The position numbers were made by a program, and so were the translations under genes. From Planctomycetota bacterium (GTDB lineage: Bacteria > Planctomycetota > Phycisphaerae > Tepidisphaerales > Tepidisphaeraceae), in NCBI GenBank assembly GCA_039182125.1, contig JBCDCH010000008.1, forward strand, positions 1 to 64,000: a DNA stretch of 64,000 bases, read 5' to 3'. The notes under the pieces were generated by a model. It did no database searches. It was not told the DNA's origin and was given only the letters and a program-made list of their open reading frames with translations. Below, one piece after another: positions 1-64,000 of this stretch; within the stretch, counting starts at the first letter, position 1; every line of letters starts with the position of its first letter.

Positions 1-39
1 GCCGCCGACTGCGGTGACGCGCCGTGCTGGGGCGGCTGA
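1..39 (+). CDS. Possible C-terminal end of a gene entering from the left edge
   Basis: Frame 1 reads 12 codons from the edge to a TGA at 37-39, ending in a Cys/Gly-rich tail (AADCGDAPCWGG). Nearly all third positions are G or C, as in real genes here, and a hairpin terminator lies 28 bases further on in the same direction. Too short to identify; the gene may not be real. Confidence 0.25.
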   Translation, partial: AADCGDAPCWGG

Positions 40-66
40 ACAGCACACAGCTTTTGAACCCGTGTT

Positions 67-98
67 GGCCGCGTCCGCTTTCGGACGCGGCCTTCTTT
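67..98 (+). terminator. Rho-independent terminator-like hairpin
   Basis: Perfect 11-bp stem, 67-77 paired with 82-92, CTTT loop, followed by TTCTTT on the plus strand. It would end a transcript entering from the left. It also begins 11 bases past the pyruvate kinase stop on the minus strand, but no T-run follows on that side, so termination there would be weak. Confidence 0.6.
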
Positions 99-102
99 GT
101 CG

Positions 103-1572
103 TTACACGTCGTGCAGCTTTGCCCCGACGGTGTGGACGACGACGCCGTTCATCGCGCCGGGGGTACCCATGCTCGCGCCGGCGACGATGACGGTGCGGT
201 CGCCGTTGGCGGCGAGGTCGTGGCTGATCAGCAACTCGTCGATGCAACCCACGAGCGTCCGCAAGTCCGGCGGGGCGGGCATCTCGATCGGCAACGTGCC
301 GAAGTGCAACGCCATTTGCCGCAGCGTGCGGTGGTTGCTCGAAAGCGCGACGAGCGGGACGGGCAGGCGGTGCTTGGAGAAGATGCGGGCCGTGTCGCCG
401 GTCTGGCTGTAGACGACCACGAGCTTGGGGCCGAGTTCCTTGACCAACTGCCGAACGCCCGAAGCGATTGCGTTGCTCAAACGCATGGCACGAACGTTCG
501 GTCGGGCGCTGGTGTCGAGCTCGGGGTTGTCGATCAGGTAACGCTCGGTCTGCTCGGCGACGCGGTTCATCACGTGTACTGCACCGATGGGAAACTTGCC
601 GACGCTCGTCTCGCCGCTGAGCATGACCGCGTCGGCGCCGTCGAAGATCGCGTTGGCCACGTCGCTGACTTCAGCGCGTGTCGGCGATGCGTTCTCGATC
701 ATGCTTTGCAGCATCTGCGTCGCCACGATGACCGGTTTCCCCGCCGTCTGGCACTTGCGGATCAGGTCTTTCTGGATGATCGGCACACGGGCGACATCGA
801 CCTCGACGCCGAGATCGCCACGGGCGATCATCAGCGCGTCGGAGGCCGCGATAATGGCGTCGATCTGTTCGAGCGCCTCGCCTTTCTCGATTTTGGCGAC
901 GAGGTCGATCGGCGAGTTGTTGTACTGGAGATGCTCGCGGAGCTGTTGCAGTTCGTTGGGCTGTCGGACGAAGCTCAACGCGAGGAAGTCCAACTCGTTC
1001 TTAATGGCCCACTCGACGCACTGCCAGTCATAGTCGGTGATGCTCGGCAGGTTCAGGTCGGTGGCAGGTAGGTTGATGCCCTTGCGGCTCTTGAGCCGAC
1101 CGCCGACGTTGCACTGCAGGTGCAGTGCGTTGGCCGACTGATCGATGCAAATGAACCGCAGCAAGCCGTCTTCGATGAGCACGCGATGGCCGACATGGAT
1201 GTCGTCGATGAGTTGCGGATAGGTGCAACTGGCGCGGATGGTATTGTCGTCCTCGCGATCGCCGAGGATGTCCTGCCGTTGGAGGATGAGCGTGTCGCCG
1301 ACGTTGATCTGGACGCCGCTGTCATCGCCGTCGGTGTCGCGGACTTGGCCGAGGCGGATCTTGGGTCCGCACAAATCGCCGAGGACCGCGACGGGCCGAT
1401 CGTGTCGGGCGGCTGCTTCGCGGACGTTGCGGAGGATTTGGAGATGATCGTCGAGCGTGCCGTGGGAGAAGTTGAGCCGCACTAGGTCCGCGCCGGCCTT
1501 GAACAGGTCGAGCAGGGTGTCGACGTCGGATGTCGCCGGGCCGAGCGTGGCGAGGACTTTGGTGCGGGTCAC
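103..1572 (-). CDS. pyk: Pyruvate kinase
   Basis: Catalyses phosphoenolpyruvate + ADP to pyruvate + ATP, the last step of glycolysis, in the cytosol. The protein opens with the family's N-terminal strand (MTRTKVLATLGPATS), then LNFSHG (substrate Arg32, Asn34, Ser36), GDLCGPKIRLG, the catalytic-lysine block AKIEKGEAL, the metal-binding MIARGDLG, and ATQMLQSMIENASPTRAEVSD with the following MLSGET. The C-terminal domain is complete. I chose the GTG at 1572 because translation from it aligns with other pyruvate kinases. An in-frame TTG at 1605 would add 11 unconserved residues and would overlap the upstream gene's TGA as TTGA. It is last in a minus-strand run with ilvA, the VOC gene and the PL14-like gene. 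Confidence 0.96.
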   Translation of the reverse strand: MTRTKVLATLGPATSDVDTLLDLFKAGADLVRLNFSHGTLDDHLQILRNVREAAARHDRPVAVLGDLCGPKIRLGQVRDTDGDDSGVQINVGDTLILQRQDILGDREDDNTIRASCTYPQLIDDIHVGHRVLIEDGLLRFICIDQSANALHLQCNVGGRLKSRKGINLPATDLNLPSITDYDWQCVEWAIKNELDFLALSFVRQPNELQQLREHLQYNNSPIDLVAKIEKGEALEQIDAIIAASDALMIARGDLGVEVDVARVPIIQKDLIRKCQTAGKPVIVATQMLQSMIENASPTRAEVSDVANAIFDGADAVMLSGETSVGKFPIGAVHVMNRVAEQTERYLIDNPELDTSARPNVRAMRLSNAIASGVRQLVKELGPKLVVVYSQTGDTARIFSKHRLPVPLVALSSNHRTLRQMALHFGTLPIEMPAPPDLRTLVGCIDELLISHDLAANGDRTVIVAGASMGTPGAMNGVVVHTVGAKLHDV

Positions 1573-1601
1573 GCCGGTAGCGTAGCGGCTTGCCGTCGGA
1601 C

Positions 1602-2510
1602 TCAAACCGGCGAAATTCGCCGTCGCCGAACCAACGTCAGCGGCACGGCCAGTGCGGCAAAACCGATCACCGCCGGCTCGGGCACCGCCGCCCGCCGTCG
1701 GTCGGGGTCGACCACGAGGAAGTTGTCGAACACGATCCGGCTGTCGTTGTCCGGTGCCCAGGTGTCATCGCCGCCGCCGAAGAACGTGCTGAAATAGACG
1801 TTGTCGATCATCACGCCGTTGACTGTTCGGAATCGCAGGCCCGTCACATGCAGCGCCCGTTCGCCATCGAGCCAGCTCTCGATCTCACCGTCGGCTTCGC
1901 CGGGCGTGTTGAGCTTGACGCGGGTCCTGAAGTCGTACCAGCGATCGGTCTCGAGCAACACGTCCTCGCCGTCGAGTTGCCAGGTGAAGTCTTCGCCAAA
2001 CCCGCCGGGGGTGTCCATGTGGTAGACATACTGAACGAGCTTGCCGCCGGTGCGCCACATCATGCGGGCGGTGAAGCCGTTGGTGCCGTCGGCCGCGTTA
2101 CCGCCGGACGCCTGCCAGCCGCTTGCAAGGCCGGGGAGCTTGCCACCCTTTTGCCAGTCGAACCCGTCGCGGAACATGGCGGAATAGCTGAAGACCAACT
2201 CGTCATAGACCGCGCCGTCGGCGAACTGCAGCGGTGCCTGCCCGCCGCCCTGGCCCGGGCCGAACGTGCCCTGCGGGTAGAACATCTCCAACCCGTGGCC
2301 CTTTCGGCCATCGTCGACAATCGTCGCCCGACCTTCATTGAAACCTTGCGTCCACGGCACCTCGGGGAACGCCGATCGCATTTCCGCGTCGGTGTACTGA
2401 CCGAGCCCCGCATCGGAAAAATCCTGGCTCAACAGGACATCTCCGGAAGCGGTTCGGTTTCCGCCGGCGAGCAAAATCAGTGACAAGATCGCGAGTTGGG
2501 GGCATCGCAT
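1602..2510 (-). CDS. Secreted PL14-like polysaccharide lyase with PEP-CTERM anchor
   Basis: 302 aa with an N-terminal signal peptide (AILSLILLAGG) and a C-terminal PEP-CTERM signal: VPEP, a hydrophobic segment, then an RRRR cluster. The middle holds a glycan-binding beta-sandwich pattern: FGPGQGGGQAPL, YSAMFRDGFDWQ, the hallmark-like GGKLPGL, RMMWRTGGK, and WYDFRTRVKLNTPGEADGE. This resembles polysaccharide lyase family 14 (alginate or glucuronan lyases), so an exported, exosortase-processed lyase or binder of uronic-acid glycans is likely. Substrate is inference. It lies 36 bases after the VOC gene and abuts pyruvate kinase, so it is probably co-transcribed with both. Confidence 0.75.
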   Translation of the reverse strand: MRCPQLAILSLILLAGGNRTASGDVLLSQDFSDAGLGQYTDAEMRSAFPEVPWTQGFNEGRATIVDDGRKGHGLEMFYPQGTFGPGQGGGQAPLQFADGAVYDELVFSYSAMFRDGFDWQKGGKLPGLASGWQASGGNAADGTNGFTARMMWRTGGKLVQYVYHMDTPGGFGEDFTWQLDGEDVLLETDRWYDFRTRVKLNTPGEADGEIESWLDGERALHVTGLRFRTVNGVMIDNVYFSTFFGGGDDTWAPDNDSRIVFDNFLVVDPDRRRAAVPEPAVIGFAALAVPLTLVRRRRISPV

Positions 2511-2546
2511 GTCGCAAGCTTACCACATCACGGCCAAGTTTCGTGC

Positions 2547-2981
2547 TCACGTCAGGTCGTTCTCGAACAACTCGACAACGACGCCGTCGGGCGCCGTGAA
2601 AAATGCGATGCGGATCGGTACCTGCGATGGCGAGGCCTTGGCCGCGTTGTCGATGTTCACATCGGCCCGTTCCATCAGCACCCGGCAGCCGGCCGCGCGG
2701 GCCTTTTCGAGCATCTCGTCCAGGCCGACGCACCGTAGCGCGACGTGAGCGAGTGCTTCGTCGTTCTTCCAGTTGTCACCACGGTCGGGCGCGTCGGGCG
2801 TTTGGAAGAACTCGAGATAGTTGCCGTCGCCGGTATCGAGCATGACGGCCGGCTTGTCGCCCGCAGTCCATCGGAGCTTTTCGGCGAAGCCGAACGTGTC
2901 GGTCCAGAACTTCACGGACGCGTCGATGTTCTTGACGAAGACCGCGACGTGATGGAGGCCGGTGATGCGCGAGTGGGGCAT
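2547..2981 (-). CDS. VOC superfamily (glyoxalase-fold) protein
   Basis: A 144-aa single-domain vicinal-oxygen-chelate protein. It begins at the ATG at 2981, immediately before the first beta-strand (ITGLHHVAVFVKNIDASVKF). The four expected metal-ligand positions are filled: His in LHHVAV, Glu in YLEFFQ, His in LAHVALR and Glu in VVELFEN. This layout is shared by lactoylglutathione lyase, methylmalonyl-CoA epimerase and various dioxygenases, and the sequence does not decide between them. A longer in-frame start at 3077 would overlap ilvA by about 80 bases and looks unlikely. It follows ilvA by 16 bases, so the two are probably co-transcribed. Confidence 0.85.
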   Translation of the reverse strand: MPHSRITGLHHVAVFVKNIDASVKFWTDTFGFAEKLRWTAGDKPAVMLDTGDGNYLEFFQTPDAPDRGDNWKNDEALAHVALRCVGLDEMLEKARAAGCRVLMERADVNIDNAAKASPSQVPIRIAFFTAPDGVVVELFENDLT

Positions 2982-2997
2982 GGTCGGAGGGTAGCGG

Positions 2998-4224
2998 TCA
3001 GTCGACCGGCTCGCCGAGATGGGAAAGCTGCGTGTGCGCGATGCCGTTGGCTTTGAGGGCGGCCCGGAGTTGCTCAATGTGGTCGGCGTCGTAGGTTTCG
3101 AGGGTGAGGGCGATGTCGACGCGACCGATGTCTGGTGGGCCGAAGCTGCGGTCGTGTTGCACGTCCTTCACGCTCACGCCGACCTCGCCGAGGATGTTGA
3201 GCAGCTTCGCGAGGCTGCCCGGTCGGTCGGAGGTCCGGCACACGAAGCGGCAGAGTCGGCCATCGGCGGCAAGGCCACGCTCGATCACGCGGGCCAGTAC
3301 CGATGCATCGACGTTTCCGCCGCACAGCAGGATCACCACGGTTCTGCCGGCAAGCTCCTCGCACAGCGGGCCGGTCAGCGCTGCCAGCGATGTTGCCGCC
3401 GCGCCCTCGACGACGGCCTTCTCCTTTTCCATCAACTGCAACACCGCGCGTGCCGTTTGCGCTTCGTCGACGGAAACGACTTGGTCGACGACGCCTTTAC
3501 AGATGTCGTAGTTGAGTTGACCGAGCTGTGCGATCGCGAGGCCGTCGGCGATGGTGGGGGTGACCTCGACCGGCGTCGGCCCGCCATGGGCGAGGGCGGC
3601 CTGCAATGTCGGCGCACTGTCCGCCTCGACGCCGATCAACCGGCAGTTCGGCGCGAGCGCCTTCATCACCAAGCCGACACCGCTGATCAGTCCGCCGCCG
3701 CCGACCGGCACGATCACCGCATCCGGCTCGGGCACGTCTTCGAGAATTTCCAGCGCCGTCGTCCCAGCACCCGCCACGATAGCCGGGTCGTCGAAGCCGT
3801 GGACGTAGGTCAGGGCGTCGCGCTCGGCGATCTCCACGGCATGACGCCGTGCTTCGTCGAACGTGCTGCCGTGGATGACGACACGCGCCCCCAGCGCACG
3901 GCAGTTGGCGACCTTCACCAGCGGCGCGAACTTCGGCATTACGACCGTCACATCATGCCCGAGGTCACGGCCGTGGTACGCCAGCGCCTGGGCATGGTTC
4001 CCCGCACTCGCCGCGATGACGCCGGCGTCATTGCCAAGCTGCGCGAGCTTGTTGCGTGCCCCGCGTTCCTTGAAGCTACCGGTCGCTTGGAGGTAATCGA
4101 GCTTGGCGTAAACGGTGCAACCACAAAGTCGGGCCAGCGCGTCGGACTGATGGCAAGGCGTCCGCAACACTGCCTCGCGGACGCGCTCTGTAGCTGCACG
4201 GACATCGTCGATAGTGACGGGCAT
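2998..4224 (-). CDS. ilvA: Threonine ammonia-lyase (threonine dehydratase)
   Basis: PLP enzyme converting L-threonine to 2-oxobutanoate and ammonia, the first committed step toward isoleucine. It has the fold-type II hallmarks: PLP lysine in GSFKERGARNK, the ASAGNHAQ substrate loop, the phosphate-binding VPVGGGGLISG, and ILLCGGN near the end of the catalytic domain. A C-terminal ACT-like domain (CRFVCRTSDRPGSLAKLL onward) makes a 408-aa protein, the length of the single-ACT class. The ACT domain suggests allosteric control, but which ligand cannot be read from sequence. First gene of a minus-strand run; the next gene starts 16 bases later. Confidence 0.95.
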   Translation of the reverse strand: MPVTIDDVRAATERVREAVLRTPCHQSDALARLCGCTVYAKLDYLQATGSFKERGARNKLAQLGNDAGVIAASAGNHAQALAYHGRDLGHDVTVVMPKFAPLVKVANCRALGARVVIHGSTFDEARRHAVEIAERDALTYVHGFDDPAIVAGAGTTALEILEDVPEPDAVIVPVGGGGLISGVGLVMKALAPNCRLIGVEADSAPTLQAALAHGGPTPVEVTPTIADGLAIAQLGQLNYDICKGVVDQVVSVDEAQTARAVLQLMEKEKAVVEGAAATSLAALTGPLCEELAGRTVVILLCGGNVDASVLARVIERGLAADGRLCRFVCRTSDRPGSLAKLLNILGEVGVSVKDVQHDRSFGPPDIGRVDIALTLETYDADHIEQLRAALKANGIAHTQLSHLGEPVD

Positions 4225-4333
4225 GGCATTGAGGCTATCGCGTCTTCAACCGGGGAAGAACCGCCCGACAGGCGACTTGTCTCAATGCGGTGAAGTTTCG
4301 TTGTTGCCGTGGTGACCCGTTATTGTGGCGAGG

Positions 4334-4741
4334 ATGATCAACGATTCCGACATCGCTCAGCTTCGAGAGGCCGGGACCAATGGGGACAACTTCGACGTCT
4401 CGACCGACGATATCATCGCGCGGTTGCGTAAGTGGGATGAGCTTTACGGCATCAGGATCGATGACGTCGCGTTCGATCGCCTGACGGTTCATTTTGAGAA
4501 GCTCCCCGAGGACACCCGGGTGCTTGCCGACGAAATCTATGGCTTTTGTCCCGACACGGTGGATCAGCACTTCGGTTGCGTCGTCGAGATGATCGATGCC
4601 GCCGAGGACATGGGAATGGACGTGCCTGAGAACATCACCGAACTCATTGAGGGCGTCGACCTCGACGCCCCCGACTACGGCGTCGAGTTGCTGCGTAAGG
4701 ACTTAGTCAACACGAAGTCGGTCGGATTGTGGTGGGATTAA
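4334..4741 (+). CDS. DUF4253 family protein
   Basis: 135-aa cytosolic protein matching the DUF4253 pattern: ARLRKWDELYGIRI, then DRLTVHFEKLPEDTRVLADEIYGFCPD, ending in the family's characteristic LWWD. Function of the family is unknown to me. I prefer the ATG at 4334; an in-frame GTG nine bases upstream is also possible. It is divergent from ilvA (4224) and convergent with gyrA (stop at 4765), so it probably forms its own transcript. No signal peptide or membrane segment. Confidence 0.8.
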   Translation: MINDSDIAQLREAGTNGDNFDVSTDDIIARLRKWDELYGIRIDDVAFDRLTVHFEKLPEDTRVLADEIYGFCPDTVDQHFGCVVEMIDAAEDMGMDVPENITELIEGVDLDAPDYGVELLRKDLVNTKSVGLWWD

Positions 4742-4764
4742 ACCCGCTCTTCACTGCGATTTGA

Positions 4765-7371
4765 TCAGGCTTCGTCGTCCTCGTCCCCGTCGATCTTCGC
4801 CAGGGCGACGAGTTTGTCGCCTTTGCCGACGTTCATGAGTTTGACGCCGGCGGCGGCGCGGCTGTATGCGCTGATGCCTTTGACGGCGGTTCGCATGAGG
4901 ATGCCGTCGTTGGTGATGAACATGACGTCTTCGTCGCCGTGGACGACGAGCATGCCGACGACCTTGCCGTTGCGGGCGGTCATGCGGATGTTCTTGACGC
5001 CCTTGCCGCCGCGTTTGGTCTTGCGGTACTGGGTGACGGGGGTGCGTTTGCCGTAGCCGTTCTCGGTGGCGACCAGGACCATGGGCACGCCGGTATCGGT
5101 GATTTCGCCCTCACCTTCGTCGTCGGATTCGTCCGACTCAGGCATGGGAGGTACGACGATCATGGCGACAACTTCGTCCTTGGTTGCGAGGTTGATGCCG
5201 CGGACGCCGCCGGCGTTTCGGCCCATGGCGCGGACGTCGTTCTCGTCGAACCGCACGGCCATGCCTTCCTCGGTGCCGAGCAGGACTTCATCGTTGCCAC
5301 CGGTCATGCGGACGCCGATGAGTTCGTCGGCGTCGGCGAGGTTGATGGCGATGATGCCGTTGCGGTTGATGTTGCCGTAGGCGGAGAGGGCGGTCTTCTT
5401 TACCGTGCCCATCTTGGTCGCGAACAGGAGGAACGCTTCCTCTTGCTGGAAGTCCTTGATGGCGAGGACGCCGGCGGTTTTCTCGCCCGGCTGGAACTCC
5501 AGCAGGTTGGCGACGGATCGGCCGGCCGAGGTGCGTGACATCTCCGGCACGTCGAAGACGCGCTTGGAATAGACCCGCCCGGTGTTGGTGAAGAACAGCA
5601 GGTGGTCGTGCGTATTGGCCACGAACATGTGCTCGACGAAGTCGCCTTCCTTCGCGCCGAGCCCCTTGATCCCACGCCCACCGCGGCCCTGGCTGCGGTA
5701 GGTGTCGATGGGCAGGCGTTTGATGTAGCCGGCGTGGCTCATCGTCACCGTCACGTCCTCGGGCTGGATGAGCTTTTCGAGGTCGATCGCCTGCGCTTCG
5801 TTGTTGTCGATCTTGGTGCGACGGGGGTTGGCGTACTTCTCTTTCAGCTCGATCGTGTCTTCGCGGATGATGTCGAGGACGGCCGACTCGTTGGCGAGGA
5901 TGTACTGCAGGTCTTCGATCTCCTGGCGGACATCGCGGTACTCGTTGGTGAGCTTTTCGATCTCGAGCCCGACGAGCTGGATGAGTTGCAGACGCCCGAT
6001 CGCTTCGGCCTGGACGCGGGTGAGGCGATGCTCGTTGCCGAGCATGTTCTCGGGGATCTGCGGGGCAAACGGGTGGTCCGGCGCGATGCGGAAGGACCGC
6101 TCGCGGAGCTTCTCGATCGCCTCGTCGCGGGTGCGGCTGGAGCGGATCAGGCGGACGACTTCGTCGATGTCGCAGACGGCGTAGATCAGGCCTTCGAGGA
6201 TGTGGCCACGTTGCAGGGCTTTCTTGAGCAGGTGCCGGGTGCGGCGGGTGATGACGTCCTTGCGGTGCTCGATGAAGTGGTGGATCAGATCCTTGAGCCC
6301 CAAGGTGCGCGGCTGGCGATGCACCAGCGCGATGTTGATCATGCTCACGGTGATCTGGCACTGCGTGTAGCGGTAGAGCTGGTTAATCACAACGTCCGGC
6401 TCCGCGCCGCGCTTGAGATCAATCACGATCCGACAAGCGTGTTTGCGGCCCGACTCGTCGTTGACGGCGGACACGTCAGTGAGCAGGTCCTTCTTCACCG
6501 CATCGGCGACGCCGGCGACGATGTTCTTGCGGATCACGCCATACGGCAGCTCGGTGACGACGATCGAGGTGCGGCCCTTCTTGTCGGTTTCGGTGTCGAG
6601 CACGGCGCGAAGCGTGAGTCGGCCGCGACCGGTGGAGTAACCGTCGATGATCCCGGCACGGCCGGCGATAACGCCGCCGGTCGGGAAGTCCGGCCCGGGG
6701 ATCACTTCCAGCAAGTCCGCCAACGTGCAATCGGGGTTGTTGATGACGGTGACGATCGCGTCGCAGACCTCGCCGAGGTTGTGCGGCAGCAGGTTGCACG
6801 CCATGCCGACCGCGATGCCGGTGCTGCCGTTGACCAGCAGGTTCGGAAACTTCGCCGGCAGCACGGTCGGCTCGTTGCGGGTCTCCTCGTAGTTCGGCTG
6901 GAAGTCGACCGTGTCGAGGTTCAGGTCCGAGAGCAGTTCCATCGCCTCGGAGGTCATCCGTGCCTCGGTGTATCGGGACGCGGCGGGTGAGTCGCCGTCG
7001 GAGGAGCCGAAGTTGCCTTGCGGGTCGATCAGCGGGTGGCGGATGACCCAGTCCTGGGCGAGTCGGGCCAGGGTGGGGTAGACGATCTGATCGCCGTGCG
7101 GGTGGTAGTTACCGGCGGTGTCGCCGCAGATCTTGGCGCATTTGCGGTGCTTGGATCGGGGGCCGAGGTTCAGGTCGTTCATCGCCACGAGGATGCGGCG
7201 TTGCGACGGCTTGAGTCCGTCACGGACGTCGGGCAGCGCCCGGTCCATGATGGTGCTCATCGCGTAGGTCAGGTACGAATCCTGCAGTTCGCGCTCGATC
7301 CGCAGGTCCTCGATTTGTTCTTCAAATTCCGGCGTTGAATCGTCGGTGGGGGTGGTCGTGTCGTCGGCCAT
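4765..7371 (-). CDS. gyrA: DNA gyrase subunit A
   Basis: 868-aa A subunit of type IIA topoisomerase, which introduces negative supercoils together with GyrB. The N-terminus has ERELQDSYLTYAMSTIMDRALPDVRDGLKPSQRRIL; the catalytic Tyr is in AASRYTEARM at about residue 134. The quinolone region reads HPHGDQIVYPTLARLAQ, so the positions equivalent to E. coli Ser83 and Asp87 are Gln95 and Pro99. The C-terminal pinwheel carries QGRGGRGIKG, a GyrA-box variant that favours gyrase over topoisomerase IV ParC. gyrB is not adjacent. The start lies only 22 bases beyond the terminator of the upstream PEP-CTERM gene, so its promoter is probably inside or upstream of that gene. Confidence 0.96.
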   Translation of the reverse strand: MADDTTTPTDDSTPEFEEQIEDLRIERELQDSYLTYAMSTIMDRALPDVRDGLKPSQRRILVAMNDLNLGPRSKHRKCAKICGDTAGNYHPHGDQIVYPTLARLAQDWVIRHPLIDPQGNFGSSDGDSPAASRYTEARMTSEAMELLSDLNLDTVDFQPNYEETRNEPTVLPAKFPNLLVNGSTGIAVGMACNLLPHNLGEVCDAIVTVINNPDCTLADLLEVIPGPDFPTGGVIAGRAGIIDGYSTGRGRLTLRAVLDTETDKKGRTSIVVTELPYGVIRKNIVAGVADAVKKDLLTDVSAVNDESGRKHACRIVIDLKRGAEPDVVINQLYRYTQCQITVSMINIALVHRQPRTLGLKDLIHHFIEHRKDVITRRTRHLLKKALQRGHILEGLIYAVCDIDEVVRLIRSSRTRDEAIEKLRERSFRIAPDHPFAPQIPENMLGNEHRLTRVQAEAIGRLQLIQLVGLEIEKLTNEYRDVRQEIEDLQYILANESAVLDIIREDTIELKEKYANPRRTKIDNNEAQAIDLEKLIQPEDVTVTMSHAGYIKRLPIDTYRSQGRGGRGIKGLGAKEGDFVEHMFVANTHDHLLFFTNTGRVYSKRVFDVPEMSRTSAGRSVANLLEFQPGEKTAGVLAIKDFQQEEAFLLFATKMGTVKKTALSAYGNINRNGIIAINLADADELIGVRMTGGNDEVLLGTEEGMAVRFDENDVRAMGRNAGGVRGINLATKDEVVAMIVVPPMPESDESDDEGEGEITDTGVPMVLVATENGYGKRTPVTQYRKTKRGGKGVKNIRMTARNGKVVGMLVVHGDEDVMFITNDGILMRTAVKGISAYSRAAAGVKLMNVGKGDKLVALAKIDGDEDDEA

Positions 7372-7393
7372 GGGTAGACCGGAATCTTAGGCG

Positions 7394-7438
7394 AAAACCG
7401 GCCCGATTTCCCGCGACTGGAGCGGAGAATCGGGCCGG
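7394..7438 (-). terminator. Rho-independent terminator of the PEP-CTERM gene upstream of gyrA
   Basis: Perfect 11-bp inverted repeat, 7398-7408 with 7428-7438 (CCGGCCCGATT and its complement), 19-nt loop. On the minus strand it is followed directly by TTTT (7397-7394). It ends the transcript of the gene stopping at 7464, only 22 bases before gyrA begins. Confidence 0.8.
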
Positions 7439-7463
7439 CTTGGCGGGTGAAAAACGGCCGTGA

Positions 7464-8156
7464 CTACCGGCGTCGTCGGAGGACTAATCCGCCAAGTCCG
7501 AGCAGGCCGAGTCCGGCCGGTTCCGGGATCAGCGTGAAGCCGCTGGCGAAGATATCGACGGTGGTCACGGTCGCTGCCGGTGTGCCTTCGGGGGATATGA
7601 AGCTGACCTCCACCTCGATGAACCCCAGGCCGAGGCCGTCATCGGTTTCGTACAGGAAGCCGGCGATGTTGCCCGGCGACACCACGAAGGTAGGCACCGC
7701 GTCATTGCCGAAAGGCTCCTCGTACAACTCACCGGCGAACAGCACCCCCAAACCGCTCGAAGGGCTGACGTTGCCGTCGCCGTCGAGATTGCCGAGCAAC
7801 GCACCGACATCCTCGGGAGTGGCAAACTCGTTGATGGACGACCCGTCGATGCCGAAGGCGACATCGGAGTTGACGTAGATGCTCGAATCAAGGCCCTCGG
7901 CATCGGGGCTCAAAGGCAGGATGCCGACGTAATCTCCGTAGAACCCGTAATCAATGTCATCGGTGGGTCCGACGAAGATCAGCAAGTCGTTGATTTCATC
8001 GCCGTTGACGTCGAACTGGACGCTGGACGTCAACTCCGACCGGTCGAAGCTCGCGGTGGGGCCGCTGGCGAACTGGGCGGACGCTTGTGCGGTGAGCAAG
8101 AGGGCGGGCGCGCCGGCCAACATGGCTGCGGCGGCGGTGCGGTTGGAATGTGCCAT
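7464..8156 (-). CDS. PEP-CTERM secreted protein, function unknown
   Basis: 230-aa exported protein. The signal peptide covers about the first 27 residues (ALLLTAQASAQ, with cleavage likely after ASA). The C-terminus is a clean PEP-CTERM signal: IPEPAGLGLLGLGGLVLRRRR. Between them lies a beta-rich domain with no motif I can assign; DVNGDEINDLLIF resembles a calcium-binding or FG-GAP-type turn. Translation is well supported: AAAAGGAGAAAA stands directly before the ATG. It has its own promoter (8197-8225) and terminator (7394-7438), so it is a separate transcription unit in front of gyrA. Confidence 0.8.
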   Translation of the reverse strand: MAHSNRTAAAAMLAGAPALLLTAQASAQFASGPTASFDRSELTSSVQFDVNGDEINDLLIFVGPTDDIDYGFYGDYVGILPLSPDAEGLDSSIYVNSDVAFGIDGSSINEFATPEDVGALLGNLDGDGNVSPSSGLGVLFAGELYEEPFGNDAVPTFVVSPGNIAGFLYETDDGLGLGFIEVEVSFISPEGTPAATVTTVDIFASGFTLIPEPAGLGLLGLGGLVLRRRR

Positions 8157-8196
8157 TTTTCTCCTTTTCCCGTGGTGGCATTAACGCTGTTGTCGC

Positions 8197-8225
8197 AAAA
8201 TAGTGAATAAATCGATGCGTTGCAA
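8197..8225 (-). promoter_or_regulatory. Sigma70-like promoter of the PEP-CTERM gene
   Basis: On the minus strand a -35 box TTGCAA (8225-8220) and a -10 box TATTTT (8202-8197) are separated by exactly 17 bases in a locally AT-rich stretch. The leader to the ATG at 8156 would be about 33 nt and contains a strong AGGAG ribosome site. Sequence match only. Confidence 0.55.
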
Positions 8226-8245
8226 GATCCTGTAGCCTGTGCCGG

Positions 8246-9442
8246 ATGCGCGTGACCATGGCGTGGGAACTTGGCGGCGGGGGCGGACACGTCGGCCGGT
8301 TGGGGGTGTTGGGCCACGCTTTGCGATCTCGCGGTCATCGCGTCGATCTGCTCTGTCGCGATCCGCAACTTGGCCACCGCTGGTCCGGGCCGGGCAGTTT
8401 CGACCGTGTCATCCAGGCACCGACACGGCCCAAGCCGACCGATCGGCCGACCGTGGCGACTTGGGCCGACATCCTGCTCCACGCCTGTTATCACGGTTCC
8501 GCGTCGGACTGCCATGCGTACATCGAAGCCTGGGCGAACGCGCTTGAGGCATGTCGTCCCGACGTGCTGGTGACTGATTTTGCCCCGACGGCGGTGCTGT
8601 TGGCGGGGCGGCTCGATGCGCCCTGCATCAACGTCAGCACCGGCTACGACATGCCGCCGGCCGGGCGTGATTCTCTGCCCAACCTCCGCGCCTTGGCCGG
8701 CTTCGCCGATGCTGACACCTTCGACACGACCATCGGCGAACGCCGATTGCTCGAAAAGCTCGCTGACCGACTCCCGTCGGGCACCCAACGTCTGACCGAT
8801 CTGTACGCCGGTATGAATCGAATCCGCACAACCGTGCCCGCACTAGATCACTACGGCCCGCAGCCGGACGGACGTTACGTCGGCCGGCTACCAGTACCGC
8901 CCGTGCCGACGGCCGACACCGATTGGCCAGCGGGTAACGGCCTACGCCTGGCGGGATACGTCAAGCCGTTCGCCATGCTCGGTCTGCTGCTCGATCTGCT
9001 CGGACTCACGGGCATTGCCTCGTTGCTACACCTCACCCGGATCAACGCCCGCAACACCCAACCCAACGTCACGGTCACCGCTGAACCGTTGCCGTTGGAC
9101 GTGTTGGCGCGGGACGCGGACATCGGCGTCTGTCATGCCGGGGCGGCGACGGTCGCGACGTTTGCTCGGGCCGGCGTGCCGATGTTGCTGATCCCACTCA
9201 ACACCGAGCAAGCGATCACCGCCCGGCGGGTCGCCGAGCTTGGCATCGGCATTGCCGTCGGGCCCGAAGATGCCGAGGGTTTGCGGGGTGGCTTGCAGCG
9301 TTTGCTCGCCGACGGTCGTTTCACCGCGTCGGCGAAGACCTTTGCGGCAACGCTCGGCGGCTTCGACCTGGATGCTGCGCTATGCACGACGGTCGATGCG
9401 ATCGAGTCGCTCAGTTGTTCGTCCCGTCACTCGGAAACGTGA
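8246..9442 (+). CDS. UGT/MGT-like glycosyltransferase (GT-B fold)
   Basis: 398-aa protein with the two-domain GT-B layout of GT1/GT28-type enzymes. The N-terminal acceptor domain opens with a glycine-rich loop and His (WELGGGGGHVGR) typical of this group. The C-terminal donor domain has the nucleotide-sugar signature CHAGAATVATFARAGVPMLLIP followed by LNTEQAITARRVAELG. No signal peptide is evident; a hydrophobic patch near residue 245 (MLGLLLDLLGL) might aid membrane contact. Acceptor and sugar are unknown. Its 3' end overlaps the convergent membrane-protein gene by 32 bases. The first gene of the envelope-glycan block. Confidence 0.8.
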   Translation: MRVTMAWELGGGGGHVGRLGVLGHALRSRGHRVDLLCRDPQLGHRWSGPGSFDRVIQAPTRPKPTDRPTVATWADILLHACYHGSASDCHAYIEAWANALEACRPDVLVTDFAPTAVLLAGRLDAPCINVSTGYDMPPAGRDSLPNLRALAGFADADTFDTTIGERRLLEKLADRLPSGTQRLTDLYAGMNRIRTTVPALDHYGPQPDGRYVGRLPVPPVPTADTDWPAGNGLRLAGYVKPFAMLGLLLDLLGLTGIASLLHLTRINARNTQPNVTVTAEPLPLDVLARDADIGVCHAGAATVATFARAGVPMLLIPLNTEQAITARRVAELGIGIAVGPEDAEGLRGGLQRLLADGRFTASAKTFAATLGGFDLDAALCTTVDAIESLSCSSRHSET

Positions 9443-11120
9443 CACCGAAGCCGTGCCGTTCGGCGGTGGGGTGTTCGACGATCTGAAACCCGGCGGCGAT
9501 GTCGTTGGGGTCGCGCAGCCGCAGGTCGCGATGCGGAAAGCCGGTGCTCAGCAACGGACCACGCCACGGCTTGTGGAGCGGCTCTGGCTGCATGATCCGC
9601 GTGCCCCAGTTGGTCGTGAACGGCACGTGTTCGACGGCCTCGTGCTCGTGGAAGCCGCCATCGGTCGGGAGGATTAGCGGGATGACTTCGAGCGGGTTGC
9701 GTTGGCGGAGTTTGACCTGCAACGCGGCCGCCCATGTCACCGTGAGCGCCAAGCCGACCGTCACCGTCATCGACACGGTCAACGACTTCGGCCGGGCCAA
9801 GGCAATCGCGGCCGCACCGAAGCACCACGCCGCCGCCATACCGAACCTCGGCTCGGGCGCACCGAAGAACCAGACCAGTAACCCGAGCACCCCCGGCAGC
9901 AGCGCCAATGCAAGTCGCCGTCGCCAGGCAAGAAACGCCACGCCAAAGACAAGGGGACACACCACATGCACGAACCCCGTCAGCCCGACGGCCAGTGCCC
10001 AGTTCGGCACCCATCGGAAGTTCTCCAGTACCGCGGGTGAAGTGTCGACCTCGCGCTTGAGCACCCGGCCGACCAGACCCGCGGTGCCCACCCGGCTAAA
10101 CCGTTCGATGTTCGCTTGTTCTTGGTCGACGATCTCCGCCGGGAGCTTCCAATCAACCGACACCGCACCGATGTCGGCGGGAAACAGCGGGTGGCCGCTG
10201 AGCACCGCACCGCGGACAAGCCACGGGGGCACGAACAGTAGCGGCACCACGAACGCGAGTGCCCATCGACGTCGGTTCATGTTCGACGCGACCGCCGCGA
10301 TCCAAACACCAATGCCGATGGCCGCGACCGAGAGTTTCATCACCGGCAACAACCCGACCAAAACGAACGCTGCGGTCTTGTCGAAATCGGTTCGCAACAA
10401 CTGCCAGACTGCGATCAACGCGACAGCTGCCGCCGGCCAGTCGGTCCGCGGGCTGCTCGCTTCTTTGCCGAGCGCCATGAGGGTTACGGGGACGACGAGT
10501 AGCGTTGCGAAGATGATCGCCGGCCGACGGTCGCCGACCCACATCCGCCCCAGTGCCGCCACCGCCATCCCGCCGATGCCCAGCAGCGTCAGGCCCGACG
10601 CGACGTGTTCGCCACGACCCTCCCACGGCCCCGCGTCGCACAACGCGGCGAAGAGCAGAAACCCGTGGTTGAACCCGAGCCGAAGGTGCAGGTTCGCCGA
10701 CCCCGGCACGATCGCGTGTTCGCCGTACCACGCCATCGTGTGGTAGTGGTAGAGCCCGGAGTCCGACGCATCACCGGGCCCGATCGCGCGGTTGGCCAGC
10801 CAGAGGCTCAGTGTAAATAGCGCGAGTGTCGTCCGACGCCCCGGCCGCAGTGGCCAAAGCCGACGACCGCGCCACGCAAGTCCAAACCCCCCGATCGCGA
10901 TGACGGCGATCTGTGTAACGCCGTCGATCGGCAACACGAAGTGCCAAAACTGCAGCAGTCCGATAACGCCAGCGAAGCCCATCCAAAATGCCAACGCAAC
11001 ATCGCCGCGATCACGCACGGTCGGCCTGACCAGCAGTCCGATCCCGACCAGCACCGCCGTGGCGACGACCCACGTCCCCCACACCGCCGCGATCGCGCCG
11101 AGCCATTGCAGGATGAGCAT
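9411..11120 (-). CDS. Polytopic membrane protein, GT-C-like (LIC_10190 type)
   Basis: 569-aa integral membrane protein with roughly a dozen hydrophobic segments and a soluble C-terminal tail of about 100 residues. The extracytoplasmic-loop motif DSGLYHYHTMAWYGEHAIVPG and the following NLHLRLGFNHGFLLFAAL are what I associate with LIC_10190-type proteins, multi-pass proteins found near polysaccharide clusters and resembling GT-C glycosyltransferases. Function in lipid-linked sugar transfer is inference from topology and neighbours. It overlaps the preceding glycosyltransferase tail-to-tail and is divergent from the Calx-beta gene. Confidence 0.7.
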   Translation of the reverse strand: MLILQWLGAIAAVWGTWVVATAVLVGIGLLVRPTVRDRGDVALAFWMGFAGVIGLLQFWHFVLPIDGVTQIAVIAIGGFGLAWRGRRLWPLRPGRRTTLALFTLSLWLANRAIGPGDASDSGLYHYHTMAWYGEHAIVPGSANLHLRLGFNHGFLLFAALCDAGPWEGRGEHVASGLTLLGIGGMAVAALGRMWVGDRRPAIIFATLLVVPVTLMALGKEASSPRTDWPAAAVALIAVWQLLRTDFDKTAAFVLVGLLPVMKLSVAAIGIGVWIAAVASNMNRRRWALAFVVPLLFVPPWLVRGAVLSGHPLFPADIGAVSVDWKLPAEIVDQEQANIERFSRVGTAGLVGRVLKREVDTSPAVLENFRWVPNWALAVGLTGFVHVVCPLVFGVAFLAWRRRLALALLPGVLGLLVWFFGAPEPRFGMAAAWCFGAAAIALARPKSLTVSMTVTVGLALTVTWAAALQVKLRQRNPLEVIPLILPTDGGFHEHEAVEHVPFTTNWGTRIMQPEPLHKPWRGPLLSTGFPHRDLRLRDPNDIAAGFQIVEHPTAERHGFGVTFPSDGTNN

Positions 11121-11267
11121 GCACGCACGCTAACGGGAAGCATCAGCGTCGTCGACGCATGGCGAATCCGCCAAACGTCACACTTGGTGGTGACTGACGT
11201 GATCTCTATGACAGTGACAACGTCGGATTAGTAAGAGAATTGCCCATTCTGGTATTGTTTGCGTGTG

Positions 11268-12044
11268 ATGCGAGTTGCTAAGTTTCTCAGCAATTCAAAA
11301 AACCAAAAGGGCCACATGCTCGCAACGCTTGAACAACGGCGTCTTCTCAGCGGCACCGTCGTCACCATCACCACGCCCGATCACGCCGTCACCGAGGGTG
11401 AACTCATCACTTTCGAAGTCCAACGTACCGGCGATCTCGGCGAAGCACTCACGCTGGACGTGGAACTGACCGGCACCGCCACGCCGGGCGTCGATACGAT
11501 GATCCCGGACGGGTCGCTGACCTTCGCCCCCGGCGAAGACACGGCGACTTTCTCGCTGGCGGCGTTGCCGGACGGAAATGCCGAGGTGACCGAGAACCTC
11601 GTGGCGCGAGTGGACACTACTGTTGAGATGGACGTCCTGATTGATCGCGGGAACATTGAGGTGATGGTCGATGACCCGGTGGGTGATGGGGAGCAACCGG
11701 TGCCGAACGCGCAACCGGAATGGGCCGAGTTTGACGAGGATCTTGGCGAACCTGATTTCGGCGAAGGTATTGCGCCTTTCTTTGCGTTGCCATTTTTCGG
11801 AGACTGGATACTCCCTGAAGACATTGATGATGACGAATTGCCGGTCAACGGCGGTGCCACCCTCGGAGGGGATATCGTTATTCGGCTACCTGGCCCAGAT
11901 GACGGTGAGACGACTTCGATCTTCATCCCAGGCGGGTCCAATATCCGAATTGTAATCACTGAAGCAGGCGTGCGTTGGATTGCTGGGGTAAGGGCACCCG
12001 AAGGGTCTGGGGGCGTGGTCATAACCACCGAGCAAACTGTTTAG
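11268..12044 (+). CDS. Calx-beta domain secreted protein with LExRxLLS N-terminus
   Basis: About 258 aa. The N-terminus contains LEQRRLLSG, the LEPR-XLL-type motif common at the start of planctomycete surface proteins. A single Calx-beta repeat follows (ITFEVQRTGDLGEALTLDVELTGTAT ... GSLTFAPGEDTATFSL), a calcium-binding beta-sandwich of surface and adhesion proteins. The last 110 residues are acidic (DDDELP) and unassigned. I prefer the ATG at 11268; TTG 11259 and GTG 11265 are in frame just upstream, and ATG 11316 would start right at the motif. Base composition falls toward 50 % GC in the second half, opening an AT-rich island. Confidence 0.7.
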   Translation: MRVAKFLSNSKNQKGHMLATLEQRRLLSGTVVTITTPDHAVTEGELITFEVQRTGDLGEALTLDVELTGTATPGVDTMIPDGSLTFAPGEDTATFSLAALPDGNAEVTENLVARVDTTVEMDVLIDRGNIEVMVDDPVGDGEQPVPNAQPEWAEFDEDLGEPDFGEGIAPFFALPFFGDWILPEDIDDDELPVNGGATLGGDIVIRLPGPDDGETTSIFIPGGSNIRIVITEAGVRWIAGVRAPEGSGGVVITTEQTV

Positions 12045-12072
12045 GCGATCAGGCCAGATATCCAAACACTCG

Positions 12073-12702
12073 ATGAACGCCATCCACTATTTTGGGTTTA
12101 AAAGCACAGCTCGTCGAAAGCGGGTTTGTATACTTGTACTGGCTGTGGCCGCGTCAATCGTGCTTTGTTTTGTGTTTTCGCCTTACTCGAGTAATGTTAT
12201 TGGCAATGCTAGGATTCATCAGATCGCGCGGAGTCAGGCTGGGTTGTTACCCCACGAAGAGGCTGCGACTTGCGTCGCCTTGCTCGGCCTGAGTTCGTAT
12301 GAAGATAAGTTTGGTCCGGGCGAGATTTACAGCCTTCAATCCCCTGATGAGACACGATGGATCGTATTTGTTCAGCGTGACGGTGGCGGATTTCGATACG
12401 CGTCGCTTGAAGTCGCCGTTGGGCGAAGCTGGCTACGCAGTCCAGCAGCACGCGTTGATGTTGATGGATTGTCTAGGCAAATCATCTTGTTCGATATCGA
12501 CGAAGAACTGTTAGACTATCTTGATCAATTGTCCGGCATAAACGGCCTTACGTTGACTAGTGATATCCCAAAGTCGAGGGGAACCGGTCGGGGCAGGCTC
12601 GCGGAAATCGGCGATGAGCATGGGCTGGATGTCTCAAGTGGTAGCCCAGCTTATATTATCTCGAACTCGGGTGTTGTTTCGTCACTCGACTTCACCAACT
12701 GA
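12073..12702 (+). CDS. Unrecognised single-span membrane protein (paralogue A)
   Basis: 209 aa. A basic N-terminus (STARRKR) precedes one membrane segment (VCILVLAVAASIVLCFVF) and an extracytoplasmic domain of about 170 residues that I do not recognise. The domain core is EIYSLQSPDETRWIVFVQRDGGGFRYASLEVAV, then ILFDIDEELLDYLDQLSGINGLTLTSD. The next gene encodes a related protein, so this is a tandem duplication. GC is near 50 %, far below neighbours. It starts 29 bases after the Calx-beta gene and may be co-transcribed with it. No function is claimed. Confidence 0.6.
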   Translation: MNAIHYFGFKSTARRKRVCILVLAVAASIVLCFVFSPYSSNVIGNARIHQIARSQAGLLPHEEAATCVALLGLSSYEDKFGPGEIYSLQSPDETRWIVFVQRDGGGFRYASLEVAVGRSWLRSPAARVDVDGLSRQIILFDIDEELLDYLDQLSGINGLTLTSDIPKSRGTGRGRLAEIGDEHGLDVSSGSPAYIISNSGVVSSLDFTN

Positions 12703-12817
12703 CTCCGTTTCGTCAATGAAAGAGTTTAACGGCGTAACATACGGAGCTGCCCGGTTGCTCGCTGAATCTTGGCGAGGACGATTAGCCCTGATGAACTGTT
12801 GTAAAACGGCGAAAGTT

Positions 12818-13434
12818 ATGTCCTCTCTGCACTACGCTCCTGCTAGTGCGCATTCTCGCTTTCGCGAACTATGGCGCTCCTGTCGTATTTTCGCCGCCCT
12901 TCTGGCGTTTGGGTTAATCGTGGCTGGAGTGGCGGCTTTTGGCCCTGGATTGATTGAAAGCTGGGCGAAGTTCAATGCTGTTCGCATGTTTTTGCCCAAT
13001 CCGAATCAAAGTACGTGTTCGAAAGGACAGCCAGGGGCGAATGGAACGCTATCGGGTTTGGAGATGACGAGCGAATTTCAGAAGTTAAAACAGTTCTTGA
13101 TATTTCAGGGGCAAAGAAGGCCAATGAACGGCTGTTATTCCTTCGTTCAGATTCCGAGAACGAGGAAGACATTCTGTTTGCGGTGTACTACAACTCGATA
13201 GGCTGCCGATATGTCGTTTTAGATGCGTCACTAGGTGGTATTTGGAGTGATTCGCTGGTATTGCGATCATCTACGCCGGTCGTTGGCTTACAGTCGTTTG
13301 CGCCAGTGGTTGCAGATTTCGATGTAACGCTGGAAGAAATGCTGTCTGCGTTTTCGGCAAGTGCGGCCGTCGATCGCGTCAGCCTAACGGCGGACGAGGC
13401 AAACCTTCGGGTTATTACCGAGGCGATGGACTAA
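12818..13434 (+). pseudogene. Frameshifted paralogue B of the 12073-12702 protein
   Basis: Two overlapping frames together spell one protein like paralogue A. Frame one starts at ATG 12818 (MSSLHYAPASAHSRF, compare MNAIHYFGFKSTARR) and holds the membrane segment IFAALLAFGLIVAGVAAFG. Frame two continues the extracytoplasmic domain to 13434 (LFAVYYNSIGCRYVVLDASLGGIW, then ADFDVTLEEMLSAFSASAAVDRVSLTAD), matching A position by position. The switch must lie between 12958 and about 13015; adding one T to the T5 run at 12989-12993 restores one open frame. A real frameshift, a sequencing error or recoding are all possible. If the gene is intact in the cell, the product is about 205 aa. Confidence 0.6.
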
Positions 13435-13587
13435 ATTGGCATTCCGCCGGTGTAAGGTAGAATTTGCGCTCGACTCGGGTGGAAGCCAGTGAGCCAAGTC
13501 GTATTGATGACCTTTGCGGGCCGGGCTGACTTGGCTACATACCGACTTTGAACGGTCGACGTTGGACGAGTTTTCGGTGAAGCCCGC
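13435..13587. repeat. Intergenic stretch with a 9-bp inverted repeat
   Basis: No gene seen. A perfect inverted repeat AGCCAAGTC (13492-13500) and GACTTGGCT (13528-13536) encloses a 27-nt loop between paralogue B and the convergent GT87-like gene. No T-run follows on either strand, so a terminator role is uncertain. Confidence 0.4.
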
Positions 13588-14796
13588 TCAAGCGTTGAGC
13601 GCGGTGGCCGGTGTCGTGGAGGGTCGATCTCTTTGGGCCACGGCCTTGCGACCTTGGCGTAGCGCCAGCCAGGCAAGTCCGATGAACAAGCCGAGCAGCA
13701 CCGGCATCCGCCATTGCAAGAGCAAGGGCGACTCGAACCCACGCAGCGCCCGTTGCGGAAAGTACATGGCCACCAGCGCCAAGCACGCCGCGACCAGCCA
13801 CGCCGGCCGGTGGCGTACATGGATCGCGAGCGCCGGGATCACCGGTGCCAGCACGACCATGTCGTAGTCGTGGGCGCTGCCGAGCAGGAAGTACGCCAAG
13901 CCGAGCAGCGCGAGGACGTCGATCGACGACACCCCGGCGTCATCCTGTTGGCTCCACCACAACGCGACCACAGCGGGGACAGCGAGCAGCGTCAGGTCCG
14001 GCGAGTTGACGCCGAGCAGGTGGAGGACGCCGCCGAGTCCCGTCCCGTGCCGGTAGCCGGGAGCTTGTGCGAAGAACGCCTTGTAGTTCGCGATGCACGC
14101 GGCCCAGTCGTAGGCAAAGTCGATCGGCCCGCCGGCGATGATCACCGTCGGTGTGCTCAACAAAAGCCCCGTGATCGTGAACGTTGCAAACGCCCGCCAT
14201 TGTCGGTCGAGCAACAGCCAGATCACCGGTAGCACGAGGAACATCGGCTTGATCGCCGCGATCGCCAGCAACACGCCGCCGACGATCGGCCGGCCGCGGT
14301 AAGTGAAGTACCACCCCCAAAGCAGCGCCGCCGCAACGAGCAGCGACGTCTGTCCCATCGCCGTGACATGGGCGGCGTAAGGGCAAGCCAACATCAGACC
14401 GGCTGCCGTTGCCGCGTACCAAAGTTCGCCGACGGCTTGCCGCACGATCACGAACACGCCGGCCGCGAGCAGCAGGGTGAACGCCAGGTTCTCGATCGTG
14501 AGCACCCACGCCCCGACGTCGTACGGCAACACACCCCAATGCAGCGCGATCGGCCCGAGGTGCGGCGGATAGGCGTACGCGTTGCCGCCATGCTCGCCGA
14601 CGACGCTCATCAGCACCGGGCGGAACGCGTCGTAGTCGTAAGCGTTGGCCCCGTCGGCGAGCATGTGTCCGGCCGACCAGAGCCACGCGAAGTCCTGCCG
14701 CAGGAACTCCGGATCGCGACCGACACTGAACACACCGGTTCCGACGAGCACGGCGAGTCCGAGCAGGATCAAAGCGGTGGGAATGAGCGTCTTCAT
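13588..14796 (-). CDS. GT87-like polyprenyl-phosphate-dependent mannosyltransferase
   Basis: 402-aa polytopic protein of the DUF2029/GT87 type. An early extracytoplasmic Asp region (RQDFAWLWSAGHMLADGANAYDYDAF) follows the first membrane segment; YPPHLG, VTAMGQTSLLVAAALLWGW and AAIKPMFLVLP are the family's recurring patches. GT87 enzymes transfer mannose from polyprenyl-phosphate-mannose outside the membrane; the exact sugar here is inference. The ATG at 14796 overlaps the stop of the upstream GT2 gene (TGATG), which implies translational coupling; an in-frame GTG one codon earlier is less likely. The upstream GT2 enzymes could make its lipid-linked donor. Confidence 0.8.
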   Translation of the reverse strand: MKTLIPTALILLGLAVLVGTGVFSVGRDPEFLRQDFAWLWSAGHMLADGANAYDYDAFRPVLMSVVGEHGGNAYAYPPHLGPIALHWGVLPYDVGAWVLTIENLAFTLLLAAGVFVIVRQAVGELWYAATAAGLMLACPYAAHVTAMGQTSLLVAAALLWGWYFTYRGRPIVGGVLLAIAAIKPMFLVLPVIWLLLDRQWRAFATFTITGLLLSTPTVIIAGGPIDFAYDWAACIANYKAFFAQAPGYRHGTGLGGVLHLLGVNSPDLTLLAVPAVVALWWSQQDDAGVSSIDVLALLGLAYFLLGSAHDYDMVVLAPVIPALAIHVRHRPAWLVAACLALVAMYFPQRALRGFESPLLLQWRMPVLLGLFIGLAWLALRQGRKAVAQRDRPSTTPATALNA

Positions 14797-15863
14797 CACG
14801 CCGCCTTGGATCGCTGTTCACATCGCGACTCGCCTTCGATGCGTGCGATGAGGTAAGTCGGGCGTCCTTTGACCTCGGCGAACACCCGGCCGAGATACTC
14901 GCCGAAGATTCCCAGCGAGATCATCTGCACCGCGCCGATGAACAGCACCAGCGCCGCCATCGACGGCCAACCGGGGGCGGCGTTGGTCAGTCCGAACAAT
15001 CCGTCCAACACGACCCACGCGAACATCAGAAATGCACCGATGCCGCAGGCGACCCCGACCCGCGTCACCAACCCCAACGGCAGGTTCGAGAAACTCACCA
15101 GCCCGTCGGACGCGAACTTGAGGAGTTGGTGCAACGAGTAGTGCGTTTCACCGGCGGCGCGGGCGGGGCGGTCGTATTTAAAACCGGTCTGTCGCAAGCC
15201 GACCCAGGCTCGAAGCCCGCGGATGAAGCGTTGGCGTTCGGGCAGGTTTTGCATCAACTCCGCGACTCGCCGGTCCATGACGCAGAAGTCGCCCGAGTCG
15301 CGCGGAATGTCGAAGTCGCTCACCGCCGCGAGTAGTTTGTAGAACACCGAATAGCCGAACCGTCGCACGACCGACTCCTTGCGGTTGCGCCGCACGCCGT
15401 AGACCACGTCGTAGCCGTCGGCCCAACGCTCGAGCATGTCGCACATGACCTCGGGCGGGTCCTGCAGGTCGCAGTCCATCACCGCGATCACGTCGGCGGA
15501 CTCGAGCGCGACGCAAAGCCCGGCGCTCACCGCCGGCTGGTGTCCGAAGTTTCGCGTCAGATGGACCACGCGAATGCGTGCTTCGTTATCAGCCCAACAG
15601 TCGAGCAAACCCGGTGTCGCGTCGGTCGAGCCGTCGTTGACGAAAATAAACTCGCAGGTCATGCCCAGTGCCGTGACTCGGTCGGGAACGGTGCCGAGCA
15701 ATGCCTCGATCGTGTCGCTCAGCACATCTTCTTCGTTGAAGGCGGGCACGACGACCACCAAGTGCCGACTTGCGATATCGAGGTGTTTCTTGGCGGTGAT
15801 CAACGTCTCTTCTTCCCCGGAAGCGATTGGCACAACAGACGACGGAGTTCGGCAAGATGCCAA
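14796..15863 (-). CDS. GtrB/DPM1-like polyprenyl-phosphate glycosyltransferase (GT2), copy 1
   Basis: 355-aa GT-A enzyme with two C-terminal membrane helices, as in GtrB/DpgS-type proteins that transfer a hexose from a nucleotide sugar to polyprenyl phosphate. Motifs: VVVVPAFNEEDVL, FVNDGSTDATPGLL, LTRNFGHQPAVSAGL, MDCDLQDPPE (metal-binding region), then DSGDFCVMDRRV and RFIRGLRAWVGL. The start is uncertain: TTG 15863 is the longest, GTG 15833 and TTG 15803 (purine-rich GGGGAAGAAGAG in front) are alternatives. Its stop overlaps the GT87-like start. Close paralogue of the next upstream gene. Confidence 0.85.
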   Translation of the reverse strand: MASCRTPSSVVPIASGEEETLITAKKHLDIASRHLVVVVPAFNEEDVLSDTIEALLGTVPDRVTALGMTCEFIFVNDGSTDATPGLLDCWADNEARIRVVHLTRNFGHQPAVSAGLCVALESADVIAVMDCDLQDPPEVMCDMLERWADGYDVVYGVRRNRKESVVRRFGYSVFYKLLAAVSDFDIPRDSGDFCVMDRRVAELMQNLPERQRFIRGLRAWVGLRQTGFKYDRPARAAGETHYSLHQLLKFASDGLVSFSNLPLGLVTRVGVACGIGAFLMFAWVVLDGLFGLTNAAPGWPSMAALVLFIGAVQMISLGIFGEYLGRVFAEVKGRPTYLIARIEGESRCEQRSKAA

Positions 15864-15917
15864 CAGTCCGTGTTCCGCTTATCGGTTGGCGAAAGTGCGG
15901 GATTGAGACGACGCTCA

Positions 15918-16910
15918 TCAAGGATTTTCGGACGTGGAGACTTCGACTTCGCGGCGGACGACGGGCCGAGTCGATGTTTCGCCGACGCCAAGCTTTCGGC
16001 GGATGACGTAGAGCGGACGCTGCTTGACCTCTTCGTAGATACGTCCGATGTATTCGCCGAGGATGCCGACAGTGATCAACTGCACGCCGCCGAGGAAAAG
16101 TACGACGACGATGGTGGTGGTGAAGCCGTCGGTCGGCTTGTCGTTGATCCACTTGCTCAGCGCGTAGTACGCGGCAAGCCAGAGCGAGCCGAGCGACACG
16201 AGAAAGCCCAACAGCGTCGCGATTTTGAGCGGCTTGGTGCTGAAGGAGAACATCCCGTCGGCGGCGTATTTGATCAACCGAACGAGCGTCTGCTTCGGTG
16301 CCCCGGCCGCACGGTCGGCGCGGTCGTACTGGACGGTCGCGGTCCGGAAACCGAGCCAGGCACGCAGGCCGGGAATGAACCGGCTCCGCTCGGGCATGGC
16401 GTTGAGTTCATCGACGACGGCCCGGTCCATGAGCCCGAAGATCCCCGTGTCCGGCGCGGTCGGCAGATCGCTCACCCGGCGAAACAGTGGGTAGAACAGG
16501 GTGAATCCGATCGCCCGCAGCGGGTTGCGGAACGTCGCGTCGTCCCGGCTGGTCCGCTCGGCCAGCACGACGTCCGCCCCTTCACGCCAGCGGGCGACAA
16601 AGTCCGAAATCAGCTCCGGCGGATCCTGCAGGTCGCCGTCAATGAGCACGACCGCGTCGCCCCGCGCCTCGGCGAGTCCGGCGCTGACCGCGGGTTGGTG
16701 GCCGAAGTTTCGGCTCAGCGTGACCACCTTCATCCGCTCGTCCGAGGCGTGCAGTGCTTCGAGCACCTCGCCGGAGCCGTCGGTGCTGCCGTCGTCGACG
16801 AAAAGGACTTCCCACGACAGACCGGTCGTGTCGCATGCCTCACGCAGCCGCCGGCTTAGTTCGGGCAGGTTCTCCTGCTCGTTGTAGATGGGCACGACCA
16901 CGGACAGCAC
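15918..16910 (-). CDS. GtrB/DPM1-like polyprenyl-phosphate glycosyltransferase (GT2), copy 2
   Basis: 330 aa, GTG start. The GT-A domain starts at once (MLSVVVPIYNEQENLPEL), with FVDDGSTDGSGEVL, LSRNFGHQPAVSAGL, IDGDLQDPPELI, then DTGIFGLMDRAVVDEL and RFIPGLRAWLGF. Two C-terminal membrane helices are clear (IATLLGFLVSLGSLWLAAYY and IVVVLFLGGVQLITVGIL). It shares the RNFGHQPAVSAGL block exactly with copy 1, so the pair is a duplication whose members may use different sugars. It is the promoter-proximal gene of a three-gene minus-strand set ending with the GT87-like transferase. Confidence 0.88.
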   Translation of the reverse strand: MLSVVVPIYNEQENLPELSRRLREACDTTGLSWEVLFVDDGSTDGSGEVLEALHASDERMKVVTLSRNFGHQPAVSAGLAEARGDAVVLIDGDLQDPPELISDFVARWREGADVVLAERTSRDDATFRNPLRAIGFTLFYPLFRRVSDLPTAPDTGIFGLMDRAVVDELNAMPERSRFIPGLRAWLGFRTATVQYDRADRAAGAPKQTLVRLIKYAADGMFSFSTKPLKIATLLGFLVSLGSLWLAAYYALSKWINDKPTDGFTTTIVVVLFLGGVQLITVGILGEYIGRIYEEVKQRPLYVIRRKLGVGETSTRPVVRREVEVSTSENP

Positions 16911-17253
16911 AAGCCCAGTGTACGCCGGATCGCCCAGTCGGCGGGGTGGGCGTCAGGGCATAAACCCGCGGCAGTGCAAAATGCATCGGCGGTGCAATCT
17001 GCACCTCTTGGCGGTAAGCAAATCTCGCAGCAGGATTTATCGCCAGGAAGTGCGGGCGGGGATGTTTGAAACGCGAAGGCAGAGCGAACCGGATCGCACG
17101 ACGGCTATTTCTTCAAGTGCCTAAAAGGCAATGAGTTACGCGAAATTTTATCGGTCCGGCACGCCCGTCGCAATGTCAAGGCGGGCCCATGTGGTGTGGT
17201 CGGGGCGACGAGGCTTCGTACTTCCTCGCCGCGTGGGTCCGGAGGGATTGTGT
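16911..17253. other. 343-bp intergenic region between divergent genes
   Basis: Separates the GT2 gene (minus) from the receiver-like gene (plus). It holds a cluster of hairpins at 16965-17056, listed separately, and a strong ribosome site GGAGGG at 17241-17246. An in-frame ATG at 17131 exists but lacks a ribosome site. No clear sigma70 boxes were found. Confidence 0.5.
16965..17056 (+). ncRNA. Candidate four-way-junction RNA element, unknown class
   Basis: Three local hairpins stand in a row: TGCA-AAA-TGCA (16975-16985), GGTGCA-ATC-TGCACC (16991-17005), and a 9-bp stem with one G-U pair (17009-17017 with 17037-17045, 19-nt loop). They are enclosed by CCCGCG (16965-16970) pairing with TGCGGG (17051-17056). 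The layout resembles a cloverleaf or junction riboswitch, but I do not recognise a known class. It lies about 200 bases before the receiver-like gene on the same strand. Direction is inferred; the hairpins would also form in the complement. Confidence 0.3.
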
Positions 17254-17841
17254 ATGGGACGACGTGTCCACAAACCGACCGACGATCGACACCGCCCGCG
17301 GGATGAGGGTCCTGCGGACCGTTCGCGGAAACGCAAGCGGCAGGTGCGTGACTCAGGCCGATCGGCGTGGTCCGAACTCGAAGCAAACGTCCGACGCGAA
17401 TCCGCGCCGGCGACGATGCTGATGGTCGGCTGCGACGACTCCGGGAAGCTGGATCGGCCCCACCGGGCTGACGGTGTTTTCAAAGACGGTGCGTTTACCG
17501 CCGACCTCGCCAAGACCGGCGACGAGGCGATCGGACGCATGCGACTCGGGGCGGTCGACCTGTTGGTTGTGGGCGAAACCGACCTGCCGGACCAACCCCT
17601 GCAAGGGTTCGTTCGGAAGGTGACCTCGGCTTGGCCGGAGTTGGCGTGGGCGATGTGGCGTTCGGCCGACGAGCCGACCGCGATCGCCGCCGACGAACTC
17701 TGGGCCCGTCGCAACGGCGCAGCCGCCGTGGTCGACGGGGACGACGGCTGGGGTCAACTCGTCGAACTCACCGAGCGTTGCTCGAAGGTTCGACGGGCGG
17801 CAAGAAGCGTTGTTCCAACATCCGTGGTGCCCAAGGCCTGA
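17254..17841 (+). CDS. Degenerate receiver-like protein
   Basis: 195 aa. A strongly basic, probably unstructured N-terminal 45 residues is followed by a domain with the rhythm of a response-regulator receiver: FTADLAKTGDEAIGRMRLGAVDLLVVGETDLPD, then VTSAWPELAWAMWRS. The acceptor Asp expected after the third strand is Gly (VVGETDLPD), so phosphorylation in the usual way is unlikely. I chose the ATG at 17254 because GGAGGG stands 7 bases before it; the longer frame from 17131 has no ribosome site. Flanked on both sides by structured non-coding DNA. Function unknown; a phosphorylation-independent regulator is a guess. Confidence 0.6.
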   Translation: MGRRVHKPTDDRHRPRDEGPADRSRKRKRQVRDSGRSAWSELEANVRRESAPATMLMVGCDDSGKLDRPHRADGVFKDGAFTADLAKTGDEAIGRMRLGAVDLLVVGETDLPDQPLQGFVRKVTSAWPELAWAMWRSADEPTAIAADELWARRNGAAAVVDGDDGWGQLVELTERCSKVRRAARSVVPTSVVPKA

Positions 17842-18049
17842 GAACCCGACGCACCGAAAAGCAGCCTGGCGAAGCAGGGACGTAAGGGCCCTGCAAGTCG
17901 GGGGTGTGAGAACCCCCGAACGAGGACCGGCCGACGACTGGAAACCGTCGGCCAACCACGAGTGAGACCGTCGCCGTGTCGGTCTCCGAACGAGAAAGCG
18001 CCACACGCCGGCGATTGCCGGCGACCGTGGCATAACCAAGGAGAGCGTC
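17842..18049 (+). ncRNA. Five-hairpin structured leader, possibly riboswitch-like
   Basis: Five perfect hairpins follow each other in about 150 nt: 17874-17879/17889-17894; 17899-17905/17912-17918; 17929-17936/17946-17953; 17964-17970/17980-17986; 18006-18012/18017-18023. The linkers repeat (GAACGAG at 17918-17924 and 17988-17994, CCACGAG between). The first part (GAAAAGCAGCC ... GCGAAGCAGGGACGTAAGG) resembles, with substitutions, the conserved core of c-di-GMP-I (GEMM) riboswitches, which have GGGACGCAAAGCC. A perfect ribosome site AAGGAG (18038-18043) follows and serves a small-protein gene. A genuine GEMM assignment is only a possibility. Confidence 0.4.
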
Positions 18050-18367
18050 GTGTGGATGAACCCGGTGACAGATAAACAAAGCGGGTACGTTCATGGTCGC
18101 GATCACAGCCGACCGTTGGCCGTCTTACCGCTTCGGCGGGAGGAAGGCCAGAAGGGAAACCCAGACATGAGTACCAATGAGAAGAGCCGGTCCGACAGCT
18201 ACGTCGGCCGTGAAAGTCGCAGCAGGGGGCAGGTCTTTGGCACCGACAAGGACGAAGATATCCTCAAAGCCATCAACGCCAAGGGCAACGCGATGCGTCG
18301 CACCCAAGCCGTTGGCCGACGCAAGAACCGCAAAGGTGGTCGTAGCCACGGCCGCGGTGCAGCGTAG
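18050..18367 (+). CDS. Small basic protein downstream of the structured leader
   Basis: 105 aa from the GTG at 18050, which has AAGGAG six bases in front. A second possible start is ATG 18167 (MSTNEKSRSDSYVGRES), giving 66 aa, with a weaker AAGGG ten bases upstream. The C-terminal part is the more protein-like: TDKDEDILKAINAKGNAMRRTQAVGRRKNRKGGRSHGRG, very rich in Lys, Arg and Gly, which suggests nucleic-acid binding. No family recognised. It ends with its own terminator at 18395-18420 and is convergent with the next gene. Confidence 0.6.
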   Translation: MWMNPVTDKQSGYVHGRDHSRPLAVLPLRREEGQKGNPDMSTNEKSRSDSYVGRESRSRGQVFGTDKDEDILKAINAKGNAMRRTQAVGRRKNRKGGRSHGRGAA

Positions 18368-18394
18368 AGAGAATGCCAAAATTCTCGCCGAAAG

Positions 18395-18420
18395 CCCACG
18401 CACTCGTGCGTGGGTCTTTT
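18395..18420 (+). terminator. Rho-independent terminator, member of the CCCACG palindrome family
   Basis: Perfect 9-bp stem CCCACGCAC (18395-18403) and GTGCGTGGG (18406-18414), then TCTTTT. It ends the small-protein transcript. The outer AGCCCACG...CGTGGGTC is the same as in palindromes near 21.9 kb and 50.4 kb. Confidence 0.85.
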
Positions 18421-18430
18421 CATGCGCGCT

Positions 18431-18877
18431 TCACGCCCGAACGTTGTCAAAGGCACACTTGAGCATCCACAGCACCAACACCCCGCGCCCGGTCCAAACC
18501 GCCGTGCGCAACCAGTTGGTCAGCACCAAGCGCCGACCGATCGCCGCGTCAAAGCCGGTGGCCAGCGTGTTGTGCATCGGCACCTGCACCAACGCGGTGC
18601 TCAACCAAAGCACCGCGACTCCGCCCAGCCCGGCCCAGATCATCCACACCGGCACGCCCTTGGGCGCGAGCCAGATCAGCGCGATGGCCGAGACCAGTTC
18701 CACCAGCATCGCCGGCCCGACGATCAGCGTGATGTTCCGCGTGTGTCGCGTGTGGTATGACGCCCACCCGTCGGCACCGACGCCGTCGAACTGCGCGTAG
18801 TGCACGACCTGCACCATCCAGATCAGCCCGACGAGAAACCACGTCGCGGCCACGTTGGCGAGCAAGGTCGGCATCAT
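18431..18877 (-). CDS. Four-helix integral membrane protein, unknown function
   Basis: 148 aa with four hydrophobic segments: NVAATWFLVGLIWMVQVV, LIVGPAMLVELVSAIALIWL, WMIWAGLGGVAVLWLSTALV and WTGRGVLVLWML. Conserved-looking polar positions lie at the ends of helices (HYAQF, YHTRHTRN, PMHNTL). I do not recognise the family. Its ATG overlaps the stop of the upstream phosphodiesterase as ATGA (18874-18877), so the two are translationally coupled and likely function or are regulated together. Confidence 0.75.
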   Translation of the reverse strand: MMPTLLANVAATWFLVGLIWMVQVVHYAQFDGVGADGWASYHTRHTRNITLIVGPAMLVELVSAIALIWLAPKGVPVWMIWAGLGGVAVLWLSTALVQVPMHNTLATGFDAAIGRRLVLTNWLRTAVWTGRGVLVLWMLKCAFDNVRA

Positions 18878-19686
18878 CCGTCCCCCGGGTCGTTAGCGAC
18901 TTCGCCGACCAGCGGGACCTCGATCCGCTCGATTGCCGTCGCTTTCCCGTCCTCGATGGTGGCCAGCGCGCCGCACAGGCGAACGTCCTTGGTCGCGACG
19001 TGAAACGGGTGCGGCGTGTTGGTCCGCATCGTCGCCACGACCGCATCCGTCTTGCGGCCGAGCACCCCGTCGTACGGCCCGGTCATGCCGAGGTCGCTGA
19101 TGAACGCGGTGCCGTGGTGCAGCAGGCGGGCGTCGGCGGTCGGCGTGTGGGTGTGGGTGCCAAAGACGAAGTGAGCCCGGCCATCCAGGTGCCAGCCGAG
19201 TGCGATTTTCTCGCTGCTCGCCTCGCAATGCACCTCGGCAACGATCACGTCCGCGCCCTTGCCGATGTCCCGCAGGATCGCATCCGCTTCCGCGAACGGG
19301 TCGTTCGGCGGCAGCTGATTCATGAAGATCCGCCCGAGCAGCGTGAACACCGCGACCCGCACGCCGCCGGCCGACTTCACGATCGTGTACCGCCGGCCCG
19401 GCCCGTCGGGCGAGAGGTTCGCCGGCCGCAGCAGCCGTTCGCTCTCCCGCAGCGTGTCGGCGATCTCGAACCGCTTGTAGCAGTGGTCGCCGAGCGTGAC
19501 CACGTCACAGCCGTATCGGCGGAGTTTGTGGAACAGGTTCGGCGTGATCCCGCTGCCGCCGGCGATGTTCTCGCCGTTGCACACGACGAAATCGACCTCG
19601 TGCTTCTTGACGATCCCCGGCAACAACCCATGCACCGCCGCCCGCCCCGGATTGCCCACCACATCGCCGATCGCCAGAACACGCAT
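18874..19686 (-). CDS. ymdB: YmdB-family metallophosphoesterase
   Basis: 270 aa, the family's usual length. It starts at the ATG at 19686 (MRVLAIGDVVGNPGRAA). The dimetal centre is visible in order: Asp in GDVVG, CNGENIAGGSG, GDH, VAEVHCEASSEK and GTHTHTPTADAR. YmdB-type enzymes hydrolyse 2',3'-cyclic nucleotides; in Bacillus the family affects biofilm and stress decisions, but the role here is inference. The longer frame upstream overlaps the RTX gene's region and has no family similarity. It is coupled to the membrane protein downstream. Confidence 0.9.
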   Translation of the reverse strand: MRVLAIGDVVGNPGRAAVHGLLPGIVKKHEVDFVVCNGENIAGGSGITPNLFHKLRRYGCDVVTLGDHCYKRFEIADTLRESERLLRPANLSPDGPGRRYTIVKSAGGVRVAVFTLLGRIFMNQLPPNDPFAEADAILRDIGKGADVIVAEVHCEASSEKIALGWHLDGRAHFVFGTHTHTPTADARLLHHGTAFISDLGMTGPYDGVLGRKTDAVVATMRTNTPHPFHVATKDVRLCGALATIEDGKATAIERIEVPLVGEVANDPGDG

Positions 19687-19816
19687 GGCAACACGGTAGC
19701 GCGATTCGAAGAAAATTCGCTTGGACGGAAATAGTTCGAACGGTCGGCGCGTTTCCACTTCCAGCACGGCGTCACCCGACGCGAATCTCACGAACCACCT
19801 TGGAAAGGAACCACCC

Positions 19817-20629
19817 ATGCAGCCCATGGAACAGCTCGAACTGCGCAAACTCCTCTCGGCCAATCTCAGCGATGCCGGCGTGCTCCGCGTCGTCGGTGAC
19901 GAAGGCGTCGACAACGTCATCAGCGTCTCGCTCTTGGAGGACCCGGCCGGCGGGCCGGACGTCCAGCCCACCGCCATCGTGACGATCAACGGCACCGAGG
20001 AACTGCGTGCGCCTGCCGAGGACATCCGTCGCGTTTACGTTCACGGCCGTGACGGCAACGACACGATCGACGTCGCCGCCATCGGCCGACTCACCCGCGT
20101 CTTCGGCTGGGGTGGTGATGACACAATCACCGCCGAGTCGCGCAGTATCCAACGTGGCGGCGCCGGCAACGACGTGCTCAACGGTTCCGACGCCCGCGAC
20201 TTCCTCGGCGGCTCCATCGGCGACGACACTCTCAACGGCAACGGCGGCAACGATTACATGAAGGGCTCCGACGGCAACGATGAGATGAACGGCGGCGACG
20301 GACGCGACCTCATGCTCGGCGGCGGCGGAGACGACGTCATGTCCGGCGGCCTTGGCAACGACCTGCTCATCGGCAGCCTCGGCGACGACCTGCTCAACGG
20401 TGACGACGGCGACGACAAGCTCTTCGGCGGGCCCGGCACCGACACGCTCAACGGCGGCAGTGGTGCCGATGACCTCTTCGGCGGTAACGAGAGCGAAGAC
20501 GACGATGAAGACACCCTCAACGCTGGCGGTGACGAGGGCGACAGCGAATCGCTCGACGGCGTGACCGATCCGCAACCCGGTGGCGGCCGCGGCCTCCGCG
20601 GCCTCTGGGGCGGACGCCCGGGTCGCTGA
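19817..20629 (+). CDS. RTX-repeat calcium-binding protein with LExRxLLS N-terminus
   Basis: 270 aa. The N-terminus (MEQLELRKLLSANLS) is a variant of the planctomycete LEPR-XLL motif. From about residue 95 the protein consists of RTX nonapeptides (GGxGNDxLx type): GGAGNDVLNGSDARDFLGG, NGNGGNDYMKGSDGNDEM and so on, forming a calcium-filled beta-roll. The tail is acidic, then Gly/Arg-rich. Surface exposure or secretion by a type I route is expected for RTX proteins; no ABC exporter is nearby. ATG 19817 follows GGAAAGGA with good spacing. Monocistronic, with a terminator at 20655-20689. Confidence 0.85.
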   Translation: MQPMEQLELRKLLSANLSDAGVLRVVGDEGVDNVISVSLLEDPAGGPDVQPTAIVTINGTEELRAPAEDIRRVYVHGRDGNDTIDVAAIGRLTRVFGWGGDDTITAESRSIQRGGAGNDVLNGSDARDFLGGSIGDDTLNGNGGNDYMKGSDGNDEMNGGDGRDLMLGGGGDDVMSGGLGNDLLIGSLGDDLLNGDDGDDKLFGGPGTDTLNGGSGADDLFGGNESEDDDEDTLNAGGDEGDSESLDGVTDPQPGGGRGLRGLWGGRPGR

Positions 20630-20654
20630 TCCCTCTCACGCAAACCATCCTTCT

Positions 20655-20699
20655 CACCGCCGCGTCGACTCCTCAAAGGCGCGGCGGTGTTTCAATTCT
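20655..20699 (+). terminator. Rho-independent terminator after the RTX gene
   Basis: Perfect 10-bp stem CACCGCCGCG (20655-20664) with CGCGGCGGTG (20680-20689), 15-nt loop, followed by TTTCAATTCT. It lies 26 bases past the RTX stop codon. Confidence 0.8.
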
Positions 20700-20746
20700 C
20701 CACGCGGTTCCCATGACGTTGACGGTGCTCTAGCCTTGCGGCCAAC

Positions 20747-21949
20747 GTGGCAATCGACTGGCAAGAGATCCGACAGCGCTTCGTGCCCTTCGACGGTCAC
20801 TACCTCGACGGCAACTCGCTGGGGCTTTGCACGAAGGCATCGGCGGAGCAGGCCAAACTTGTGCTTCATGAGTGGCAAACGCTCGGCATCGGCGGCTGGT
20901 TCGGCGCGGACCCGCCGTGGCTGCGGATGTCTCGTGAGGGCGGTGCGCTATGTGCCCCGATCGTCGGTGCGGAGCCGAGCCGCGTGATCGCCACCGGGAG
21001 CACCACGGCCAACCTGCACCAGGGATTGGCGACGTTTTACAAGCCGACACCGCAGCGAGATCGCATCGTCATCGACGACGGCTGCTTTCCCACCGACGGC
21101 TACGCAGTGCAGAGCCATCTGCGGATGCGTGGCTTGCCGAGCTCGGCGTTGGAGCGTGTGCCGATGCGTGGCGATTTGTTCGAGGAGGAAGACCTGATCG
21201 CGGCCATCGAGTCGGACGGTGTCGCGCTTGCGGTGTTGCCGGTGGTGGTGTTTTCTACCGGGCAACTGATCGATGTCGAGCGCGTGCAATCGGCAGCGAC
21301 GGCGGCGGGGGTGACCGTGCTTTGGGATGCGTCGCATGCGGCCGGTTCGGTGCCGATGCGGCTTGATGATTGGGGTTGCGAGTACGCGTTCTGGTGCGGC
21401 TATAAGTACCTCAACGGCGGCCCAGGCTGCGTGGCGTTCGCCTACCTACGCGAAGCGCTCGAGCCGGGGATGGCGGGGTGGTTCGGGTCGAGTGACGAGG
21501 CGTTGTTCGACATGCCGAGCGAGTTGCGACCGGCTGACGGTGCGGCGCGGTTGCAGCAGGGGACGCCGCACATGCTGTCGCTCGCGCCGTTGCTCGGATC
21601 GTTGTCCGGCTTCCCAGCGATTGGCGAAGTTCGCCAGCGTTCGTTGGAGCTGACCGGTCATCTGCTCGACCGGCTCGACGACACACTCGCCGCACATGGG
21701 TTTGGCACCGCGACGCCACGCGATCCGAGCCGTCGAGGCGGGCATGTATCGCTACGGCATCCCGATGCCGAGCGCTTGGTTCACGCGTTGGCGAAGATGA
21801 ACATCGTCACCGATTATCGTCGCCCGGACCTCATACGCGTCGCACCGGTCGCGTTGTACAACGACGAGCCGGACGTGGATGCCGTGGTGGAGGCGCTCGT
21901 GAAGTTGACGTCAACGCCCACGGCTTCAGCCGTGGGTCGGCGAGCGTGA
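20747..21949 (+). CDS. kynU: Kynureninase
   Basis: 400-aa PLP enzyme cleaving kynurenine to anthranilate and alanine (or 3-hydroxykynurenine to 3-hydroxyanthranilate). Family marks: YLDGNSLGLCTKAS near residue 20, TGSTTANLHQGLATFY, LWDASHAAGSVPM, and the PLP-lysine block WCGYKYLNGGPG, then QQGTPHMLSLAPL. Start is the GTG at 20747. The last residues (TPTASAVGR) come from a palindromic repeat (21917-21936) that runs into the 3' end of the gene, so the C-terminus is probably recently altered. Followed 50 bases later by the formamidase gene, the preceding step of tryptophan breakdown. Confidence 0.93.
   Translation: MAIDWQEIRQRFVPFDGHYLDGNSLGLCTKASAEQAKLVLHEWQTLGIGGWFGADPPWLRMSREGGALCAPIVGAEPSRVIATGSTTANLHQGLATFYKPTPQRDRIVIDDGCFPTDGYAVQSHLRMRGLPSSALERVPMRGDLFEEEDLIAAIESDGVALAVLPVVVFSTGQLIDVERVQSAATAAGVTVLWDASHAAGSVPMRLDDWGCEYAFWCGYKYLNGGPGCVAFAYLREALEPGMAGWFGSSDEALFDMPSELRPADGAARLQQGTPHMLSLAPLLGSLSGFPAIGEVRQRSLELTGHLLDRLDDTLAAHGFGTATPRDPSRRGGHVSLRHPDAERLVHALAKMNIVTDYRRPDLIRVAPVALYNDEPDVDAVVEALVKLTSTPTASAVGRRA
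21917..21936. repeat. CCCACG palindrome inside the 3' end of kynU
   Basis: CCCACGGC-TTCA-GCCGTGGG, an 8-bp stem with a TTCA loop, followed by TC. The same 20 bases occur at 50363-50382. Here the element is read as codons for the kynureninase C-terminus. Confidence 0.8.
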
Positions 21950-21999
21950 CCGAATCCCGACGCACGCTTGAAGACTTGGGCGTTAGATAGGATCAACTC

Positions 22000-22545
22000 A
22001 TGCCACTGATCGACATCACCCGCCCGCTCTCGGCCGGCACCGCCGCATGGCCCGGCGACACCCCGACGACGCTGACTCGCAACGCGGCGCTGGCCGACGG
22101 CGCGAGCGTGAACCTCTCGTCGATCACGGCGAGTGTTCACAACGCCACGCACGTCGATGCACCGTTGCACTACGACGACGCCGGCTGCGGGATCGAAGGG
22201 CTCGACTTGGACCTGTACCTCGGCGAATGCGAAGTCGTCGACGTGGTCGGGCACGACCCGATCTTGCCGGAGCATCTGCCGATCGACCTGCCGCCGCGCG
22301 TGTTGCTCAAAACCGGTGGCTGGCCCGAAAGCGGGACGTTTCCGAACGACGTTCCGAGCGTCGACAAGCCGACGAGCAAGACCCTTCCCATTCATCACGC
22401 CATCCATGCGGCTGGCCTTCGCATCCTCGAAAGCTTCGATCTCGCCAATGTCGAAGCGGGCCGGTATGAGCTGATCGCGTTGCCGATTCTGATTCCGGGC
22501 AGCGACGGCGCGTTTGTCCGGGCAGTATTGCGTCACTCGCCGTAA
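22000..22545 (+). CDS. kynB: Kynurenine formamidase (cyclase family)
   Basis: 181-aa metal-dependent hydrolase converting N-formylkynurenine to kynurenine and formate. The family zinc motif is intact: HNATHVDAPLH gives His47, His51, Asp53 and His57; the N-terminal DITRPLSAGTAAWPGD and the later DVPSVDKP, LPIHHAIHAAG blocks fit KynB. It is somewhat shorter than typical members of about 210 aa because loops are trimmed. With kynU it forms a two-step tryptophan-catabolic pair; tryptophan dioxygenase is not in the window. Convergent with the glucan synthase gene. Confidence 0.88.
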   Translation: MPLIDITRPLSAGTAAWPGDTPTTLTRNAALADGASVNLSSITASVHNATHVDAPLHYDDAGCGIEGLDLDLYLGECEVVDVVGHDPILPEHLPIDLPPRVLLKTGGWPESGTFPNDVPSVDKPTSKTLPIHHAIHAAGLRILESFDLANVEAGRYELIALPILIPGSDGAFVRAVLRHSP

Positions 22546-22596
22546 GCATCCCAGGCGTAAACACGCAAGCCATCGTCGGTCGGCTGGTCGCGGCGA

Positions 22597-25500
22597 TTAA
22601 AGCTCGACCGTGATCTCGTGATCGTGGCGGTCGTCGCATAGCGGGACGTGCAAATCGTCCTGTTCAACGCCATCGACGGTGACACGGGTGACCAGGCCGG
22701 AGTTGTGGTTGATGATGTTGATGTGGTGGAAGGTTTCGCGGAAGCGGTAGTGGAGTTTGAAGCCGCCCCATTCCGGCGGGAGCAGCGGGTTGAACTCGAG
22801 GCGGTCGACGCGGAGCTTGATGCCCAGGAGGGACTCGGTGATGAGCCGGTAGAGCCAGCCGGCCGAGCCGGTGTACCACGTCCAGCCGCCGCGGCCGACG
22901 TGGGGGTTCACGCCGTAGACGTCCGCGGCGCAGACATACGGCTCGACCTTGTACTTGGCCATGCTGTTGGCATCGAGCGCGTGGTTGATCGGGTTGATGA
23001 GCCGTTGCAGCTCCCACGCCCGGCCGGCGTCGCGCATCTCGGCGAACGCCATCACCGTCCACACGGCGGCATGCGTGTACTGCCCGCCGTTCTCGCGGAC
23101 GCCGGGCAGGTAGCCCTTGATGTAGCCCGGGTCGGCCCCCTCGCGCACCTCGGCGTCGTCGAAAGGCGGATCGAACAGTTGGATGAGCCCCGCGTCACGC
23201 CGCACGAGCCGATGGTCGACCGCGCTCATCGCCTGCGTGGCCCGCTCGGGATCGGTCTCGCCGACGAGGATCGCCCACGACTGCGGCAGCGAGTCGATCT
23301 GGCATTCGGTGTTCTCCGACGAGCCCAGCGGCGAGCCGTCGTCGAAGTAGGCACGCCGGTACCAGTCGCCGTCCCACGCGTTGGCCTCGACGTTGGCCTT
23401 GAGCGTGTCGATGTGTTCGAGGCAATGGTCGGCAAACTCGACATCGCCACGCTCGCGGGCGATCGGCTCGAAGTCGCGTAGCACCTGCATCAGGAAGAAC
23501 GCCATCCACACCGACTCGCCCTTGCCGTGCTCGCCGACGAGGTTCATGCCGTCGTTCCAGTCGCCGCAACCGATCAGCGGCAGGCCGTTGCGTCCGTAGC
23601 CGCGGTTGACGGTGGCGTTGCGGATCGAGCGTTTGCAGTGCTCGTAGATCGACACCGATTCGTCGCCGCGCGGGAAGAGGTCGTAGATCGACTCCTGATC
23701 CGGCGGTACCGGCGGCCCGGTGAGCATCGGGACGGCTTCGTCGAGGACGCCGGTGTCGCCGAGGGTGCGGACGTAGCGGGCGGTGACCAGCGGCAGCCAG
23801 AGGTAGTCGTCGGAGAAGTGTGTGCGCACCCCGCGGCCGGTAGGCGGGTGCCACCAGTGTTGCACGTCGCCTTCGACGAACTGATGAGCGGCGGCGCGAA
23901 GGATGTGCTCGCGGGTCGTCTCGGGCGCACAGTGAATCAACGCGGCCACGTCCTGCAACTGATCACGAAAGCCGTACGCACCGCCGGACTGGTAGTACCC
24001 GCTGCGGCCCCAATAGCGACACGAGAGCACCTGGTACGGCAGCCACCAGTTGACGAGGAACTCCACGGCCTTGTCCGGCGTCTCGACATGCACCGCGCCG
24101 AGCGTGTGGTTCCAGTAATCCCAGACCTGCTGGAGCGCGTCCTTGGAGGCGGTGTTGCCGCGGAAGCGCTTGAGCAGTTCGCGGGCGTCGTTGCGGTTCT
24201 GGCCGGAGCCGAGGACGAAGGTGACGGTCACCTCCTCGCCGTCGGCAAGGTCCATCGGGGTGCGGATGGCGGCGCACGGGTCGAGGCCGGCGCCGACGGT
24301 GCCGGAGAGTTTGGTCCGCGCGAGGGCGGCGGGCGCGGCGGGTGAGCCGTTGCGGCCGAGGAACTCCGTGCGGTCGCCGGTGAAGGATTTGCGCTGCGCC
24401 GAGCAATGGAAGAAAGACACGCGCGGGCCGAAGTCGGTGTTGTAGGCGTTGCGGGCCAGCACCGCGCCGGTGGTCGGGTCGAGCTCGGTGACGACGTGGG
24501 TCGCGGACTTCTGCCGGAACTCGCCTAGGCACCACTCGACGTAGCCGGTGAGGCTGATGCGTCGGTCGCGGCCGCTGTCGTTGCGGATCTTGATGCGGGT
24601 GAACTTCACCGGCGCGTCGGTCGCGACGTAGGTCCACATCTCGGAGTTGATGCCCGACTCGGTGTAGTCGAAAACGGTGTACCCGAAGCCGTGGCGGGTC
24701 GTGTACGGCATCGACCCGCTCGCCGGCAGCGGCGTGGGTGACCAGACCCGGCCGCTCTCCTCGTCGCGCAGGTAGAACGCCTCGCCGGACGCATCGGTGA
24801 CCGGGTCGTTGTACCACGGGGTCAGCCGGTACTCGTGGGCGTTTTCGCACCAGGTGTAGCTTCCGCCGGATTCACTGACGATGCAGCCGAAGTGCGGGTT
24901 GGCCAGCACGTTGATCCACGGCGCGGGGGTGACCTTCGCGCTGCGGGCGGCACCGGGGGAGGCGTTGATGATGTACTCGCGACCGTCGGACGTGAACCCG
25001 CCAATGCCGTTGTAGAACATCAGGTCGCGGCGTGGTAGTTCGCTGGCGGTCATCACCTCGCGCCGCCGGGCACGGGTCGGCACAAACTTGGGCATCGTGA
25101 ACTGGCCCCGGCCGCGGCGTTCGATCTGTTCCTCCAGCGTGCCCGCCGTGTCGATGAGCACGACGCGGGCGACGGTCTTGAGCAGGGTGCGGTCTTCCTC
25201 GGACATCTGGTCCGAGCGGCGTATGAAGATGCCGCCGGGCTTGTCGATCTGGCCGGCCTCGGTCGTGGAGTTGACGATGCCGACGACCGCGTCGTGGAGT
25301 TCATCGCGATAGCCGCCGGCGTCTTCGTTGAGAATGACCAGGTCGACGTCGAGCCCCTTGCGCCGGAAGTAGGCGTGGGCCTGCACCAACTGCTTGACGA
25401 GTTTGAGATTGTCACGATCGGTCAATCGCAGGAGGACGATCGGGCGGTCGCCGGAGATGCCGTAGCCCCAGAGACCGTTCTGGCCGCGGGTGTTGGCGGC

Positions 25501-28500
25501 GATCGTGTCGCCGTCGGCCCGGCGTCGGCCCGAGGCGTATACCACGCTCCCGGCCAGCCGGGCGTACAACTGCGCGTCGACCTCGGTGATGTTGAGCTGT
25601 TGAAGCACCACCTGCGAGTGCGTCCACGCCAGATCACCCACGCGGTCGGCGAGTCGGCGGTCGTGGTACTTTTCGACGAGTGACAGCGCGGTTTCACGCG
25701 TCGACGCGCAGCCGGTGATGACATCGACGATGACGGTCTGCCCGGGTTCGAGGATGACCTTGCGGCGGACCGCGACACAGGGATCGAGCACGCTGCCTTC
25801 GGAGTCGCCGAGGCTGGGCACATCGAGCGCGGCCGGGTCCGAGGCATCGCGGCAGCGCCCGAGAAACGCACTACGGTCGGTCTCGTAGGTCGTGCTGCCG
25901 ACGGTCGCGCCGTGGACGGCCATCAGATGCAGCATCGTCGGCGGATGGTCGTCGGCCTGCCGCGGACGCCGCTTGACGAGGATCGCGCAGCGGTTGCGGA
26001 TCAGCTCGGTCTGGATGAACAGGTTGCTGAACGTCGGGTGTGCCGCCTCGGCCGCCGGCTGGTTGAGCACGACCTCGGCGAAGCTGGTGACCTCGACGGT
26101 GCGGCGTTGCTTGCCGCCGTTGCACAGCGACACGCGGCGGAGTTCGACGTCGTCCTCGGGGCTGACGACGACGGTGGTGTGCGTCTCGATGTCGCCGTCA
26201 CGTCGGCGGTACTCGGCGCGGGCCTGGCTGAAGACGGCTTCGTAGTGCTGCGGCGACTTCTGCGAGGGCTGGTGCGCGGCTGTCCACCAGTCGCCGGCGG
26301 TCGTGTCGCGCAGGTAGATGAACGTGCCGTGATGATCACGCGTCGCGTCCTCCCGCCAACGGGTCAGGGCCAGATCCTTCCATCGCGACACGCCACCACC
26401 GGCTGCGGTGACCATGCAGTTGTAGGTGCCGTTGGAGAGCAGGTGAACTTCGGGCGTGGTGGTCGCGGGGTTCTGGAAAACGCGCAGGGTGCCGCCGAAG
26501 TTCTCGCCGCCGCGTCGTTGCGGCTCGTCGGCCTCGGCCGGGTGCGGATACACCGGTGCACTGCGCGGCGTCTTCTCCTGCAACAGCAAATCGACCGATC
26601 GCAACTGCGGGTCCGCCAGGAATCGCCGCTGCATCGGCGTGCCCTTGAGCAGGTACAGCAGCGACAGGAACGACATGCCTGAGTGGTGCGCCATCCACGA
26701 ACGCACGACGGCCTTGTCCTGACCGCGCGGGATCCGACTCGGCGTGAAGTCGACGGCTTCAAAGAACCCGCAACGACCCAGCAGGCCACGCTCGCGCATG
26801 TCCTTGAGGTTCGCGGTCGCGGAAGCTGCGTCGACCATGAGCGCCATGACGGTTGCGTAGGGCGCGATGACCAGGTCTTGCCCGAGGCCGCGCTTGAAGC
26901 CCAGGCCGGGCACGCCGAAGGGGCGGTACTGAAAGTTGAGGTTCGCGTCGGTGGCGTAGTAGCCGGACTCGGACACGCCCCAGGGCACGCCGCGTTGGTT
27001 GCCGTAGTCGATCTGCCGCGAGACAGTGCCTTGGTACGTTTGATCCAGCAGCGTGCCTTCGTAGGTCGGCATCACCAGCAACGGCATGAGGTACTCGAAC
27101 ATGCTGCCCGACCACGAGAGCAACGTCGGCGCGCCGCTCGTCGAGGTCACCTGGCGCCCCAGCGCGAACCAGTGCTCCTGCGAGAGCTGGCCGGTGGCGA
27201 TCGCGTAGTAGCTGGCCAGACGTGCTTCGGAGGCGAGCAGGTCGTAGTAGCTCGCATCGAGCCGACGCTCCTGCGCGTTGTAGCCGATGGCGAAGAGGTC
27301 GCGCGTCTCGTCCCAGAGGAACTTGTAATCGGCGTCGGCGAAGTCGATGCACAGGTCCGCCAGCCGACGCAGCTCGGCCGAGAGTTCGTCGTCCTCGGCG
27401 ATCGTCGGCATCTTGTCCGCGCCGGCCGGCGGGAGGTCGTGCACGATCGAGAGCGCCTGGTGCTGCAACGCTGCGGCCCAGTAACCGGTCTCGGTCGAAA
27501 CGTCGTCGGCGACCTCCATCGCTTGGCTCGCGAGGCCGACGATCAACTCGGCGATGGCCCGCATCTCGCTCGGTGTCCGGATGTTCGCCGCCGGGGGGAT
27601 CGCCGACTTGAGCTTGGACAGCAGCTCAGGCGGCAACTCGATCCGCGCCGCCGGCTCGCCGTCCTCCGGCTCGGCCAGCGCGTCGGTGCCGTCGGCGGCG
27701 GCGATGAGCAGGTCGGCCGTGTCGGAAAGCCCGTCGAAGCGTTGCTGCCCGACCACCGGCGCGGCGGCGATCTCGAGCAGCCCTTGTCGCAGCGTGAGCA
27801 GCGCACCGCTGAGGTTGCCCGAGTCGACGGTCGAGACGTACGCCGGCGGCAGCGGGGCGAGGCTCTGCGTGTCGTACCAGTTGTAGAGGTGTCCACGAAA
27901 CCGGTCGAGTTTGCCCAGCGTGTCGAAGGTATTTCCGCAACGCTCGGCGACGGCGGCGGCACCGATGTAACCGAAGTCGTGGGCCGCGACGTTGGCCAGC
28001 AGGCTCAGCCCAATGTTCGTCGGCGACGTGCGATGGGCGATGCCGACGGCGGGGTGTTCCTGGAAGTTGTCGGGCGGGAGCCAGTGATCCTCGTCGGTGA
28101 CGTGGTCCTCGAAGAACCGCCAGGTGCGACGCGAGAGTTGGCGAAGGAACGACCAGTCGGAAGGCGAGAGTTCGACGTCTTTGTCAGCGGGGGCTTTGCT
28201 GACGAACCACGCGGCGATCGGTGCCAGGGCCCAGAGCAAGAGGATCGGCAGTGCCACGAGCAAGGCGTCGGGGTTGGCCGCGAGGATCAGGCCCAAGGCA
28301 AACAACGCAACCCATGCACCGGTCTGCATGGATGCGATGAAGCCCGGCAGGTCTGCCTTGGCCTTGCGCGCCGCGTCGGTCGACGTTTGCCACTGCAGCA
28401 GATTCTTCTTCGAGACATGCACCCGCCAAAGCGTCCGGCCGATGGCGTCGAGATTCAGCATCGCCTCGAACGGCAGCACGAGAAAGTTCAACGTCGAGCG

Positions 28501-31212
28501 GCCAAGGTTTCGCAGCAAGGCGATGGCCCGCAGTCTCAGGTGCATCGTCAGCGGCAACTCCCGGTCGATGTCGAAGACCATCCCGAGAATCCCGTCGAGC
28601 AACGGCGGCACGAACACGAAGCCGAGCACCAACAACGTCCACGCAACCGGCGCACCGCTGAGCCAACCACAAAGCAGGATCAGCACCAACGCGATCGGCA
28701 CCAACGACCGGCGCAGGTTGTCGAAGATTTTCCAGCGGTTGAGCCCGTTGATGACGTTGGGCCGACTGCCGTCAGGGTGGGGAACCTTGAAGAACGCCCA
28801 CGGCGCGATCTGCCAGTCGCCGCGCACCCACCGATGTCGCCGGGCGGCATCGACGAGGTAGCTCGCCGGGTAGTCCTCGAAGACTTGCACGTCGCTGACC
28901 AGACCGCTGCGGACATGGGCACCTTCGAGGAGGTCGTGTGAGAGGATGCGGTTGGCCGGGAGGCGGTCGCCGAGGACGCGCTTGAACACGTCGACGTCGT
29001 AGATGCCCTTGCCGATGAACGAGCCTTCGCGGAAGACGTCCTGATACACGTCGGAGACGGCGTTGGTGTACGGATCAACGCCCGGCTCGCCGGCGAAGAG
29101 TTCGATGAACCACGTGCGCGGCGCGCCGCCCATCGCGATCGAAGCGCGGGGCTGAAGCAATCCGTAGCCGTCGACTACCCGGTTGGTTTGTTCGTCGATG
29201 ACCGGCTTGTTGAGCGGATGGGCCATCGTGCCGACCAACTGCCGGGCCGCGTCGCGCGGCAGCATGGTGTCGGCGTCGAGCGCGATGACATACTTGATCG
29301 ACGAAAGCACCGAGCGGTCGCCGACGATCTCGCTGAACCGGTCGGCCGCGCCTTCCTCTTCACGCAGCAGGTCGTTGAAGTCCTCAAGTTTGCCGCGCTT
29401 GCGCTCCTCGCCCATCCAGCAATGCTGCTGCGGGTTCCACAGGCGGGGTCGGTGCAGTAGGAGGAACTTGTCGGAGCCGTAGGTTTTGTTGAGCAGCCGG
29501 ATGCCGTCGGCGGCTTGCTTGAGCAGTGTGTCGTCCTGTTCCTTCGACTCGGTTTCGCAGTCGCCGAAGTCGCTGAGCAGGGCGAAATGAACGTTGGCAT
29601 CGCGGTTGGCGAGGTGGCGAACTTCGAGGTTGTCGAGTAGCTCGCGGACGCCGTCGGTGCTGGTGATCATGCACGGCACGGCAACGATCGCGCGGCACTC
29701 GGACGGGATGCCGGCCGAATAGTCCAACCTTGGCAGGCGGTTCGGGCCGACCAGGCGGGTGCAGATCCAGTTGATCGTCGCGACGCCGAGTTGGCTGGTC
29801 GCGATGAGCAACGGCACCGCCGCGACCAACGCCAACCAGAACGCCGACCGCGTCGCGATCGTCCACCCGGCAACGGCGAACGTCACCAGCAGCGCCGTGC
29901 CGATCACGCCGAGCAGGAACAGCGTCACCGCATGGTCACGCCCGAACCGCCGCAGCTTGGTGACCGCGCCCAACTCGACGCCGGTGCGCAGTTCGAGCCG
30001 TTCGAGGCCGTCGTCGATCAGGTGAAAGCCGACGTGCGACTTCTTGGACGTCGGCGGTTCCGACTTGGCCAGGGAAATCGCCAACTCGGCGACATCGAGT
30101 TCGGGCTTGCGGCTCCGCTTGGCCGACTGTTCGATGACGTGGCGGTATCGGTCACGCGTGGTGAAGTCCTGCAGCGCATGGGTCTCTGCCGGGTCGCGCT
30201 GCAGCGCCTTCTCGACGATGCTGTGCTGCTCGACGAAGTCCTTCCAGTCGATGGCCGAGAGATGCCGCAGCGAGCCGATGGAGTTGCCGATCGAGACCTG
30301 GTCGGCGGCCTGCTCCTGGCTGTCGGTCTGGACGAGTTGTTCGATGTTCAGGCCGCGCTCGCCGAGACGTTCTTCGAGCCACCGCAGCGGCAAGGTCATC
30401 CGGCTGCCGGCGGCCTGCATGCGGCGGGAGAACTCCGCCGTGAACGCCGGCGACAGGTCCGGCCGATCGCGAACCATGTTCGCCAATGCCAACAACACAC
30501 CGTCGGGCTTCTCCGCGCCGATCGACGTCATCGACTCGGCCCAGTCGAACGCGCGGTCCCGGTCCTGTTGGCTCGTGGCGATCCGGGCGGCGACGCGGCG
30601 GAGGTTCTCGATCAGCGCGAGCCGAAGCATGATCGGCACCGCCCAGATCTCGCCGAGCTTCAGCGGCGTGACGTGTTGGTAGCTGGCGACGAAAGCGCCC
30701 AGCGACTCGCCGTCGATGCGGCCGTCGATGTGGCTGATCAGTTCCAGCGCGATGTCGTAAACCCGCGGAAAACCCTTGCTCGGTCCGGCGGCGAGCTTGG
30801 TCAGCTCCCGGCTGTAACCCTTGGGCAGGTGACGCCGCGAGATGCGGAACTGCTCCTCGATGAGGTAGAAGTTGTCGATGAGCCATTCGGCGGCGGGGGT
30901 GATGCGCCGGTTGGCCTCGGCGGCTTCGTTGACGATCTCGTAGGCCCCGAGCAGGACCTGCTCGTTCTCGTCGAGGCGCGGCAGCAGATGGTCGGAGCCG
31001 ATGGCGTCGATGGCTTCGTGGCGCTCGGCGAGTTGGTGGGCGTGATGTTCGAGTTGATCGACGCTGAGCAGGTCGCGGCGCAGCGGCTGTTCGTCCATCG
31101 GGGCCGGCTCGATCGCGTCGTGCCCGGGGAGTCTGATAAAACCGCGAATACGTTGCTTGTGCTTCAAGGTGGGTTTGCTGAAATGGTCGTGTGAAAGGGA
31201 GGCTCGCGTCAC
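22597..31212 (-). CDS. Cyclic beta-1,2-glucan synthase (NdvB/Cgs type)
   Basis: 2871 aa, matching the length of Brucella Cgs. Domains in order: a soluble N-terminal region; GT84 transferase between membrane helices, with [11 protein letters not shown] near residue 643 and the QxxRW-like [10 protein letters not shown] near 792; further helices to about 1000; a glycoamylase-like/GH189-type region ([13 protein letters not shown] near 1117) that cyclises the chain in known enzymes; and a long C-terminal GH94 phosphorylase part with the [11 protein letters not shown] catalytic-Asp motif near 2550. It would elongate a beta-1,2-glucan on itself, trim it and release a cyclic product. GTG 31212 gives the longest start; ATG 31098 is a good alternative. 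Divergent from the sugar cluster. Confidence 0.9.
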
Positions 31213-31321
31213 GACGGTTGTACCGGATCGCCGGCCTTTTCGCAGCCGGGAAACGCGATATCGCGGTTTCCGGCCTCAGTATCAACCCCATCTCGCCGAC
31301 ACCGACAAAGTGGCCGCGCCC

Positions 31322-32581
31322 ATGACCATCTCCGCCCCGTCAAACTCGCCGTCCGTCGCGTTGACGTGCCGTCATTGCGCCGCGCCGTTGAGCCGGACGT
31401 TTGTCGATCTGGGCGTCACGCCGTTGTGCCAGCGGCACGTCACGCCCGAGAACTTTCAGGTCGCCGAGCCGACGTATCCGCTGCGGGCGTTTGTCTGCGA
31501 CAAGTGCAAGCTCGTCCAGTTACCCGACCACGTTGCGCCCGATGAGATCTTCAACGAGGACTACGCCTACTTCTCCAGCTTCAGCACCAGCTGGCTGGAG
31601 CATGCGCGGAAGTACGCCGTGGACATGACAGGGCGGTTCGGGTTAGGCCGGGACAGCATGGTCATGGAGGCGGCGAGCAACGACGGGTACCTGTTGCGGC
31701 ACTTCGCCGAGGCGGGGATTCCGGTTCATGGCATCGAGCCCAGCGGCAACACCGCCGAGGCCGCCGAGAAGGTCGGGGTTCCAACGACCGTCGCGTTCCT
31801 CGGGGCCGAGACGGCGGCTCAGATCGTCGGTCGCGTCGGCAAAGCCGACCTCGTCGCGGCGAACAACGTCATCGGCCACGTGCCGAACCTCAATGACTTC
31901 TGCGCCGGCCTCGCCGGGCTGATCAAGCCGACCGGCGTCGTCACCGTCGAGATACCGCACATCCTGAACCTCATCGAGAACAACCAGTTCGACACGATCT
32001 ACCACGAGCACTGGCAGTACTACTGGTTCACGACGCTGTGCCGAGTTCTGGCGACGGCGGGGCTGGAGGTGTTCGACGTCGAGGAGCTGCCGACGCACGG
32101 CGGGTCGATGCGCGTCTTCGCTGGGATGCCGGGGCAACACGAAATCAACGCCGGCGTCGGCGAGATGTGCAAGCGCGAAGTTGCCTTCGGCATGGATGAC
32201 CCGACGCTCTACGCCGAGTTCGGCGAGAAGGTCCGCGAGACCAAGCGCAAGCTGCTCACGTTCCTCATCGACGCCAAGCGGGCCGGCAAGACCGTCGTTG
32301 GCTACGGCGCGCCGGGTAAGGGCAACACGCTCCTCAACTACTGCGGCATCGGCACCGACTTCATCGACTACACGGTCGACCGATCCCCTCACAAGCAGGG
32401 CAACTATCTCCCTGGCAGCCGCATCCCCATCCACGCCCCGGAGATGATCGAGCAGACCAAGCCGGACTATGTGCTGATCTTGCCGTGGAACTTGAAGAAC
32501 GAGATCGCCGAGCAGATGAGCGTGGTCCGCGAGTGGGGCGGGCAGTTCGTGGTGCCGATCCCGGAAGTGAGCGTGTTTTGA
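31322..32581 (+). CDS. NDP-sugar C-methyltransferase-like protein
   Basis: 419 aa with the three-part layout of sugar C-methyltransferases (TylC3/NovU type). An N-terminal zinc-ribbon has paired cysteines (CRHC ... LCQRH ... CDKCKLVQL). The SAM domain follows (MVMEAASNDGYLLRHFAEAG, then NNVIGHVPNLNDF and the active-site-like IYHEHWQYY). The C-terminal domain has VVGYGAPGKGNTLLNYCGI and PWNLKNEI. The zinc domain and HEHxxY support C-methylation of a deoxy- or keto-sugar; the substrate is unknown. ATG 31322 excludes a long unconserved extension. First of a tight four-gene plus-strand cluster. Confidence 0.85.
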   Translation: MTISAPSNSPSVALTCRHCAAPLSRTFVDLGVTPLCQRHVTPENFQVAEPTYPLRAFVCDKCKLVQLPDHVAPDEIFNEDYAYFSSFSTSWLEHARKYAVDMTGRFGLGRDSMVMEAASNDGYLLRHFAEAGIPVHGIEPSGNTAEAAEKVGVPTTVAFLGAETAAQIVGRVGKADLVAANNVIGHVPNLNDFCAGLAGLIKPTGVVTVEIPHILNLIENNQFDTIYHEHWQYYWFTTLCRVLATAGLEVFDVEELPTHGGSMRVFAGMPGQHEINAGVGEMCKREVAFGMDDPTLYAEFGEKVRETKRKLLTFLIDAKRAGKTVVGYGAPGKGNTLLNYCGIGTDFIDYTVDRSPHKQGNYLPGSRIPIHAPEMIEQTKPDYVLILPWNLKNEIAEQMSVVREWGGQFVVPIPEVSVF

Positions 32582-32597
32582 TGATGGAGCTGATGCG

Positions 32598-33410
32598 ATG
32601 AAAGTGGTTCTCTTTTGCGGCGGTCAGGGGCTTCGGCTTCGGGAGTACTCCGACCGCGTACCCAAACCGATGGTGCCCGTCGGCCCCCGGCCGATCATGT
32701 GGCATTTGATGAAGTACTACGCGCACTTCGGCCACACCGACTTCATCCTCGCACTCGGCCACCAGGGCGAAGTGATCAAGGACTACTTCCTCAACTACAA
32801 CGAGGCGGCCAGCAACGACTTCATCCTCCACGGCGGCAGCAAGGACGGCGACCGGCGCGGACGCAACGTCGAGATGCTCGGCCGGGATATCGACAACTGG
32901 ACGATCACCTTCGTCGACACCGGCCTCAAGGCCAACATCGGCGAGCGACTCTGTGCGGTCCGCGAACACCTCGGCACCGACGAGTGGTTCCTCGCCAACT
33001 ACTCCGACAACCTCAGCGATGTCGATCTGCCGGACATGATCGAACGGGCCAAGCGGAAGGACATGACCGCGACGTTCGCCGCCGTCTACCCGGCCCAAAC
33101 GTTTCACACCGTCGCGTACGACCACGACGGCACGGTCAGCGACATCAGCGATGTTCGGCAGCGCGACTTGCGGATCAACGGCGGCTTCTTCGTGCTCAAC
33201 CAACGCGTCTTCGACGTCATCGAGCCTGGCGAGGAACTCGTGCTCGAGCCGTTCGGTCGACTGATCCAGCAGAAGAAACTCAAGGCTTACCAGCACCCCG
33301 GCTTCTGGGCCGCGATGGACACGTTCAAGGAGAAGATGGCCCTCGACGACATGGTCACCGAAGGCGTAGCGCCGTGGGAAGTGTGGAAGAAGGGGGACGG
33401 CAGGTGCTGA
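32598..33410 (+). CDS. Sugar-1-phosphate cytidylyltransferase (RfbF-like)
   Basis: 270-aa nucleotidyltransferase with the RfbF pattern. Nucleotide-binding loop CGGQGLRLREYSDRVPKPMVPVGPRPIMWHLMKYY, then LGHQGEVIKDYF, the metal-binding YSDNLSDVDL (YGDGVAD in RfbF), INGGFFVLNQRVFDVI and HPGFWAAMDTFKEK. RfbF makes CDP-glucose from CTP and glucose-1-phosphate. The specificity for CTP and glucose is inferred from the subfamily. It follows the methyltransferase by 16 bases and supplies the activated sugar for the cluster. Confidence 0.85.
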   Translation: MKVVLFCGGQGLRLREYSDRVPKPMVPVGPRPIMWHLMKYYAHFGHTDFILALGHQGEVIKDYFLNYNEAASNDFILHGGSKDGDRRGRNVEMLGRDIDNWTITFVDTGLKANIGERLCAVREHLGTDEWFLANYSDNLSDVDLPDMIERAKRKDMTATFAAVYPAQTFHTVAYDHDGTVSDISDVRQRDLRINGGFFVLNQRVFDVIEPGEELVLEPFGRLIQQKKLKAYQHPGFWAAMDTFKEKMALDDMVTEGVAPWEVWKKGDGRC

Positions 33411-33427
33411 GTCCGTGCTTCTTACTT

Positions 33428-33535
33428 CCTGTCATCCCGAGCGCAGCCGAGGGATCTAGCTTCCGCGGCCGGTTGCACCCGGTTGACCGCCCGGCGTCCG
33501 AGGCCAGATCCCTCGACTCCGCTTGGGATGACAGG
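33428..33535. repeat. 108-bp imperfect inverted-repeat element
   Basis: Two 30-base arms, 33428-33457 and 33506-33535, match at 27 of 30 positions when inverted (both arms carry CCTGTCATCCC and GAGGGATCT). The 48-base centre is unrelated. It resembles MITE/REP-like interspersed repeats that start TCATCCCGAGC. Its right end carries AGGAGG, the ribosome site of the next gene. Confidence 0.85.
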
Positions 33536-33545
33536 AGGGGTGAGC

Positions 33546-34169
33546 GTGATTAGCACCAACCTCCTCTCAAACGTCCGCTCGGTGCTTTGCCTTGGCGCCC
33601 ACTCCGACGACATCGAGATCGGTGCGGGCGGGACGATCCTGCGGCTGCTCGCCGAGTCGCCGAACGTTGCCGTGACGTGGTGCGTGTTCAGCGGCAACGA
33701 GCAACGACACGCCGAGGCCAAGGCGTCGGCCGCCGACTACGCGCCGAACGCCGACGTACGCTGCTTCGGCTTCCGCGACGGCTTCTTCCCGCAACAGCAC
33801 GCCGCGATCAAGGATGAGTTCGAGAAGCTCAAAGACGACTACGACTTGATCCTCACGCACCGCCTCGACGACGCCCATCAGGATCATCGCGTGCTGGCCG
33901 AGCTTGCGTGGAACACCTTTCGATCGCACCTCATCCTGCAGTACGAAATCCCCAAATGGGACGGCGACCTCGCGACGCCCAACGGGTATGTGCATCTCGA
34001 ACCCGATGTCGCGGATCGCAAGTGTGAACTGCTGATGAAACACTTCGGCACGCAGCGGTCCAAGCACTGGTTTGACGAAGAAACGTTCAAGTCGCTGATG
34101 CGTTTGCGCGGCCTGGAAAGCAATGCCCGTTACGCGGAGGGTTTTCACCTGCGCAAGTTGGTTTTGTAA
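33546..34169 (+). CDS. PIG-L family deacetylase
   Basis: 207-aa LmbE/PIG-L hydrolase, a zinc enzyme that removes N-acetyl groups from amino sugars. The zinc motif is AHSDD (His19, Asp21, Asp22; AHPDD in most members), followed by IGAGGTI, SGNEQR, and the second metal motif THRLDDAHQDHR. GTG 33546 is chosen because AGGAGG (33533-33538) stands seven bases before it; ATG 33528 lies inside the repeat element and lacks a ribosome site. In context it probably deacetylates a nucleotide- or lipid-linked amino sugar. Confidence 0.87.
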   Translation: MISTNLLSNVRSVLCLGAHSDDIEIGAGGTILRLLAESPNVAVTWCVFSGNEQRHAEAKASAADYAPNADVRCFGFRDGFFPQQHAAIKDEFEKLKDDYDLILTHRLDDAHQDHRVLAELAWNTFRSHLILQYEIPKWDGDLATPNGYVHLEPDVADRKCELLMKHFGTQRSKHWFDEETFKSLMRLRGLESNARYAEGFHLRKLVL

Positions 34170-34178
34170 GGAAATACC

Positions 34179-35207
34179 ATGAAAGTTCTCGTCACCGGCC
34201 ACACCGGTTACATCGGATCGCTGCTCGTGCCCATGCTCCTCGACGAAGGGCATGACGTGACCGGCTATGACTGCGACTACTACGCGGGCTGCACGTTCAC
34301 CGGCGAACTCGCCGACGTGCCGGCCATCACGAAGGACGTCCGCGATTGCACCGTCGATGACGTTCGTGGCTTCGATGCCGTGCTGCATCTGGCGGCACTC
34401 TCGAACGATCCGCTTGGGCACATCAATCCGGACTTGACCGACGACATCAATCACCGTGCGTCGGTCCGCATTGCGGAGTGTTGCAAAGAGGCCGGCGTCG
34501 AGCGGTACGTGTTTTCGTCGAGCTGTTCCAACTACGGGGCCGGCGGTGAAGGTGCGCTGACCGAGGAGAGCGACCTCAACCCGGTCACGCCGTACGGCCA
34601 GAGCAAGGTCGACACCGAGCGCGACGTCGCCCCGATGGCGGACGCCAACTTCTGCCCGACGTTCCTGCGTAACGCGACGGCCTACGGCCTGACGCCGCGG
34701 CTGCGGTTCGATTTGGTGGTGAACAATCTCACCGCCTACGCCGTCGCGATCGGTGAGGTCCGGCTTAAGTCCGACGGCACCGCCTGGCGGCCGTTGGTCC
34801 ACGCCGCCGACATCGCCCATGCGTTCATCTGTACGCTCAACACGCCGGCCGACAAGCTCCGCGGCGAGGCGTTCAACATCGCCCCGCGTAACAGCAACTA
34901 CCAGATCCGCGACGTGGCCAACATCGTGTCGGAGGTGACTCGCTGTGGCGTGACCTTCGCCGACGGGGCCGACAGCGACACGCGGAACTACCAGGTCGAC
35001 GTAAGCAAGGCGTACGACACGTTGGTCGGCTTCGCGCCCAAGCACGACGTGGCCAGCGGGGTGCGGGAACTGCTCGACGTGTATCGCGGGGTCGGGCTGA
35101 CGGTGGAAGACTTCGAGGGGCCGAAGTACAAGCGGGTGAGCCGGGTGAAGGCGCTGATCGACGAGGGGAAACTGGATGAGTCACTGCGTTTCGGCACACT
35201 CGCTTGA
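34179..35207 (+). CDS. NAD-dependent sugar epimerase/dehydratase (extended SDR)
   Basis: 342 aa. Rossmann dinucleotide loop TGHTGYIGS (Gly7, Gly10, Gly13), [19 protein letters not shown], the catalytic YGQSK pair, and [19 protein letters not shown] are all standard for nucleotide-sugar epimerases and dehydratases. SNYG and the C-terminal [14 protein letters not shown] are close to enzymes found beside CDP-sugar and methyltransferase genes. Whether it epimerises, reduces or dehydrates is not decided. It is nine bases after the PIG-L gene, hence one operon. Convergent with the GH57 gene. Confidence 0.87.
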
Positions 35208-35224
35208 GTGAGTATGCCCACGGT

Positions 35225-36379
35225 TCATCCGACGACACCGAGCTGAGTGCGGAGGCTGTCGAGCACGTTCATGAAGTTGATGTACGCGTCGTAAGGCGAG
35301 TCGTATGGGCTGAAATGCTTGTGGACTTCGCCGTCGGTGCCGTGCTTGGTGGCCATGTAGTAGAGATGATCGCTGGAGCTCAGGTCACGCCACGTCTCGA
35401 GAATCTCACCGCCGGCGGCCTTGGCGGGGGTGAGTAGCTTGTAGAGTTCGTGGGCGGCGTTGGACTGCATCGCGTTGCCGAGCCAGGCCGTCACGTCGCG
35501 CTCGGCGTCGGCCCAACTCGTGGGGTTAGGTACGTGCAGTGCCTGCGGATTGGCGGTGAGGCCGGCGGCTGTGCTGGGCGTGAGCATTTCGACGCCAGCC
35601 TCGGCGAGAGCGGTCGGGAGCTTGCGGAGGAAGTCAAGGATGTTCGTGTCGGCCGCGTGGTGTTCGCCGAAGGTTTCATAGTCGGCGAAGACATTCACGC
35701 AGTCGCCCTCGGCCTGCTTGCACCAACCGGAAAACTTCTCCGCCGAGAGCGGGCCGGCTTCCCAGTTCGGGTCGCTGAACCGGAACGCGATGGCATCGCT
35801 CATTCGCCAGTTGCGTAGCAGCACGGTCGCGTCGCCGCTCCGTCGGGCGGCGTTCGGCGAGTCAACGCCGAGCACGCCGTCGGCCCCTTCGGCCAGGATC
35901 GTGTCGTAGCCCATCGACGTCACGTCGGCGGCGATCGCGTCGCTGAAGATCAACTCGCTGTTGCGGAACACGGCAGGCCGTTGGCCGAACTCGGCTTCAA
36001 CCATCGCGTGATGCACCCGCACCTGCTCGGCAAACTCCTCGGTGTTGTAGATGCAGGCCAGCGAATGGTGCGACGTCTCGGCAAGCCATTCGACGTCGGC
36101 CGAATCGGTGAGTTCGCCGAGGCAGTCGAGTGCTTCGGGCGCGTGGGCCTTCATCTGCTTGGCGGCCGAAACCGACATGCTCAGGCCGAGCTTCACGTCG
36201 GCATCTTTGGCCGCGTCGATGAGCGTTCGGGTCGCGGCGATGTAGCAGCGGTCGGCGACCCGCCGCATGATCTGTTGGTTTTGCCCGTCCTCGAAGTACT
36301 GGGTCGATGTGTTGAAGACGTTGTACCGCGTGAGCCGGCGCGGCTGGTGGATTTGGAAATAGAAACAGACGGCCGGCAT
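35225..36379 (-). CDS. GH57 family glycoside hydrolase (alpha-amylase-like)
   Basis: 384 aa with the GH57 barrel landmarks in order: FYFQIHQPRRL at the very N-terminus, WLAETSHHSLACIY, RPAVFRNSELIFSD, YDTILAEGADGVLG, and VFADYETFGEHH, the region that supplies the acid residue. Likely an intracellular alpha-glucan hydrolase or transferase; no signal peptide. ATG 36379 begins the family-conserved segment; an extension to 36694 is antisense to the neighbour. The ATG shares the palindromic CATG (36377-36380) with a possible start of the divergent gene. Confidence 0.88.
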   Translation of the reverse strand: MPAVCFYFQIHQPRRLTRYNVFNTSTQYFEDGQNQQIMRRVADRCYIAATRTLIDAAKDADVKLGLSMSVSAAKQMKAHAPEALDCLGELTDSADVEWLAETSHHSLACIYNTEEFAEQVRVHHAMVEAEFGQRPAVFRNSELIFSDAIAADVTSMGYDTILAEGADGVLGVDSPNAARRSGDATVLLRNWRMSDAIAFRFSDPNWEAGPLSAEKFSGWCKQAEGDCVNVFADYETFGEHHAADTNILDFLRKLPTALAEAGVEMLTPSTAAGLTANPQALHVPNPTSWADAERDVTAWLGNAMQSNAAHELYKLLTPAKAAGGEILETWRDLSSSDHLYYMATKHGTDGEVHKHFSPYDSPYDAYINFMNVLDSLRTQLGVVG

Positions 36380-36410
36380 GGCGGGGCGATGGTATCGTCC
36401 CCGCGTCCGG

Positions 36411-36881
36411 ATGCCCGCTTCCTTTGCACAGTCCGACAGCGAACTGCTCGCCGAGTGTCGGCTGGAGCACTTTCGCGGCCCGGGCCCGGGCGGGCAGAAG
36501 CGCAACAAAACCTCCAATGCCGTCCGGCTCACGCACCTGCCGACGAGCGTTTCGGTGACCGCGGTCGAGACACGCAGCCAGAAACAGAACCTTGCCGCCG
36601 CCCTCAAACGGCTACGTCGGCGGTTGGTGTTGGAGCAACGTCGCCGACCGACCGACCCCTCGGCGTTCATTCGGCACGGACGCTGGTCGGCCACGTCGCT
36701 CGAAGCGTTGGCGGTGTTGCTGGATCACCTGGCCGATGCGCAGTGGAGCGTGAGCGACACGGCGGCCCGGCTGGGGGTGAGCACCGCGAGCATCGCCAAG
36801 GCGGTGACGCGGGATGGCGAAACGCTCACAGTGGTGAACCGTGAGCGTGAGCGTTGTGGATGGAAGCCGTTGAGTCCGTGA
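36411..36881 (+). CDS. Peptide chain release factor-like protein (GGQ domain)
   Basis: 156 aa. The domain is the GGQ-bearing catalytic module of class I release factors: ECRLEHFRGPGPGGQKRNKTSNAVRLTHLPT. The codon-recognition domain of RF1/RF2 is absent, as in ArfB/YaeJ and RF-H-like ribosome-rescue proteins. The C-terminal 60 residues form a helix-turn-helix-like segment (WSVSDTAARLGVSTASIAKAV) rather than the ArfB basic tail. Peptidyl-tRNA hydrolysis on stalled ribosomes is likely but not shown. ATG 36411 precedes the conserved part; ATG 36378 is also in frame. Its stop nearly touches the convergent 36885 gene. Confidence 0.85.
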   Translation: MPASFAQSDSELLAECRLEHFRGPGPGGQKRNKTSNAVRLTHLPTSVSVTAVETRSQKQNLAAALKRLRRRLVLEQRRRPTDPSAFIRHGRWSATSLEALAVLLDHLADAQWSVSDTAARLGVSTASIAKAVTRDGETLTVVNRERERCGWKPLSP

Positions 36882-36884
36882 GCT

Positions 36885-38246
36885 TCACGGGTTGTACGGG
36901 GTCCAGCCGCTGGGCGGTTCGCCGCCTTCGGGGCCGTAGCCGATCTGGCCACCGGGACCTTGGAAGAGTTTGCTGCCTTGCGGGTGGGTGTAGCGCTTGC
37001 CGTCGGGGCCGACCGAGATTTCCTCGTCGCGGATGTAGGCGATGAACTGTTCGTTCTGCCGGCTGCGTGCCTCGTCCGCACGACGGACGCTGTCCTGGTG
37101 CATCTCGAAAATCTCACGGTTGGTCTTCATCCGCAGCTCGTGCATCGCCTGCTGGTGCTTCATGCGGTCCATGTGGCCCTTGTGGCGGATGGCGGCGATC
37201 TTCTGGGCCAGGGCGATCATCTTCGCCTGATAGTGCGGCGTGGGCTTCACCGAGAGGGCGGCGTTGACCATCATCGGTTTGGCTTGGGCGAACGTGTCGG
37301 CCGGTGCGCGATAACCCTGACCGGCGGCGACCCACCAGTTCTGTTGCAGCGTTCGCATACCCGGCGTCTGGACGAGATTGCCGAACTGGTCGATGCCGGT
37401 GTTCATCATCCGGTTCTCGTCGGCCTGCCAGAAGCCCGCCACCGGGATGAGTTCGATGAAGCTCTGGCCGTTCTCGACGTACTGCACCTTGAACAAGTCC
37501 GCGAACAGGCCGTTGTCGGTGAAGTACTGCCCGCCGCTCATTTGGGCCATCTGCTGAAGCTGCTGGCCCGTCTGCCGGGCATTATTCATCATCGGGCGGA
37601 ACTGCTGTTCAAGCTGTTGCCGCATTTGGGTCATCGGTGTCATCTCGATGATCCGCACGTTGCGCGCGGCGGGGCGGTTGGCCGGGAAGTAGGTGTCGAG
37701 CAGGTACTCGCTGGTGCTGTTGGGGACGGGCAGGAAGATTTTGCCTTCCCGGCTACGCGAGCCCAGTCTCGGCAGTTGCGGCGGCTGCTGGGGCGGCATG
37801 CCGGGTAGCTGGCCCATGTCGATCTCGGTGTACTCATACATCTGCGAAGGCAACAACGCGACCTCTTCTCCGCGGGGGCCGACCATGCTCAGCACGAGTT
37901 GGGCGAACTCGATCTCGGTGGGCTTCCAGCGGACGCCACCGTTCACCCGCCAGCCGTCGGGGACGAGCATGGTAAAGGCGTCCATATTGTCCATGCCCGG
38001 GTCTTTGAGCGTGTGCGGGTTGAACGCGACGAAGCCGGCGGGGGCGGGCGTGTTGCCGAGGTTGTTGCCGTGGCCGCCGTTGTCGAGCGGATTGCCGCCA
38101 CCTTGCCCGTGGTCGAGGGGATTGTTCGAGCCGCCACGGTCGAGCGGGTTCGCGCCACCGCCGTTGCCGAGCGGGTTCTGGGCAAAGCCCGGGGTGGCGA
38201 GCAGCGTCGTGGCGAGCAGGGCGGTGGTGGTTTTTGGGAAGGTCAT
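36885..38246 (-). CDS. Secreted protein with NPLDxGG repeats, unknown function
   Basis: 453 aa. Signal peptide LLATTLLATPGFAQ, then a low-complexity segment repeating NPL(D/G)xGG four times within 40 residues. The next part (MDAFTMLVPDGWRVNGGVRW ... EIEFAQLVLSMVGPRG) resembles secreted proteins in which an export domain handles PsbP/DUF-like folds, but no family is certain. A Met/Gln-rich helical stretch follows, and the C-terminus has a DEEISVGPDGKRYTHP beta-hairpin motif. Probably envelope-located. The next upstream gene product also carries NPLDQGG. Confidence 0.7.
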   Translation of the reverse strand: MTFPKTTTALLATTLLATPGFAQNPLGNGGGANPLDRGGSNNPLDHGQGGGNPLDNGGHGNNLGNTPAPAGFVAFNPHTLKDPGMDNMDAFTMLVPDGWRVNGGVRWKPTEIEFAQLVLSMVGPRGEEVALLPSQMYEYTEIDMGQLPGMPPQQPPQLPRLGSRSREGKIFLPVPNSTSEYLLDTYFPANRPAARNVRIIEMTPMTQMRQQLEQQFRPMMNNARQTGQQLQQMAQMSGGQYFTDNGLFADLFKVQYVENGQSFIELIPVAGFWQADENRMMNTGIDQFGNLVQTPGMRTLQQNWWVAAGQGYRAPADTFAQAKPMMVNAALSVKPTPHYQAKMIALAQKIAAIRHKGHMDRMKHQQAMHELRMKTNREIFEMHQDSVRRADEARSRQNEQFIAYIRDEEISVGPDGKRYTHPQGSKLFQGPGGQIGYGPEGGEPPSGWTPYNP

Positions 38247-38388
38247 GGGAGGGTCTCCTGGTCAACCGGCCATGCGATAGTGTCGTGGATCGGGGGACAA
38301 CGTGTGGCGAATTTCGCGAACAATTTAAGCGGCGACCGACGCGAGCGTTGCAAGCTCTCGCCGGCCGCCGTTGACGTTGCGTGTTGAT

Positions 38389-39555
38389 CTACTCCGCGAA
38401 GGCGTCCTCGATCTCGGCAAGGTTGCTCGCGGGGCCGAGATTGCGGATGTCGTCGAGTGCCCGTTGGTGCTTGGCAGCGGCATCGATCTGCATGATTTTC
38501 TCGATCTGGTTGCGGAGTTCCTCGGCCCGGGTGCGGGCCTTTTGCATCACGTCGGCGGAGACTTCGCGTTGAATCTCGTCGAGGTTCTCCCGGGCGGGGC
38601 CGTTGCCGTTTTCGGCGGCGATGATCCACCATGCGATGGCTTCGACATCGTCCTGTTTGACCATGTCGCCGACCCAGAAGAGCGCGCCGTAGGCGAGTTG
38701 GGCCGTGTGTTCGTTGAGGTTGGCGGCTCGACCGAGGTACTCACTGGACTTGTCGGCGTTCTTGGCCACGCCGATGCCGTCGCGGTAGAGGATGCCGAGG
38801 TTGCCCAGGGCTTGCGGGTCGTTTTGTTTGGCGGCGATCTCGTAGTATCGCGCAGCCAGTGCACCGTCGACCGCGACGCCGGCCTGGCCGTAGTGGAACA
38901 TCACGCCAAGTGCCGCAGCCGCGTCCACGTCACCCTCCATGGCGAAGTAGGAGAGGTGGTCGTGGGCGGTCTTGCCGTCGCCGGCTTCGAGGGCGGCCCA
39001 GCCGGTTTCGTAATCGGGGGTGAAGTTGCGTGGCTGGTCAGGGGTCTGGCCCTGATTGCCCGCGGGGGCACCACCGGCATCGGGGCCGCGGTAATCGCCC
39101 TTGGCATTGCCGCCCTGGTCGAGCGGGTTGGTCGCGTCGGGCTGGCGGTTCTGCGACTGGCCGATGGCGTCGTTGACGAGGTTGTAGATTTTGCCGCCGG
39201 TGGTGAAGGTCAGCCGGCTGCCGTCCTGGGTGAGCTGGCCGGTGAAGGTGTACTCCTCGCCGCGGGCGACGGCGAACTTGCCGTTGAGCTGACCGTTGTT
39301 GAAGTCGACGTTGGCGAGGAAGGGATACTGGTTCTGGCCCATGACGAGGTAGCCGCCAAGCTCGCTCTTGGGTTCGTCGTAGCCCCAGACTTCGAAGCGC
39401 AGTCCGTCGCCGGCGAAGACCACGCCGGGGCCTTGCTGCTGCTGTTGGTTTTGCTGCTGCTGTTGTTGCCGGGCGAAGGAGGAATCGGTCGCGGTGCCGA
39501 AGACAACGGTGGCGGCGGCGAGGGTCAGGACCGTGGTGATTTTCTTGAAGTTCAT
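38389..39555 (-). CDS. Secreted Sel1-repeat protein with poly-Gln segment
   Basis: 388 aa. Signal peptide from MNFKKITTVLTLAAATVVFG; AAGGAACACCCG provides the ribosome site for the ATG at 39555. Directly after the signal is a poly-Gln run with one Asn, then a beta-rich domain (LRFEVWGYDEPKSELGGYLVMGQ). NPLDQGG links it to the downstream protein. The C-terminal half has Sel1/TPR-like repeats (AAAALGVMFHYGQAGVAVDGALAARYYEIAA, ALGNLGILYRDGIGVAKNADKSSEYLGRAA) and ends in a helical region. Sel1 repeats mediate protein-protein contact; partner unknown. Confidence 0.8.
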   Translation of the reverse strand: MNFKKITTVLTLAAATVVFGTATDSSFARQQQQQQNQQQQQGPGVVFAGDGLRFEVWGYDEPKSELGGYLVMGQNQYPFLANVDFNNGQLNGKFAVARGEEYTFTGQLTQDGSRLTFTTGGKIYNLVNDAIGQSQNRQPDATNPLDQGGNAKGDYRGPDAGGAPAGNQGQTPDQPRNFTPDYETGWAALEAGDGKTAHDHLSYFAMEGDVDAAAALGVMFHYGQAGVAVDGALAARYYEIAAKQNDPQALGNLGILYRDGIGVAKNADKSSEYLGRAANLNEHTAQLAYGALFWVGDMVKQDDVEAIAWWIIAAENGNGPARENLDEIQREVSADVMQKARTRAEELRNQIEKIMQIDAAAKHQRALDDIRNLGPASNLAEIEDAFAE

Positions 39556-39656
39556 CGGGTGTTCCTTGGTTGAACTGGGTTCACCGCTGCATGCGTGAGT
39601 ATCGCGGAAGCGGGGACACACCGGGAAGAAAAATGTTCATCGGAAGCTGATAGAAG

Positions 39657-39851
39657 TCAGCCGTTGCGGTTCATCTGCATGGCCGCGTAAAGCATCGTCA
39701 CCCCGATCAGGGCCACGATCACCACCCCAGCCGTGACCAGCAGCACGAACACCCGCCGTTCACGCCGGCGGGCGGCGTGCCACTGGCGCTGTTGCTCGGC
39801 CTTGGCGGCCGGATCGCGGCGGAGGGCTTGGTAGTCATCTTTGGTAGGCAT
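39657..39851 (-). CDS. Small single-span membrane protein
   Basis: 64 aa. A charged N-terminal half (EQQRQWHAARRRERR) precedes one membrane helix (VFVLLVTAGVVIVALIGVTMLYAAM). Probably N-in/C-out by the positive-inside rule. Family unknown. It lies 34 bases downstream of the RNase R stop on the same strand, so it may ride on that transcript. Confidence 0.6.
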   Translation of the reverse strand: MPTKDDYQALRRDPAAKAEQQRQWHAARRRERRVFVLLVTAGVVIVALIGVTMLYAAMQMNRNG

Positions 39852-39885
39852 GGGGCCGTTAGGCGGTGGGGTTCGTCGCGCGGCG

Positions 39886-42258
39886 TCATTTCTTCTTGTC
39901 GCGGCGGTGGTCCTTCTTGCGCTTGTCGCGGGACTTGCTGCGGGCGGCGCGCTTGTCGGTGCCGGTGGCTCTGGGCTTGGCGTTGGACTTGTTTTTCTTC
40001 TTGGGCTTCTTCTTTTCCTTGACCGGCATCGGCTTCATACCGCGGGTCTTGACGTCGCTGATGCTTAGGCTCAGCTCACGGTTGGCGACATCGACGTTGA
40101 TGATCTTCGCGTCGACGACGTCACCGATCTGGATCTTCATGCCGCTGCGTTGCCCGATGATTCGGCCGTTCTTCGCGTCGACGTCCCACCAGTCGTCCAT
40201 CAGGTCCTCGTAACGGCACAGCCCGTCGACGAGGTATTCGCTGACCTGAATGAAGACGCCGAAGTTGGTGATGCCCGTAACGACGCCGTCGAAGCTGTTG
40301 CCGATCTGTTCGGCGAGCAGTTCGAGGACTTTGACTTGTTTCAGCTCACGCTCGGCGGCTTCAGAGCGGCGCTCGGTGAAGCTGATGTGTCGGCCGAGCT
40401 CGACAAGTTCGTCGTAGGTCGGTGAGTTGAGGTCGGTCTTCTTCTGGCCGCGTGGTGCGGGGATCGGGCCGTCCTTGAAGTCGGCACCGATCTTCTTGAA
40501 CCAGTCGTCGAGCAAGCGATGCACCGTGAGGTCGGCGTATCGCCGGATGGGTGACGTGAAGTGGCAGTAGTTGTCGGAGGCGAGGGCGAAGTGGCCCTGC
40601 TGTTTGGGCGAGTACTCGGCCCGACTGATGCTTCGCAGGATCGCTAGGTTAATCGCGAACTGCTCGGGCTTGCCGCGGACCTTGCCGAGCAGTGCCTGCA
40701 GCGCGTGGCGGTCCATGTCCTTGGGCAGCTGATGCCCGGCGACACGGATGAAGTTGACCAGCCGTTCCTCGCCCTCGGGGTCGGGGCCGGGGTGGACGCG
40801 GCGCAGGTACGGCACGCCGAGCTTGTCGTAGAGCCGGGCCGAGGCTTCGTTGGCCTCGACCATGAACATTTCGATAAGCGTGTGGGTGAACGCGTCGTCT
40901 TCCTCCTGCGTGCCGGTGACCTTGCCCTCATCGTCAAGCACCAGCTCGATCTGCGGCAAGTCGAGGACGAGCTGCCCCTGCTCGCGGCGGCGCTTCTGGA
41001 TCGTCTTCGCCAGCGTGTTCATCCCCTCGAGCAGTTCGATGACGTCGGCGGTGTAGTCCGAACGCTTTCTGTCGCCGTCGGGGTGGGGGATTGTTTCGTC
41101 GCCGTCGATGATCGCCTGGGCCTCGATGTAGCGCAGACGTTTGGCCGAGGAGATGATCGAGTTGGAGAACGCCGTGCGGATCGGCGTGCCGAACTTGTCG
41201 TAGGCGATGAAGCAGCTCTTGGCGAAGCGGGGCACGCCTTCCTGCAAGCTGCATACGCCGTTGGACAAGACCTCCGGCAGCATCGGGATGACGTGGCCGG
41301 GAAAGTACGTGGAGTTGCCGCGGTGGTGGGCCTCGAGGTCAAGCGGGCCGCCGGGCTTGACGAAGGTGGAAACGTCGGCGATGTGAACACCCAGCTCGAC
41401 CAGGCCGTCGTCGGTGCGGCGCAGGCTGATCGCGTCGTCGTAGTCCTTGGCGTCGGGGGGGTCGATGGTGAGAATCGTCTCACCGGTGAGGTCGAGGCGA
41501 TTCGCTTTGAGCTCTGGGTCTTCGAGCGCCTTGAGCGCTTCGCTGGCGGCGTCCTTGACTTCCTGCGGGAACTCCTCGGGCAGGCCGTGCTGGACGATGA
41601 TCGACTTGAGGTCGACGTCCTTTTCGCCGGGCTTGCCGAGCTCCTCGGAGATGACGCCGCGCATGAACCGGCCGGTGTCGTCGGGGTACTGGGTGATCTC
41701 GACGACGACCTTGGTGCCGGGCTTGATGTACTTGCCGGCGGCGTCGGGGGTGAGGATCGGGTCGGTCATCGCCGAGCCGTCGGGGTAGACGACCCAGTTG
41801 TCGCCGACCTTGGAAAGGGTGCCGACGAAGCGGGAGTGCTTGCGTTCGAGGACTTCGAGGATCTCGCCGGCGTAGGAGTCGCGGCCGTTGCGTTTGCCGG
41901 CCTCTTTGATCTTGGCGCGGACGAGATCGCCAGTGAGGGCCCCGTTCTGGTTACCCGGTGGGATGAACAGGTCTTCGTGGGCGTTGGGGTCGGACGGGAC
42001 GACGAAGCCAAAGCCTTTCTGGTTGTGCCGGTAGGAGCCGATGAACTCGCCACCGGGTTGGAGCTCGCAGGGCATGAGCACGTTGCCGGCCGAGCCGGTG
42101 ACGATCCGGCCCTCGTCCATCAGATCACGCAACGCATCGCGAAACCCGCCCCCCTCGGCGTCAATATCAAGGGCCTTGGCGATCTGTCGGGGTCGGCTGG
42201 GCGTGTATCCCTCGGCGGCGACGTGCTCGAGAATCTGCTTGCGGATGGCGTCCTTCAT
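39886..42258 (-). CDS. rnr: Ribonuclease R
   Basis: 790-aa 3'-5' exoribonuclease that degrades structured RNA. An N-terminal winged-helix segment (YTPSRPRQIAKALDID), cold-shock domains (HNQKGFGFVVP near residue 75), and the RNB catalytic domain with IDPPDAKDYDDAIS near residue 270 and the FTSPIRRYADLTVHR block are clear. An S1 domain follows (FDGVVTGITNFGVFIQVSEYLVDGL, about 650-730), then a Lys/Arg-rich tail. All active-site Asp residues are in place. The small membrane protein follows; the divergent membrane gene starts 79 bases upstream. Confidence 0.95.
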   Translation of the reverse strand: MKDAIRKQILEHVAAEGYTPSRPRQIAKALDIDAEGGGFRDALRDLMDEGRIVTGSAGNVLMPCELQPGGEFIGSYRHNQKGFGFVVPSDPNAHEDLFIPPGNQNGALTGDLVRAKIKEAGKRNGRDSYAGEILEVLERKHSRFVGTLSKVGDNWVVYPDGSAMTDPILTPDAAGKYIKPGTKVVVEITQYPDDTGRFMRGVISEELGKPGEKDVDLKSIIVQHGLPEEFPQEVKDAASEALKALEDPELKANRLDLTGETILTIDPPDAKDYDDAISLRRTDDGLVELGVHIADVSTFVKPGGPLDLEAHHRGNSTYFPGHVIPMLPEVLSNGVCSLQEGVPRFAKSCFIAYDKFGTPIRTAFSNSIISSAKRLRYIEAQAIIDGDETIPHPDGDRKRSDYTADVIELLEGMNTLAKTIQKRRREQGQLVLDLPQIELVLDDEGKVTGTQEEDDAFTHTLIEMFMVEANEASARLYDKLGVPYLRRVHPGPDPEGEERLVNFIRVAGHQLPKDMDRHALQALLGKVRGKPEQFAINLAILRSISRAEYSPKQQGHFALASDNYCHFTSPIRRYADLTVHRLLDDWFKKIGADFKDGPIPAPRGQKKTDLNSPTYDELVELGRHISFTERRSEAAERELKQVKVLELLAEQIGNSFDGVVTGITNFGVFIQVSEYLVDGLCRYEDLMDDWWDVDAKNGRIIGQRSGMKIQIGDVVDAKIINVDVANRELSLSISDVKTRGMKPMPVKEKKKPKKKNKSNAKPRATGTDKRAARSKSRDKRKKDHRRDKKK

Positions 42259-42336
42259 GAGTGTCGCATGCTACGGCTTGCGGGCCGGTCCGCGCGGGCG
42301 GTGAGTCCGGCGCGCCCAGCAACATGATGGTTTAGG

Positions 42337-42924
42337 ATGCCGGCGATGACGGTCACGGCCGACATGCAACGCACCGACGGCCCCTCACGCGTGAGGGGGC
42401 GGGCGCTATTGGCGCTGTGCGTGATGTCCGCGATGCGGCTCGGTTTCCTGCTTTGGGGCGGAGCAGGTTGGGTGGTGGCCGGCGATCTGTTGCTCGGGGC
42501 GGCGTTGTCGGGGTGGCTGTTTCGGGAGCGGGAATCGGCGGCCGGGATCGTCGCAACCGCGCCCGCCTGGGTCGTGCTTGCCGCGACGGCCGACGGGGCG
42601 GTGATCGGCGACGCGGTGTTCCCGGCGGCCGTCACCATCGTTTGGCTGGCGGGTCTGGCGTGGTGTCACGGATTGGTCCAGACGCCACATAGCCGATCGC
42701 GGATCGCCACGAGTTTTATCGCGCTGTTGTTGTCAACGTTGGTGCTGGCGTACATCGTGGGTTCAGCCCCCAGTATTTCCCCCATCGCGGTGTCGCCGCT
42801 GTTCGTGGGGTTTAGGGGTGGCGTGAATTTTGTGGTTTTCCCTTTGATTTTCGCACTTTTCCCGCTTGTTGTCGCCGTGGCGTGGTGGGGGCGGCGGCGT
42901 TTATCCACAAGTCATTCAGGATAA
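42337..42924 (+). CDS. Polytopic membrane protein, unknown function
   Basis: 195 aa with about five hydrophobic segments (GGAGWVVAGDLLLGAALSGWL, AAVTIVWLAGLAWCHGLV, SFIALLLSTLVLAYIVG, GGVNFVVFPLIFALFPLVVAVAWW). No motif or family recognised. Start at ATG 42337, with ATG 42346 three codons later. Divergent from rnr. The terminal codons contain a perfect DnaA-box-like nonamer at 42901-42909, which I consider coincidental. Confidence 0.7.
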   Translation: MPAMTVTADMQRTDGPSRVRGRALLALCVMSAMRLGFLLWGGAGWVVAGDLLLGAALSGWLFRERESAAGIVATAPAWVVLAATADGAVIGDAVFPAAVTIVWLAGLAWCHGLVQTPHSRSRIATSFIALLLSTLVLAYIVGSAPSISPIAVSPLFVGFRGGVNFVVFPLIFALFPLVVAVAWWGRRRLSTSHSG

Positions 42925-43025
42925 CGTAAGCACTCGGATGGAATGTTTTTTCACCGTGTATGGCACTGAATGGCCGGTCCGTCCCGGTTCTGCCCAGATT
43001 CGTGTGTTGTCATGGAACGGAAGTG

Positions 43026-43053
43026 TTGCTTGATGGGAAATAATGGGTAGAGT
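43026..43053 (+). promoter_or_regulatory. Possible mraZ promoter overlapping the operator
   Basis: TTGCTT (43026-43031) and TAGAGT (43048-43053) are separated by 16 bases, a plausible sigma70 pair. The -10 region lies inside the MraZ-box repeats, as expected for autorepression. The boxes are imperfect, so this is tentative. Confidence 0.4.
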
Positions 43054-43058
43054 GCGGG
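43034..43058 (+). promoter_or_regulatory. MraZ operator (10-bp direct repeats)
   Basis: TGGGA (43034), TGGGT (43044) and a degenerate GCGGG (43054) begin exactly 10 bases apart. MraZ is known to bind TGGGN repeats with five-base spacers in front of its own gene. The site lies about 130 bases before the mraZ start. Confidence 0.75.
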
Positions 43059-43188
43059 CAGTCGGCCACAAGGATCGTGGGCCGGTTGGGTACAGGGATG
43101 GCGATGCACTCGGGCAACGCAGAACGGTCAGTTTTGTCAGCCGTGGAGACCGGGGTGTGAGCGACAACAAGCAGCGACGGGAACCGAA

Positions 43189-43692
43189 GTGGCCTTACCG
43201 CCTCTCATCGGCGAGCATGATCTGACGATCGATGAGCGGAACCGGTTGCTGTTTCCCGCGGTTTGGCGGCGCGCCCTCGAAGCCGAAAAGGCGGGCAACG
43301 GTGACAAGGCCGCCGGCAAGGAGTTCGTGCTGATGACCGGCACCAACGGCAAGCTCTGGCTTTATCCGCAGCCGGCTTACGAGGTGCTTGTCGGTCAGGT
43401 CCAGCGGTTCGGCATCCCGACGCCCGAGCAGCAGAAGCTCGCGATGATGGTTTTCGCCAAGGCGACCCCCATCGCGCTCGACAAGCAGAACCGATTGCTC
43501 ATCCCCGAGAAGTCACTACGCCGGACCAACACCGGCAAGGATGTCGCCGTCCTCGGGCTCGGTGATCACATGGAGATTTGGAACCGCGAGGAGTGGGAGC
43601 GGTACGACGAGGAGCTCACGCCCCAGATGGGGCACATCGCTGCGAAGGTGCGGCAGGACGAGCTCTACGAACAGTCGATCAAGAACGGCTGA
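43189..43692 (+). CDS. mraZ: MraZ-family transcriptional regulator
   Basis: 167 aa. Two AbrB-like half-domains with DxxxR motifs: GEHDLTIDERNRLLFPAVWR and PIALDKQNRLLIPEKSLR, followed by VAVLGLGDHMEIWNREEWERY, characteristic of MraZ. These proteins form ring oligomers and repress the division and cell-wall cluster and themselves. A spacer of about 20 residues (EAEKAGNGDKAAGKEF) enlarges the first half. GTG start. The usual partner mraW and the dcw genes do not follow; instead there is a 589-base non-coding stretch. Autoregulation through the operator at 43034-43058 is likely. Confidence 0.88.
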   Translation: MALPPLIGEHDLTIDERNRLLFPAVWRRALEAEKAGNGDKAAGKEFVLMTGTNGKLWLYPQPAYEVLVGQVQRFGIPTPEQQKLAMMVFAKATPIALDKQNRLLIPEKSLRRTNTGKDVAVLGLGDHMEIWNREEWERYDEELTPQMGHIAAKVRQDELYEQSIKNG

Positions 43693-44281
43693 CGCCCGAA
43701 GTGGCTGATGCTTATGCGGTTGACCCCGCGTGATCGACCTTGGTGAATGACCCGGCCGGGATGTGTGGCCGGATCAGTTGGACATGTCAGACCGGGCCGG
43801 CTCGCGAGGGCGGCGCCGCGGCGCGATCGAACCCGTGTCGTGGTGACAGGCAGGATGCCTGACCGGACGTTTCGGATGGACCAGGCTCCGTAGAGCAGGC
43901 CCGGCAATGAGTGCCGGGCGGGACATCCAACTGCGTCCGGCGCTGGGAACGGAATCCGAGCAAGCGTGTTGGCCCACGCACTGACGTCGAGCGCGTGACG
44001 TGACAGGGTTGTGACGTCGCGAAGTTCCGTCGGAGCGTGCGACGTCGGGGACCGGTGTGGGCGACACGGATGTCGCTGGGTTGCACCGCGTTCCTCGGCT
44101 CGTGGTCGATCGACTGACGATCAGCTCTGTCCGATAAGCCAAATCGTGTCGGGTCAGTTCCAAGTCTTTTGCGCAAACCGTCGGCCCAACGGGTCAAGGG
44201 GCGGCCTTGCCACGTCGATGCAATTCCTGACCCGCGCGGTCGTCCTTGGGACGTCCGGTGCTGGCATCGCGAGGCCTGTCG
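43693..44281. other. 589-bp non-coding stretch with hairpins and spaced GACGTC sites
   Basis: No convincing gene; open frames here have no family similarity. Hairpins: CCGGCC (43752-43757/43767-43772), CAGGCA-GGA-TGCCTG (43847-43861) with an exposed GGA, and CCCGGCA-ATGAG-TGCCGGG (43900-43918). Three GACGTC palindromes lie at 43983, 44013 and 44041, spaced 30 and 28 bases, which looks like repeated binding sites. It may be a long 5' leader or a separate RNA gene before the histidine kinase; RNase P, tmRNA and SRP signatures were looked for and not found. Confidence 0.4.
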
Positions 44282-47200
44282 ATGACCCACGCCGACCCAA
44301 CACTTCCGCCGAAGGGTAACGATGCCGACGAGTCGGCACGCCTCGACGCCGTGAATGCGCTGGCGTTTGAGCACGGCAGACTCCCCGTCTTTGACGATCT
44401 GGCGGCGCTCGCCGCGCAGGTGACCGACTCGCCCATGGCCCTTGTCTCGATGGCAACCCGGGAGGTGTTGGAGGTCAAGGGCGCGTTCGGCTGCGACATC
44501 GAAAGAATTCCGCGGTCCGACGCGCTATGCAACCTCGTGGTGATGCGGTCGGACTTTTTGGAGATCGCCGATTGTCTCGCGGATTCTCACACGGCCGATA
44601 ATCGGTTCGTCGCGGTTGACGACGGGCTGAGACGCTACGCGGGTATCCAGTTGCGGAGCGATGGCGAAACGGTGGGCGTTCTGTGTGTTTGTGGCAACGC
44701 GCCAGGCTCGTTGACCGCCGACCAACGCACCGCTTTCGAACGGGTCGCGCGTGTCGCGGAGCAGGCGTTGCAAAGCCACCGCCGGAATGTGACGCGTGCC
44801 CGTTCCAAGGCCGCGCAGTTCGACGTGCTGGATCTGCGTGGGATTGGCGTGGCCGTGACCGACACACAGGGCGTCTTACTCGACGCCAACGATGCGCTGT
44901 GCCAGTTCCTCGGCCGCACCCGTGCCGATGCGATCGGACGTTGCGTGCATGACTTCGCTCACCCCGACGACCCGACCGGGAGCATCGAGACGGTCGGCGC
45001 ATGGCTCGCCGGTGATGAGCCGACGTTGCAGTGTGAGAAGCGGTATCTTCGGCCCGACGGTGAATCGGCATGGGGGTGCGTAACGGCGGTGAAGTCGATC
45101 GACGCCGACGGCAACCCCTTCACCGTGGCGGCGGTTCAGGACATCACCCCTTCGGTCACGGCCGAGGCCGACCTGGCCGACCGTGAGCGTCGGCTCAACG
45201 ACGCACAGGGCCGGCTCGACCGCTTCGCCATCGCCGGCAGCGCCGGCTTCTGGGAAACCATCGAACCCGACGGCATCGTGTACCTCAGCCCACGGCTCAA
45301 GGGCTTGCTCGGCTACACGGATCCCGGCCAGATGGAGGACAGCCGCGAGGCGTTCTTCGCGCTGATGCACCCCGACGACGTGCCGGGTGTCACCGTCGCG
45401 TACCACCGCATGCGTGATCTGGGCGAACCGTTCCGCGTTCGCTACCGATTGCGTCATCGCAACGGCACCTTCCGCTGGTTCGCCGCCCGTGGGGAGCGGT
45501 TCGAGCACGATGGCCGGATTCACTGCAGCGGCTCGATCCACGACATCAACGACGCGCACAAACTCGAAGAACGCAGGGACGTGCTGCTCCGCGAGCTCGA
45601 AGTCGAGCGTCGCCGGCTCGAAGAGATCATCGAGATCAACCCGAACCTGCTGTTCTGGAAAGACCGCGCCGGCGTCTACCAGGGCTGCAACGACGCGACC
45701 GCACGCATGTTCGGGATACCCAAAGACCAACTCCAGGGCATGACCGACGCGGACCTGCCGTTCGCACCCGAGCAGGTCGAGGCGTTTCGTCGGGATGACG
45801 AGCACGTCATCCGCACCGGCGTGCCGATGCGGGCCAAGGAGGAGGACGTGTCCGGCCCAGGCGGAAGCCAGCGCGTTTTCTCGACAACCAAGATCCCGAT
45901 GCGTGACGCCGACGGAAACGTCATCGGCGTGCTGGGGATCGCCGAGGATGTTACCGAGCGAAAGCAGGCCGAGCTGGACATGATCCTGTTCAACCAGAAG
46001 CTCGTGCAGGCCACCGGCGAGCTTGAGGCCAAGGGTGTCGAACTGAAAGCCGCCCGGGATCGCGCCGACGCCGCGACGGCCGCCGCTCAACTGGCCAACC
46101 AGGCCAAGAGCGACTTCCTCGCCAACATGAGCCACGAGATCCGCACGCCGATGTCGGCGATCCTCGGGTACGCGGACCTGCTGCGCGACGAGTCGATCCT
46201 GCCCGACGATCGCAACGCCCACATCGCCACCATCCGTCGTAATGGGGAGCATCTGATGTCGATCATCAACGAGATCCTCGACCTCTCGAAGATCGAAGCG
46301 GGCCGAATGGACGTGGAGCAACTGGAGATCGAACTACCCACGCTGCTCGCCGATGTTGCCGATCTGCTCAAGGTTCGTGCGGCCGAGAAGGGCATCGAGC
46401 TCGTGCTGCGGTCCGAGGGACCGGTACCGACGCAGATCGTGAGCGATCCCGTGCGGCTTCGGCAGATTCTGCTCAACCTCGCCGGCAACGCACTGAAGTT
46501 CACCGAGCAGGGCAAGGTCGAGATCGCCTGCGAACTGATGCCGCCCGACGCGGCAGGCAAGCGAATGCTTCGCGTGTTCATCAGTGATACCGGCATCGGC
46601 ATTCATCCCGACGCACTCGGTCGCCTCTTCGAGAGTTTTGAGCAGGCCGACTCGAGCACCACCCGACGCTTTGGCGGGACCGGTCTCGGGCTCTCGATCA
46701 GCCGGCAACTGGCGGAGCTGCTCGGCGGGTCGATCGTTTGCAGTTCCACTGCCGGCAAAGGGACGACGTTCCGGGTCATCATCGATCCCGGGCCTGTCGA
46801 TCTGGATGTTTGCCGGCCGATCGACTCGTTGATCATTTCGGGCAGCGCCACCGCTGCCGTCGCGGATCGGCCGAGCGTGCCGAGCCTTTCGGGCCGTGTG
46901 CTTTTGGCCGAAGACGGGGCGGACAATCGGCAGTTGCTCGCTCACCACCTCGAAGCGGCCGGCCTGGATGTGACCTACGTGGAAAACGGCCGCGATGCGA
47001 TCGAGGCGATTGCTCAGGCGGAGAAGACCGGGCGTCCGTTCGATTGCCTGCTGCTGGACATGCAAATGCCGGTCATGGACGGCTACACCGCCGCTCGCCA
47101 GTTGCGGGCCAAGGGTTACCAGCGCCCGATCGCCGCACTCACCGCCAACGCGATGAGCGGCGATCGCGAGCGATGCATCGCGGCAGGGTGCGACACCTAC

Positions 47201-47617
47201 TTTGCCAAGCCCGTGCGTCCTGCGGAACTTTACGAGTTCATCGAGTCGGCGATCGACACCGGGACCGTGGCGACGCGCAAGCTCCACAGCAGCTTCGTCG
47301 ACGACCCGATGATGGTTGAACTGGTGGGGGCGTTCGTGGCTGATCTGCCCGAGCACGTCGTCACGCTCACCCGCGAGCTTGATCGTCTGCCCGACGCGGA
47401 CGCGCTGCGGCAGATCAAACGCACGGCCCACCAACTCAAAGGTGCCGGCGGAGGCTACGGGTTTGACGCGATCACCCGTGAGGCGACCGTCCTCGAAAAC
47501 GCGGTGACTGCCACGGCGTCACCGGACGCGGTGCGCAAGGCCTGCCATCAGTTCATAGAACTTTTGCGTCGCGTGTCCGGCTACGACCCGGCTGCCGAAG
47601 TTCGGGCTGCCGCTTGA
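44282..47617 (+). CDS. Hybrid sensor histidine kinase (GAF-PAS-HisKA-REC-HPt)
   Basis: 1111 aa, no membrane segment, so a cytosolic sensor. Order: GAF domain (about 20-165), three PAS domains (about 180-290, 315-430, 450-570), HisKA with phospho-acceptor His618 (NMSHEIRTPM), an HATPase domain (LAGNALKFTEQG, SDTGIGI, GGTGLGLSI), a receiver with Asp926 (LLLDMQMPVMDG), and a C-terminal HPt domain with His1050 (TAHQLKGAGGGYGF). The last His would pass phosphate on to a response regulator that is not encoded nearby. ATG 44282 is preceded by GAGG. Signal unknown; GAF and PAS suggest a diffusible ligand or redox cue. Confidence 0.93.
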   Translation: MTHADPTLPPKGNDADESARLDAVNALAFEHGRLPVFDDLAALAAQVTDSPMALVSMATREVLEVKGAFGCDIERIPRSDALCNLVVMRSDFLEIADCLADSHTADNRFVAVDDGLRRYAGIQLRSDGETVGVLCVCGNAPGSLTADQRTAFERVARVAEQALQSHRRNVTRARSKAAQFDVLDLRGIGVAVTDTQGVLLDANDALCQFLGRTRADAIGRCVHDFAHPDDPTGSIETVGAWLAGDEPTLQCEKRYLRPDGESAWGCVTAVKSIDADGNPFTVAAVQDITPSVTAEADLADRERRLNDAQGRLDRFAIAGSAGFWETIEPDGIVYLSPRLKGLLGYTDPGQMEDSREAFFALMHPDDVPGVTVAYHRMRDLGEPFRVRYRLRHRNGTFRWFAARGERFEHDGRIHCSGSIHDINDAHKLEERRDVLLRELEVERRRLEEIIEINPNLLFWKDRAGVYQGCNDATARMFGIPKDQLQGMTDADLPFAPEQVEAFRRDDEHVIRTGVPMRAKEEDVSGPGGSQRVFSTTKIPMRDADGNVIGVLGIAEDVTERKQAELDMILFNQKLVQATGELEAKGVELKAARDRADAATAAAQLANQAKSDFLANMSHEIRTPMSAILGYADLLRDESILPDDRNAHIATIRRNGEHLMSIINEILDLSKIEAGRMDVEQLEIELPTLLADVADLLKVRAAEKGIELVLRSEGPVPTQIVSDPVRLRQILLNLAGNALKFTEQGKVEIACELMPPDAAGKRMLRVFISDTGIGIHPDALGRLFESFEQADSSTTRRFGGTGLGLSISRQLAELLGGSIVCSSTAGKGTTFRVIIDPGPVDLDVCRPIDSLIISGSATAAVADRPSVPSLSGRVLLAEDGADNRQLLAHHLEAAGLDVTYVENGRDAIEAIAQAEKTGRPFDCLLLDMQMPVMDGYTAARQLRAKGYQRPIAALTANAMSGDRERCIAAGCDTYFAKPVRPAELYEFIESAIDTGTVATRKLHSSFVDDPMMVELVGAFVADLPEHVVTLTRELDRLPDADALRQIKRTAHQLKGAGGGYGFDAITREATVLENAVTATASPDAVRKACHQFIELLRRVSGYDPAAEVRAAA

Positions 47618-49081
47618 TCATTTGAACATTCGGAGCTGGTCGCGCTCGAAGTTGAACTTGGCCGTCGCCTCGTCGATGGGCACTTTGTACTCGCCGGTCC
47701 AGCAGGCGGTGCAGGCATGGTCAGACTCGACCTTGCTGCACGCGACCGTGCCTTCGAGCGAGAGGTAGGCGAGACTGTCCACTTCGAGAAAGTTCTGAAT
47801 CTGCTCGACACTTCGGCCGTCGGCGATGAGCTCTTTCTTGGTGGCGAAGTCGATGCCGTAGAAACACGGATGCCGGATCGGCGGGCAGCTGATGCGTAGG
47901 TGGATTTCCTTTGCACCGGCGCGGCGCAGGGCGCGCATCTTCGAGCGTGTCGTGGTGCCGCGGACGATACTGTCGTCGACGACTATGACGCGTTTGCCGC
48001 GGACGAGTTCCTCGATGACGTTGAGCTTGAGCGCCACGGCGGCATCGCGGGCGACCTGATCGGGGAGGATGAACGTGCGGCCGACGAAGCGGTTGGGCAC
48101 GATCCCTTCCTCGAACTCGATGCCGGACTCTTTCGAGTAACCCAGTGCCGCGGATCGGCCGCTATCGGGCATGGGGATGACGATGTCGGCCTCGACGGCG
48201 CTCTCGCGTGCCAGCTGCCGACCCATCCGCTCGCGCACGACATGCACGTTCTGCCCAAAGACCCGGCTCGCCGGGTTGGCGAAGTACACATGCTCGAACA
48301 CGCACTGCGCACGCTTCTCCGCCGGCTCGATGAAGCAGCGGCTGGACATGCCTTCGTCATTGAGGCAAACGATCTCGCCCGGTTCGACGTCGCGCACGAA
48401 CGTGGCGTTGATTGCATCGAACGCGCACGTCTCGCTCGCCACGACCCACTCGCCGCCGGGCAGTTTGCCGATGCTCAGCGGCCGAATGCCCCACGGATCA
48501 CGCACGCATTCGATCCGGTCGGGAAACAGAAACAGCAGTGCATACGCGCCTTGAAGGTGTTTGAGCACGTGCGGCAACGGGTCGGCCTTGCTGGCATGGC
48601 TCGGCTTGGCCAGCAGGTGGACGATGATTTCGGTGTCGGTGGTCGACTGAAAAATGTGGCCGTGCTCTTCGTACTGACGGCGGAGGACTTCACCGTTGAC
48701 GAGGTTGCCGTTGTGGGCCAGTGCCACGGGGCCGAGGTGGTAACGTTGGAGGATGGGCTGGGCGTTGCAGACTTCGGAGCTGCCGGTGGTGGAGTAGCGG
48801 ACGTGGCCGATGGCGGCGTGGCCGGCGAGTTCTTCTTCGAAAAGTCGGCCGTTCTTGAAGACTTGGGACACCAGTCCCATGCCCGCGTGGCCGTTGAGCT
48901 CGCCGTCACGCTTGCGCACGGCGATGCCGGCCGACTCCTGCCCGCGATGTTGCTGCGCGAACAGGCCCTGGTACGTCACCCGGCTCGCCTGCTCGGTTCC
49001 CCAAATCCCGAACAGCCCGCACTTCTCTTTCTTCTCGACGGTGTCGATGTTCTGGTCGTAGATCGGCAGCGAGGTACTCAC
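47618..49081 (-). CDS. purF: Amidophosphoribosyltransferase
   Basis: 487 aa from the GTG at 49081. First committed enzyme of purine synthesis: PRPP + glutamine to phosphoribosylamine. The N-terminal nucleophile Cys21 (KCGLFGIWG) follows a 20-residue propeptide that must be removed, as in Bacillus-type PurF. Glutaminase motifs YQGLFAQQHRGQESAG and HNGNLVN, the PRPP loop VIVVDDSIVRGTTT, and Cys residues compatible with a [4Fe-4S] cluster (ISCPPIRHPC ... CTACWTGEYK) are present. The stop abuts the histidine kinase stop; the gene is divergent from the serpin. Confidence 0.95.
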   Translation of the reverse strand: MSTSLPIYDQNIDTVEKKEKCGLFGIWGTEQASRVTYQGLFAQQHRGQESAGIAVRKRDGELNGHAGMGLVSQVFKNGRLFEEELAGHAAIGHVRYSTTGSSEVCNAQPILQRYHLGPVALAHNGNLVNGEVLRRQYEEHGHIFQSTTDTEIIVHLLAKPSHASKADPLPHVLKHLQGAYALLFLFPDRIECVRDPWGIRPLSIGKLPGGEWVVASETCAFDAINATFVRDVEPGEIVCLNDEGMSSRCFIEPAEKRAQCVFEHVYFANPASRVFGQNVHVVRERMGRQLARESAVEADIVIPMPDSGRSAALGYSKESGIEFEEGIVPNRFVGRTFILPDQVARDAAVALKLNVIEELVRGKRVIVVDDSIVRGTTTRSKMRALRRAGAKEIHLRISCPPIRHPCFYGIDFATKKELIADGRSVEQIQNFLEVDSLAYLSLEGTVACSKVESDHACTACWTGEYKVPIDEATAKFNFERDQLRMFK

Positions 49082-49141
49082 GATGTTCACTGTAGCCGCG
49101 CGGGAATCATCGACCTTGACAGACTCGTTATGCTGCCAGGC

Positions 49142-50359
49142 ATGAAACACTTGATGCTGCTGGCAATCCCGATGGTGTGGATTCTTGTCGGTTGTGATGA
49201 CGGTGAGCCGCAGCCGCCGATCGAGCCGGCTGAGCCGGTCGAGCCCCCGCAGGCTGAGGTGGAACCAGTCTCCCTCGATGCCGCGACCGCGGCGACCAAT
49301 GCCTTCGCGCTGGACTTGCTGCGAACGGTGGAGGGCGACGACTTGCACCTCTCGCCCGTGAGCATCGCGGCGGCATTCAGCATGGTTGCCTACGGCGCAC
49401 GTGGGGAGACCCATGCCGAGATGCTCCGAACCCTGCACCTGGACGAGGTCCCCGGGAACACGGCTGGCGGTTTCGCAAAGCTGACTCGATCATCCGACGG
49501 TTTCAAGCTCAGTGTGATCAACGCCGTCTGGGCCGCTGAAGATCTTCAGATTGAGTCGGATTATGAGGTAAATCTGCAGTTGAACTTCGGTGTGGGCGTC
49601 ATCCCATTGGACTTCACCGATCCTGAAGCGGCTGCAGAACGGATCAACAGCTGGGTCGAGCAAACCACCGCCGAACGCATCACGGACCTGGTTAGTCCCG
49701 ACAGCATCGACCCGGACGCGACCCGGCTCATGCTGACCAGCGCAGTGTACTTCAATGCCGATTGGCAACAGCCGTTTGAGAAGGAATCGACCTTCGACCG
49801 CCCGTTCGCCACGCCCGGTGGTGCGGTAGACGTCCCGAGGATGCACCAAACCGCGCGATTCGGTTACGCCAAGCTCGACGCTGCCGCTGCATTGCGGATG
49901 CCGTACGAGGGCGACGCGACCATGGTCGTGCTGCTGCCCGACGAGGGCGAATCACTCGACGCCATAATCGATCAGCTTGATGTATCCAAACTCGACGCGG
50001 CACTGGTCGATCAGCAAGTCCGTGTGGGCATTCCCAAGTTCCAGACCCGGTTCAACACGTCGCTGATCGAGACGATGAAGTCGCTCGGAATGACGCTGCC
50101 ATTCGCCGAGGGGGCCGATTTTGGAGGGATCACCACGACCGAGACGTTGCGCGTCGGCACGGCGGTTCACGAGATGTACATCCGGGTTGATGAAAAAGGC
50201 ACCCAAGCCGCCGCAGCGACGGCGCTCGGCATGGAGGCAACCAGCATTCCGCCGATGGACATGGCCGAGTTCATCGTCGACCGCCCATTTGCGTACCTGA
50301 TCCGCAGTGCGGACGGGGTCATCCTGTTCGCGGGGAAGGTGAGCGATCCGCGCAAATAA
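49142..50359 (+). CDS. Lipoprotein serpin (inhibitory type)
   Basis: 405 aa. Lipoprotein signal peptide with lipobox LVGC (Cys18), then a Pro/Glu-rich linker, then a full serpin fold: NAFALDLLR, LSPVSIAAAFSMVAYGARGET, LMLTSAVYFNADWQQPF, PYEGDATMVVLLP, and the signature FIVDRPFAYLIRSADGVILFAGKV. The reactive-loop hinge DEKGTQAAAAT is of the inhibitory kind. By spacing from Glu351 (P17), Thr367-Ser368 is the predicted P1-P1' bond, followed by IPP as in alpha-1-antitrypsin. It probably traps a serine or cysteine protease at the cell envelope. ATG 49130 is an alternative start. Ends in a palindrome pair. Confidence 0.9.
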   Translation: MKHLMLLAIPMVWILVGCDDGEPQPPIEPAEPVEPPQAEVEPVSLDAATAATNAFALDLLRTVEGDDLHLSPVSIAAAFSMVAYGARGETHAEMLRTLHLDEVPGNTAGGFAKLTRSSDGFKLSVINAVWAAEDLQIESDYEVNLQLNFGVGVIPLDFTDPEAAAERINSWVEQTTAERITDLVSPDSIDPDATRLMLTSAVYFNADWQQPFEKESTFDRPFATPGGAVDVPRMHQTARFGYAKLDAAAALRMPYEGDATMVVLLPDEGESLDAIIDQLDVSKLDAALVDQQVRVGIPKFQTRFNTSLIETMKSLGMTLPFAEGADFGGITTTETLRVGTAVHEMYIRVDEKGTQAAAATALGMEATSIPPMDMAEFIVDRPFAYLIRSADGVILFAGKVSDPRK

Positions 50360-50360
50360 A

Positions 50361-50433
50361 AGCCCACGGCTTCAGCCGTGGGTCTGCGGTAGATCGTGCA
50401 TCGCGGCGGACCCACGCCTGAAGGCGTGGGCTT
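50361..50433. repeat. Head-to-head pair of CCCACG palindromes, bidirectional terminator
   Basis: Two hairpins, 50363-50382 (CCCACGGC, TTCA, GCCGTGGG) and 50411-50430 (CCCACGCC, TGAA, GGCGTGGG), are inverted copies of one element 28 bases apart, a REP/BIME-like arrangement. The second is followed by CTTT. They sit between the convergent serpin and rplU genes and probably end both transcripts. Confidence 0.8.
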
Positions 50434-50441
50434 TGCCGGCA

Positions 50442-50750
50442 TCAGACACTGATGCCGGTGATCTTCACTTCGGTGTACTTCTGACGGTGGCCGGACTTGG
50501 TGTTGTCACCCTTGCGACGCTTCCACTTCTGGATGACGATCTTCTTGTCCTTGACCTGCCGGAGCACGTCGGCGGTCACGGACGCACCGGCAACGGCGGG
50601 GGATCCGACCTTCACATCATCGCCGCCGACCAGCAGGACGCGGTCGAAGGTGATCGACTTTTCCTCGGCGTTGTAGGGGCGGTCGATGCGGACGATGTCG
50701 CCTTCGGAAACCTTGCGCTGCTTGCCGTTGTCGTCGATGATTGCGTACAT
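50442..50750 (-). CDS. rplU: Large ribosomal subunit protein bL21
   Basis: 102 aa, the usual length. MYAIIDDNGKQRKVSEGDIVRIDRP at the N-terminus and the rRNA-binding end KKIVIQKWKRRKGDNTKSGHRQKYTEVKITGI are diagnostic. bL21 binds 23S rRNA during 50S assembly. ATG 50750 is preceded by AGAGG about a dozen bases upstream. The usual downstream partner rpmA (bL27) is absent; the gene ends instead at a palindrome pair next to the serpin. Confidence 0.95.
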   Translation of the reverse strand: MYAIIDDNGKQRKVSEGDIVRIDRPYNAEEKSITFDRVLLVGGDDVKVGSPAVAGASVTADVLRQVKDKKIVIQKWKRRKGDNTKSGHRQKYTEVKITGISV

Positions 50751-50847
50751 GATGATGCGGACCTCTGGGGGGACGGCCATCGTTGGAGCGGTGAATGACG
50801 CGGTCAAGCCGAAGGACGCTTGAAGTTGGGTCCGGCTACCGGTACCA

Positions 50848-51360
50848 ATGCACGGTAACCGGGCAGCACCTTTGAAATTCCGCCTCATTGACAGCATCGA
50901 ATCGGTCAGCGACGACAAGTCGAAGCTTGTGGCGCGCAAGAACGTGAGCCTCGCCGAGGAGTACCTCGGCGACCATTTTCCGAGCTTTCCGGTGTTGCCG
51001 GGCGTGATGATGCTCGAAGCCCTGACCCAGGCGTCGGCGTGGCTGGTGCATCTGCGGAGCGACTTTGCCCACAGCATGGTGGTGCTCAAACGGGCCCGCA
51101 ACGTCCGTTATGGCACGTTCGTCGCCCCCGGCGATACGCTCGACGTGACCGTCGAACTCAAGAAGGAAGCCGACGGCATAGCGACGTTCGACGCGGTCGG
51201 CACGGTCGCCGGTGAGCGGGCGTTGGCCGGCAAGCTGGACCTGTCGGCGTTCAACCTCGCCGACAAGCAGGCCGCCCCGGTTGAGGTCGATTCCCGTTTG
51301 GTCGCACATCACAAAGCCGCCTGGGCTACGCTGACCGCGACCGGCCCTTTGAACCTGTAA
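50848..51360 (+). CDS. FabZ-like 3-hydroxyacyl-ACP dehydratase
   Basis: 170-aa hotdog-fold protein. The central helix has the FabZ active-site pattern EEYLGDHFPSFPVLPGVMMLEALTQ, giving His43 and Glu57, both present. FabZ dehydrates 3-hydroxyacyl-ACP to trans-2-enoyl-ACP in fatty acid elongation. The C-terminal 30 residues are unconserved. It is followed by an acyl carrier protein after 29 bases and by a second hotdog gene, so the three probably act together in fatty acid or lipid assembly. Confidence 0.85.
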   Translation: MHGNRAAPLKFRLIDSIESVSDDKSKLVARKNVSLAEEYLGDHFPSFPVLPGVMMLEALTQASAWLVHLRSDFAHSMVVLKRARNVRYGTFVAPGDTLDVTVELKKEADGIATFDAVGTVAGERALAGKLDLSAFNLADKQAAPVEVDSRLVAHHKAAWATLTATGPLNL

Positions 51361-51389
51361 AAACAAACACCCACGAAAGACTGAACAAG

Positions 51390-51779
51390 ATGGATCGCAA
51401 TGAAATTTTCGAGAAGGTGCAGGAAGTTCTCGTCGAAGCGCTCGGCGTCGACGATGACGAAGTGACGGCCGACGCCGTTATCCGCGACGACCTCGGGGCC
51501 GAGAGTATCGACTTCCTCGACATCCAGTTCCGCCTGGAAAAAGAGTTCGGCTTCAAGATCCCGCGGGGCGAGATGATGCCCGAGAACATCGCCCAGAACG
51601 AAGAGTACGTGAAGGACGGCAAGATGACCGAAGCGGGCATCACCGAACTCAAGAGCCGCATGCCCCACGCCGACTTCAAAGACTTCGAGGCCGGCAGTGA
51701 GCTCGACGAGATGAGCAAGCTGTTCACCGTCGACGCGATCGTGAACTACGTCGAGCGGAAGTTGGGGGAGGGGGAGTAG
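51390..51779 (+). CDS. Acyl carrier protein, extended form
   Basis: 129 aa, longer than the ~78 aa of AcpP. The phosphopantetheine site is Ser39 in DDLGAESIDFLDIQFRLEKEFGF (DSL-type site with Glu in place of Asp). The first helix and acidic surface are typical of ACPs. An insertion of roughly 45 residues (PRGEMMPENIAQNEEYVKDGKMTEAGITELKSRMPH) separates the second and last helices (LFTVDAIVNYVERKLG). The insertion and its location between two FabZ-like genes suggest a dedicated carrier rather than the housekeeping AcpP. Confidence 0.85.
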   Translation: MDRNEIFEKVQEVLVEALGVDDDEVTADAVIRDDLGAESIDFLDIQFRLEKEFGFKIPRGEMMPENIAQNEEYVKDGKMTEAGITELKSRMPHADFKDFEAGSELDEMSKLFTVDAIVNYVERKLGEGE

Positions 51780-51789
51780 GTAAGTTTGT

Positions 51790-51854
51790 GAGTCGGTAAG
51801 TAGGTGAGAGCCTGCAGACCGAATCGCTCAACCTACTCACCCACTTACCAACTC
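51790..51854 (+). repeat. 19-bp imperfect inverted repeat between acp and the second fabZ-like gene
   Basis: Arms 51790-51808 and 51836-51854 match at 17 of 19 positions (GAGTCGGTAAGTAGGTGAG type, with the other arm carrying T and G changes). The left arm also shows tandem GTAAGT/GTGAGT units. In mRNA this would form a long hairpin in the 92-base gap before the second hotdog gene. Confidence 0.6.
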
Positions 51855-51871
51855 ACCCACTTCTCCCCCCT

Positions 51872-52357
51872 ATGCGCTGGCTCTGGATCGACAAGTTCAC
51901 GTCACTCGAACCGCGGACCTCCGCGGTCGCGGTCAAGAACGTCACCGCAGCCGAGGAGCACTTGCACGATCTCTATCCCGGCTTCCCGGTCTGTCCGCAC
52001 TCGCTGATCGTCGAGGGCATGGCCCAGACGGCCGGCATCCTCGTCGGGCATGCCAACGACTTCGCCCTGAAGGTGATCCTCGCCAAGGTCGGCAAGGCTG
52101 AGTTTCATCGCCTCACCGTCCCAGGTGACACGCTGACGTTTTCGGCCAAGATCGACACGCTCAACGACACCGGCGCCGGCATCACCGGCAAAGTCACCAA
52201 TCAGGACGGCCACGACGTCGCGGACATCCAACTGATGTTCAGCCACATCGACAACAACATGGGCGGTCGGTCGTTCCCCGAGCACAACTTCGTCTTCCAC
52301 GACGATTTCAAGGACCTCGTTCGCGGCATCACCGAGCGTGGTTCGGTGGAGCTCTGA
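51872..52357 (+). CDS. FabZ-like hotdog protein lacking the catalytic His
   Basis: 161 aa. Aligns along its length with FabZ-type proteins: AEEHLHDLYPGFPVCPHSLIVEGMAQTAG occupies the active-site helix. The His expected in HFPG is Leu34 (CTC codon), the Gly after Pro is His43, while Glu48 remains. Loss of His should prevent dehydratase activity by the usual mechanism, so it may be a non-catalytic partner of the FabZ at 50848 or have another acyl-ACP role. It lies in the same run, 92 bases after the ACP, past an inverted repeat. Confidence 0.75.
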   Translation: MRWLWIDKFTSLEPRTSAVAVKNVTAAEEHLHDLYPGFPVCPHSLIVEGMAQTAGILVGHANDFALKVILAKVGKAEFHRLTVPGDTLTFSAKIDTLNDTGAGITGKVTNQDGHDVADIQLMFSHIDNNMGGRSFPEHNFVFHDDFKDLVRGITERGSVEL

Positions 52358-52363
52358 GCCCCC

Positions 52364-53335
52364 TTACTCGCTCAGGTCCGCGTACCCTGCCAGCTTCGCT
52401 TCGCCGTTACCCTCGGGATAGACGAGAATGCGTTCGTCGCGGTGGTCGGTGCGGGAGGCGTTGAGGTCGATGCGGCCGAACTGGGCGAGCAGGTGACGCA
52501 AACGGGCGGACTTGGCATCGGTCGCGATTTCGAGCAACGGATCTTCCTCGCCCGGCGGTCGGCCCCAGCCGATCTGATTGCCATGGCGGGTCCGAAGTGC
52601 GACGTGCGGGCCGACCACATCGCGGCGACCGCCGTAGTTGGCCATGTCGATCGCCGCGACTTGCCCGGCCCAGGGCTCTTGCCGAAGCAGGGCTTCCATC
52701 CGCAGCGCCGCCTTCAAGTCCTCACCCGCCCAGACCTCGCCGGGATGGGGCGGGTCGAGCTTGACGTTCTCGATGCGACGCATGCGGGTTTCGCCATCCT
52801 CGCCGATGACCTGTCGGCGGAGTTGATCGACGCCGAGTTTCTTGGGCAGTAGCACCCCGTCGCGGTCGACCATCCAGAAGAAACCGCCGTGCTCGACCAC
52901 GGCCACCGGCGCGCGGTAGTCGCAGACGGCCTCGATCACGTCACCCTCGGTCGTCGCTCGACGACGCACGGACGTGACGCTGCGCACCCACGGCTCGGCT
53001 TCGAGCCGGCTGCGCACGGCGAGCAAGGCGTCCGACTCTAGCGGACTCGTCGCTGGCACCTGCCCGACGGCTTGTCGAACCAAAAGCTCGCCCTGATCCC
53101 CGAGCCAATCGGGGAAGTCGAGAAGCACAAGCTTCGGCGGCTCCTCGGGCAAGGACGCTTGACGCACCTCGTTCCACGAGAGCCGGTATCCCGCGCCGAC
53201 GAGTACGAGCACCGCGACGACACCGGCCCCGTGGGCAAGGCGGCGTCGCAGTTGTCGATTTCGCTCGATCCGGGCGGGATCGGGCTTCTTGGCGGGCTTG
53301 GACGGCTTTTTCTCGGACTTTCGGGTGCGGGCCAT
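52364..53335 (-). CDS. FtsQ/DivIB-like cell division protein
   Basis: 323 aa. A basic cytosolic tail of 35 residues (SEKKPSKPAKK, RNRQLRRRLA) precedes one membrane helix (GVVAVLVLVGAGY), then an extracytoplasmic part with a POTRA-like segment (RLEAEPWVRSVTSVRRRATTEGDVIEAVCDYRAPVAVVEHGGFFWMVDRDGVLLP). This is the FtsQ pattern of POTRA plus beta domain, where WMVDRDGVLLP is typical of FtsQ. Similarity is moderate. It stands alone, away from a dcw cluster, tail-to-tail with the hotdog gene. Confidence 0.65.
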   Translation of the reverse strand: MARTRKSEKKPSKPAKKPDPARIERNRQLRRRLAHGAGVVAVLVLVGAGYRLSWNEVRQASLPEEPPKLVLLDFPDWLGDQGELLVRQAVGQVPATSPLESDALLAVRSRLEAEPWVRSVTSVRRRATTEGDVIEAVCDYRAPVAVVEHGGFFWMVDRDGVLLPKKLGVDQLRRQVIGEDGETRMRRIENVKLDPPHPGEVWAGEDLKAALRMEALLRQEPWAGQVAAIDMANYGGRRDVVGPHVALRTRHGNQIGWGRPPGEEDPLLEIATDAKSARLRHLLAQFGRIDLNASRTDHRDERILVYPEGNGEAKLAGYADLSE

Positions 53336-53410
53336 GAGGGGGTGGAGTTACCCCTGACATCGGCAGCACGCGCGTCTCGTCGCCAAAGAAACGTTGGCCC
53401 CACATGACGC

Positions 53411-53444
53411 AAAAACAAGCCCGCGGGTTTCACGCCGCGGGCTT
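53411..53444 (-). terminator. Rho-independent terminator of the coiled-coil protein gene
   Basis: Perfect 10-bp stem AAGCCCGCGG (53417-53426) with CCGCGGGCTT (53435-53444), 8-nt loop. On the minus strand it is followed by GTTTTT (53416-53411). It lies about 60 bases after the stop at 53506. Confidence 0.85.
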
Positions 53445-53505
53445 GCATGGGAAGGAGAGAAAATGCGTCGTGGGGCAGTCAGCCCCGCATGACAGTGATA
53501 CGCCA

Positions 53506-54396
53506 TCACCGGCGGTAGCGTTCGCGGGGTCGGCGGCCATTTTCGTAGCCACGGCCTCCGCGGTCACGGCCGTAGAACCGGTCGGCCTCGCGATCGTCAC
53601 GGTGAGCCAAGGCGTACTCACGCTCGATCCGCTCATAGTCTCGCACGGCCAGGGCGTAGTTCGACTCGGCACGGTCCAGATGGCATCGGGCATCGTCGAC
53701 GCGTTGCTCGGCCAGGGCGTAGTCGCGTCGGAGGCCACGCAGGTCGTACCGATCACACTCGGCGATCGCGGCACGCAGGTCACGCACGTCGCAACGGAAT
53801 CGCTCCGCGGCCCGCTCGGCATCGAGAAGCGTGTCCTGTGCCCGGCGCAGGTCCGCGATGATGTTCCGCTCGCTGTCGGTGCGCACACGCAACTCGAAGC
53901 GGACGCGGTCGGCCCTGCGGATCAAGTCGGCACGGTTGAAACCGTACCCGTGTCCGCGGCGCAGGTCGCTCTCGATGTGATCGAGTTCGTACCGCAAGCG
54001 GGCCACTTCGCGCTCGTTAGCGTAGCGGTCGACACAGCGGGCGCGAAAGGCCCGTTGCTCGTGGAGCAGCCGGTCGAGGCTGCGAACCTCCTGCGTGTAG
54101 ATCGCGACGGCCTGCTCGGCTTCGATCAGGTCGCGCTCGGCGCGGATCAGGTCGTTGCGTAAACCGTCGAGGCGGCCACCAAAACGCTGGGCTTCGCGGA
54201 GTTGGACCGCGATGTTGTCGAACAGCGATGTTGCGTCGCGTAGCGAAAGCTTGGCGTCGTAGACATCCCGTTCGGCCCGCTCGACACGAGCCAGGGCTCG
54301 GTCAAGGGGTGAGAATCGATCACGGGCCAGTGCGAAAGCCGGGAACACGAAAAGCGTTGCCAGCAGTGTCAAAACGTGAGTTGTCGTCACCCGCAT
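53506..54396 (-). CDS. Exported coiled-coil protein, unknown function
   Basis: 296 aa. Signal peptide THVLTLLATLFVFPAFALA with likely cleavage after ALA. The rest is almost wholly helical and highly charged with heptad-like spacing (RALARVERAERDVYDAKLSLRDA, LIRAERDLIEAEQAVAIYTQEVRSLDRLL), suggesting a long coiled coil, and it ends in an Arg/Gly/Tyr-rich tail. GGAGGT stands seven bases before the ATG at 54396, an excellent ribosome site. No family recognised; a periplasmic structural role is conceivable. Own terminator at 53411-53444. Confidence 0.75.
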   Translation of the reverse strand: MRVTTTHVLTLLATLFVFPAFALARDRFSPLDRALARVERAERDVYDAKLSLRDATSLFDNIAVQLREAQRFGGRLDGLRNDLIRAERDLIEAEQAVAIYTQEVRSLDRLLHEQRAFRARCVDRYANEREVARLRYELDHIESDLRRGHGYGFNRADLIRRADRVRFELRVRTDSERNIIADLRRAQDTLLDAERAAERFRCDVRDLRAAIAECDRYDLRGLRRDYALAEQRVDDARCHLDRAESNYALAVRDYERIEREYALAHRDDREADRFYGRDRGGRGYENGRRPRERYRR

Positions 54397-54478
54397 GGTG
54401 TACCTCCGGGGAAGAAGACACACAGCGACGAGCGCGGTTAGGGTAAGGAAAAGCCCGTGGCATGGACCAGAAACTTGC

Positions 54479-55351
54479 CTACTCGGTAAGCTCCGGGATA
54501 GTCAGCACAACACCGACTTTCAGGCGGTTTGGACTTTCGAGTTTGTCGCGGTTGGCTTCGTAGATGTCGCGCCAGAGATAGCTCTTGCCGTAGTGCTGGA
54601 GCGCGATGTCGGAGAGCGTCTCGCCGGGTTTGATGACGTGGCCGTCGATGGTGAGGTCGGCCTCGGGGGCGACGGCGCGGGTGCCGTTGCCGCTGCGAAG
54701 ATTGGAGACGTCGGGTAGCTTGATCTCCATGCCCGGGCGGATGCGACGCGGGTCGACAAGCGGGTTGGCCTGCTCGATGGCACGGTAGAGATTGGCGTCG
54801 CCGAGTTGATCGCGGGCGATGGTGTAGAAGCTGTCGCCTTGCTTGACGATGTACGTTCGCGGGCCGGTGAAGTCCGGGACGGGCGTGTCATCGACGTCGT
54901 CAGCGGGCGTGTCGGGCAGGTCGGTCGTGCCGGCCGAAAGCCTGGCGAGGTCCGGCTCGACATCATCGTCGTCGCCGAGTTCGATGCCACCACCGAGGTC
55001 GCCGGCCAACTGCGGCTCGGAGCCGTCGGCGCCGGGCGTCTGCATCAGCGTCGGGCTGTCGCCGCCGGCAAAAAGTTCGTCCCAGGCACTGCTCGCCTCG
55101 GACGGGTCAACGGTCGGCTCGGTTTCGAACGGATCGACCGGCTCGTCGTCCATCACGGTGACCGGTTCGGTTTCGTCGGTCGCTTCCGTGCCGGTTTCGT
55201 CGGTCACGGGCACACTCGGCTGATCGCCGGAGTCGGCAACGATGGTCCCGTTGTCGCTCGTGAGCTTGATCACCAAGTACACCGCGGCGAACAGAACAAG
55301 CAGACACATTGCCGCGACGGCGATCTTCAGTTCATTTCGGGCTAGACGCAT
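54479..55351 (-). CDS. Membrane-anchored protein with two LysM domains
   Basis: 290 aa. An N-terminal membrane anchor (IAVAAMCLLVLFAAVYLVIKL) follows a short basic segment. A long acidic, Thr/Asp-rich linker comes next, then two LysM modules: YIVKQGDSFYTIARDQLGDANLYRAIEQANP (about 180-225) and HVIKPGETLSDIALQHYGKSYLWRDIYEANRD (about 240-290). LysM binds peptidoglycan or related glycans, so this is an envelope anchor protein. ATG 55351 begins the charged segment before the anchor; the longer frame to 55453 is poor. Downstream of secDF on the same strand. Confidence 0.85.
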   Translation of the reverse strand: MRLARNELKIAVAAMCLLVLFAAVYLVIKLTSDNGTIVADSGDQPSVPVTDETGTEATDETEPVTVMDDEPVDPFETEPTVDPSEASSAWDELFAGGDSPTLMQTPGADGSEPQLAGDLGGGIELGDDDDVEPDLARLSAGTTDLPDTPADDVDDTPVPDFTGPRTYIVKQGDSFYTIARDQLGDANLYRAIEQANPLVDPRRIRPGMEIKLPDVSNLRSGNGTRAVAPEADLTIDGHVIKPGETLSDIALQHYGKSYLWRDIYEANRDKLESPNRLKVGVVLTIPELTE

Positions 55352-55471
55352 GAGCGAGAACCTCGTGTTGGGGTCATCCCTGACCGGTGCGGTTGCGTGC
55401 GGTGAGCCGATCCTTGGCTCACCGTTATCATAGCGATTGGCCGACGGACGCAAACGCCCGGACCGGCGGGG

Positions 55472-58400
55472 TCAGCTTGCCGGATTGACGATGTCGGTCG
55501 GCACGCCCACGTCGAGTTTGCCCCCGCCTTCGCCGCGGTAGACGCGTTCGTCCTTGGGCGCGCCGCCGAGCAGCAGGATCGGCGAGGCGATGGCGATCGA
55601 GGAATAGGTGCCGACCACGATGCCGATGAGCATCGCGAAGGTGAACGCGTGGATGCCGGGTCCGCCGAAGACGAACATGACGAAGATGGTGACCATCGTC
55701 GTGCCGCCGGTGAGCAGGGTGCGTGAGAGCGTCTGGTTGATCGAGTTGTTGACGACCTTTGCGTCGACGTGGCCGACCTTGTCACGGTTCTCGCGGATGC
55801 GGTCGAAGACGACGACGGTGTCGTTCATCGAGAATCCCATCACGGTCAGGACCGCCGCGACGGTGGTGAGGTTGATACGGAACGCTTCGAGCAGCAGCAG
55901 GTCGCCGATGAACGTCTCGGCCAGCATGTGCGCGACGCCGATGCCTGCGAACACGAAGCAGACATCGTGCAGCAGCGCGATGATCGTGGCGGCACCGTAC
56001 TTGAGGTTGCCGAACCGCAGCCAGATGTAGGCTACGATCACGATCAGCGAGAGGATGACGGCGACGATCGCGTCGTTGCGGAAGTCGGAGGCGACCGACG
56101 GGTCGAAGTTGGTGACCTTGTCGAGCTCGGCCGGGTCGGAGATCGCGGAGCGGGTCACGTCCCACAGCGGGGCGGCGATGTTCTCGGCGAAGTCGGCGAT
56201 GACGGCCGGGTTGTCGGGGTTGTAGGCGAAGTTGGGATCGAACATGACCACGACCGCCGTGGTGCCGCCGGTGCCGGCGACGGGCAACACGTCAATGCCG
56301 GTGAGGTTGGCCGCCTTGCCCGCGTCGGGCTGGAGACGCTTCTGTTCGATTCGGCTTTTGATCTCGTCGACCGGCAGCGGTGGATCGAGGTCGGTCAGCA
56401 GAACCGCCGCACCGCCACCGAAGCCGGCGAGGTCCGGCACGTCGAAGTCGTCGATCGTTGTTTGTCCGCTCTCGATCGGCTGCACGAGCGTGCCTTCGAC
56501 CTCGGCGAACGACCGGTCCGATCCGGTGAAGTTGCTGGGCAACTGAAGCTCGAGCTTCTCGCCGAAGACGTTCATCACCGCGTCTCGGACCTGGTTGGAG
56601 TCCTGGTTGACGGTGACGAGTTCGTAGACCTTGCCGTCCTCGATGCCGGGCTGATCGACGCTTTGGACGTTGACCGCTTCGAGCACTTCTTCGAACGATT
56701 CGTCACCGACAAGCGTGCGAACGTCTTCGATTTCCATCGGCTCGTTCAGCGTGAACTGCACGGCGGTGCCGCTGGAGAACTCGATGTCGAGCATGCGGTC
56801 CTGAGTCCAGTAGTAGCCGAACAAGCCCAAGCCGATGAAGATGGTGGCGAAGCTCGGGATCGTGAGGATCCAGATCTTGCGCATCCAGTCGATGTCGGGC
56901 TTGAGGAAGTCGTCCCACCACGGCAGCGACAGCGGGATCGACCCGAGCTTCTCGATGCCGAAGTTGTTGACCAGGATCGCGAAGACCGTCTTGGTGACGT
57001 ACAGCGCGGTGAAGAGCGAGACGACAGTGCCGATCATCAGCGTCAGGCCGAAGCCCTTCACTTCCTCGGAACCGAACGCGTACAGGATCGCGGCGGTGAT
57101 GAGTGTCGTGACGTTCGAGTCGATGATCGCCGACCACGCGCGGTCATAGGCGTTGGCGATGGCCTGGCGGATGGAGAGGCCGCGCTGTTGTTCCTCGCGG
57201 AGACGTTCGAAGATGAGCACGTTGGCGTCGACGGCCATGCCGATCGAGAGCACGATGCCCGCCACCGACGGCAGCGTGAACGTCGCGCCCGGCAAAGCCG
57301 CCATCGACCCGAGGATGAGCAGCAGGTTCATCAGCACCGCACAGGTCGCGACGACGCCCGAGAGGTAGTAGTAGCTGGTGAGGAAGACCGCGACGATGAT
57401 GACGCCGACGATGCAGACCATGAGCCCGCGCCAGAGGTTGTCGGCACCGAGCGAGGGGCCGATGGTGCGTTCGACGATCGGGTCGTCGGTGAGCTGCGCC
57501 GGGAGTGAGCCGGCGTTGAGCGTGGTGACGAGGTAGGCAAGTTCGTCGGGATCGAAGCCGGCCTGGCCACCGCCTTCGATGATGCCCTGGCCGCCGAGGA
57601 TCGGACCGTTGATGTTCGGTGCCGAGATCAGCTCGTCGTCGAGCACGATGCCGATTTGCCAACGCTGAGCGCCCTGCGGCTTGTACGTCCGAGTCAGGTC
57701 ACCGAAAAGCTGGGCGCCGATCGCATCGAACTTGAATCCGGCGACCCGTTCGGAGCCGTTGAACTGCTCCTGCGCACTGGCCAGCGACCAGTCGGGCCTG
57801 CCCGGTGCGTTGATCATCGACCGTTGCGGGTCGGTGTAGACGAGAATGTACTGCTTGCCGTTGAACAAGGTGGTGCCCAGTCCCTCGGCGTTCTCCTCGG
57901 CGACCTCGTACCACCGTGCGATGTCGCCGGCCGCGGCACGGGGGCCACGTTCCTGGAGGCGCTGCACCCACCCCTGATACTCGGCCGGGGGCATGTCGTT
58001 GGCGACGATGTGGAACGACAGAACACCGCTGCCACGGAGGAGTTGCTTGAGGGACGCGCTGTCGTCGATCGAGTCGCGAACGAGCTTGAACTCGTTGTAA
58101 GCGTCGACGTACTGGTCGATCGCCGTGAGCCGGCTCGGGAAGTCGGCCGCATCGGCGCGGATGTTTTCGAGTTTCTCGTCGAGCAGTTCGGGGTCGCCGT
58201 CGAGGATGAGCCGAAGCTCGTCGGGGCGGAGGTTGGTCGCGGGGACGGCCTGCGAAAGCTCGTCGAGCTTGAGCTCCGCGGTCGCGGCGGCTTGAGCGTC
58301 TTCGGCGGCCTCCGCTTCCTGCAATGCGTTGAACGCGTCCTTGATCTGGGCGAACAGATCGGCTCGCAGCGGGTTGTCGCCGGCGAGGCTTGCGGCGTCC

Positions 58401-58819
58401 GTGGTCGGGTCCGCCCGAAGGGCCGACAAGACCGTCGACGTACGGACGTTGGTGTTCTCAAGCGCGGTTTGTGCCTGGGCGTATTGCTGCCTGACCTCGG
58501 CGGCCCTGTTGGCCTCGTCGGTGAGCGGCATTTGGATTTCCAGACGCCGGTTCCCCTGGGGGCGCCAGATCAGGTTGCGCGTGCCGTCGGGGTCGACACG
58601 CTTCTTGAGCGCGGCCATGACCTGATCGACGAGATTGGACGTGTCCGCACCCTCGGGCGCTTGGATCTCATAGAGCAGGGAAGTCCCGCCGACCATGTCG
58701 ATGCCGGGGCGGAGGTTGCTCTTGAAATCCCCGGAAAACATGCCGGGGAAGATCGCCCATATGGCGAGGATGAGCACGGAGAGGATGGCGGCGACGCGGC
58801 CTTTGACTTCGGTGGGCAT
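55472..58819 (-). CDS. secDF: Fused protein translocase subunit SecD-SecF
   Basis: 1115 aa. The SecD half has the N-terminal membrane helix, LRPGIDMVGGTSLLYEI, the P1 periplasmic domain and the inner-membrane bundle (GAQRWQIGIVLDDELISAPNI, LNAGSLPAQL, SIGMAVDANVLIFERLREE). The SecF half starts near residue 640 with its own helices (MLDIEFSSGTAVQFTL, GFSMNDTVVVFDRIREN). SecDF uses the proton gradient to help pull proteins through SecYEG. SecD/F fusion is known in several phyla. It follows yajC by 21 bases, as in the usual tgt-yajC-secD order. Confidence 0.95.
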   Translation of the reverse strand: MPTEVKGRVAAILSVLILAIWAIFPGMFSGDFKSNLRPGIDMVGGTSLLYEIQAPEGADTSNLVDQVMAALKKRVDPDGTRNLIWRPQGNRRLEIQMPLTDEANRAAEVRQQYAQAQTALENTNVRTSTVLSALRADPTTDAASLAGDNPLRADLFAQIKDAFNALQEAEAAEDAQAAATAELKLDELSQAVPATNLRPDELRLILDGDPELLDEKLENIRADAADFPSRLTAIDQYVDAYNEFKLVRDSIDDSASLKQLLRGSGVLSFHIVANDMPPAEYQGWVQRLQERGPRAAAGDIARWYEVAEENAEGLGTTLFNGKQYILVYTDPQRSMINAPGRPDWSLASAQEQFNGSERVAGFKFDAIGAQLFGDLTRTYKPQGAQRWQIGIVLDDELISAPNINGPILGGQGIIEGGGQAGFDPDELAYLVTTLNAGSLPAQLTDDPIVERTIGPSLGADNLWRGLMVCIVGVIIVAVFLTSYYYLSGVVATCAVLMNLLLILGSMAALPGATFTLPSVAGIVLSIGMAVDANVLIFERLREEQQRGLSIRQAIANAYDRAWSAIIDSNVTTLITAAILYAFGSEEVKGFGLTLMIGTVVSLFTALYVTKTVFAILVNNFGIEKLGSIPLSLPWWDDFLKPDIDWMRKIWILTIPSFATIFIGLGLFGYYWTQDRMLDIEFSSGTAVQFTLNEPMEIEDVRTLVGDESFEEVLEAVNVQSVDQPGIEDGKVYELVTVNQDSNQVRDAVMNVFGEKLELQLPSNFTGSDRSFAEVEGTLVQPIESGQTTIDDFDVPDLAGFGGGAAVLLTDLDPPLPVDEIKSRIEQKRLQPDAGKAANLTGIDVLPVAGTGGTTAVVVMFDPNFAYNPDNPAVIADFAENIAAPLWDVTRSAISDPAELDKVTNFDPSVASDFRNDAIVAVILSLIVIVAYIWLRFGNLKYGAATIIALLHDVCFVFAGIGVAHMLAETFIGDLLLLEAFRINLTTVAAVLTVMGFSMNDTVVVFDRIRENRDKVGHVDAKVVNNSINQTLSRTLLTGGTTMVTIFVMFVFGGPGIHAFTFAMLIGIVVGTYSSIAIASPILLLGGAPKDERVYRGEGGGKLDVGVPTDIVNPAS

Positions 58820-58840
58820 GAGCTTGCGGTTTGGGGCCGA

Positions 58841-59248
58841 TTACTTCTTCGTGTCGGTGTCGTCTTTGGAGTCCGCCTTGGACTCGTCTTTCGAGCCGGA
58901 CTTGTCGGACTTGGCGTCCGCCTTGGGGTCGCCGTTGCGGGTGAGCACGGCATCACGACGGTAGCGGATCTTGGTGTTGTTGGTCTCGTCGACCTTGACC
59001 AACACGGTCTTTTCGTCGAGATCCACGATCTTGCCGATCTCCCCGCCGTTGAGCGTGATGCCGTCACCCTTTTTCAGCGACGAGAGCATCGCATCGCGCT
59101 CCTTCTTTTGTCGCCGGCTGTTGGACCAGGACATGTAGATGAAGAAGACCATGACCAGCATCAACGGGATGAGCGGGCTGGTCAGCAGGGAGCCCGCGCC
59201 CGGGGCGGGGGCTTCGGCGAGCAGGAGGATCGTTGACGGGAGGGTCAT
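58841..59248 (-). CDS. yajC: Preprotein translocase accessory protein YajC
   Basis: 135 aa. One N-terminal membrane helix (LTSPLIPLMLVMVFFIYMSW) then SRRQKKERDAMLSSLKKGDGITLNGGEIGKIVDLDEKTVLVKVD, the YajC core. The C-terminal tail is a Lys/Asp/Ser-rich low-complexity segment. YajC associates with SecDF. Its ATG overlaps the tgt stop by four bases (59245-59248), so translation is coupled. Confidence 0.93.
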   Translation of the reverse strand: MTLPSTILLLAEAPAPGAGSLLTSPLIPLMLVMVFFIYMSWSNSRRQKKERDAMLSSLKKGDGITLNGGEIGKIVDLDEKTVLVKVDETNNTKIRYRRDAVLTRNGDPKADAKSDKSGSKDESKADSKDDTDTKK

Positions 59249-60423
59249 TCGGGTGCGTCGTTGGGGGCAGTGGCGATCGACACGTCTGGCGAGTCGGCGG
59301 CGGGGCCGATGTGGGTCCGAGGGTCGTGCTCGAGAAACGCTCCGAGCATTCCGTCGGCGATCGCCCGGCGGAGGTCCGCCATGAGTTGTTGGTAGAACCG
59401 CACATTATGCAGGCTCACGAGCATGGGTCCAAGCATCTCGCCGGCATGTGAGAAGTGACGGATGGCGCCGCGGGAAAAGTGGGTGCAGGCGTAGCAGTCG
59501 CAGCCCGGCTCGATCGGGCCGGTGTCGGCCTTGTGGCGGGCGTGGCGGAGCTTGACCACGCCGTTGGCGGTGAAGGCCGTGCAACTCCGCCCGTTACGCG
59601 TCGGCAGGACGCAGTCGAACATGTCGATCCCCCGCGTCACCGCCGCCACGATGTCCCGCGGGTAGCCCACGCCCATCAGGTATCGCGGTTTCTCGGCCGG
59701 CAGGGCGTCGCACGTGTAGTCCAGCACCCCGACCATCGCGTCGTACCCCTCACCCACCGCCAACCCGCCCACGGCGTAGCCGGGCAGATCGAGTTTGGAC
59801 AGCTCCGCCGCGCAGTGCAGCCGCAGGTCGCGGTGGAGCCCGCCCTGAACGATGCCGAAAAGGGCCTGATCCGGTCGCTGATGGGCGTCGATGCAACGCT
59901 GTGCCCAGCGGAGGGTGCGTTCCAGCGCGGTTTCCTGCACACCACGGTCGGCGGTGGAGTCCGGGCACTCGTCGAAGGCCATGATGATGTCGGCCCCGAG
60001 CAGGTTCTGGACCTGCATCGACCGCTCGGGCGTCAGGCGGACTCGGTCGCCGTTGAGGTGGCTGCGGAAGGTCACGCCGTCGTCATCGCGGTCGGAGATG
60101 TCGGCCATCGAGAAGACCTGGAACCCGCCCGAGTCGGTGAGCATCGGCCCGTTCCACGCCCCGAACCGCTGCACGCCGCCGAGTTCGGCGACGACCTCGG
60201 CGGTCGGGCGGAGCATCAGGTGGTAGGTGTTGGCCAGAATGCACTGGGCCCCGGTGTCGCGGACCATGTCCGGGGTGAGCCCCTTGAGGCACCCCTGCGT
60301 CCCGACGGGCATGAAGGCGGGGGTGTCGAAGGTGCCGTGTGGGGTGGTGACGGTTCCGTAGCGTGCGGTGCCTTGTCGGGCGGAGTCATCGAAGGCGTGG
60401 ATGTCGAAGCGAAAATCGGCCAA
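59245..60423 (-). CDS. tgt: tRNA-guanine transglycosylase (queuosine pathway)
   Basis: 392 aa. Replaces guanine-34 of GUN-anticodon tRNAs with preQ1. Catalytic Asp97 in DSGGFQVFS, GGLAVGE, the second Asp region FDCVLPTRNGR, and the zinc site CDCYACTHFSRGAIRHFSH are intact. The only start compatible with the conserved N-terminus is the TTG at 60423, since an in-frame TAG lies four codons before it and no ATG fits. That TTG is inside the stem of a terminator-like hairpin (60418-60451). Order tgt-yajC-secDF is the common bacterial one. Confidence 0.94.
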   Translation of the reverse strand: MADFRFDIHAFDDSARQGTARYGTVTTPHGTFDTPAFMPVGTQGCLKGLTPDMVRDTGAQCILANTYHLMLRPTAEVVAELGGVQRFGAWNGPMLTDSGGFQVFSMADISDRDDDGVTFRSHLNGDRVRLTPERSMQVQNLLGADIIMAFDECPDSTADRGVQETALERTLRWAQRCIDAHQRPDQALFGIVQGGLHRDLRLHCAAELSKLDLPGYAVGGLAVGEGYDAMVGVLDYTCDALPAEKPRYLMGVGYPRDIVAAVTRGIDMFDCVLPTRNGRSCTAFTANGVVKLRHARHKADTGPIEPGCDCYACTHFSRGAIRHFSHAGEMLGPMLVSLHNVRFYQQLMADLRRAIADGMLGAFLEHDPRTHIGPAADSPDVSIATAPNDAPE

Positions 60424-60451
60424 GCGTCGAGCCTAGGCCCGACGCTTGGCC
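60411..60451 (-). terminator. Terminator-like hairpin overlapping the tgt start codon
   Basis: Perfect 12-bp inverted repeat, 60418-60429 (GGCCAAGCGTCG) with 60440-60451, 10-nt loop. On the minus strand it is followed by GATTTT, so it looks like the terminator of the VPxPA-CTERM gene. The TTG start of tgt (60423-60421) lies in its 3' arm. Confidence 0.7.
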
Positions 60452-60487
60452 GAAACGACGCGGCAGAGCCGTGTCTGGCTTCAGGGG

Positions 60488-61411
60488 CTAGCTTCGTCGG
60501 CGTAGCTTGCGGTAGCCGAGGAAGCTGAGGATCGGCAGGATCGAGTACGCCGCAGCCGGGACGGGGATCACGGCCGGGTCGTCGCCATCGCCGCCACTGC
60601 CGTTGCCACCGCCGCCGGTTCCGCCCATGCCGCCGTCGTCATCGCCCATGTTCGGCAGGTCGTCGCCCCCGTCGTCGCCGCTGCCATTACCGCCGTCACC
60701 GTCGTCTGGGCCGTCGCCACCGTTTCCGTCATCGCCGTTGCCGCCGCCGGGCTCGCCGTCGTCGCCATCGCCGGTGTCCACGTCGCCGGCGACTTCAAGG
60801 AAATCGATGTCGCCGGTGATGGAGAACGACTCGCCGGTCGGCACGCCGAACTCGTCGAGGATGATGTTGTTGATCGAAAACGCGGCGACCTCGAAGTCGG
60901 CGAGCGTGAACGGGCCGAGCGGGATGGCGGTCGAACTCAGCGCGGTGCCGTCCGTGTCGGAAAGGGCGATCCCCGACGAGAAGGCACCCGCCTCCGTGCC
61001 GTCGACACTCTGCTGGGCACCCCAGCTCACGGTGTCGGTGACATTGCCGGGGCTGGGGTCGGTTCCGCCGTCGTTACCGACGCCGATGGCCGTCTCGACC
61101 ACAAAGTCGAGCGTGAGCCCGGCGATCGTGATGACGTAGGAATCTGGATCGATCTGTCCCGCGTAAGCGGCCTCGTTCGGGTCGGGATCCAAATCGACCG
61201 CACCGTCGTCGAAGTACGTGAACTGCACCGTGAACTCGTCGCCGATGGCGATGCCGTCGAGCGGGCTGGGCAGATCGCCGGCGGTGTTGTTGAACAGTTG
61301 ATCGATCGTGCCCGACGCGGTCAGCGACACGGCGGCACCATACGTCGCGGGAGCGGTCAGTCCGATCAACGCCGCGGCGGAAGCGGCAGCGAGTGGGGTT
61401 GGTTTGCGCAT
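60488..61411 (-). CDS. Secreted protein with VPxPA-type C-terminal sorting signal
   Basis: 307 aa. Signal peptide (AAASAAALIGLTAPATYGA), a beta-rich domain of about 180 residues (SLTASGTIDQLF ... GDEFTVQFTYFDDGAVDLDPDP) of a type seen in many PEP-CTERM proteins, then about 70 residues of almost only Gly, Asp and Asn. The C-terminus is IPVPAAAYSILPILSFLGYRKLRRR: a VPxPA box, a hydrophobic helix and basic residues, as in VPLPA-CTERM proteins processed by exosortase. The Gly/Asp run may bind calcium. Function unknown. It is directly upstream of tgt on the same strand. Confidence 0.8.
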   Translation of the reverse strand: MRKPTPLAAASAAALIGLTAPATYGAAVSLTASGTIDQLFNNTAGDLPSPLDGIAIGDEFTVQFTYFDDGAVDLDPDPNEAAYAGQIDPDSYVITIAGLTLDFVVETAIGVGNDGGTDPSPGNVTDTVSWGAQQSVDGTEAGAFSSGIALSDTDGTALSSTAIPLGPFTLADFEVAAFSINNIILDEFGVPTGESFSITGDIDFLEVAGDVDTGDGDDGEPGGGNGDDGNGGDGPDDGDGGNGSGDDGGDDLPNMGDDDGGMGGTGGGGNGSGGDGDDPAVIPVPAAAYSILPILSFLGYRKLRRRS

Positions 61412-61551
61412 TGGCGGGTGATTCTCCGTGAATGAGGTGACCGCACGAAGCTAACCGAATCGCTCATTTCTGCAAATCTGAACGTCTGCTTGTGTAGTTT
61501 GTAGCGATTTGAGTGCTTGAATCTGGGGGCAGTTTGCCGATAGTTCGCCCC

Positions 61552-62571
61552 ATGAGCATTCAAACGCGCGTTTTGGTCGCCGCCGTGGCCGTCTCGGCCG
61601 CATCTTCGTTGGCCGTGGCTCAGACCGGGCCGGAGTTGCTTCTGAACCCGTTGCCCGAGGACGTGGAGTTTGAAACGATGACCCATGCCCTGATCTTTGA
61701 AACCGGCAGCACCAGCGACGGTTTCAGCGCGGGGCTCGACATTTTCCAAAGTGAAGGCCGGCTCCGCATCCCGGGTGGCGAGGACGACATCCTCCGCCGG
61801 GCTCAAGCGCGCGTCGGTTACAACATCACGCACCTGTATCTCGATACCGGGGACCCGCTCTTGCCGGAAGAGCTTGTTGACGTGTCGATCGGCTACGGCA
61901 TGGGGTTGTTCCAGAGCGAAGACAAGACGATCGTCGCCGGCCTGACGCTCGGCGTCGGCTACGCCGGGGCGGGGGCTTTCGATGACGGCAATGCCTGGTA
62001 CGCGTTGGCCAACTTAGCGGTCGGTAAGGAGTTCACCCAAAACGGCAAGTACTTCAAGGCCGGCGACCGCTTCGGGGTCGTGATCAACTTCGACGGCAAC
62101 CGCACCATCTTCCCCGACTTCCCGCTGCTCGGTTTTCAATACACACGCCCGGTCACCGAGGAGCTCGAACTTTCGGTCGGCTTCCCGTTCAGTTCGGTCA
62201 CGTGGCGGCCCGACGATAACTGGGAAATTCGCCTGAACTATTCGTTGCCGGATTCTTTCACCGGCCGCATCGACTACGGCTTCCGCGAAGGGTTCGGCAT
62301 CTTCGGCGAGATCGCGGGCCAGTCCGAAGCGTTCGCCGTCGACGACCTGCCCAACGGAAACGATCGCATCCTCTTCCAGCAGTCACGCTTGGAGATGGGT
62401 TTGCGGTATCGCGTGCAGGAAACCAAGGATTACCGGGCCAACGCCATCCTCGCGATCGGCTACGCATTCGACACCGAGTTCAACGTCGGCTTCGACGTCC
62501 GTGACGAGGACAGTCTCACCGATATCAGCGACGAGGCGTACGTCCGTGCGGCGGTCGAGCTTCGGTTCTGA
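61552..62571 (+). CDS. Outer-membrane beta-barrel-like protein
   Basis: 339 aa. Signal peptide VLVAAVAVSAASSLAVAQ. The rest alternates polar and hydrophobic residues in strands with turns (FSAGLDIFQSEGRL, YNITHLYLDTG, VDVSIGYGMGLFQSEDKTIVAGLTLGVGYAGAG) and ends in AAVELRF, an aromatic C-terminus as in BAM substrates. This is the shape of a porin-like or outer-membrane channel, without a specific family. ATG 61552 starts the signal peptide. Monocistronic, convergent with the next gene. Confidence 0.7.
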   Translation: MSIQTRVLVAAVAVSAASSLAVAQTGPELLLNPLPEDVEFETMTHALIFETGSTSDGFSAGLDIFQSEGRLRIPGGEDDILRRAQARVGYNITHLYLDTGDPLLPEELVDVSIGYGMGLFQSEDKTIVAGLTLGVGYAGAGAFDDGNAWYALANLAVGKEFTQNGKYFKAGDRFGVVINFDGNRTIFPDFPLLGFQYTRPVTEELELSVGFPFSSVTWRPDDNWEIRLNYSLPDSFTGRIDYGFREGFGIFGEIAGQSEAFAVDDLPNGNDRILFQQSRLEMGLRYRVQETKDYRANAILAIGYAFDTEFNVGFDVRDEDSLTDISDEAYVRAAVELRF

Positions 62572-62585
62572 TTCGTGAAGCCAAC

Positions 62586-64000
62586 TCACGCGGTGGCCGT
62601 GTCGGCCGGTGCTGCGTCCTGCTCCTCTTCGTCGTACGTGCCGAAGATGTCGTCGATGTCTTCTTCCATGTACACGTCGTCGAGTTCGGTCGCGTCGACG
62701 TCCTTGCGCATGAGGAAGTAGATGATCGTCGAGCTGGCGAAGTAGAGGCTCATCGCGAACGCGCCCAGCAGCCCGATCGCGAGGTACACCCAGAACGCGA
62801 TGAAGAACGCCGCGATGTCCTGTGGGAACGACAGTGCGATGAAATCGATGTCGTAGCTGAGCTTGCCGAAGCTCGGTGCTTCGTCCCACACGGCCGGGAT
62901 CACCTCGCGTCCGCCCTCGAGTTTGCGGAACGAGAACAGCCCGATGAAGCCGTGCGAGAGCGAGAGCGTGAGCCAGACGAACAGTCGGAACACGCTATAG
63001 ACAACCGCGCCGTAAAGCAGCGACAGCAACGTGTACCACGCCAACGTCCAGGGCCGGGCGTACAGGTAACTGAAGCTGCGGCTGATCGCGTCGAAGCTGT
63101 CGGTGCCTTCGACGGCGATGGTCGGGTACATCAGGTTGAACCCGCCGACGAGTCCGACAACGACCAGACTCATCACCATCGCGCCGAGCAGTACGAGGAT
63201 GAACCCCACGCCCACCGCGATCGGCCCGATGGCGGGGATGTTCAGCAGCAGTCCCGCCAACGCGATCGCGAGTCCGAGTCCCGCGAGCATCAACAACGGG
63301 ATCAACGGCGCGCTCACGAAGCTGAGGAACTTGCCGGAGGAAAATTTGAGCGCCTCGCGGATCGAGATCTTCTCGTCCCGAGCGACATACACCGCCGCGA
63401 TGCGGGTCAACGCGCCGCCAAAGACCGCGAGGACGGCGATCTTGAACGCGAAGAAGATCGCAAAGTACACGGGAAACCGGGTGACCGCCCAGGACGGCCC
63501 CGTACCCAGCGAGCGGCCGATCGCCGCGACCGCACCGTCGATGTCTAGCCGAAGCAGCGATCCCACCAACTGGTTCAATGCGTCGGTCTGCCACTTGAGC
63601 GTCGTTGCGAACGGGCCTTCGCCGTTGATTTGTTTGAGCCGGGCCCAATCCTGGCTCGTCGTTTCGTAAGCGTCCTGCACGCGGCGGTCGAACAACCGTT
63701 CGGCGTCGGCGCGACGTTCATCACTCACGCCGTCCAGCGCACGCTCGGCGGCGGCGATGGCGTTGTCACGCCTTTCGATCGATGCGTCGCGCATCGCATC
63801 GAGCGACACGCCTTCGGGATTGCCGGCATTGACCGATCGCTGGTAGGCCTCGTAGTGGTTGCGGATGCTCTCGCGTTTGGTTTCGAGTGCCGCTTCGAAA
63901 TTGTCGCCGCCCGCGGTCTCATGGAACAGTTCGACCTCGCCGGGGACGACACGATCGGAAACGTAGTACCACGCAGCATCGAGCGCCTGGCCGAAGACGT
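62586..64000 (-). CDS. Large polytopic membrane protein, 5' end beyond the window
   Basis: The frame is open from the stop at 62586 to the right edge (at least 471 codons); residues upstream of the nominal GTG at 63809 (for example VFGQALDAAWYYVSDRVVPGE) look coding, so the gene starts outside. Membrane segments: FAIFFAFKIAVLAVFGGAL, LIPLLMLAGLGLAIALAGLLL, VGVGFILVLLGAMVMSLVVVGLVGG, LAWYTLLSLLYGAVVYSVF and FFIAFWVYLAIGLLGAFAMSL. The C-terminus is acidic (YMEEDIDDIFGTYDEEEQDA). Family not recognised; a helical N-terminal part precedes the membrane region. Confidence 0.75.
   Translation of the reverse strand, partial: VFGQALDAAWYYVSDRVVPGEVELFHETAGGDNFEAALETKRESIRNHYEAYQRSVNAGNPEGVSLDAMRDASIERRDNAIAAAERALDGVSDERRADAERLFDRRVQDAYETTSQDWARLKQINGEGPFATTLKWQTDALNQLVGSLLRLDIDGAVAAIGRSLGTGPSWAVTRFPVYFAIFFAFKIAVLAVFGGALTRIAAVYVARDEKISIREALKFSSGKFLSFVSAPLIPLLMLAGLGLAIALAGLLLNIPAIGPIAVGVGFILVLLGAMVMSLVVVGLVGGFNLMYPTIAVEGTDSFDAISRSFSYLYARPWTLAWYTLLSLLYGAVVYSVFRLFVWLTLSLSHGFIGLFSFRKLEGGREVIPAVWDEAPSFGKLSYDIDFIALSFPQDIAAFFIAFWVYLAIGLLGAFAMSLYFASSTIIYFLMRKDVDATELDDVYMEEDIDDIFGTYDEEEQDAAPADTATA

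Follow-up and report, generated by a model that had tools for sequence, protein, structure and literature searches.

A conserved gene set for a putative CDP-activated, C-methyl-branched sugar in a Planctomycetota bacterium

Four adjacent genes of a Planctomycetota bacterium probably make up, on balance, the central part of a modular pathway whose product is a CDP-activated, C-methyl-branched and probably amino sugar for a surface glycan. They lie in the window, i.e., the stretch of 64,000 nucleotides analyzed here (contig JBCDCH010000008.1, positions 1 to 64,000). The chemistry of the pathway is deduced from protein families, folds, catalytic motifs, gene linkage and co-occurrence at the genome level.

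Operon organization

The operon contains the following features:

31322..32581, + strand: C-methyltransferase (CMT), 419 aa, with Pfam zinc-binding Methyltransf_13, a methyltransferase domain and C-terminal Methyltransf_14; YHEH at residues 227-230
32598..33410, + strand: cytidylyltransferase (CYT) with RfbF fold, Pfam NTP_transferase, of a subfamily of its own that lacks the EK(P) and R(F/Y)G motifs
33427..33536, no strand: imperfect palindrome with 46-nt arms (83% complementary), a dispersed repeat between CYT and PIG-L
~33546..34169, + strand: PIG-L family protein, ~207 aa, PF02585, GTG start, with conserved AHxDDIEIG and DAHQDHR
34179..35207, + strand: extended SDR (epimerase/dehydratase family), 342 aa, PF01370 Epimerase, with SSCSNYG and YxxxK

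The four genes named by the first-pass annotation are thus all present on one strand, in the order CMT, CYT, PIG-L, SDR. The intergenic gaps are 16 nt between CMT and CYT and 9 nt between PIG-L and SDR, while the gap of ~135 nt between CYT and PIG-L is occupied by the palindromic repeat, the right arm of which extends into the ribosome-binding region of PIG-L. The best placed start of this gene is predicted to be the GTG at 33546, preceded by a Shine–Dalgarno sequence AGGAGG at 33533-33538; an alternative frame from a TTG at 33483 would start within the repeat. No glycosyltransferase was seen next to the operon in the window. A secondary-metabolite cluster was considered as well and rejected, as no such genes were seen beside the operon and several relatives sit in exopolysaccharide regions.

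The four operon proteins

CMT has the domain composition of the TylCIII type (Methyltransf_13, 77.1 bits; Methyltransf_14, 218.5 bits), and its YHEH motif is found in at least 93% of 74 aligned members. The nearest solved structures are D-mycarose 3-C-methyltransferase (4rv9, 3e-77), the sugar 3-C-methyltransferase 5t64 and TcaB9 (3ndi), which methylate NDP-4-keto sugars at C3. A 4-keto sugar is the usual substrate of C-methyltransferases of this type, and homology suggests that CMT is a putative enzyme for methyl transfer from SAM onto such a sugar.

CYT adopts the RfbF fold, as illustrated by a fold model with pLDDT 90 and by its top structure matches, 1tzf (3e-27) and 1wvc (1e-26); the best sequence match is likewise glucose-1-phosphate cytidylyltransferase (1tzf alignment). 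Its score against the RfbF equivalog TIGR02623 is 216.6 bits, below the cut-off of 300.25. The residues EK (178-179) and R(F/Y)G presumably form the sugar-phosphate pocket of glucose-1-phosphate cytidylyltransferase. The EKP pattern occurs in 0/90 high-scoring CYT members and R(F/Y)G in 0/91, with an aromatic-His in its place in 88/91; in comparison loci, EK is present in 9/10 and R(F/Y)G in 8/10. In the tree, the PIG-L-linked cytidylyltransferases form a separate clade that has lost both motifs. Since this loss is conserved throughout the clade, it is not attributed to drift.

The PIG-L protein scores 52.7 bits against PF02585 and carries the AHxDD ... H motif, which we take to be the metal/catalytic motif of the family; H18, D20, D21 and H113 are invariant in an alignment of 34 sequences. 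Its fold model (pLDDT 93.6) best matches diacetylchitobiose deacetylase and BshB. While the nearest folds are those of GlcNAc deacetylases, the hydratase GalB is also among the fold matches. From the model, removal of an N-acetyl group from a sugar is plausible. PIG-L matches on E. coli and Salmonella plasmids (22.7-28.9% identity) were set aside as a different PIG-L branch, judged by identity only.

The SDR falls below all 21 NCBIfam cut-offs listed, the best being GalE (100.2 vs 262.3 bits), and therefore belongs to neither the GalE nor the 4,6-dehydratase equivalogs. Its best solved relative is 6vo6, followed by MoeE5 (6kv9) and 6wj9/6wjb. Dehydratases are marked by an Asp-Glu or Asp-Lys motif; no such pair is found at the equivalent position, which reads SSCSNYG instead. 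With every dehydratase cut-off missed as well, the SDR was rejected as a 4,6-dehydratase. Moreover, no CDP-glucose 4,6-dehydratase (RfbG, TIGR02622) scores above its cut-off anywhere in the genome, with a best score of 107.7 bits against 278.45.

Other genes may take the place of the SDR in related loci. RfbG above the TIGR02622 cut-off adjoins PIG-L in three genomes (G009, G011, G015), as do RfbG homologs in two loci (L018, L021). A nucleotide-sugar dehydrogenase (UGD) and a UXS-like decarboxylase lie between CMT and CYT in G005, G007, G013, G023 and L089. RfbG or the UGD and UXS pair is near 9/30 loci without the SDR, compared to 1/50 loci with it (p 4.5e-4). Judging from these families, the SDR, RfbG and the UGD and UXS pair could fill one role; all can yield a 4-keto sugar. 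UGD and UXS may, however, act on UDP sugars and not on CDP sugars. None of the four is encoded in 20/86 loci, which is partly due to short contigs (mean 15.2 kb vs 18.6 kb). Nor is the SDR restricted to this pathway, since it is found at E<=1e-70 in 8/61 relatives, only two of which carry PIG-L; in one of these two (G025) it is on another contig.

Conservation and unlinked partners

Genomes were scanned by PIG-L alone, which confirmed at least 548 PIG-L relatives, and gene content was counted in the best 80 loci. As these are the top PIG-L matches and rich in Alphaproteobacteria, the counts are not independent: CYT is present in 78 loci, CMT in 58, RfbC in 51, SDR and DUF4910 in 50 each, and the aminotransferase in 24. 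CYT is directly upstream of PIG-L in 73/80 loci, which rules out chance neighbors, and in 41/80 CMT in turn immediately precedes CYT. At the threshold used, CMT is absent from 22/80 loci, and even there PIG-L stays with CYT. A DRL-type oxidoreductase is encoded in seven loci, six of which lack CMT. The first-pass annotation proposed looking for the four genes in other genomes; their linkage is indeed conserved well above chance and over numerous phyla, with the exact window order in 2/80 loci, and this order is also found on plasmids of Streptomyces (L009) and Gordonia (L012). The trees of CMT, CYT and PIG-L place the window beside planctomycete relatives that overlap from tree to tree. The set is flanked by surface-glycan genes in the loci of rhizobia, Streptomyces and Gordonia. 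Among phage records, eight have a CMT match and eight a PIG-L match, all below 60% identity.

Further partners are encoded elsewhere in the genome under study. An RfbC-type 3,5-epimerase and a DUF4910 protein lie side by side on contig C119, and a class-III aminotransferase lies on contig C7. The epimerase exceeds the RfbC/RmlC cut-off (TIGR01221, 157.4 vs 155.75 bits), and H62, K72, Y132 and D168 (L005 numbering), presumably the active-site residues, are conserved in 60 members. Among 61 genomes, aminotransferase family NF004856 is above its cut-off in 8/10 with a strong PIG-L and in 0/51 others (Fisher p 1.5e-8). This pattern holds by genus (7/8 vs 0/42) and inside the family (8/10 vs 0/16). 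The exceptions are G007 and G023, PIG-L carriers from a single genus without the aminotransferase; one PIG-L-negative genome (G049) has a match below the cut-off. DUF4910 is found in 4/10 PIG-L genomes and in 0/51 without PIG-L. By homology and co-occurrence, all three are counted as members of the conserved set, so that the pathway is not complete in four genes.

Proposed pathway and alternatives

In the proposed pathway, CYT would couple CTP with a sugar-1-phosphate, probably not plain glucose-1-phosphate. The SDR would oxidize C4 using bound NAD while the C6 oxygen is kept, giving a CDP-4-keto sugar. RfbC might epimerize beside the ketone, and CMT could methylate from SAM beside it, most likely at C3; the ketone would later be reduced, a step for which the SDR may serve again. 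The class-III aminotransferase is expected to supply or move the amine and PIG-L to take off an N-acyl group; DUF4910 is provisionally assigned to the pathway without a specified step. Of the CDP-activated, methyl-branched, deacetylated sugar originally suggested, CDP activation and C-methyl branching find good support in the protein families, the folds and the gene context, while deacetylation is plausible, given the GlcNAc deacetylase folds, although the hydratase GalB has this fold too.

More tentatively, the CYT subfamily with its altered pocket may activate an N-acylated or amino sugar-1-phosphate that PIG-L deacylates, while a swappable ketone step (SDR, RfbG, or UGD and decarboxylase) feeds CMT. 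Such a core could lead to a C-methyl-branched CDP-amino sugar in hexose, 6-deoxyhexose or pentose form, and would represent an undescribed, widespread pathway class.

An unlikely alternative is a product without nitrogen, namely a CDP-activated C-methyl hexose similar to vinelose or virenose, with PIG-L as an esterase or hydratase or acting on another substrate, and with the aminotransferase stemming from a co-selected pathway. GalB does share the PIG-L fold, and there are PIG-L-free sets with an ordinary RfbF, i.e., rfbF-rfbG-rfbC-CMT in Desulfolutivibrio and CYT-SDR-CMT in S. meliloti. Against this, no partner is tied to CYT more tightly than PIG-L, which is retained even without CMT; the unlinked aminotransferase tracks PIG-L, and the motif differences of CYT coincide exactly with the PIG-L-linked clade. 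The tightness of the CYT and PIG-L pair would suit two precursors of one glycan, in which CYT, PIG-L and the aminotransferase make a CDP-linked amino block, and CMT and SDR a second sugar. The loci without CMT, some with the DRL-type oxidoreductase instead, point the same way. This is nevertheless rather improbable in view of the frequent position of CMT directly upstream of CYT and of the overlapping planctomycete relatives in the three trees. Least probable is an ordinary CDP-glucose (RfbF/RfbG) pathway that seems new through drift: the fold and top sequence match of CYT and the RfbG of some relatives are consistent with it, but CYT scores below the RfbF cut-off, its motif loss is clade-wide, and the genome itself has no RfbG above the cut-off.

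If the favored pathway to a C-methyl-branched, probably amino sugar is correct, it is a modular route to an unrecognized class of surface sugars in Planctomycetes, rhizobia, Cyanobacteria, Bacteroidetes, Chloroflexi and Actinobacteria. In that case, DUF4910 and the PRK06209 'glutamate-1-semialdehyde aminomutase' family belong to nucleotide-sugar biosynthesis, and the absence of motifs in cytidylyltransferases annotated as glucose-1-phosphate specific is explained.

Comparison with known systems

A literature search, with supplements outside its reach, returned no papers on this gene set. The earlier statement that it matches no described product held in the literature searched, with chemically close CDP-vinelose as a caveat. 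The CDP-glucose/CDP-6-deoxyhexose pathways (RfbF, RfbG, RfbC), which lead to 3,6-dideoxyhexoses and yersiniose, share the RfbF-fold cytidylyltransferase, a ketone-forming SDR and the RfbC-type epimerase, and RfbG itself occurs in some operon relatives. In contrast to these pathways, the CYT of the window misses the RfbF cut-off and has neither EK nor R(F/Y)G, the genome lacks RfbG, and PIG-L and the class-III aminotransferase are added. CDP-vinelose from Azotobacter vinelandii, known from older literature, is a CDP-linked 6-deoxy-3-C-methyl sugar without nitrogen; we know of no biosynthesis genes for it. As far as the text consulted goes, the virenose proposal for Coxiella names neither PIG-L nor an aminotransferase (PMC3539893). 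Virenose and vinelose are both 6-deoxy-3-C-methyl sugars lacking nitrogen, whereas the product proposed here is probably an amino sugar.

In the DUF4910 polysaccharide operons (CA_C2195), DUF4910 adjoins a sugar epimerase, a nucleotidyltransferase and a sugar methylase, and a modified surface sugar has been proposed, according to the main text (PMC4000134). These operons differ in that this main text mentions no cytidylyltransferase, deacetylase or aminomutase. In S. meliloti, SMb21416-SMb21418 are annotated, in the part of the source consulted, as cytidylyltransferase, CDP-glucose dehydratase and 3-C-methyltransferase (PMC4053727). In the pSymB locus L141, which may correspond to SMb21416-SMb21418, a cytidylyltransferase, an SDR (527 bits) from the family of the window SDR and a C-methyltransferase (442 bits) adjoin. 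It differs from the window in that its CYT retains EKP and R(F/Y)G and no PIG-L of the window type was found nearby (one 34-bit match). The gene list of the Anabaena HEP island (alr2825-alr2831) resembles the set by annotation, as far as the text consulted shows (PMC4390870). In Nostoc carneum (L071), four outer neighbors of the set are not hep genes.

Finally, the antibiotic sugar C-methyltransferases TylCIII, TcaB9, KijD1 and NovU have the Methyltransf_13 and Methyltransf_14 architecture and the YHEH motif in common with CMT. The enzymes of antibiotic pathways use dTDP sugars, whereas the partner of CMT is a cytidylyltransferase and its flanks in relatives are polysaccharide genes.

Gene Arrangement and Surroundings

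The four genes that the first-pass annotation had described as one tight operon are present at the place it gave, all on the + strand, as judged from the reading frames. The Pfam domains of their products are Methyltransf_13/14, NTP_transferase, PIG-L and Epimerase, respectively.

22597-31212, - strand: 2871-aa ORF, upstream neighbour of the operon on the opposite strand
31322-32581, + strand: C-methyltransferase (CMT)
32598-33410, + strand: cytidylyltransferase (CYT)
33427-33536: imperfect palindrome of 110 bp, filling the CYT-PIG-L gap inside the operon
about 33546-34169, + strand: PIG-L
34179-35207, + strand: SDR

The PIG-L start is most likely GTG 33546, because AGGAGG lies 7 nt upstream and because the homologues on a Streptomyces plasmid (L009) and a Gordonia plasmid (L012) start in a similar register. 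The right arm of the palindrome reaches, at its end, the Shine–Dalgarno region of PIG-L, and an effect on PIG-L translation is possible. The palindrome is a dispersed repeat with 22 matches on both strands of the genome, several of which come from a single copy read on either strand. A search of the operon's surroundings gave no sigma-70-like promoter, where 0.5 would be expected by chance, and the four genes are thus presumed to form one transcription unit.

Judged by eye, the 2871-aa ORF resembles a cyclic beta-1,2-glucan synthase of the NdvB type. Downstream lies a convergent gene for a GH57 protein, an RF-1-like protein is also encoded nearby, and no glycosyltransferase adjoining the operon was seen among the nearest genes inspected. 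Elsewhere (20747-22545), a member of the 'Putative cyclase' family comes after a kynureninase (KYNU_C, Aminotran_5), arranged as in kynurenine degradation, and proteins with Calx-beta and RTX calcium-binding repeats are encoded at 11259-12044 and 19721-20629.

Conservation of the Gene Set

The set was searched for elsewhere, as the first-pass annotation had proposed, and relatives were found in plasmid records and GTDB contigs. The PIG-L search of plasmid records returned 57 records. The order CMT-CYT-PIG-L occurs in annotated loci of Neorhizobium, Mesorhizobium, Shinella, Qingshengfaniella, Streptomyces and Gordonia, all including an SDR. DUF4910 and rfbC are annotated in all of these except Gordonia, where an RfbC (3,5-epimerase) homologue is nevertheless detected by profile. 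The Neorhizobium, Shinella, Streptomyces and Gordonia loci also list a class-III aminotransferase under the name glutamate-1-semialdehyde aminomutase.

GTDB contigs scanned with a PIG-L alignment yielded at least 548 confirmed relatives. Among the best 80 of these, in which Alphaproteobacteria are over-represented, the loci contain CYT (78), CMT (58), RfbC (51), SDR (50), DUF4910 (50) and the aminotransferase (24). CYT lies directly upstream of PIG-L in 73/80 and CMT directly upstream of CYT in 41/80; the exact gene order of the window recurs in two. By record titles, these 80 also span Cyanobacteria, Bacteroidetes, Chloroflexi, Kiritimatiellales, Verrucomicrobia, Acidimicrobiia and others.

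A DRL_cat/SAF oxidoreductase (PF21135) is present in seven PIG-L loci (L019, L022, L038, L047, L073, L089, L091), six of them without a C-methyltransferase, and may provide another way of branching or modifying the sugar. Also recurring near the set is a family that matches 2OG-Fe(II) oxygenases below threshold (10 ORFs in 9/80 loci; e.g., 11665-12567 in the Nostoc carneum locus L071). Both CMT (29% identity) and PIG-L (48%) have matches in MT837580.1, a 6594-bp putative phage record from human faeces.

Cytidylyltransferase and PIG-L

CYT (CYTIDYLYLTRANSFERASE) has the fold of RfbF, the glucose-1-phosphate cytidylyltransferase, in a fold model, yet scores below the RfbF cut-off. In the alignment with 1tzf, EK (178-179) is replaced by D-V and RFG by T-F-H. 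R(F/Y)G is absent from 91/91 PIG-L-linked CYTs, 88 of which have an aromatic-His motif, and EKP from all 90 high-scoring ones tested; by eye, no EK is visible at the corresponding columns of the alignment. Ten comparison loci with ordinary RfbF have EK in nine cases and R(F/Y)G in eight, and second cytidylyltransferases in two loci (L081, L094) retain EK. The PIG-L-linked CYTs form one group in the tree (90/90, support 0.785; one duplicate row dropped). We infer from these sequences, least firmly of all, that CYT would use a sugar-1-phosphate other than that of RfbF; equally tentatively, the company of PIG-L suggests an N-acetylated one.

For the PIG-L fold model (pLDDT 93.6), diacetylchitobiose deacetylases and BshB are the best matches, followed by glycopeptide deacetylases and MshB, but also by the hydratase GalB.

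Exchange of the Probable Ketone-Forming Step

RfbG (CDP-glucose 4,6-dehydratase) takes the place of SDR directly after PIG-L in L134 and L135, and also in L018 and L021 (contig scan). In L132, L133, L136 and L137, SDR is replaced, between CMT and CYT, by a nucleotide-sugar dehydrogenase (UGD) passing TIGR03026 and a UXS-like protein whose best match is the human UDP-glucuronate decarboxylase (2b69, 2.4e-46). Across 86 loci, SDR occurs alone in 47, UGD and UXS without SDR in eight, and RfbG without SDR in seven; the rest comprise three overlaps with SDR, one UXS alone and 20 with none.

Each of the three solutions can yield an NDP-4-keto sugar: RfbG and UXS chemistry forms one, and for SDR this is suggested by its nearest solved relative, 6vo6 (Cj1427, a GDP-heptose C4 oxidase).

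In the trees, the window CMT groups with planctomycete loci only, and PIG-L and CYT group with RfbG-using planctomycete relatives and a Bradyrhizobium locus (L034), the CYT group also holding three actinobacterial loci. SDR stands apart, in a group with alphaproteobacterial SDRs whose 36 members have a support of 0.92, with lower values within the group. These differing trees suggest a core native to the lineage in which the ketone step has been exchanged.

Partners Elsewhere in the Genome

DUF4910 is present as a single copy on contig C119, next to an RfbC homologue scoring over the RfbC cut-off. The aminotransferase, on contig C7, scores over the NF004856 cut-off, is 54% identical to the Streptomyces cluster protein, and has fliM and unrelated genes as neighbours. 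Adjoining it is an ORF of 1062 aa that carries a protein-arginine deiminase domain (PF03068; L131:6027-9215). No protein of this genome scores over the cut-off for CDP-glucose 4,6-dehydratase.

Across 61 genomes (this one and 60 relatives), PIG-L scores are bimodal, with ten at 231 bits or more and the next at 49. The aminotransferase exceeds its cut-off in 8/10 carriers versus 0/51 others, and DUF4910 is found in 4/10 versus 0/51. In these genomes, aminotransferase and PIG-L are either on separate contigs or separated by megabases, so their co-occurrence does not follow from proximity. However, two carriers have no aminotransferase, one non-carrier has a match below the cut-off, and SDR does not track PIG-L (8/61 genomes, two of them carriers). 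RfbG is found in 10/61, three of them carriers, and adjoins PIG-L in those three.

Proposed Pathway

Families, motifs, folds and co-occurrence are observed; the chemistry is a proposal. Activation would be followed by C4 oxidation, epimerisation, C-methylation and reduction, and amination and deacylation also belong to the proposal, with no place assigned to them in this order. NovU-type methyltransferases methylate C5, and CMT could act likewise. Methylation at C3 is preferred, by analogy, because the nearest solved enzymes of CMT are 3-C-methyltransferases.

Comparison with Known Systems

The first-pass annotation could not match the product to a described one, and a search covering mainly the open literature likewise turned up no account of the PIG-L-linked set or of what it makes. 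Related gene sets of S. meliloti appear in print by annotation (PMC4053727), and modified sugars of the cell surface have been associated with DUF4910 operons (PMC4000134). The Anabaena HEP island alr2825-alr2831, annotated as encoding glucose-1-phosphate cytidylyltransferase, epimerase, rfbC and oxidoreductase, resembles the present pathway in a comparison by annotation only (PMC4390870).
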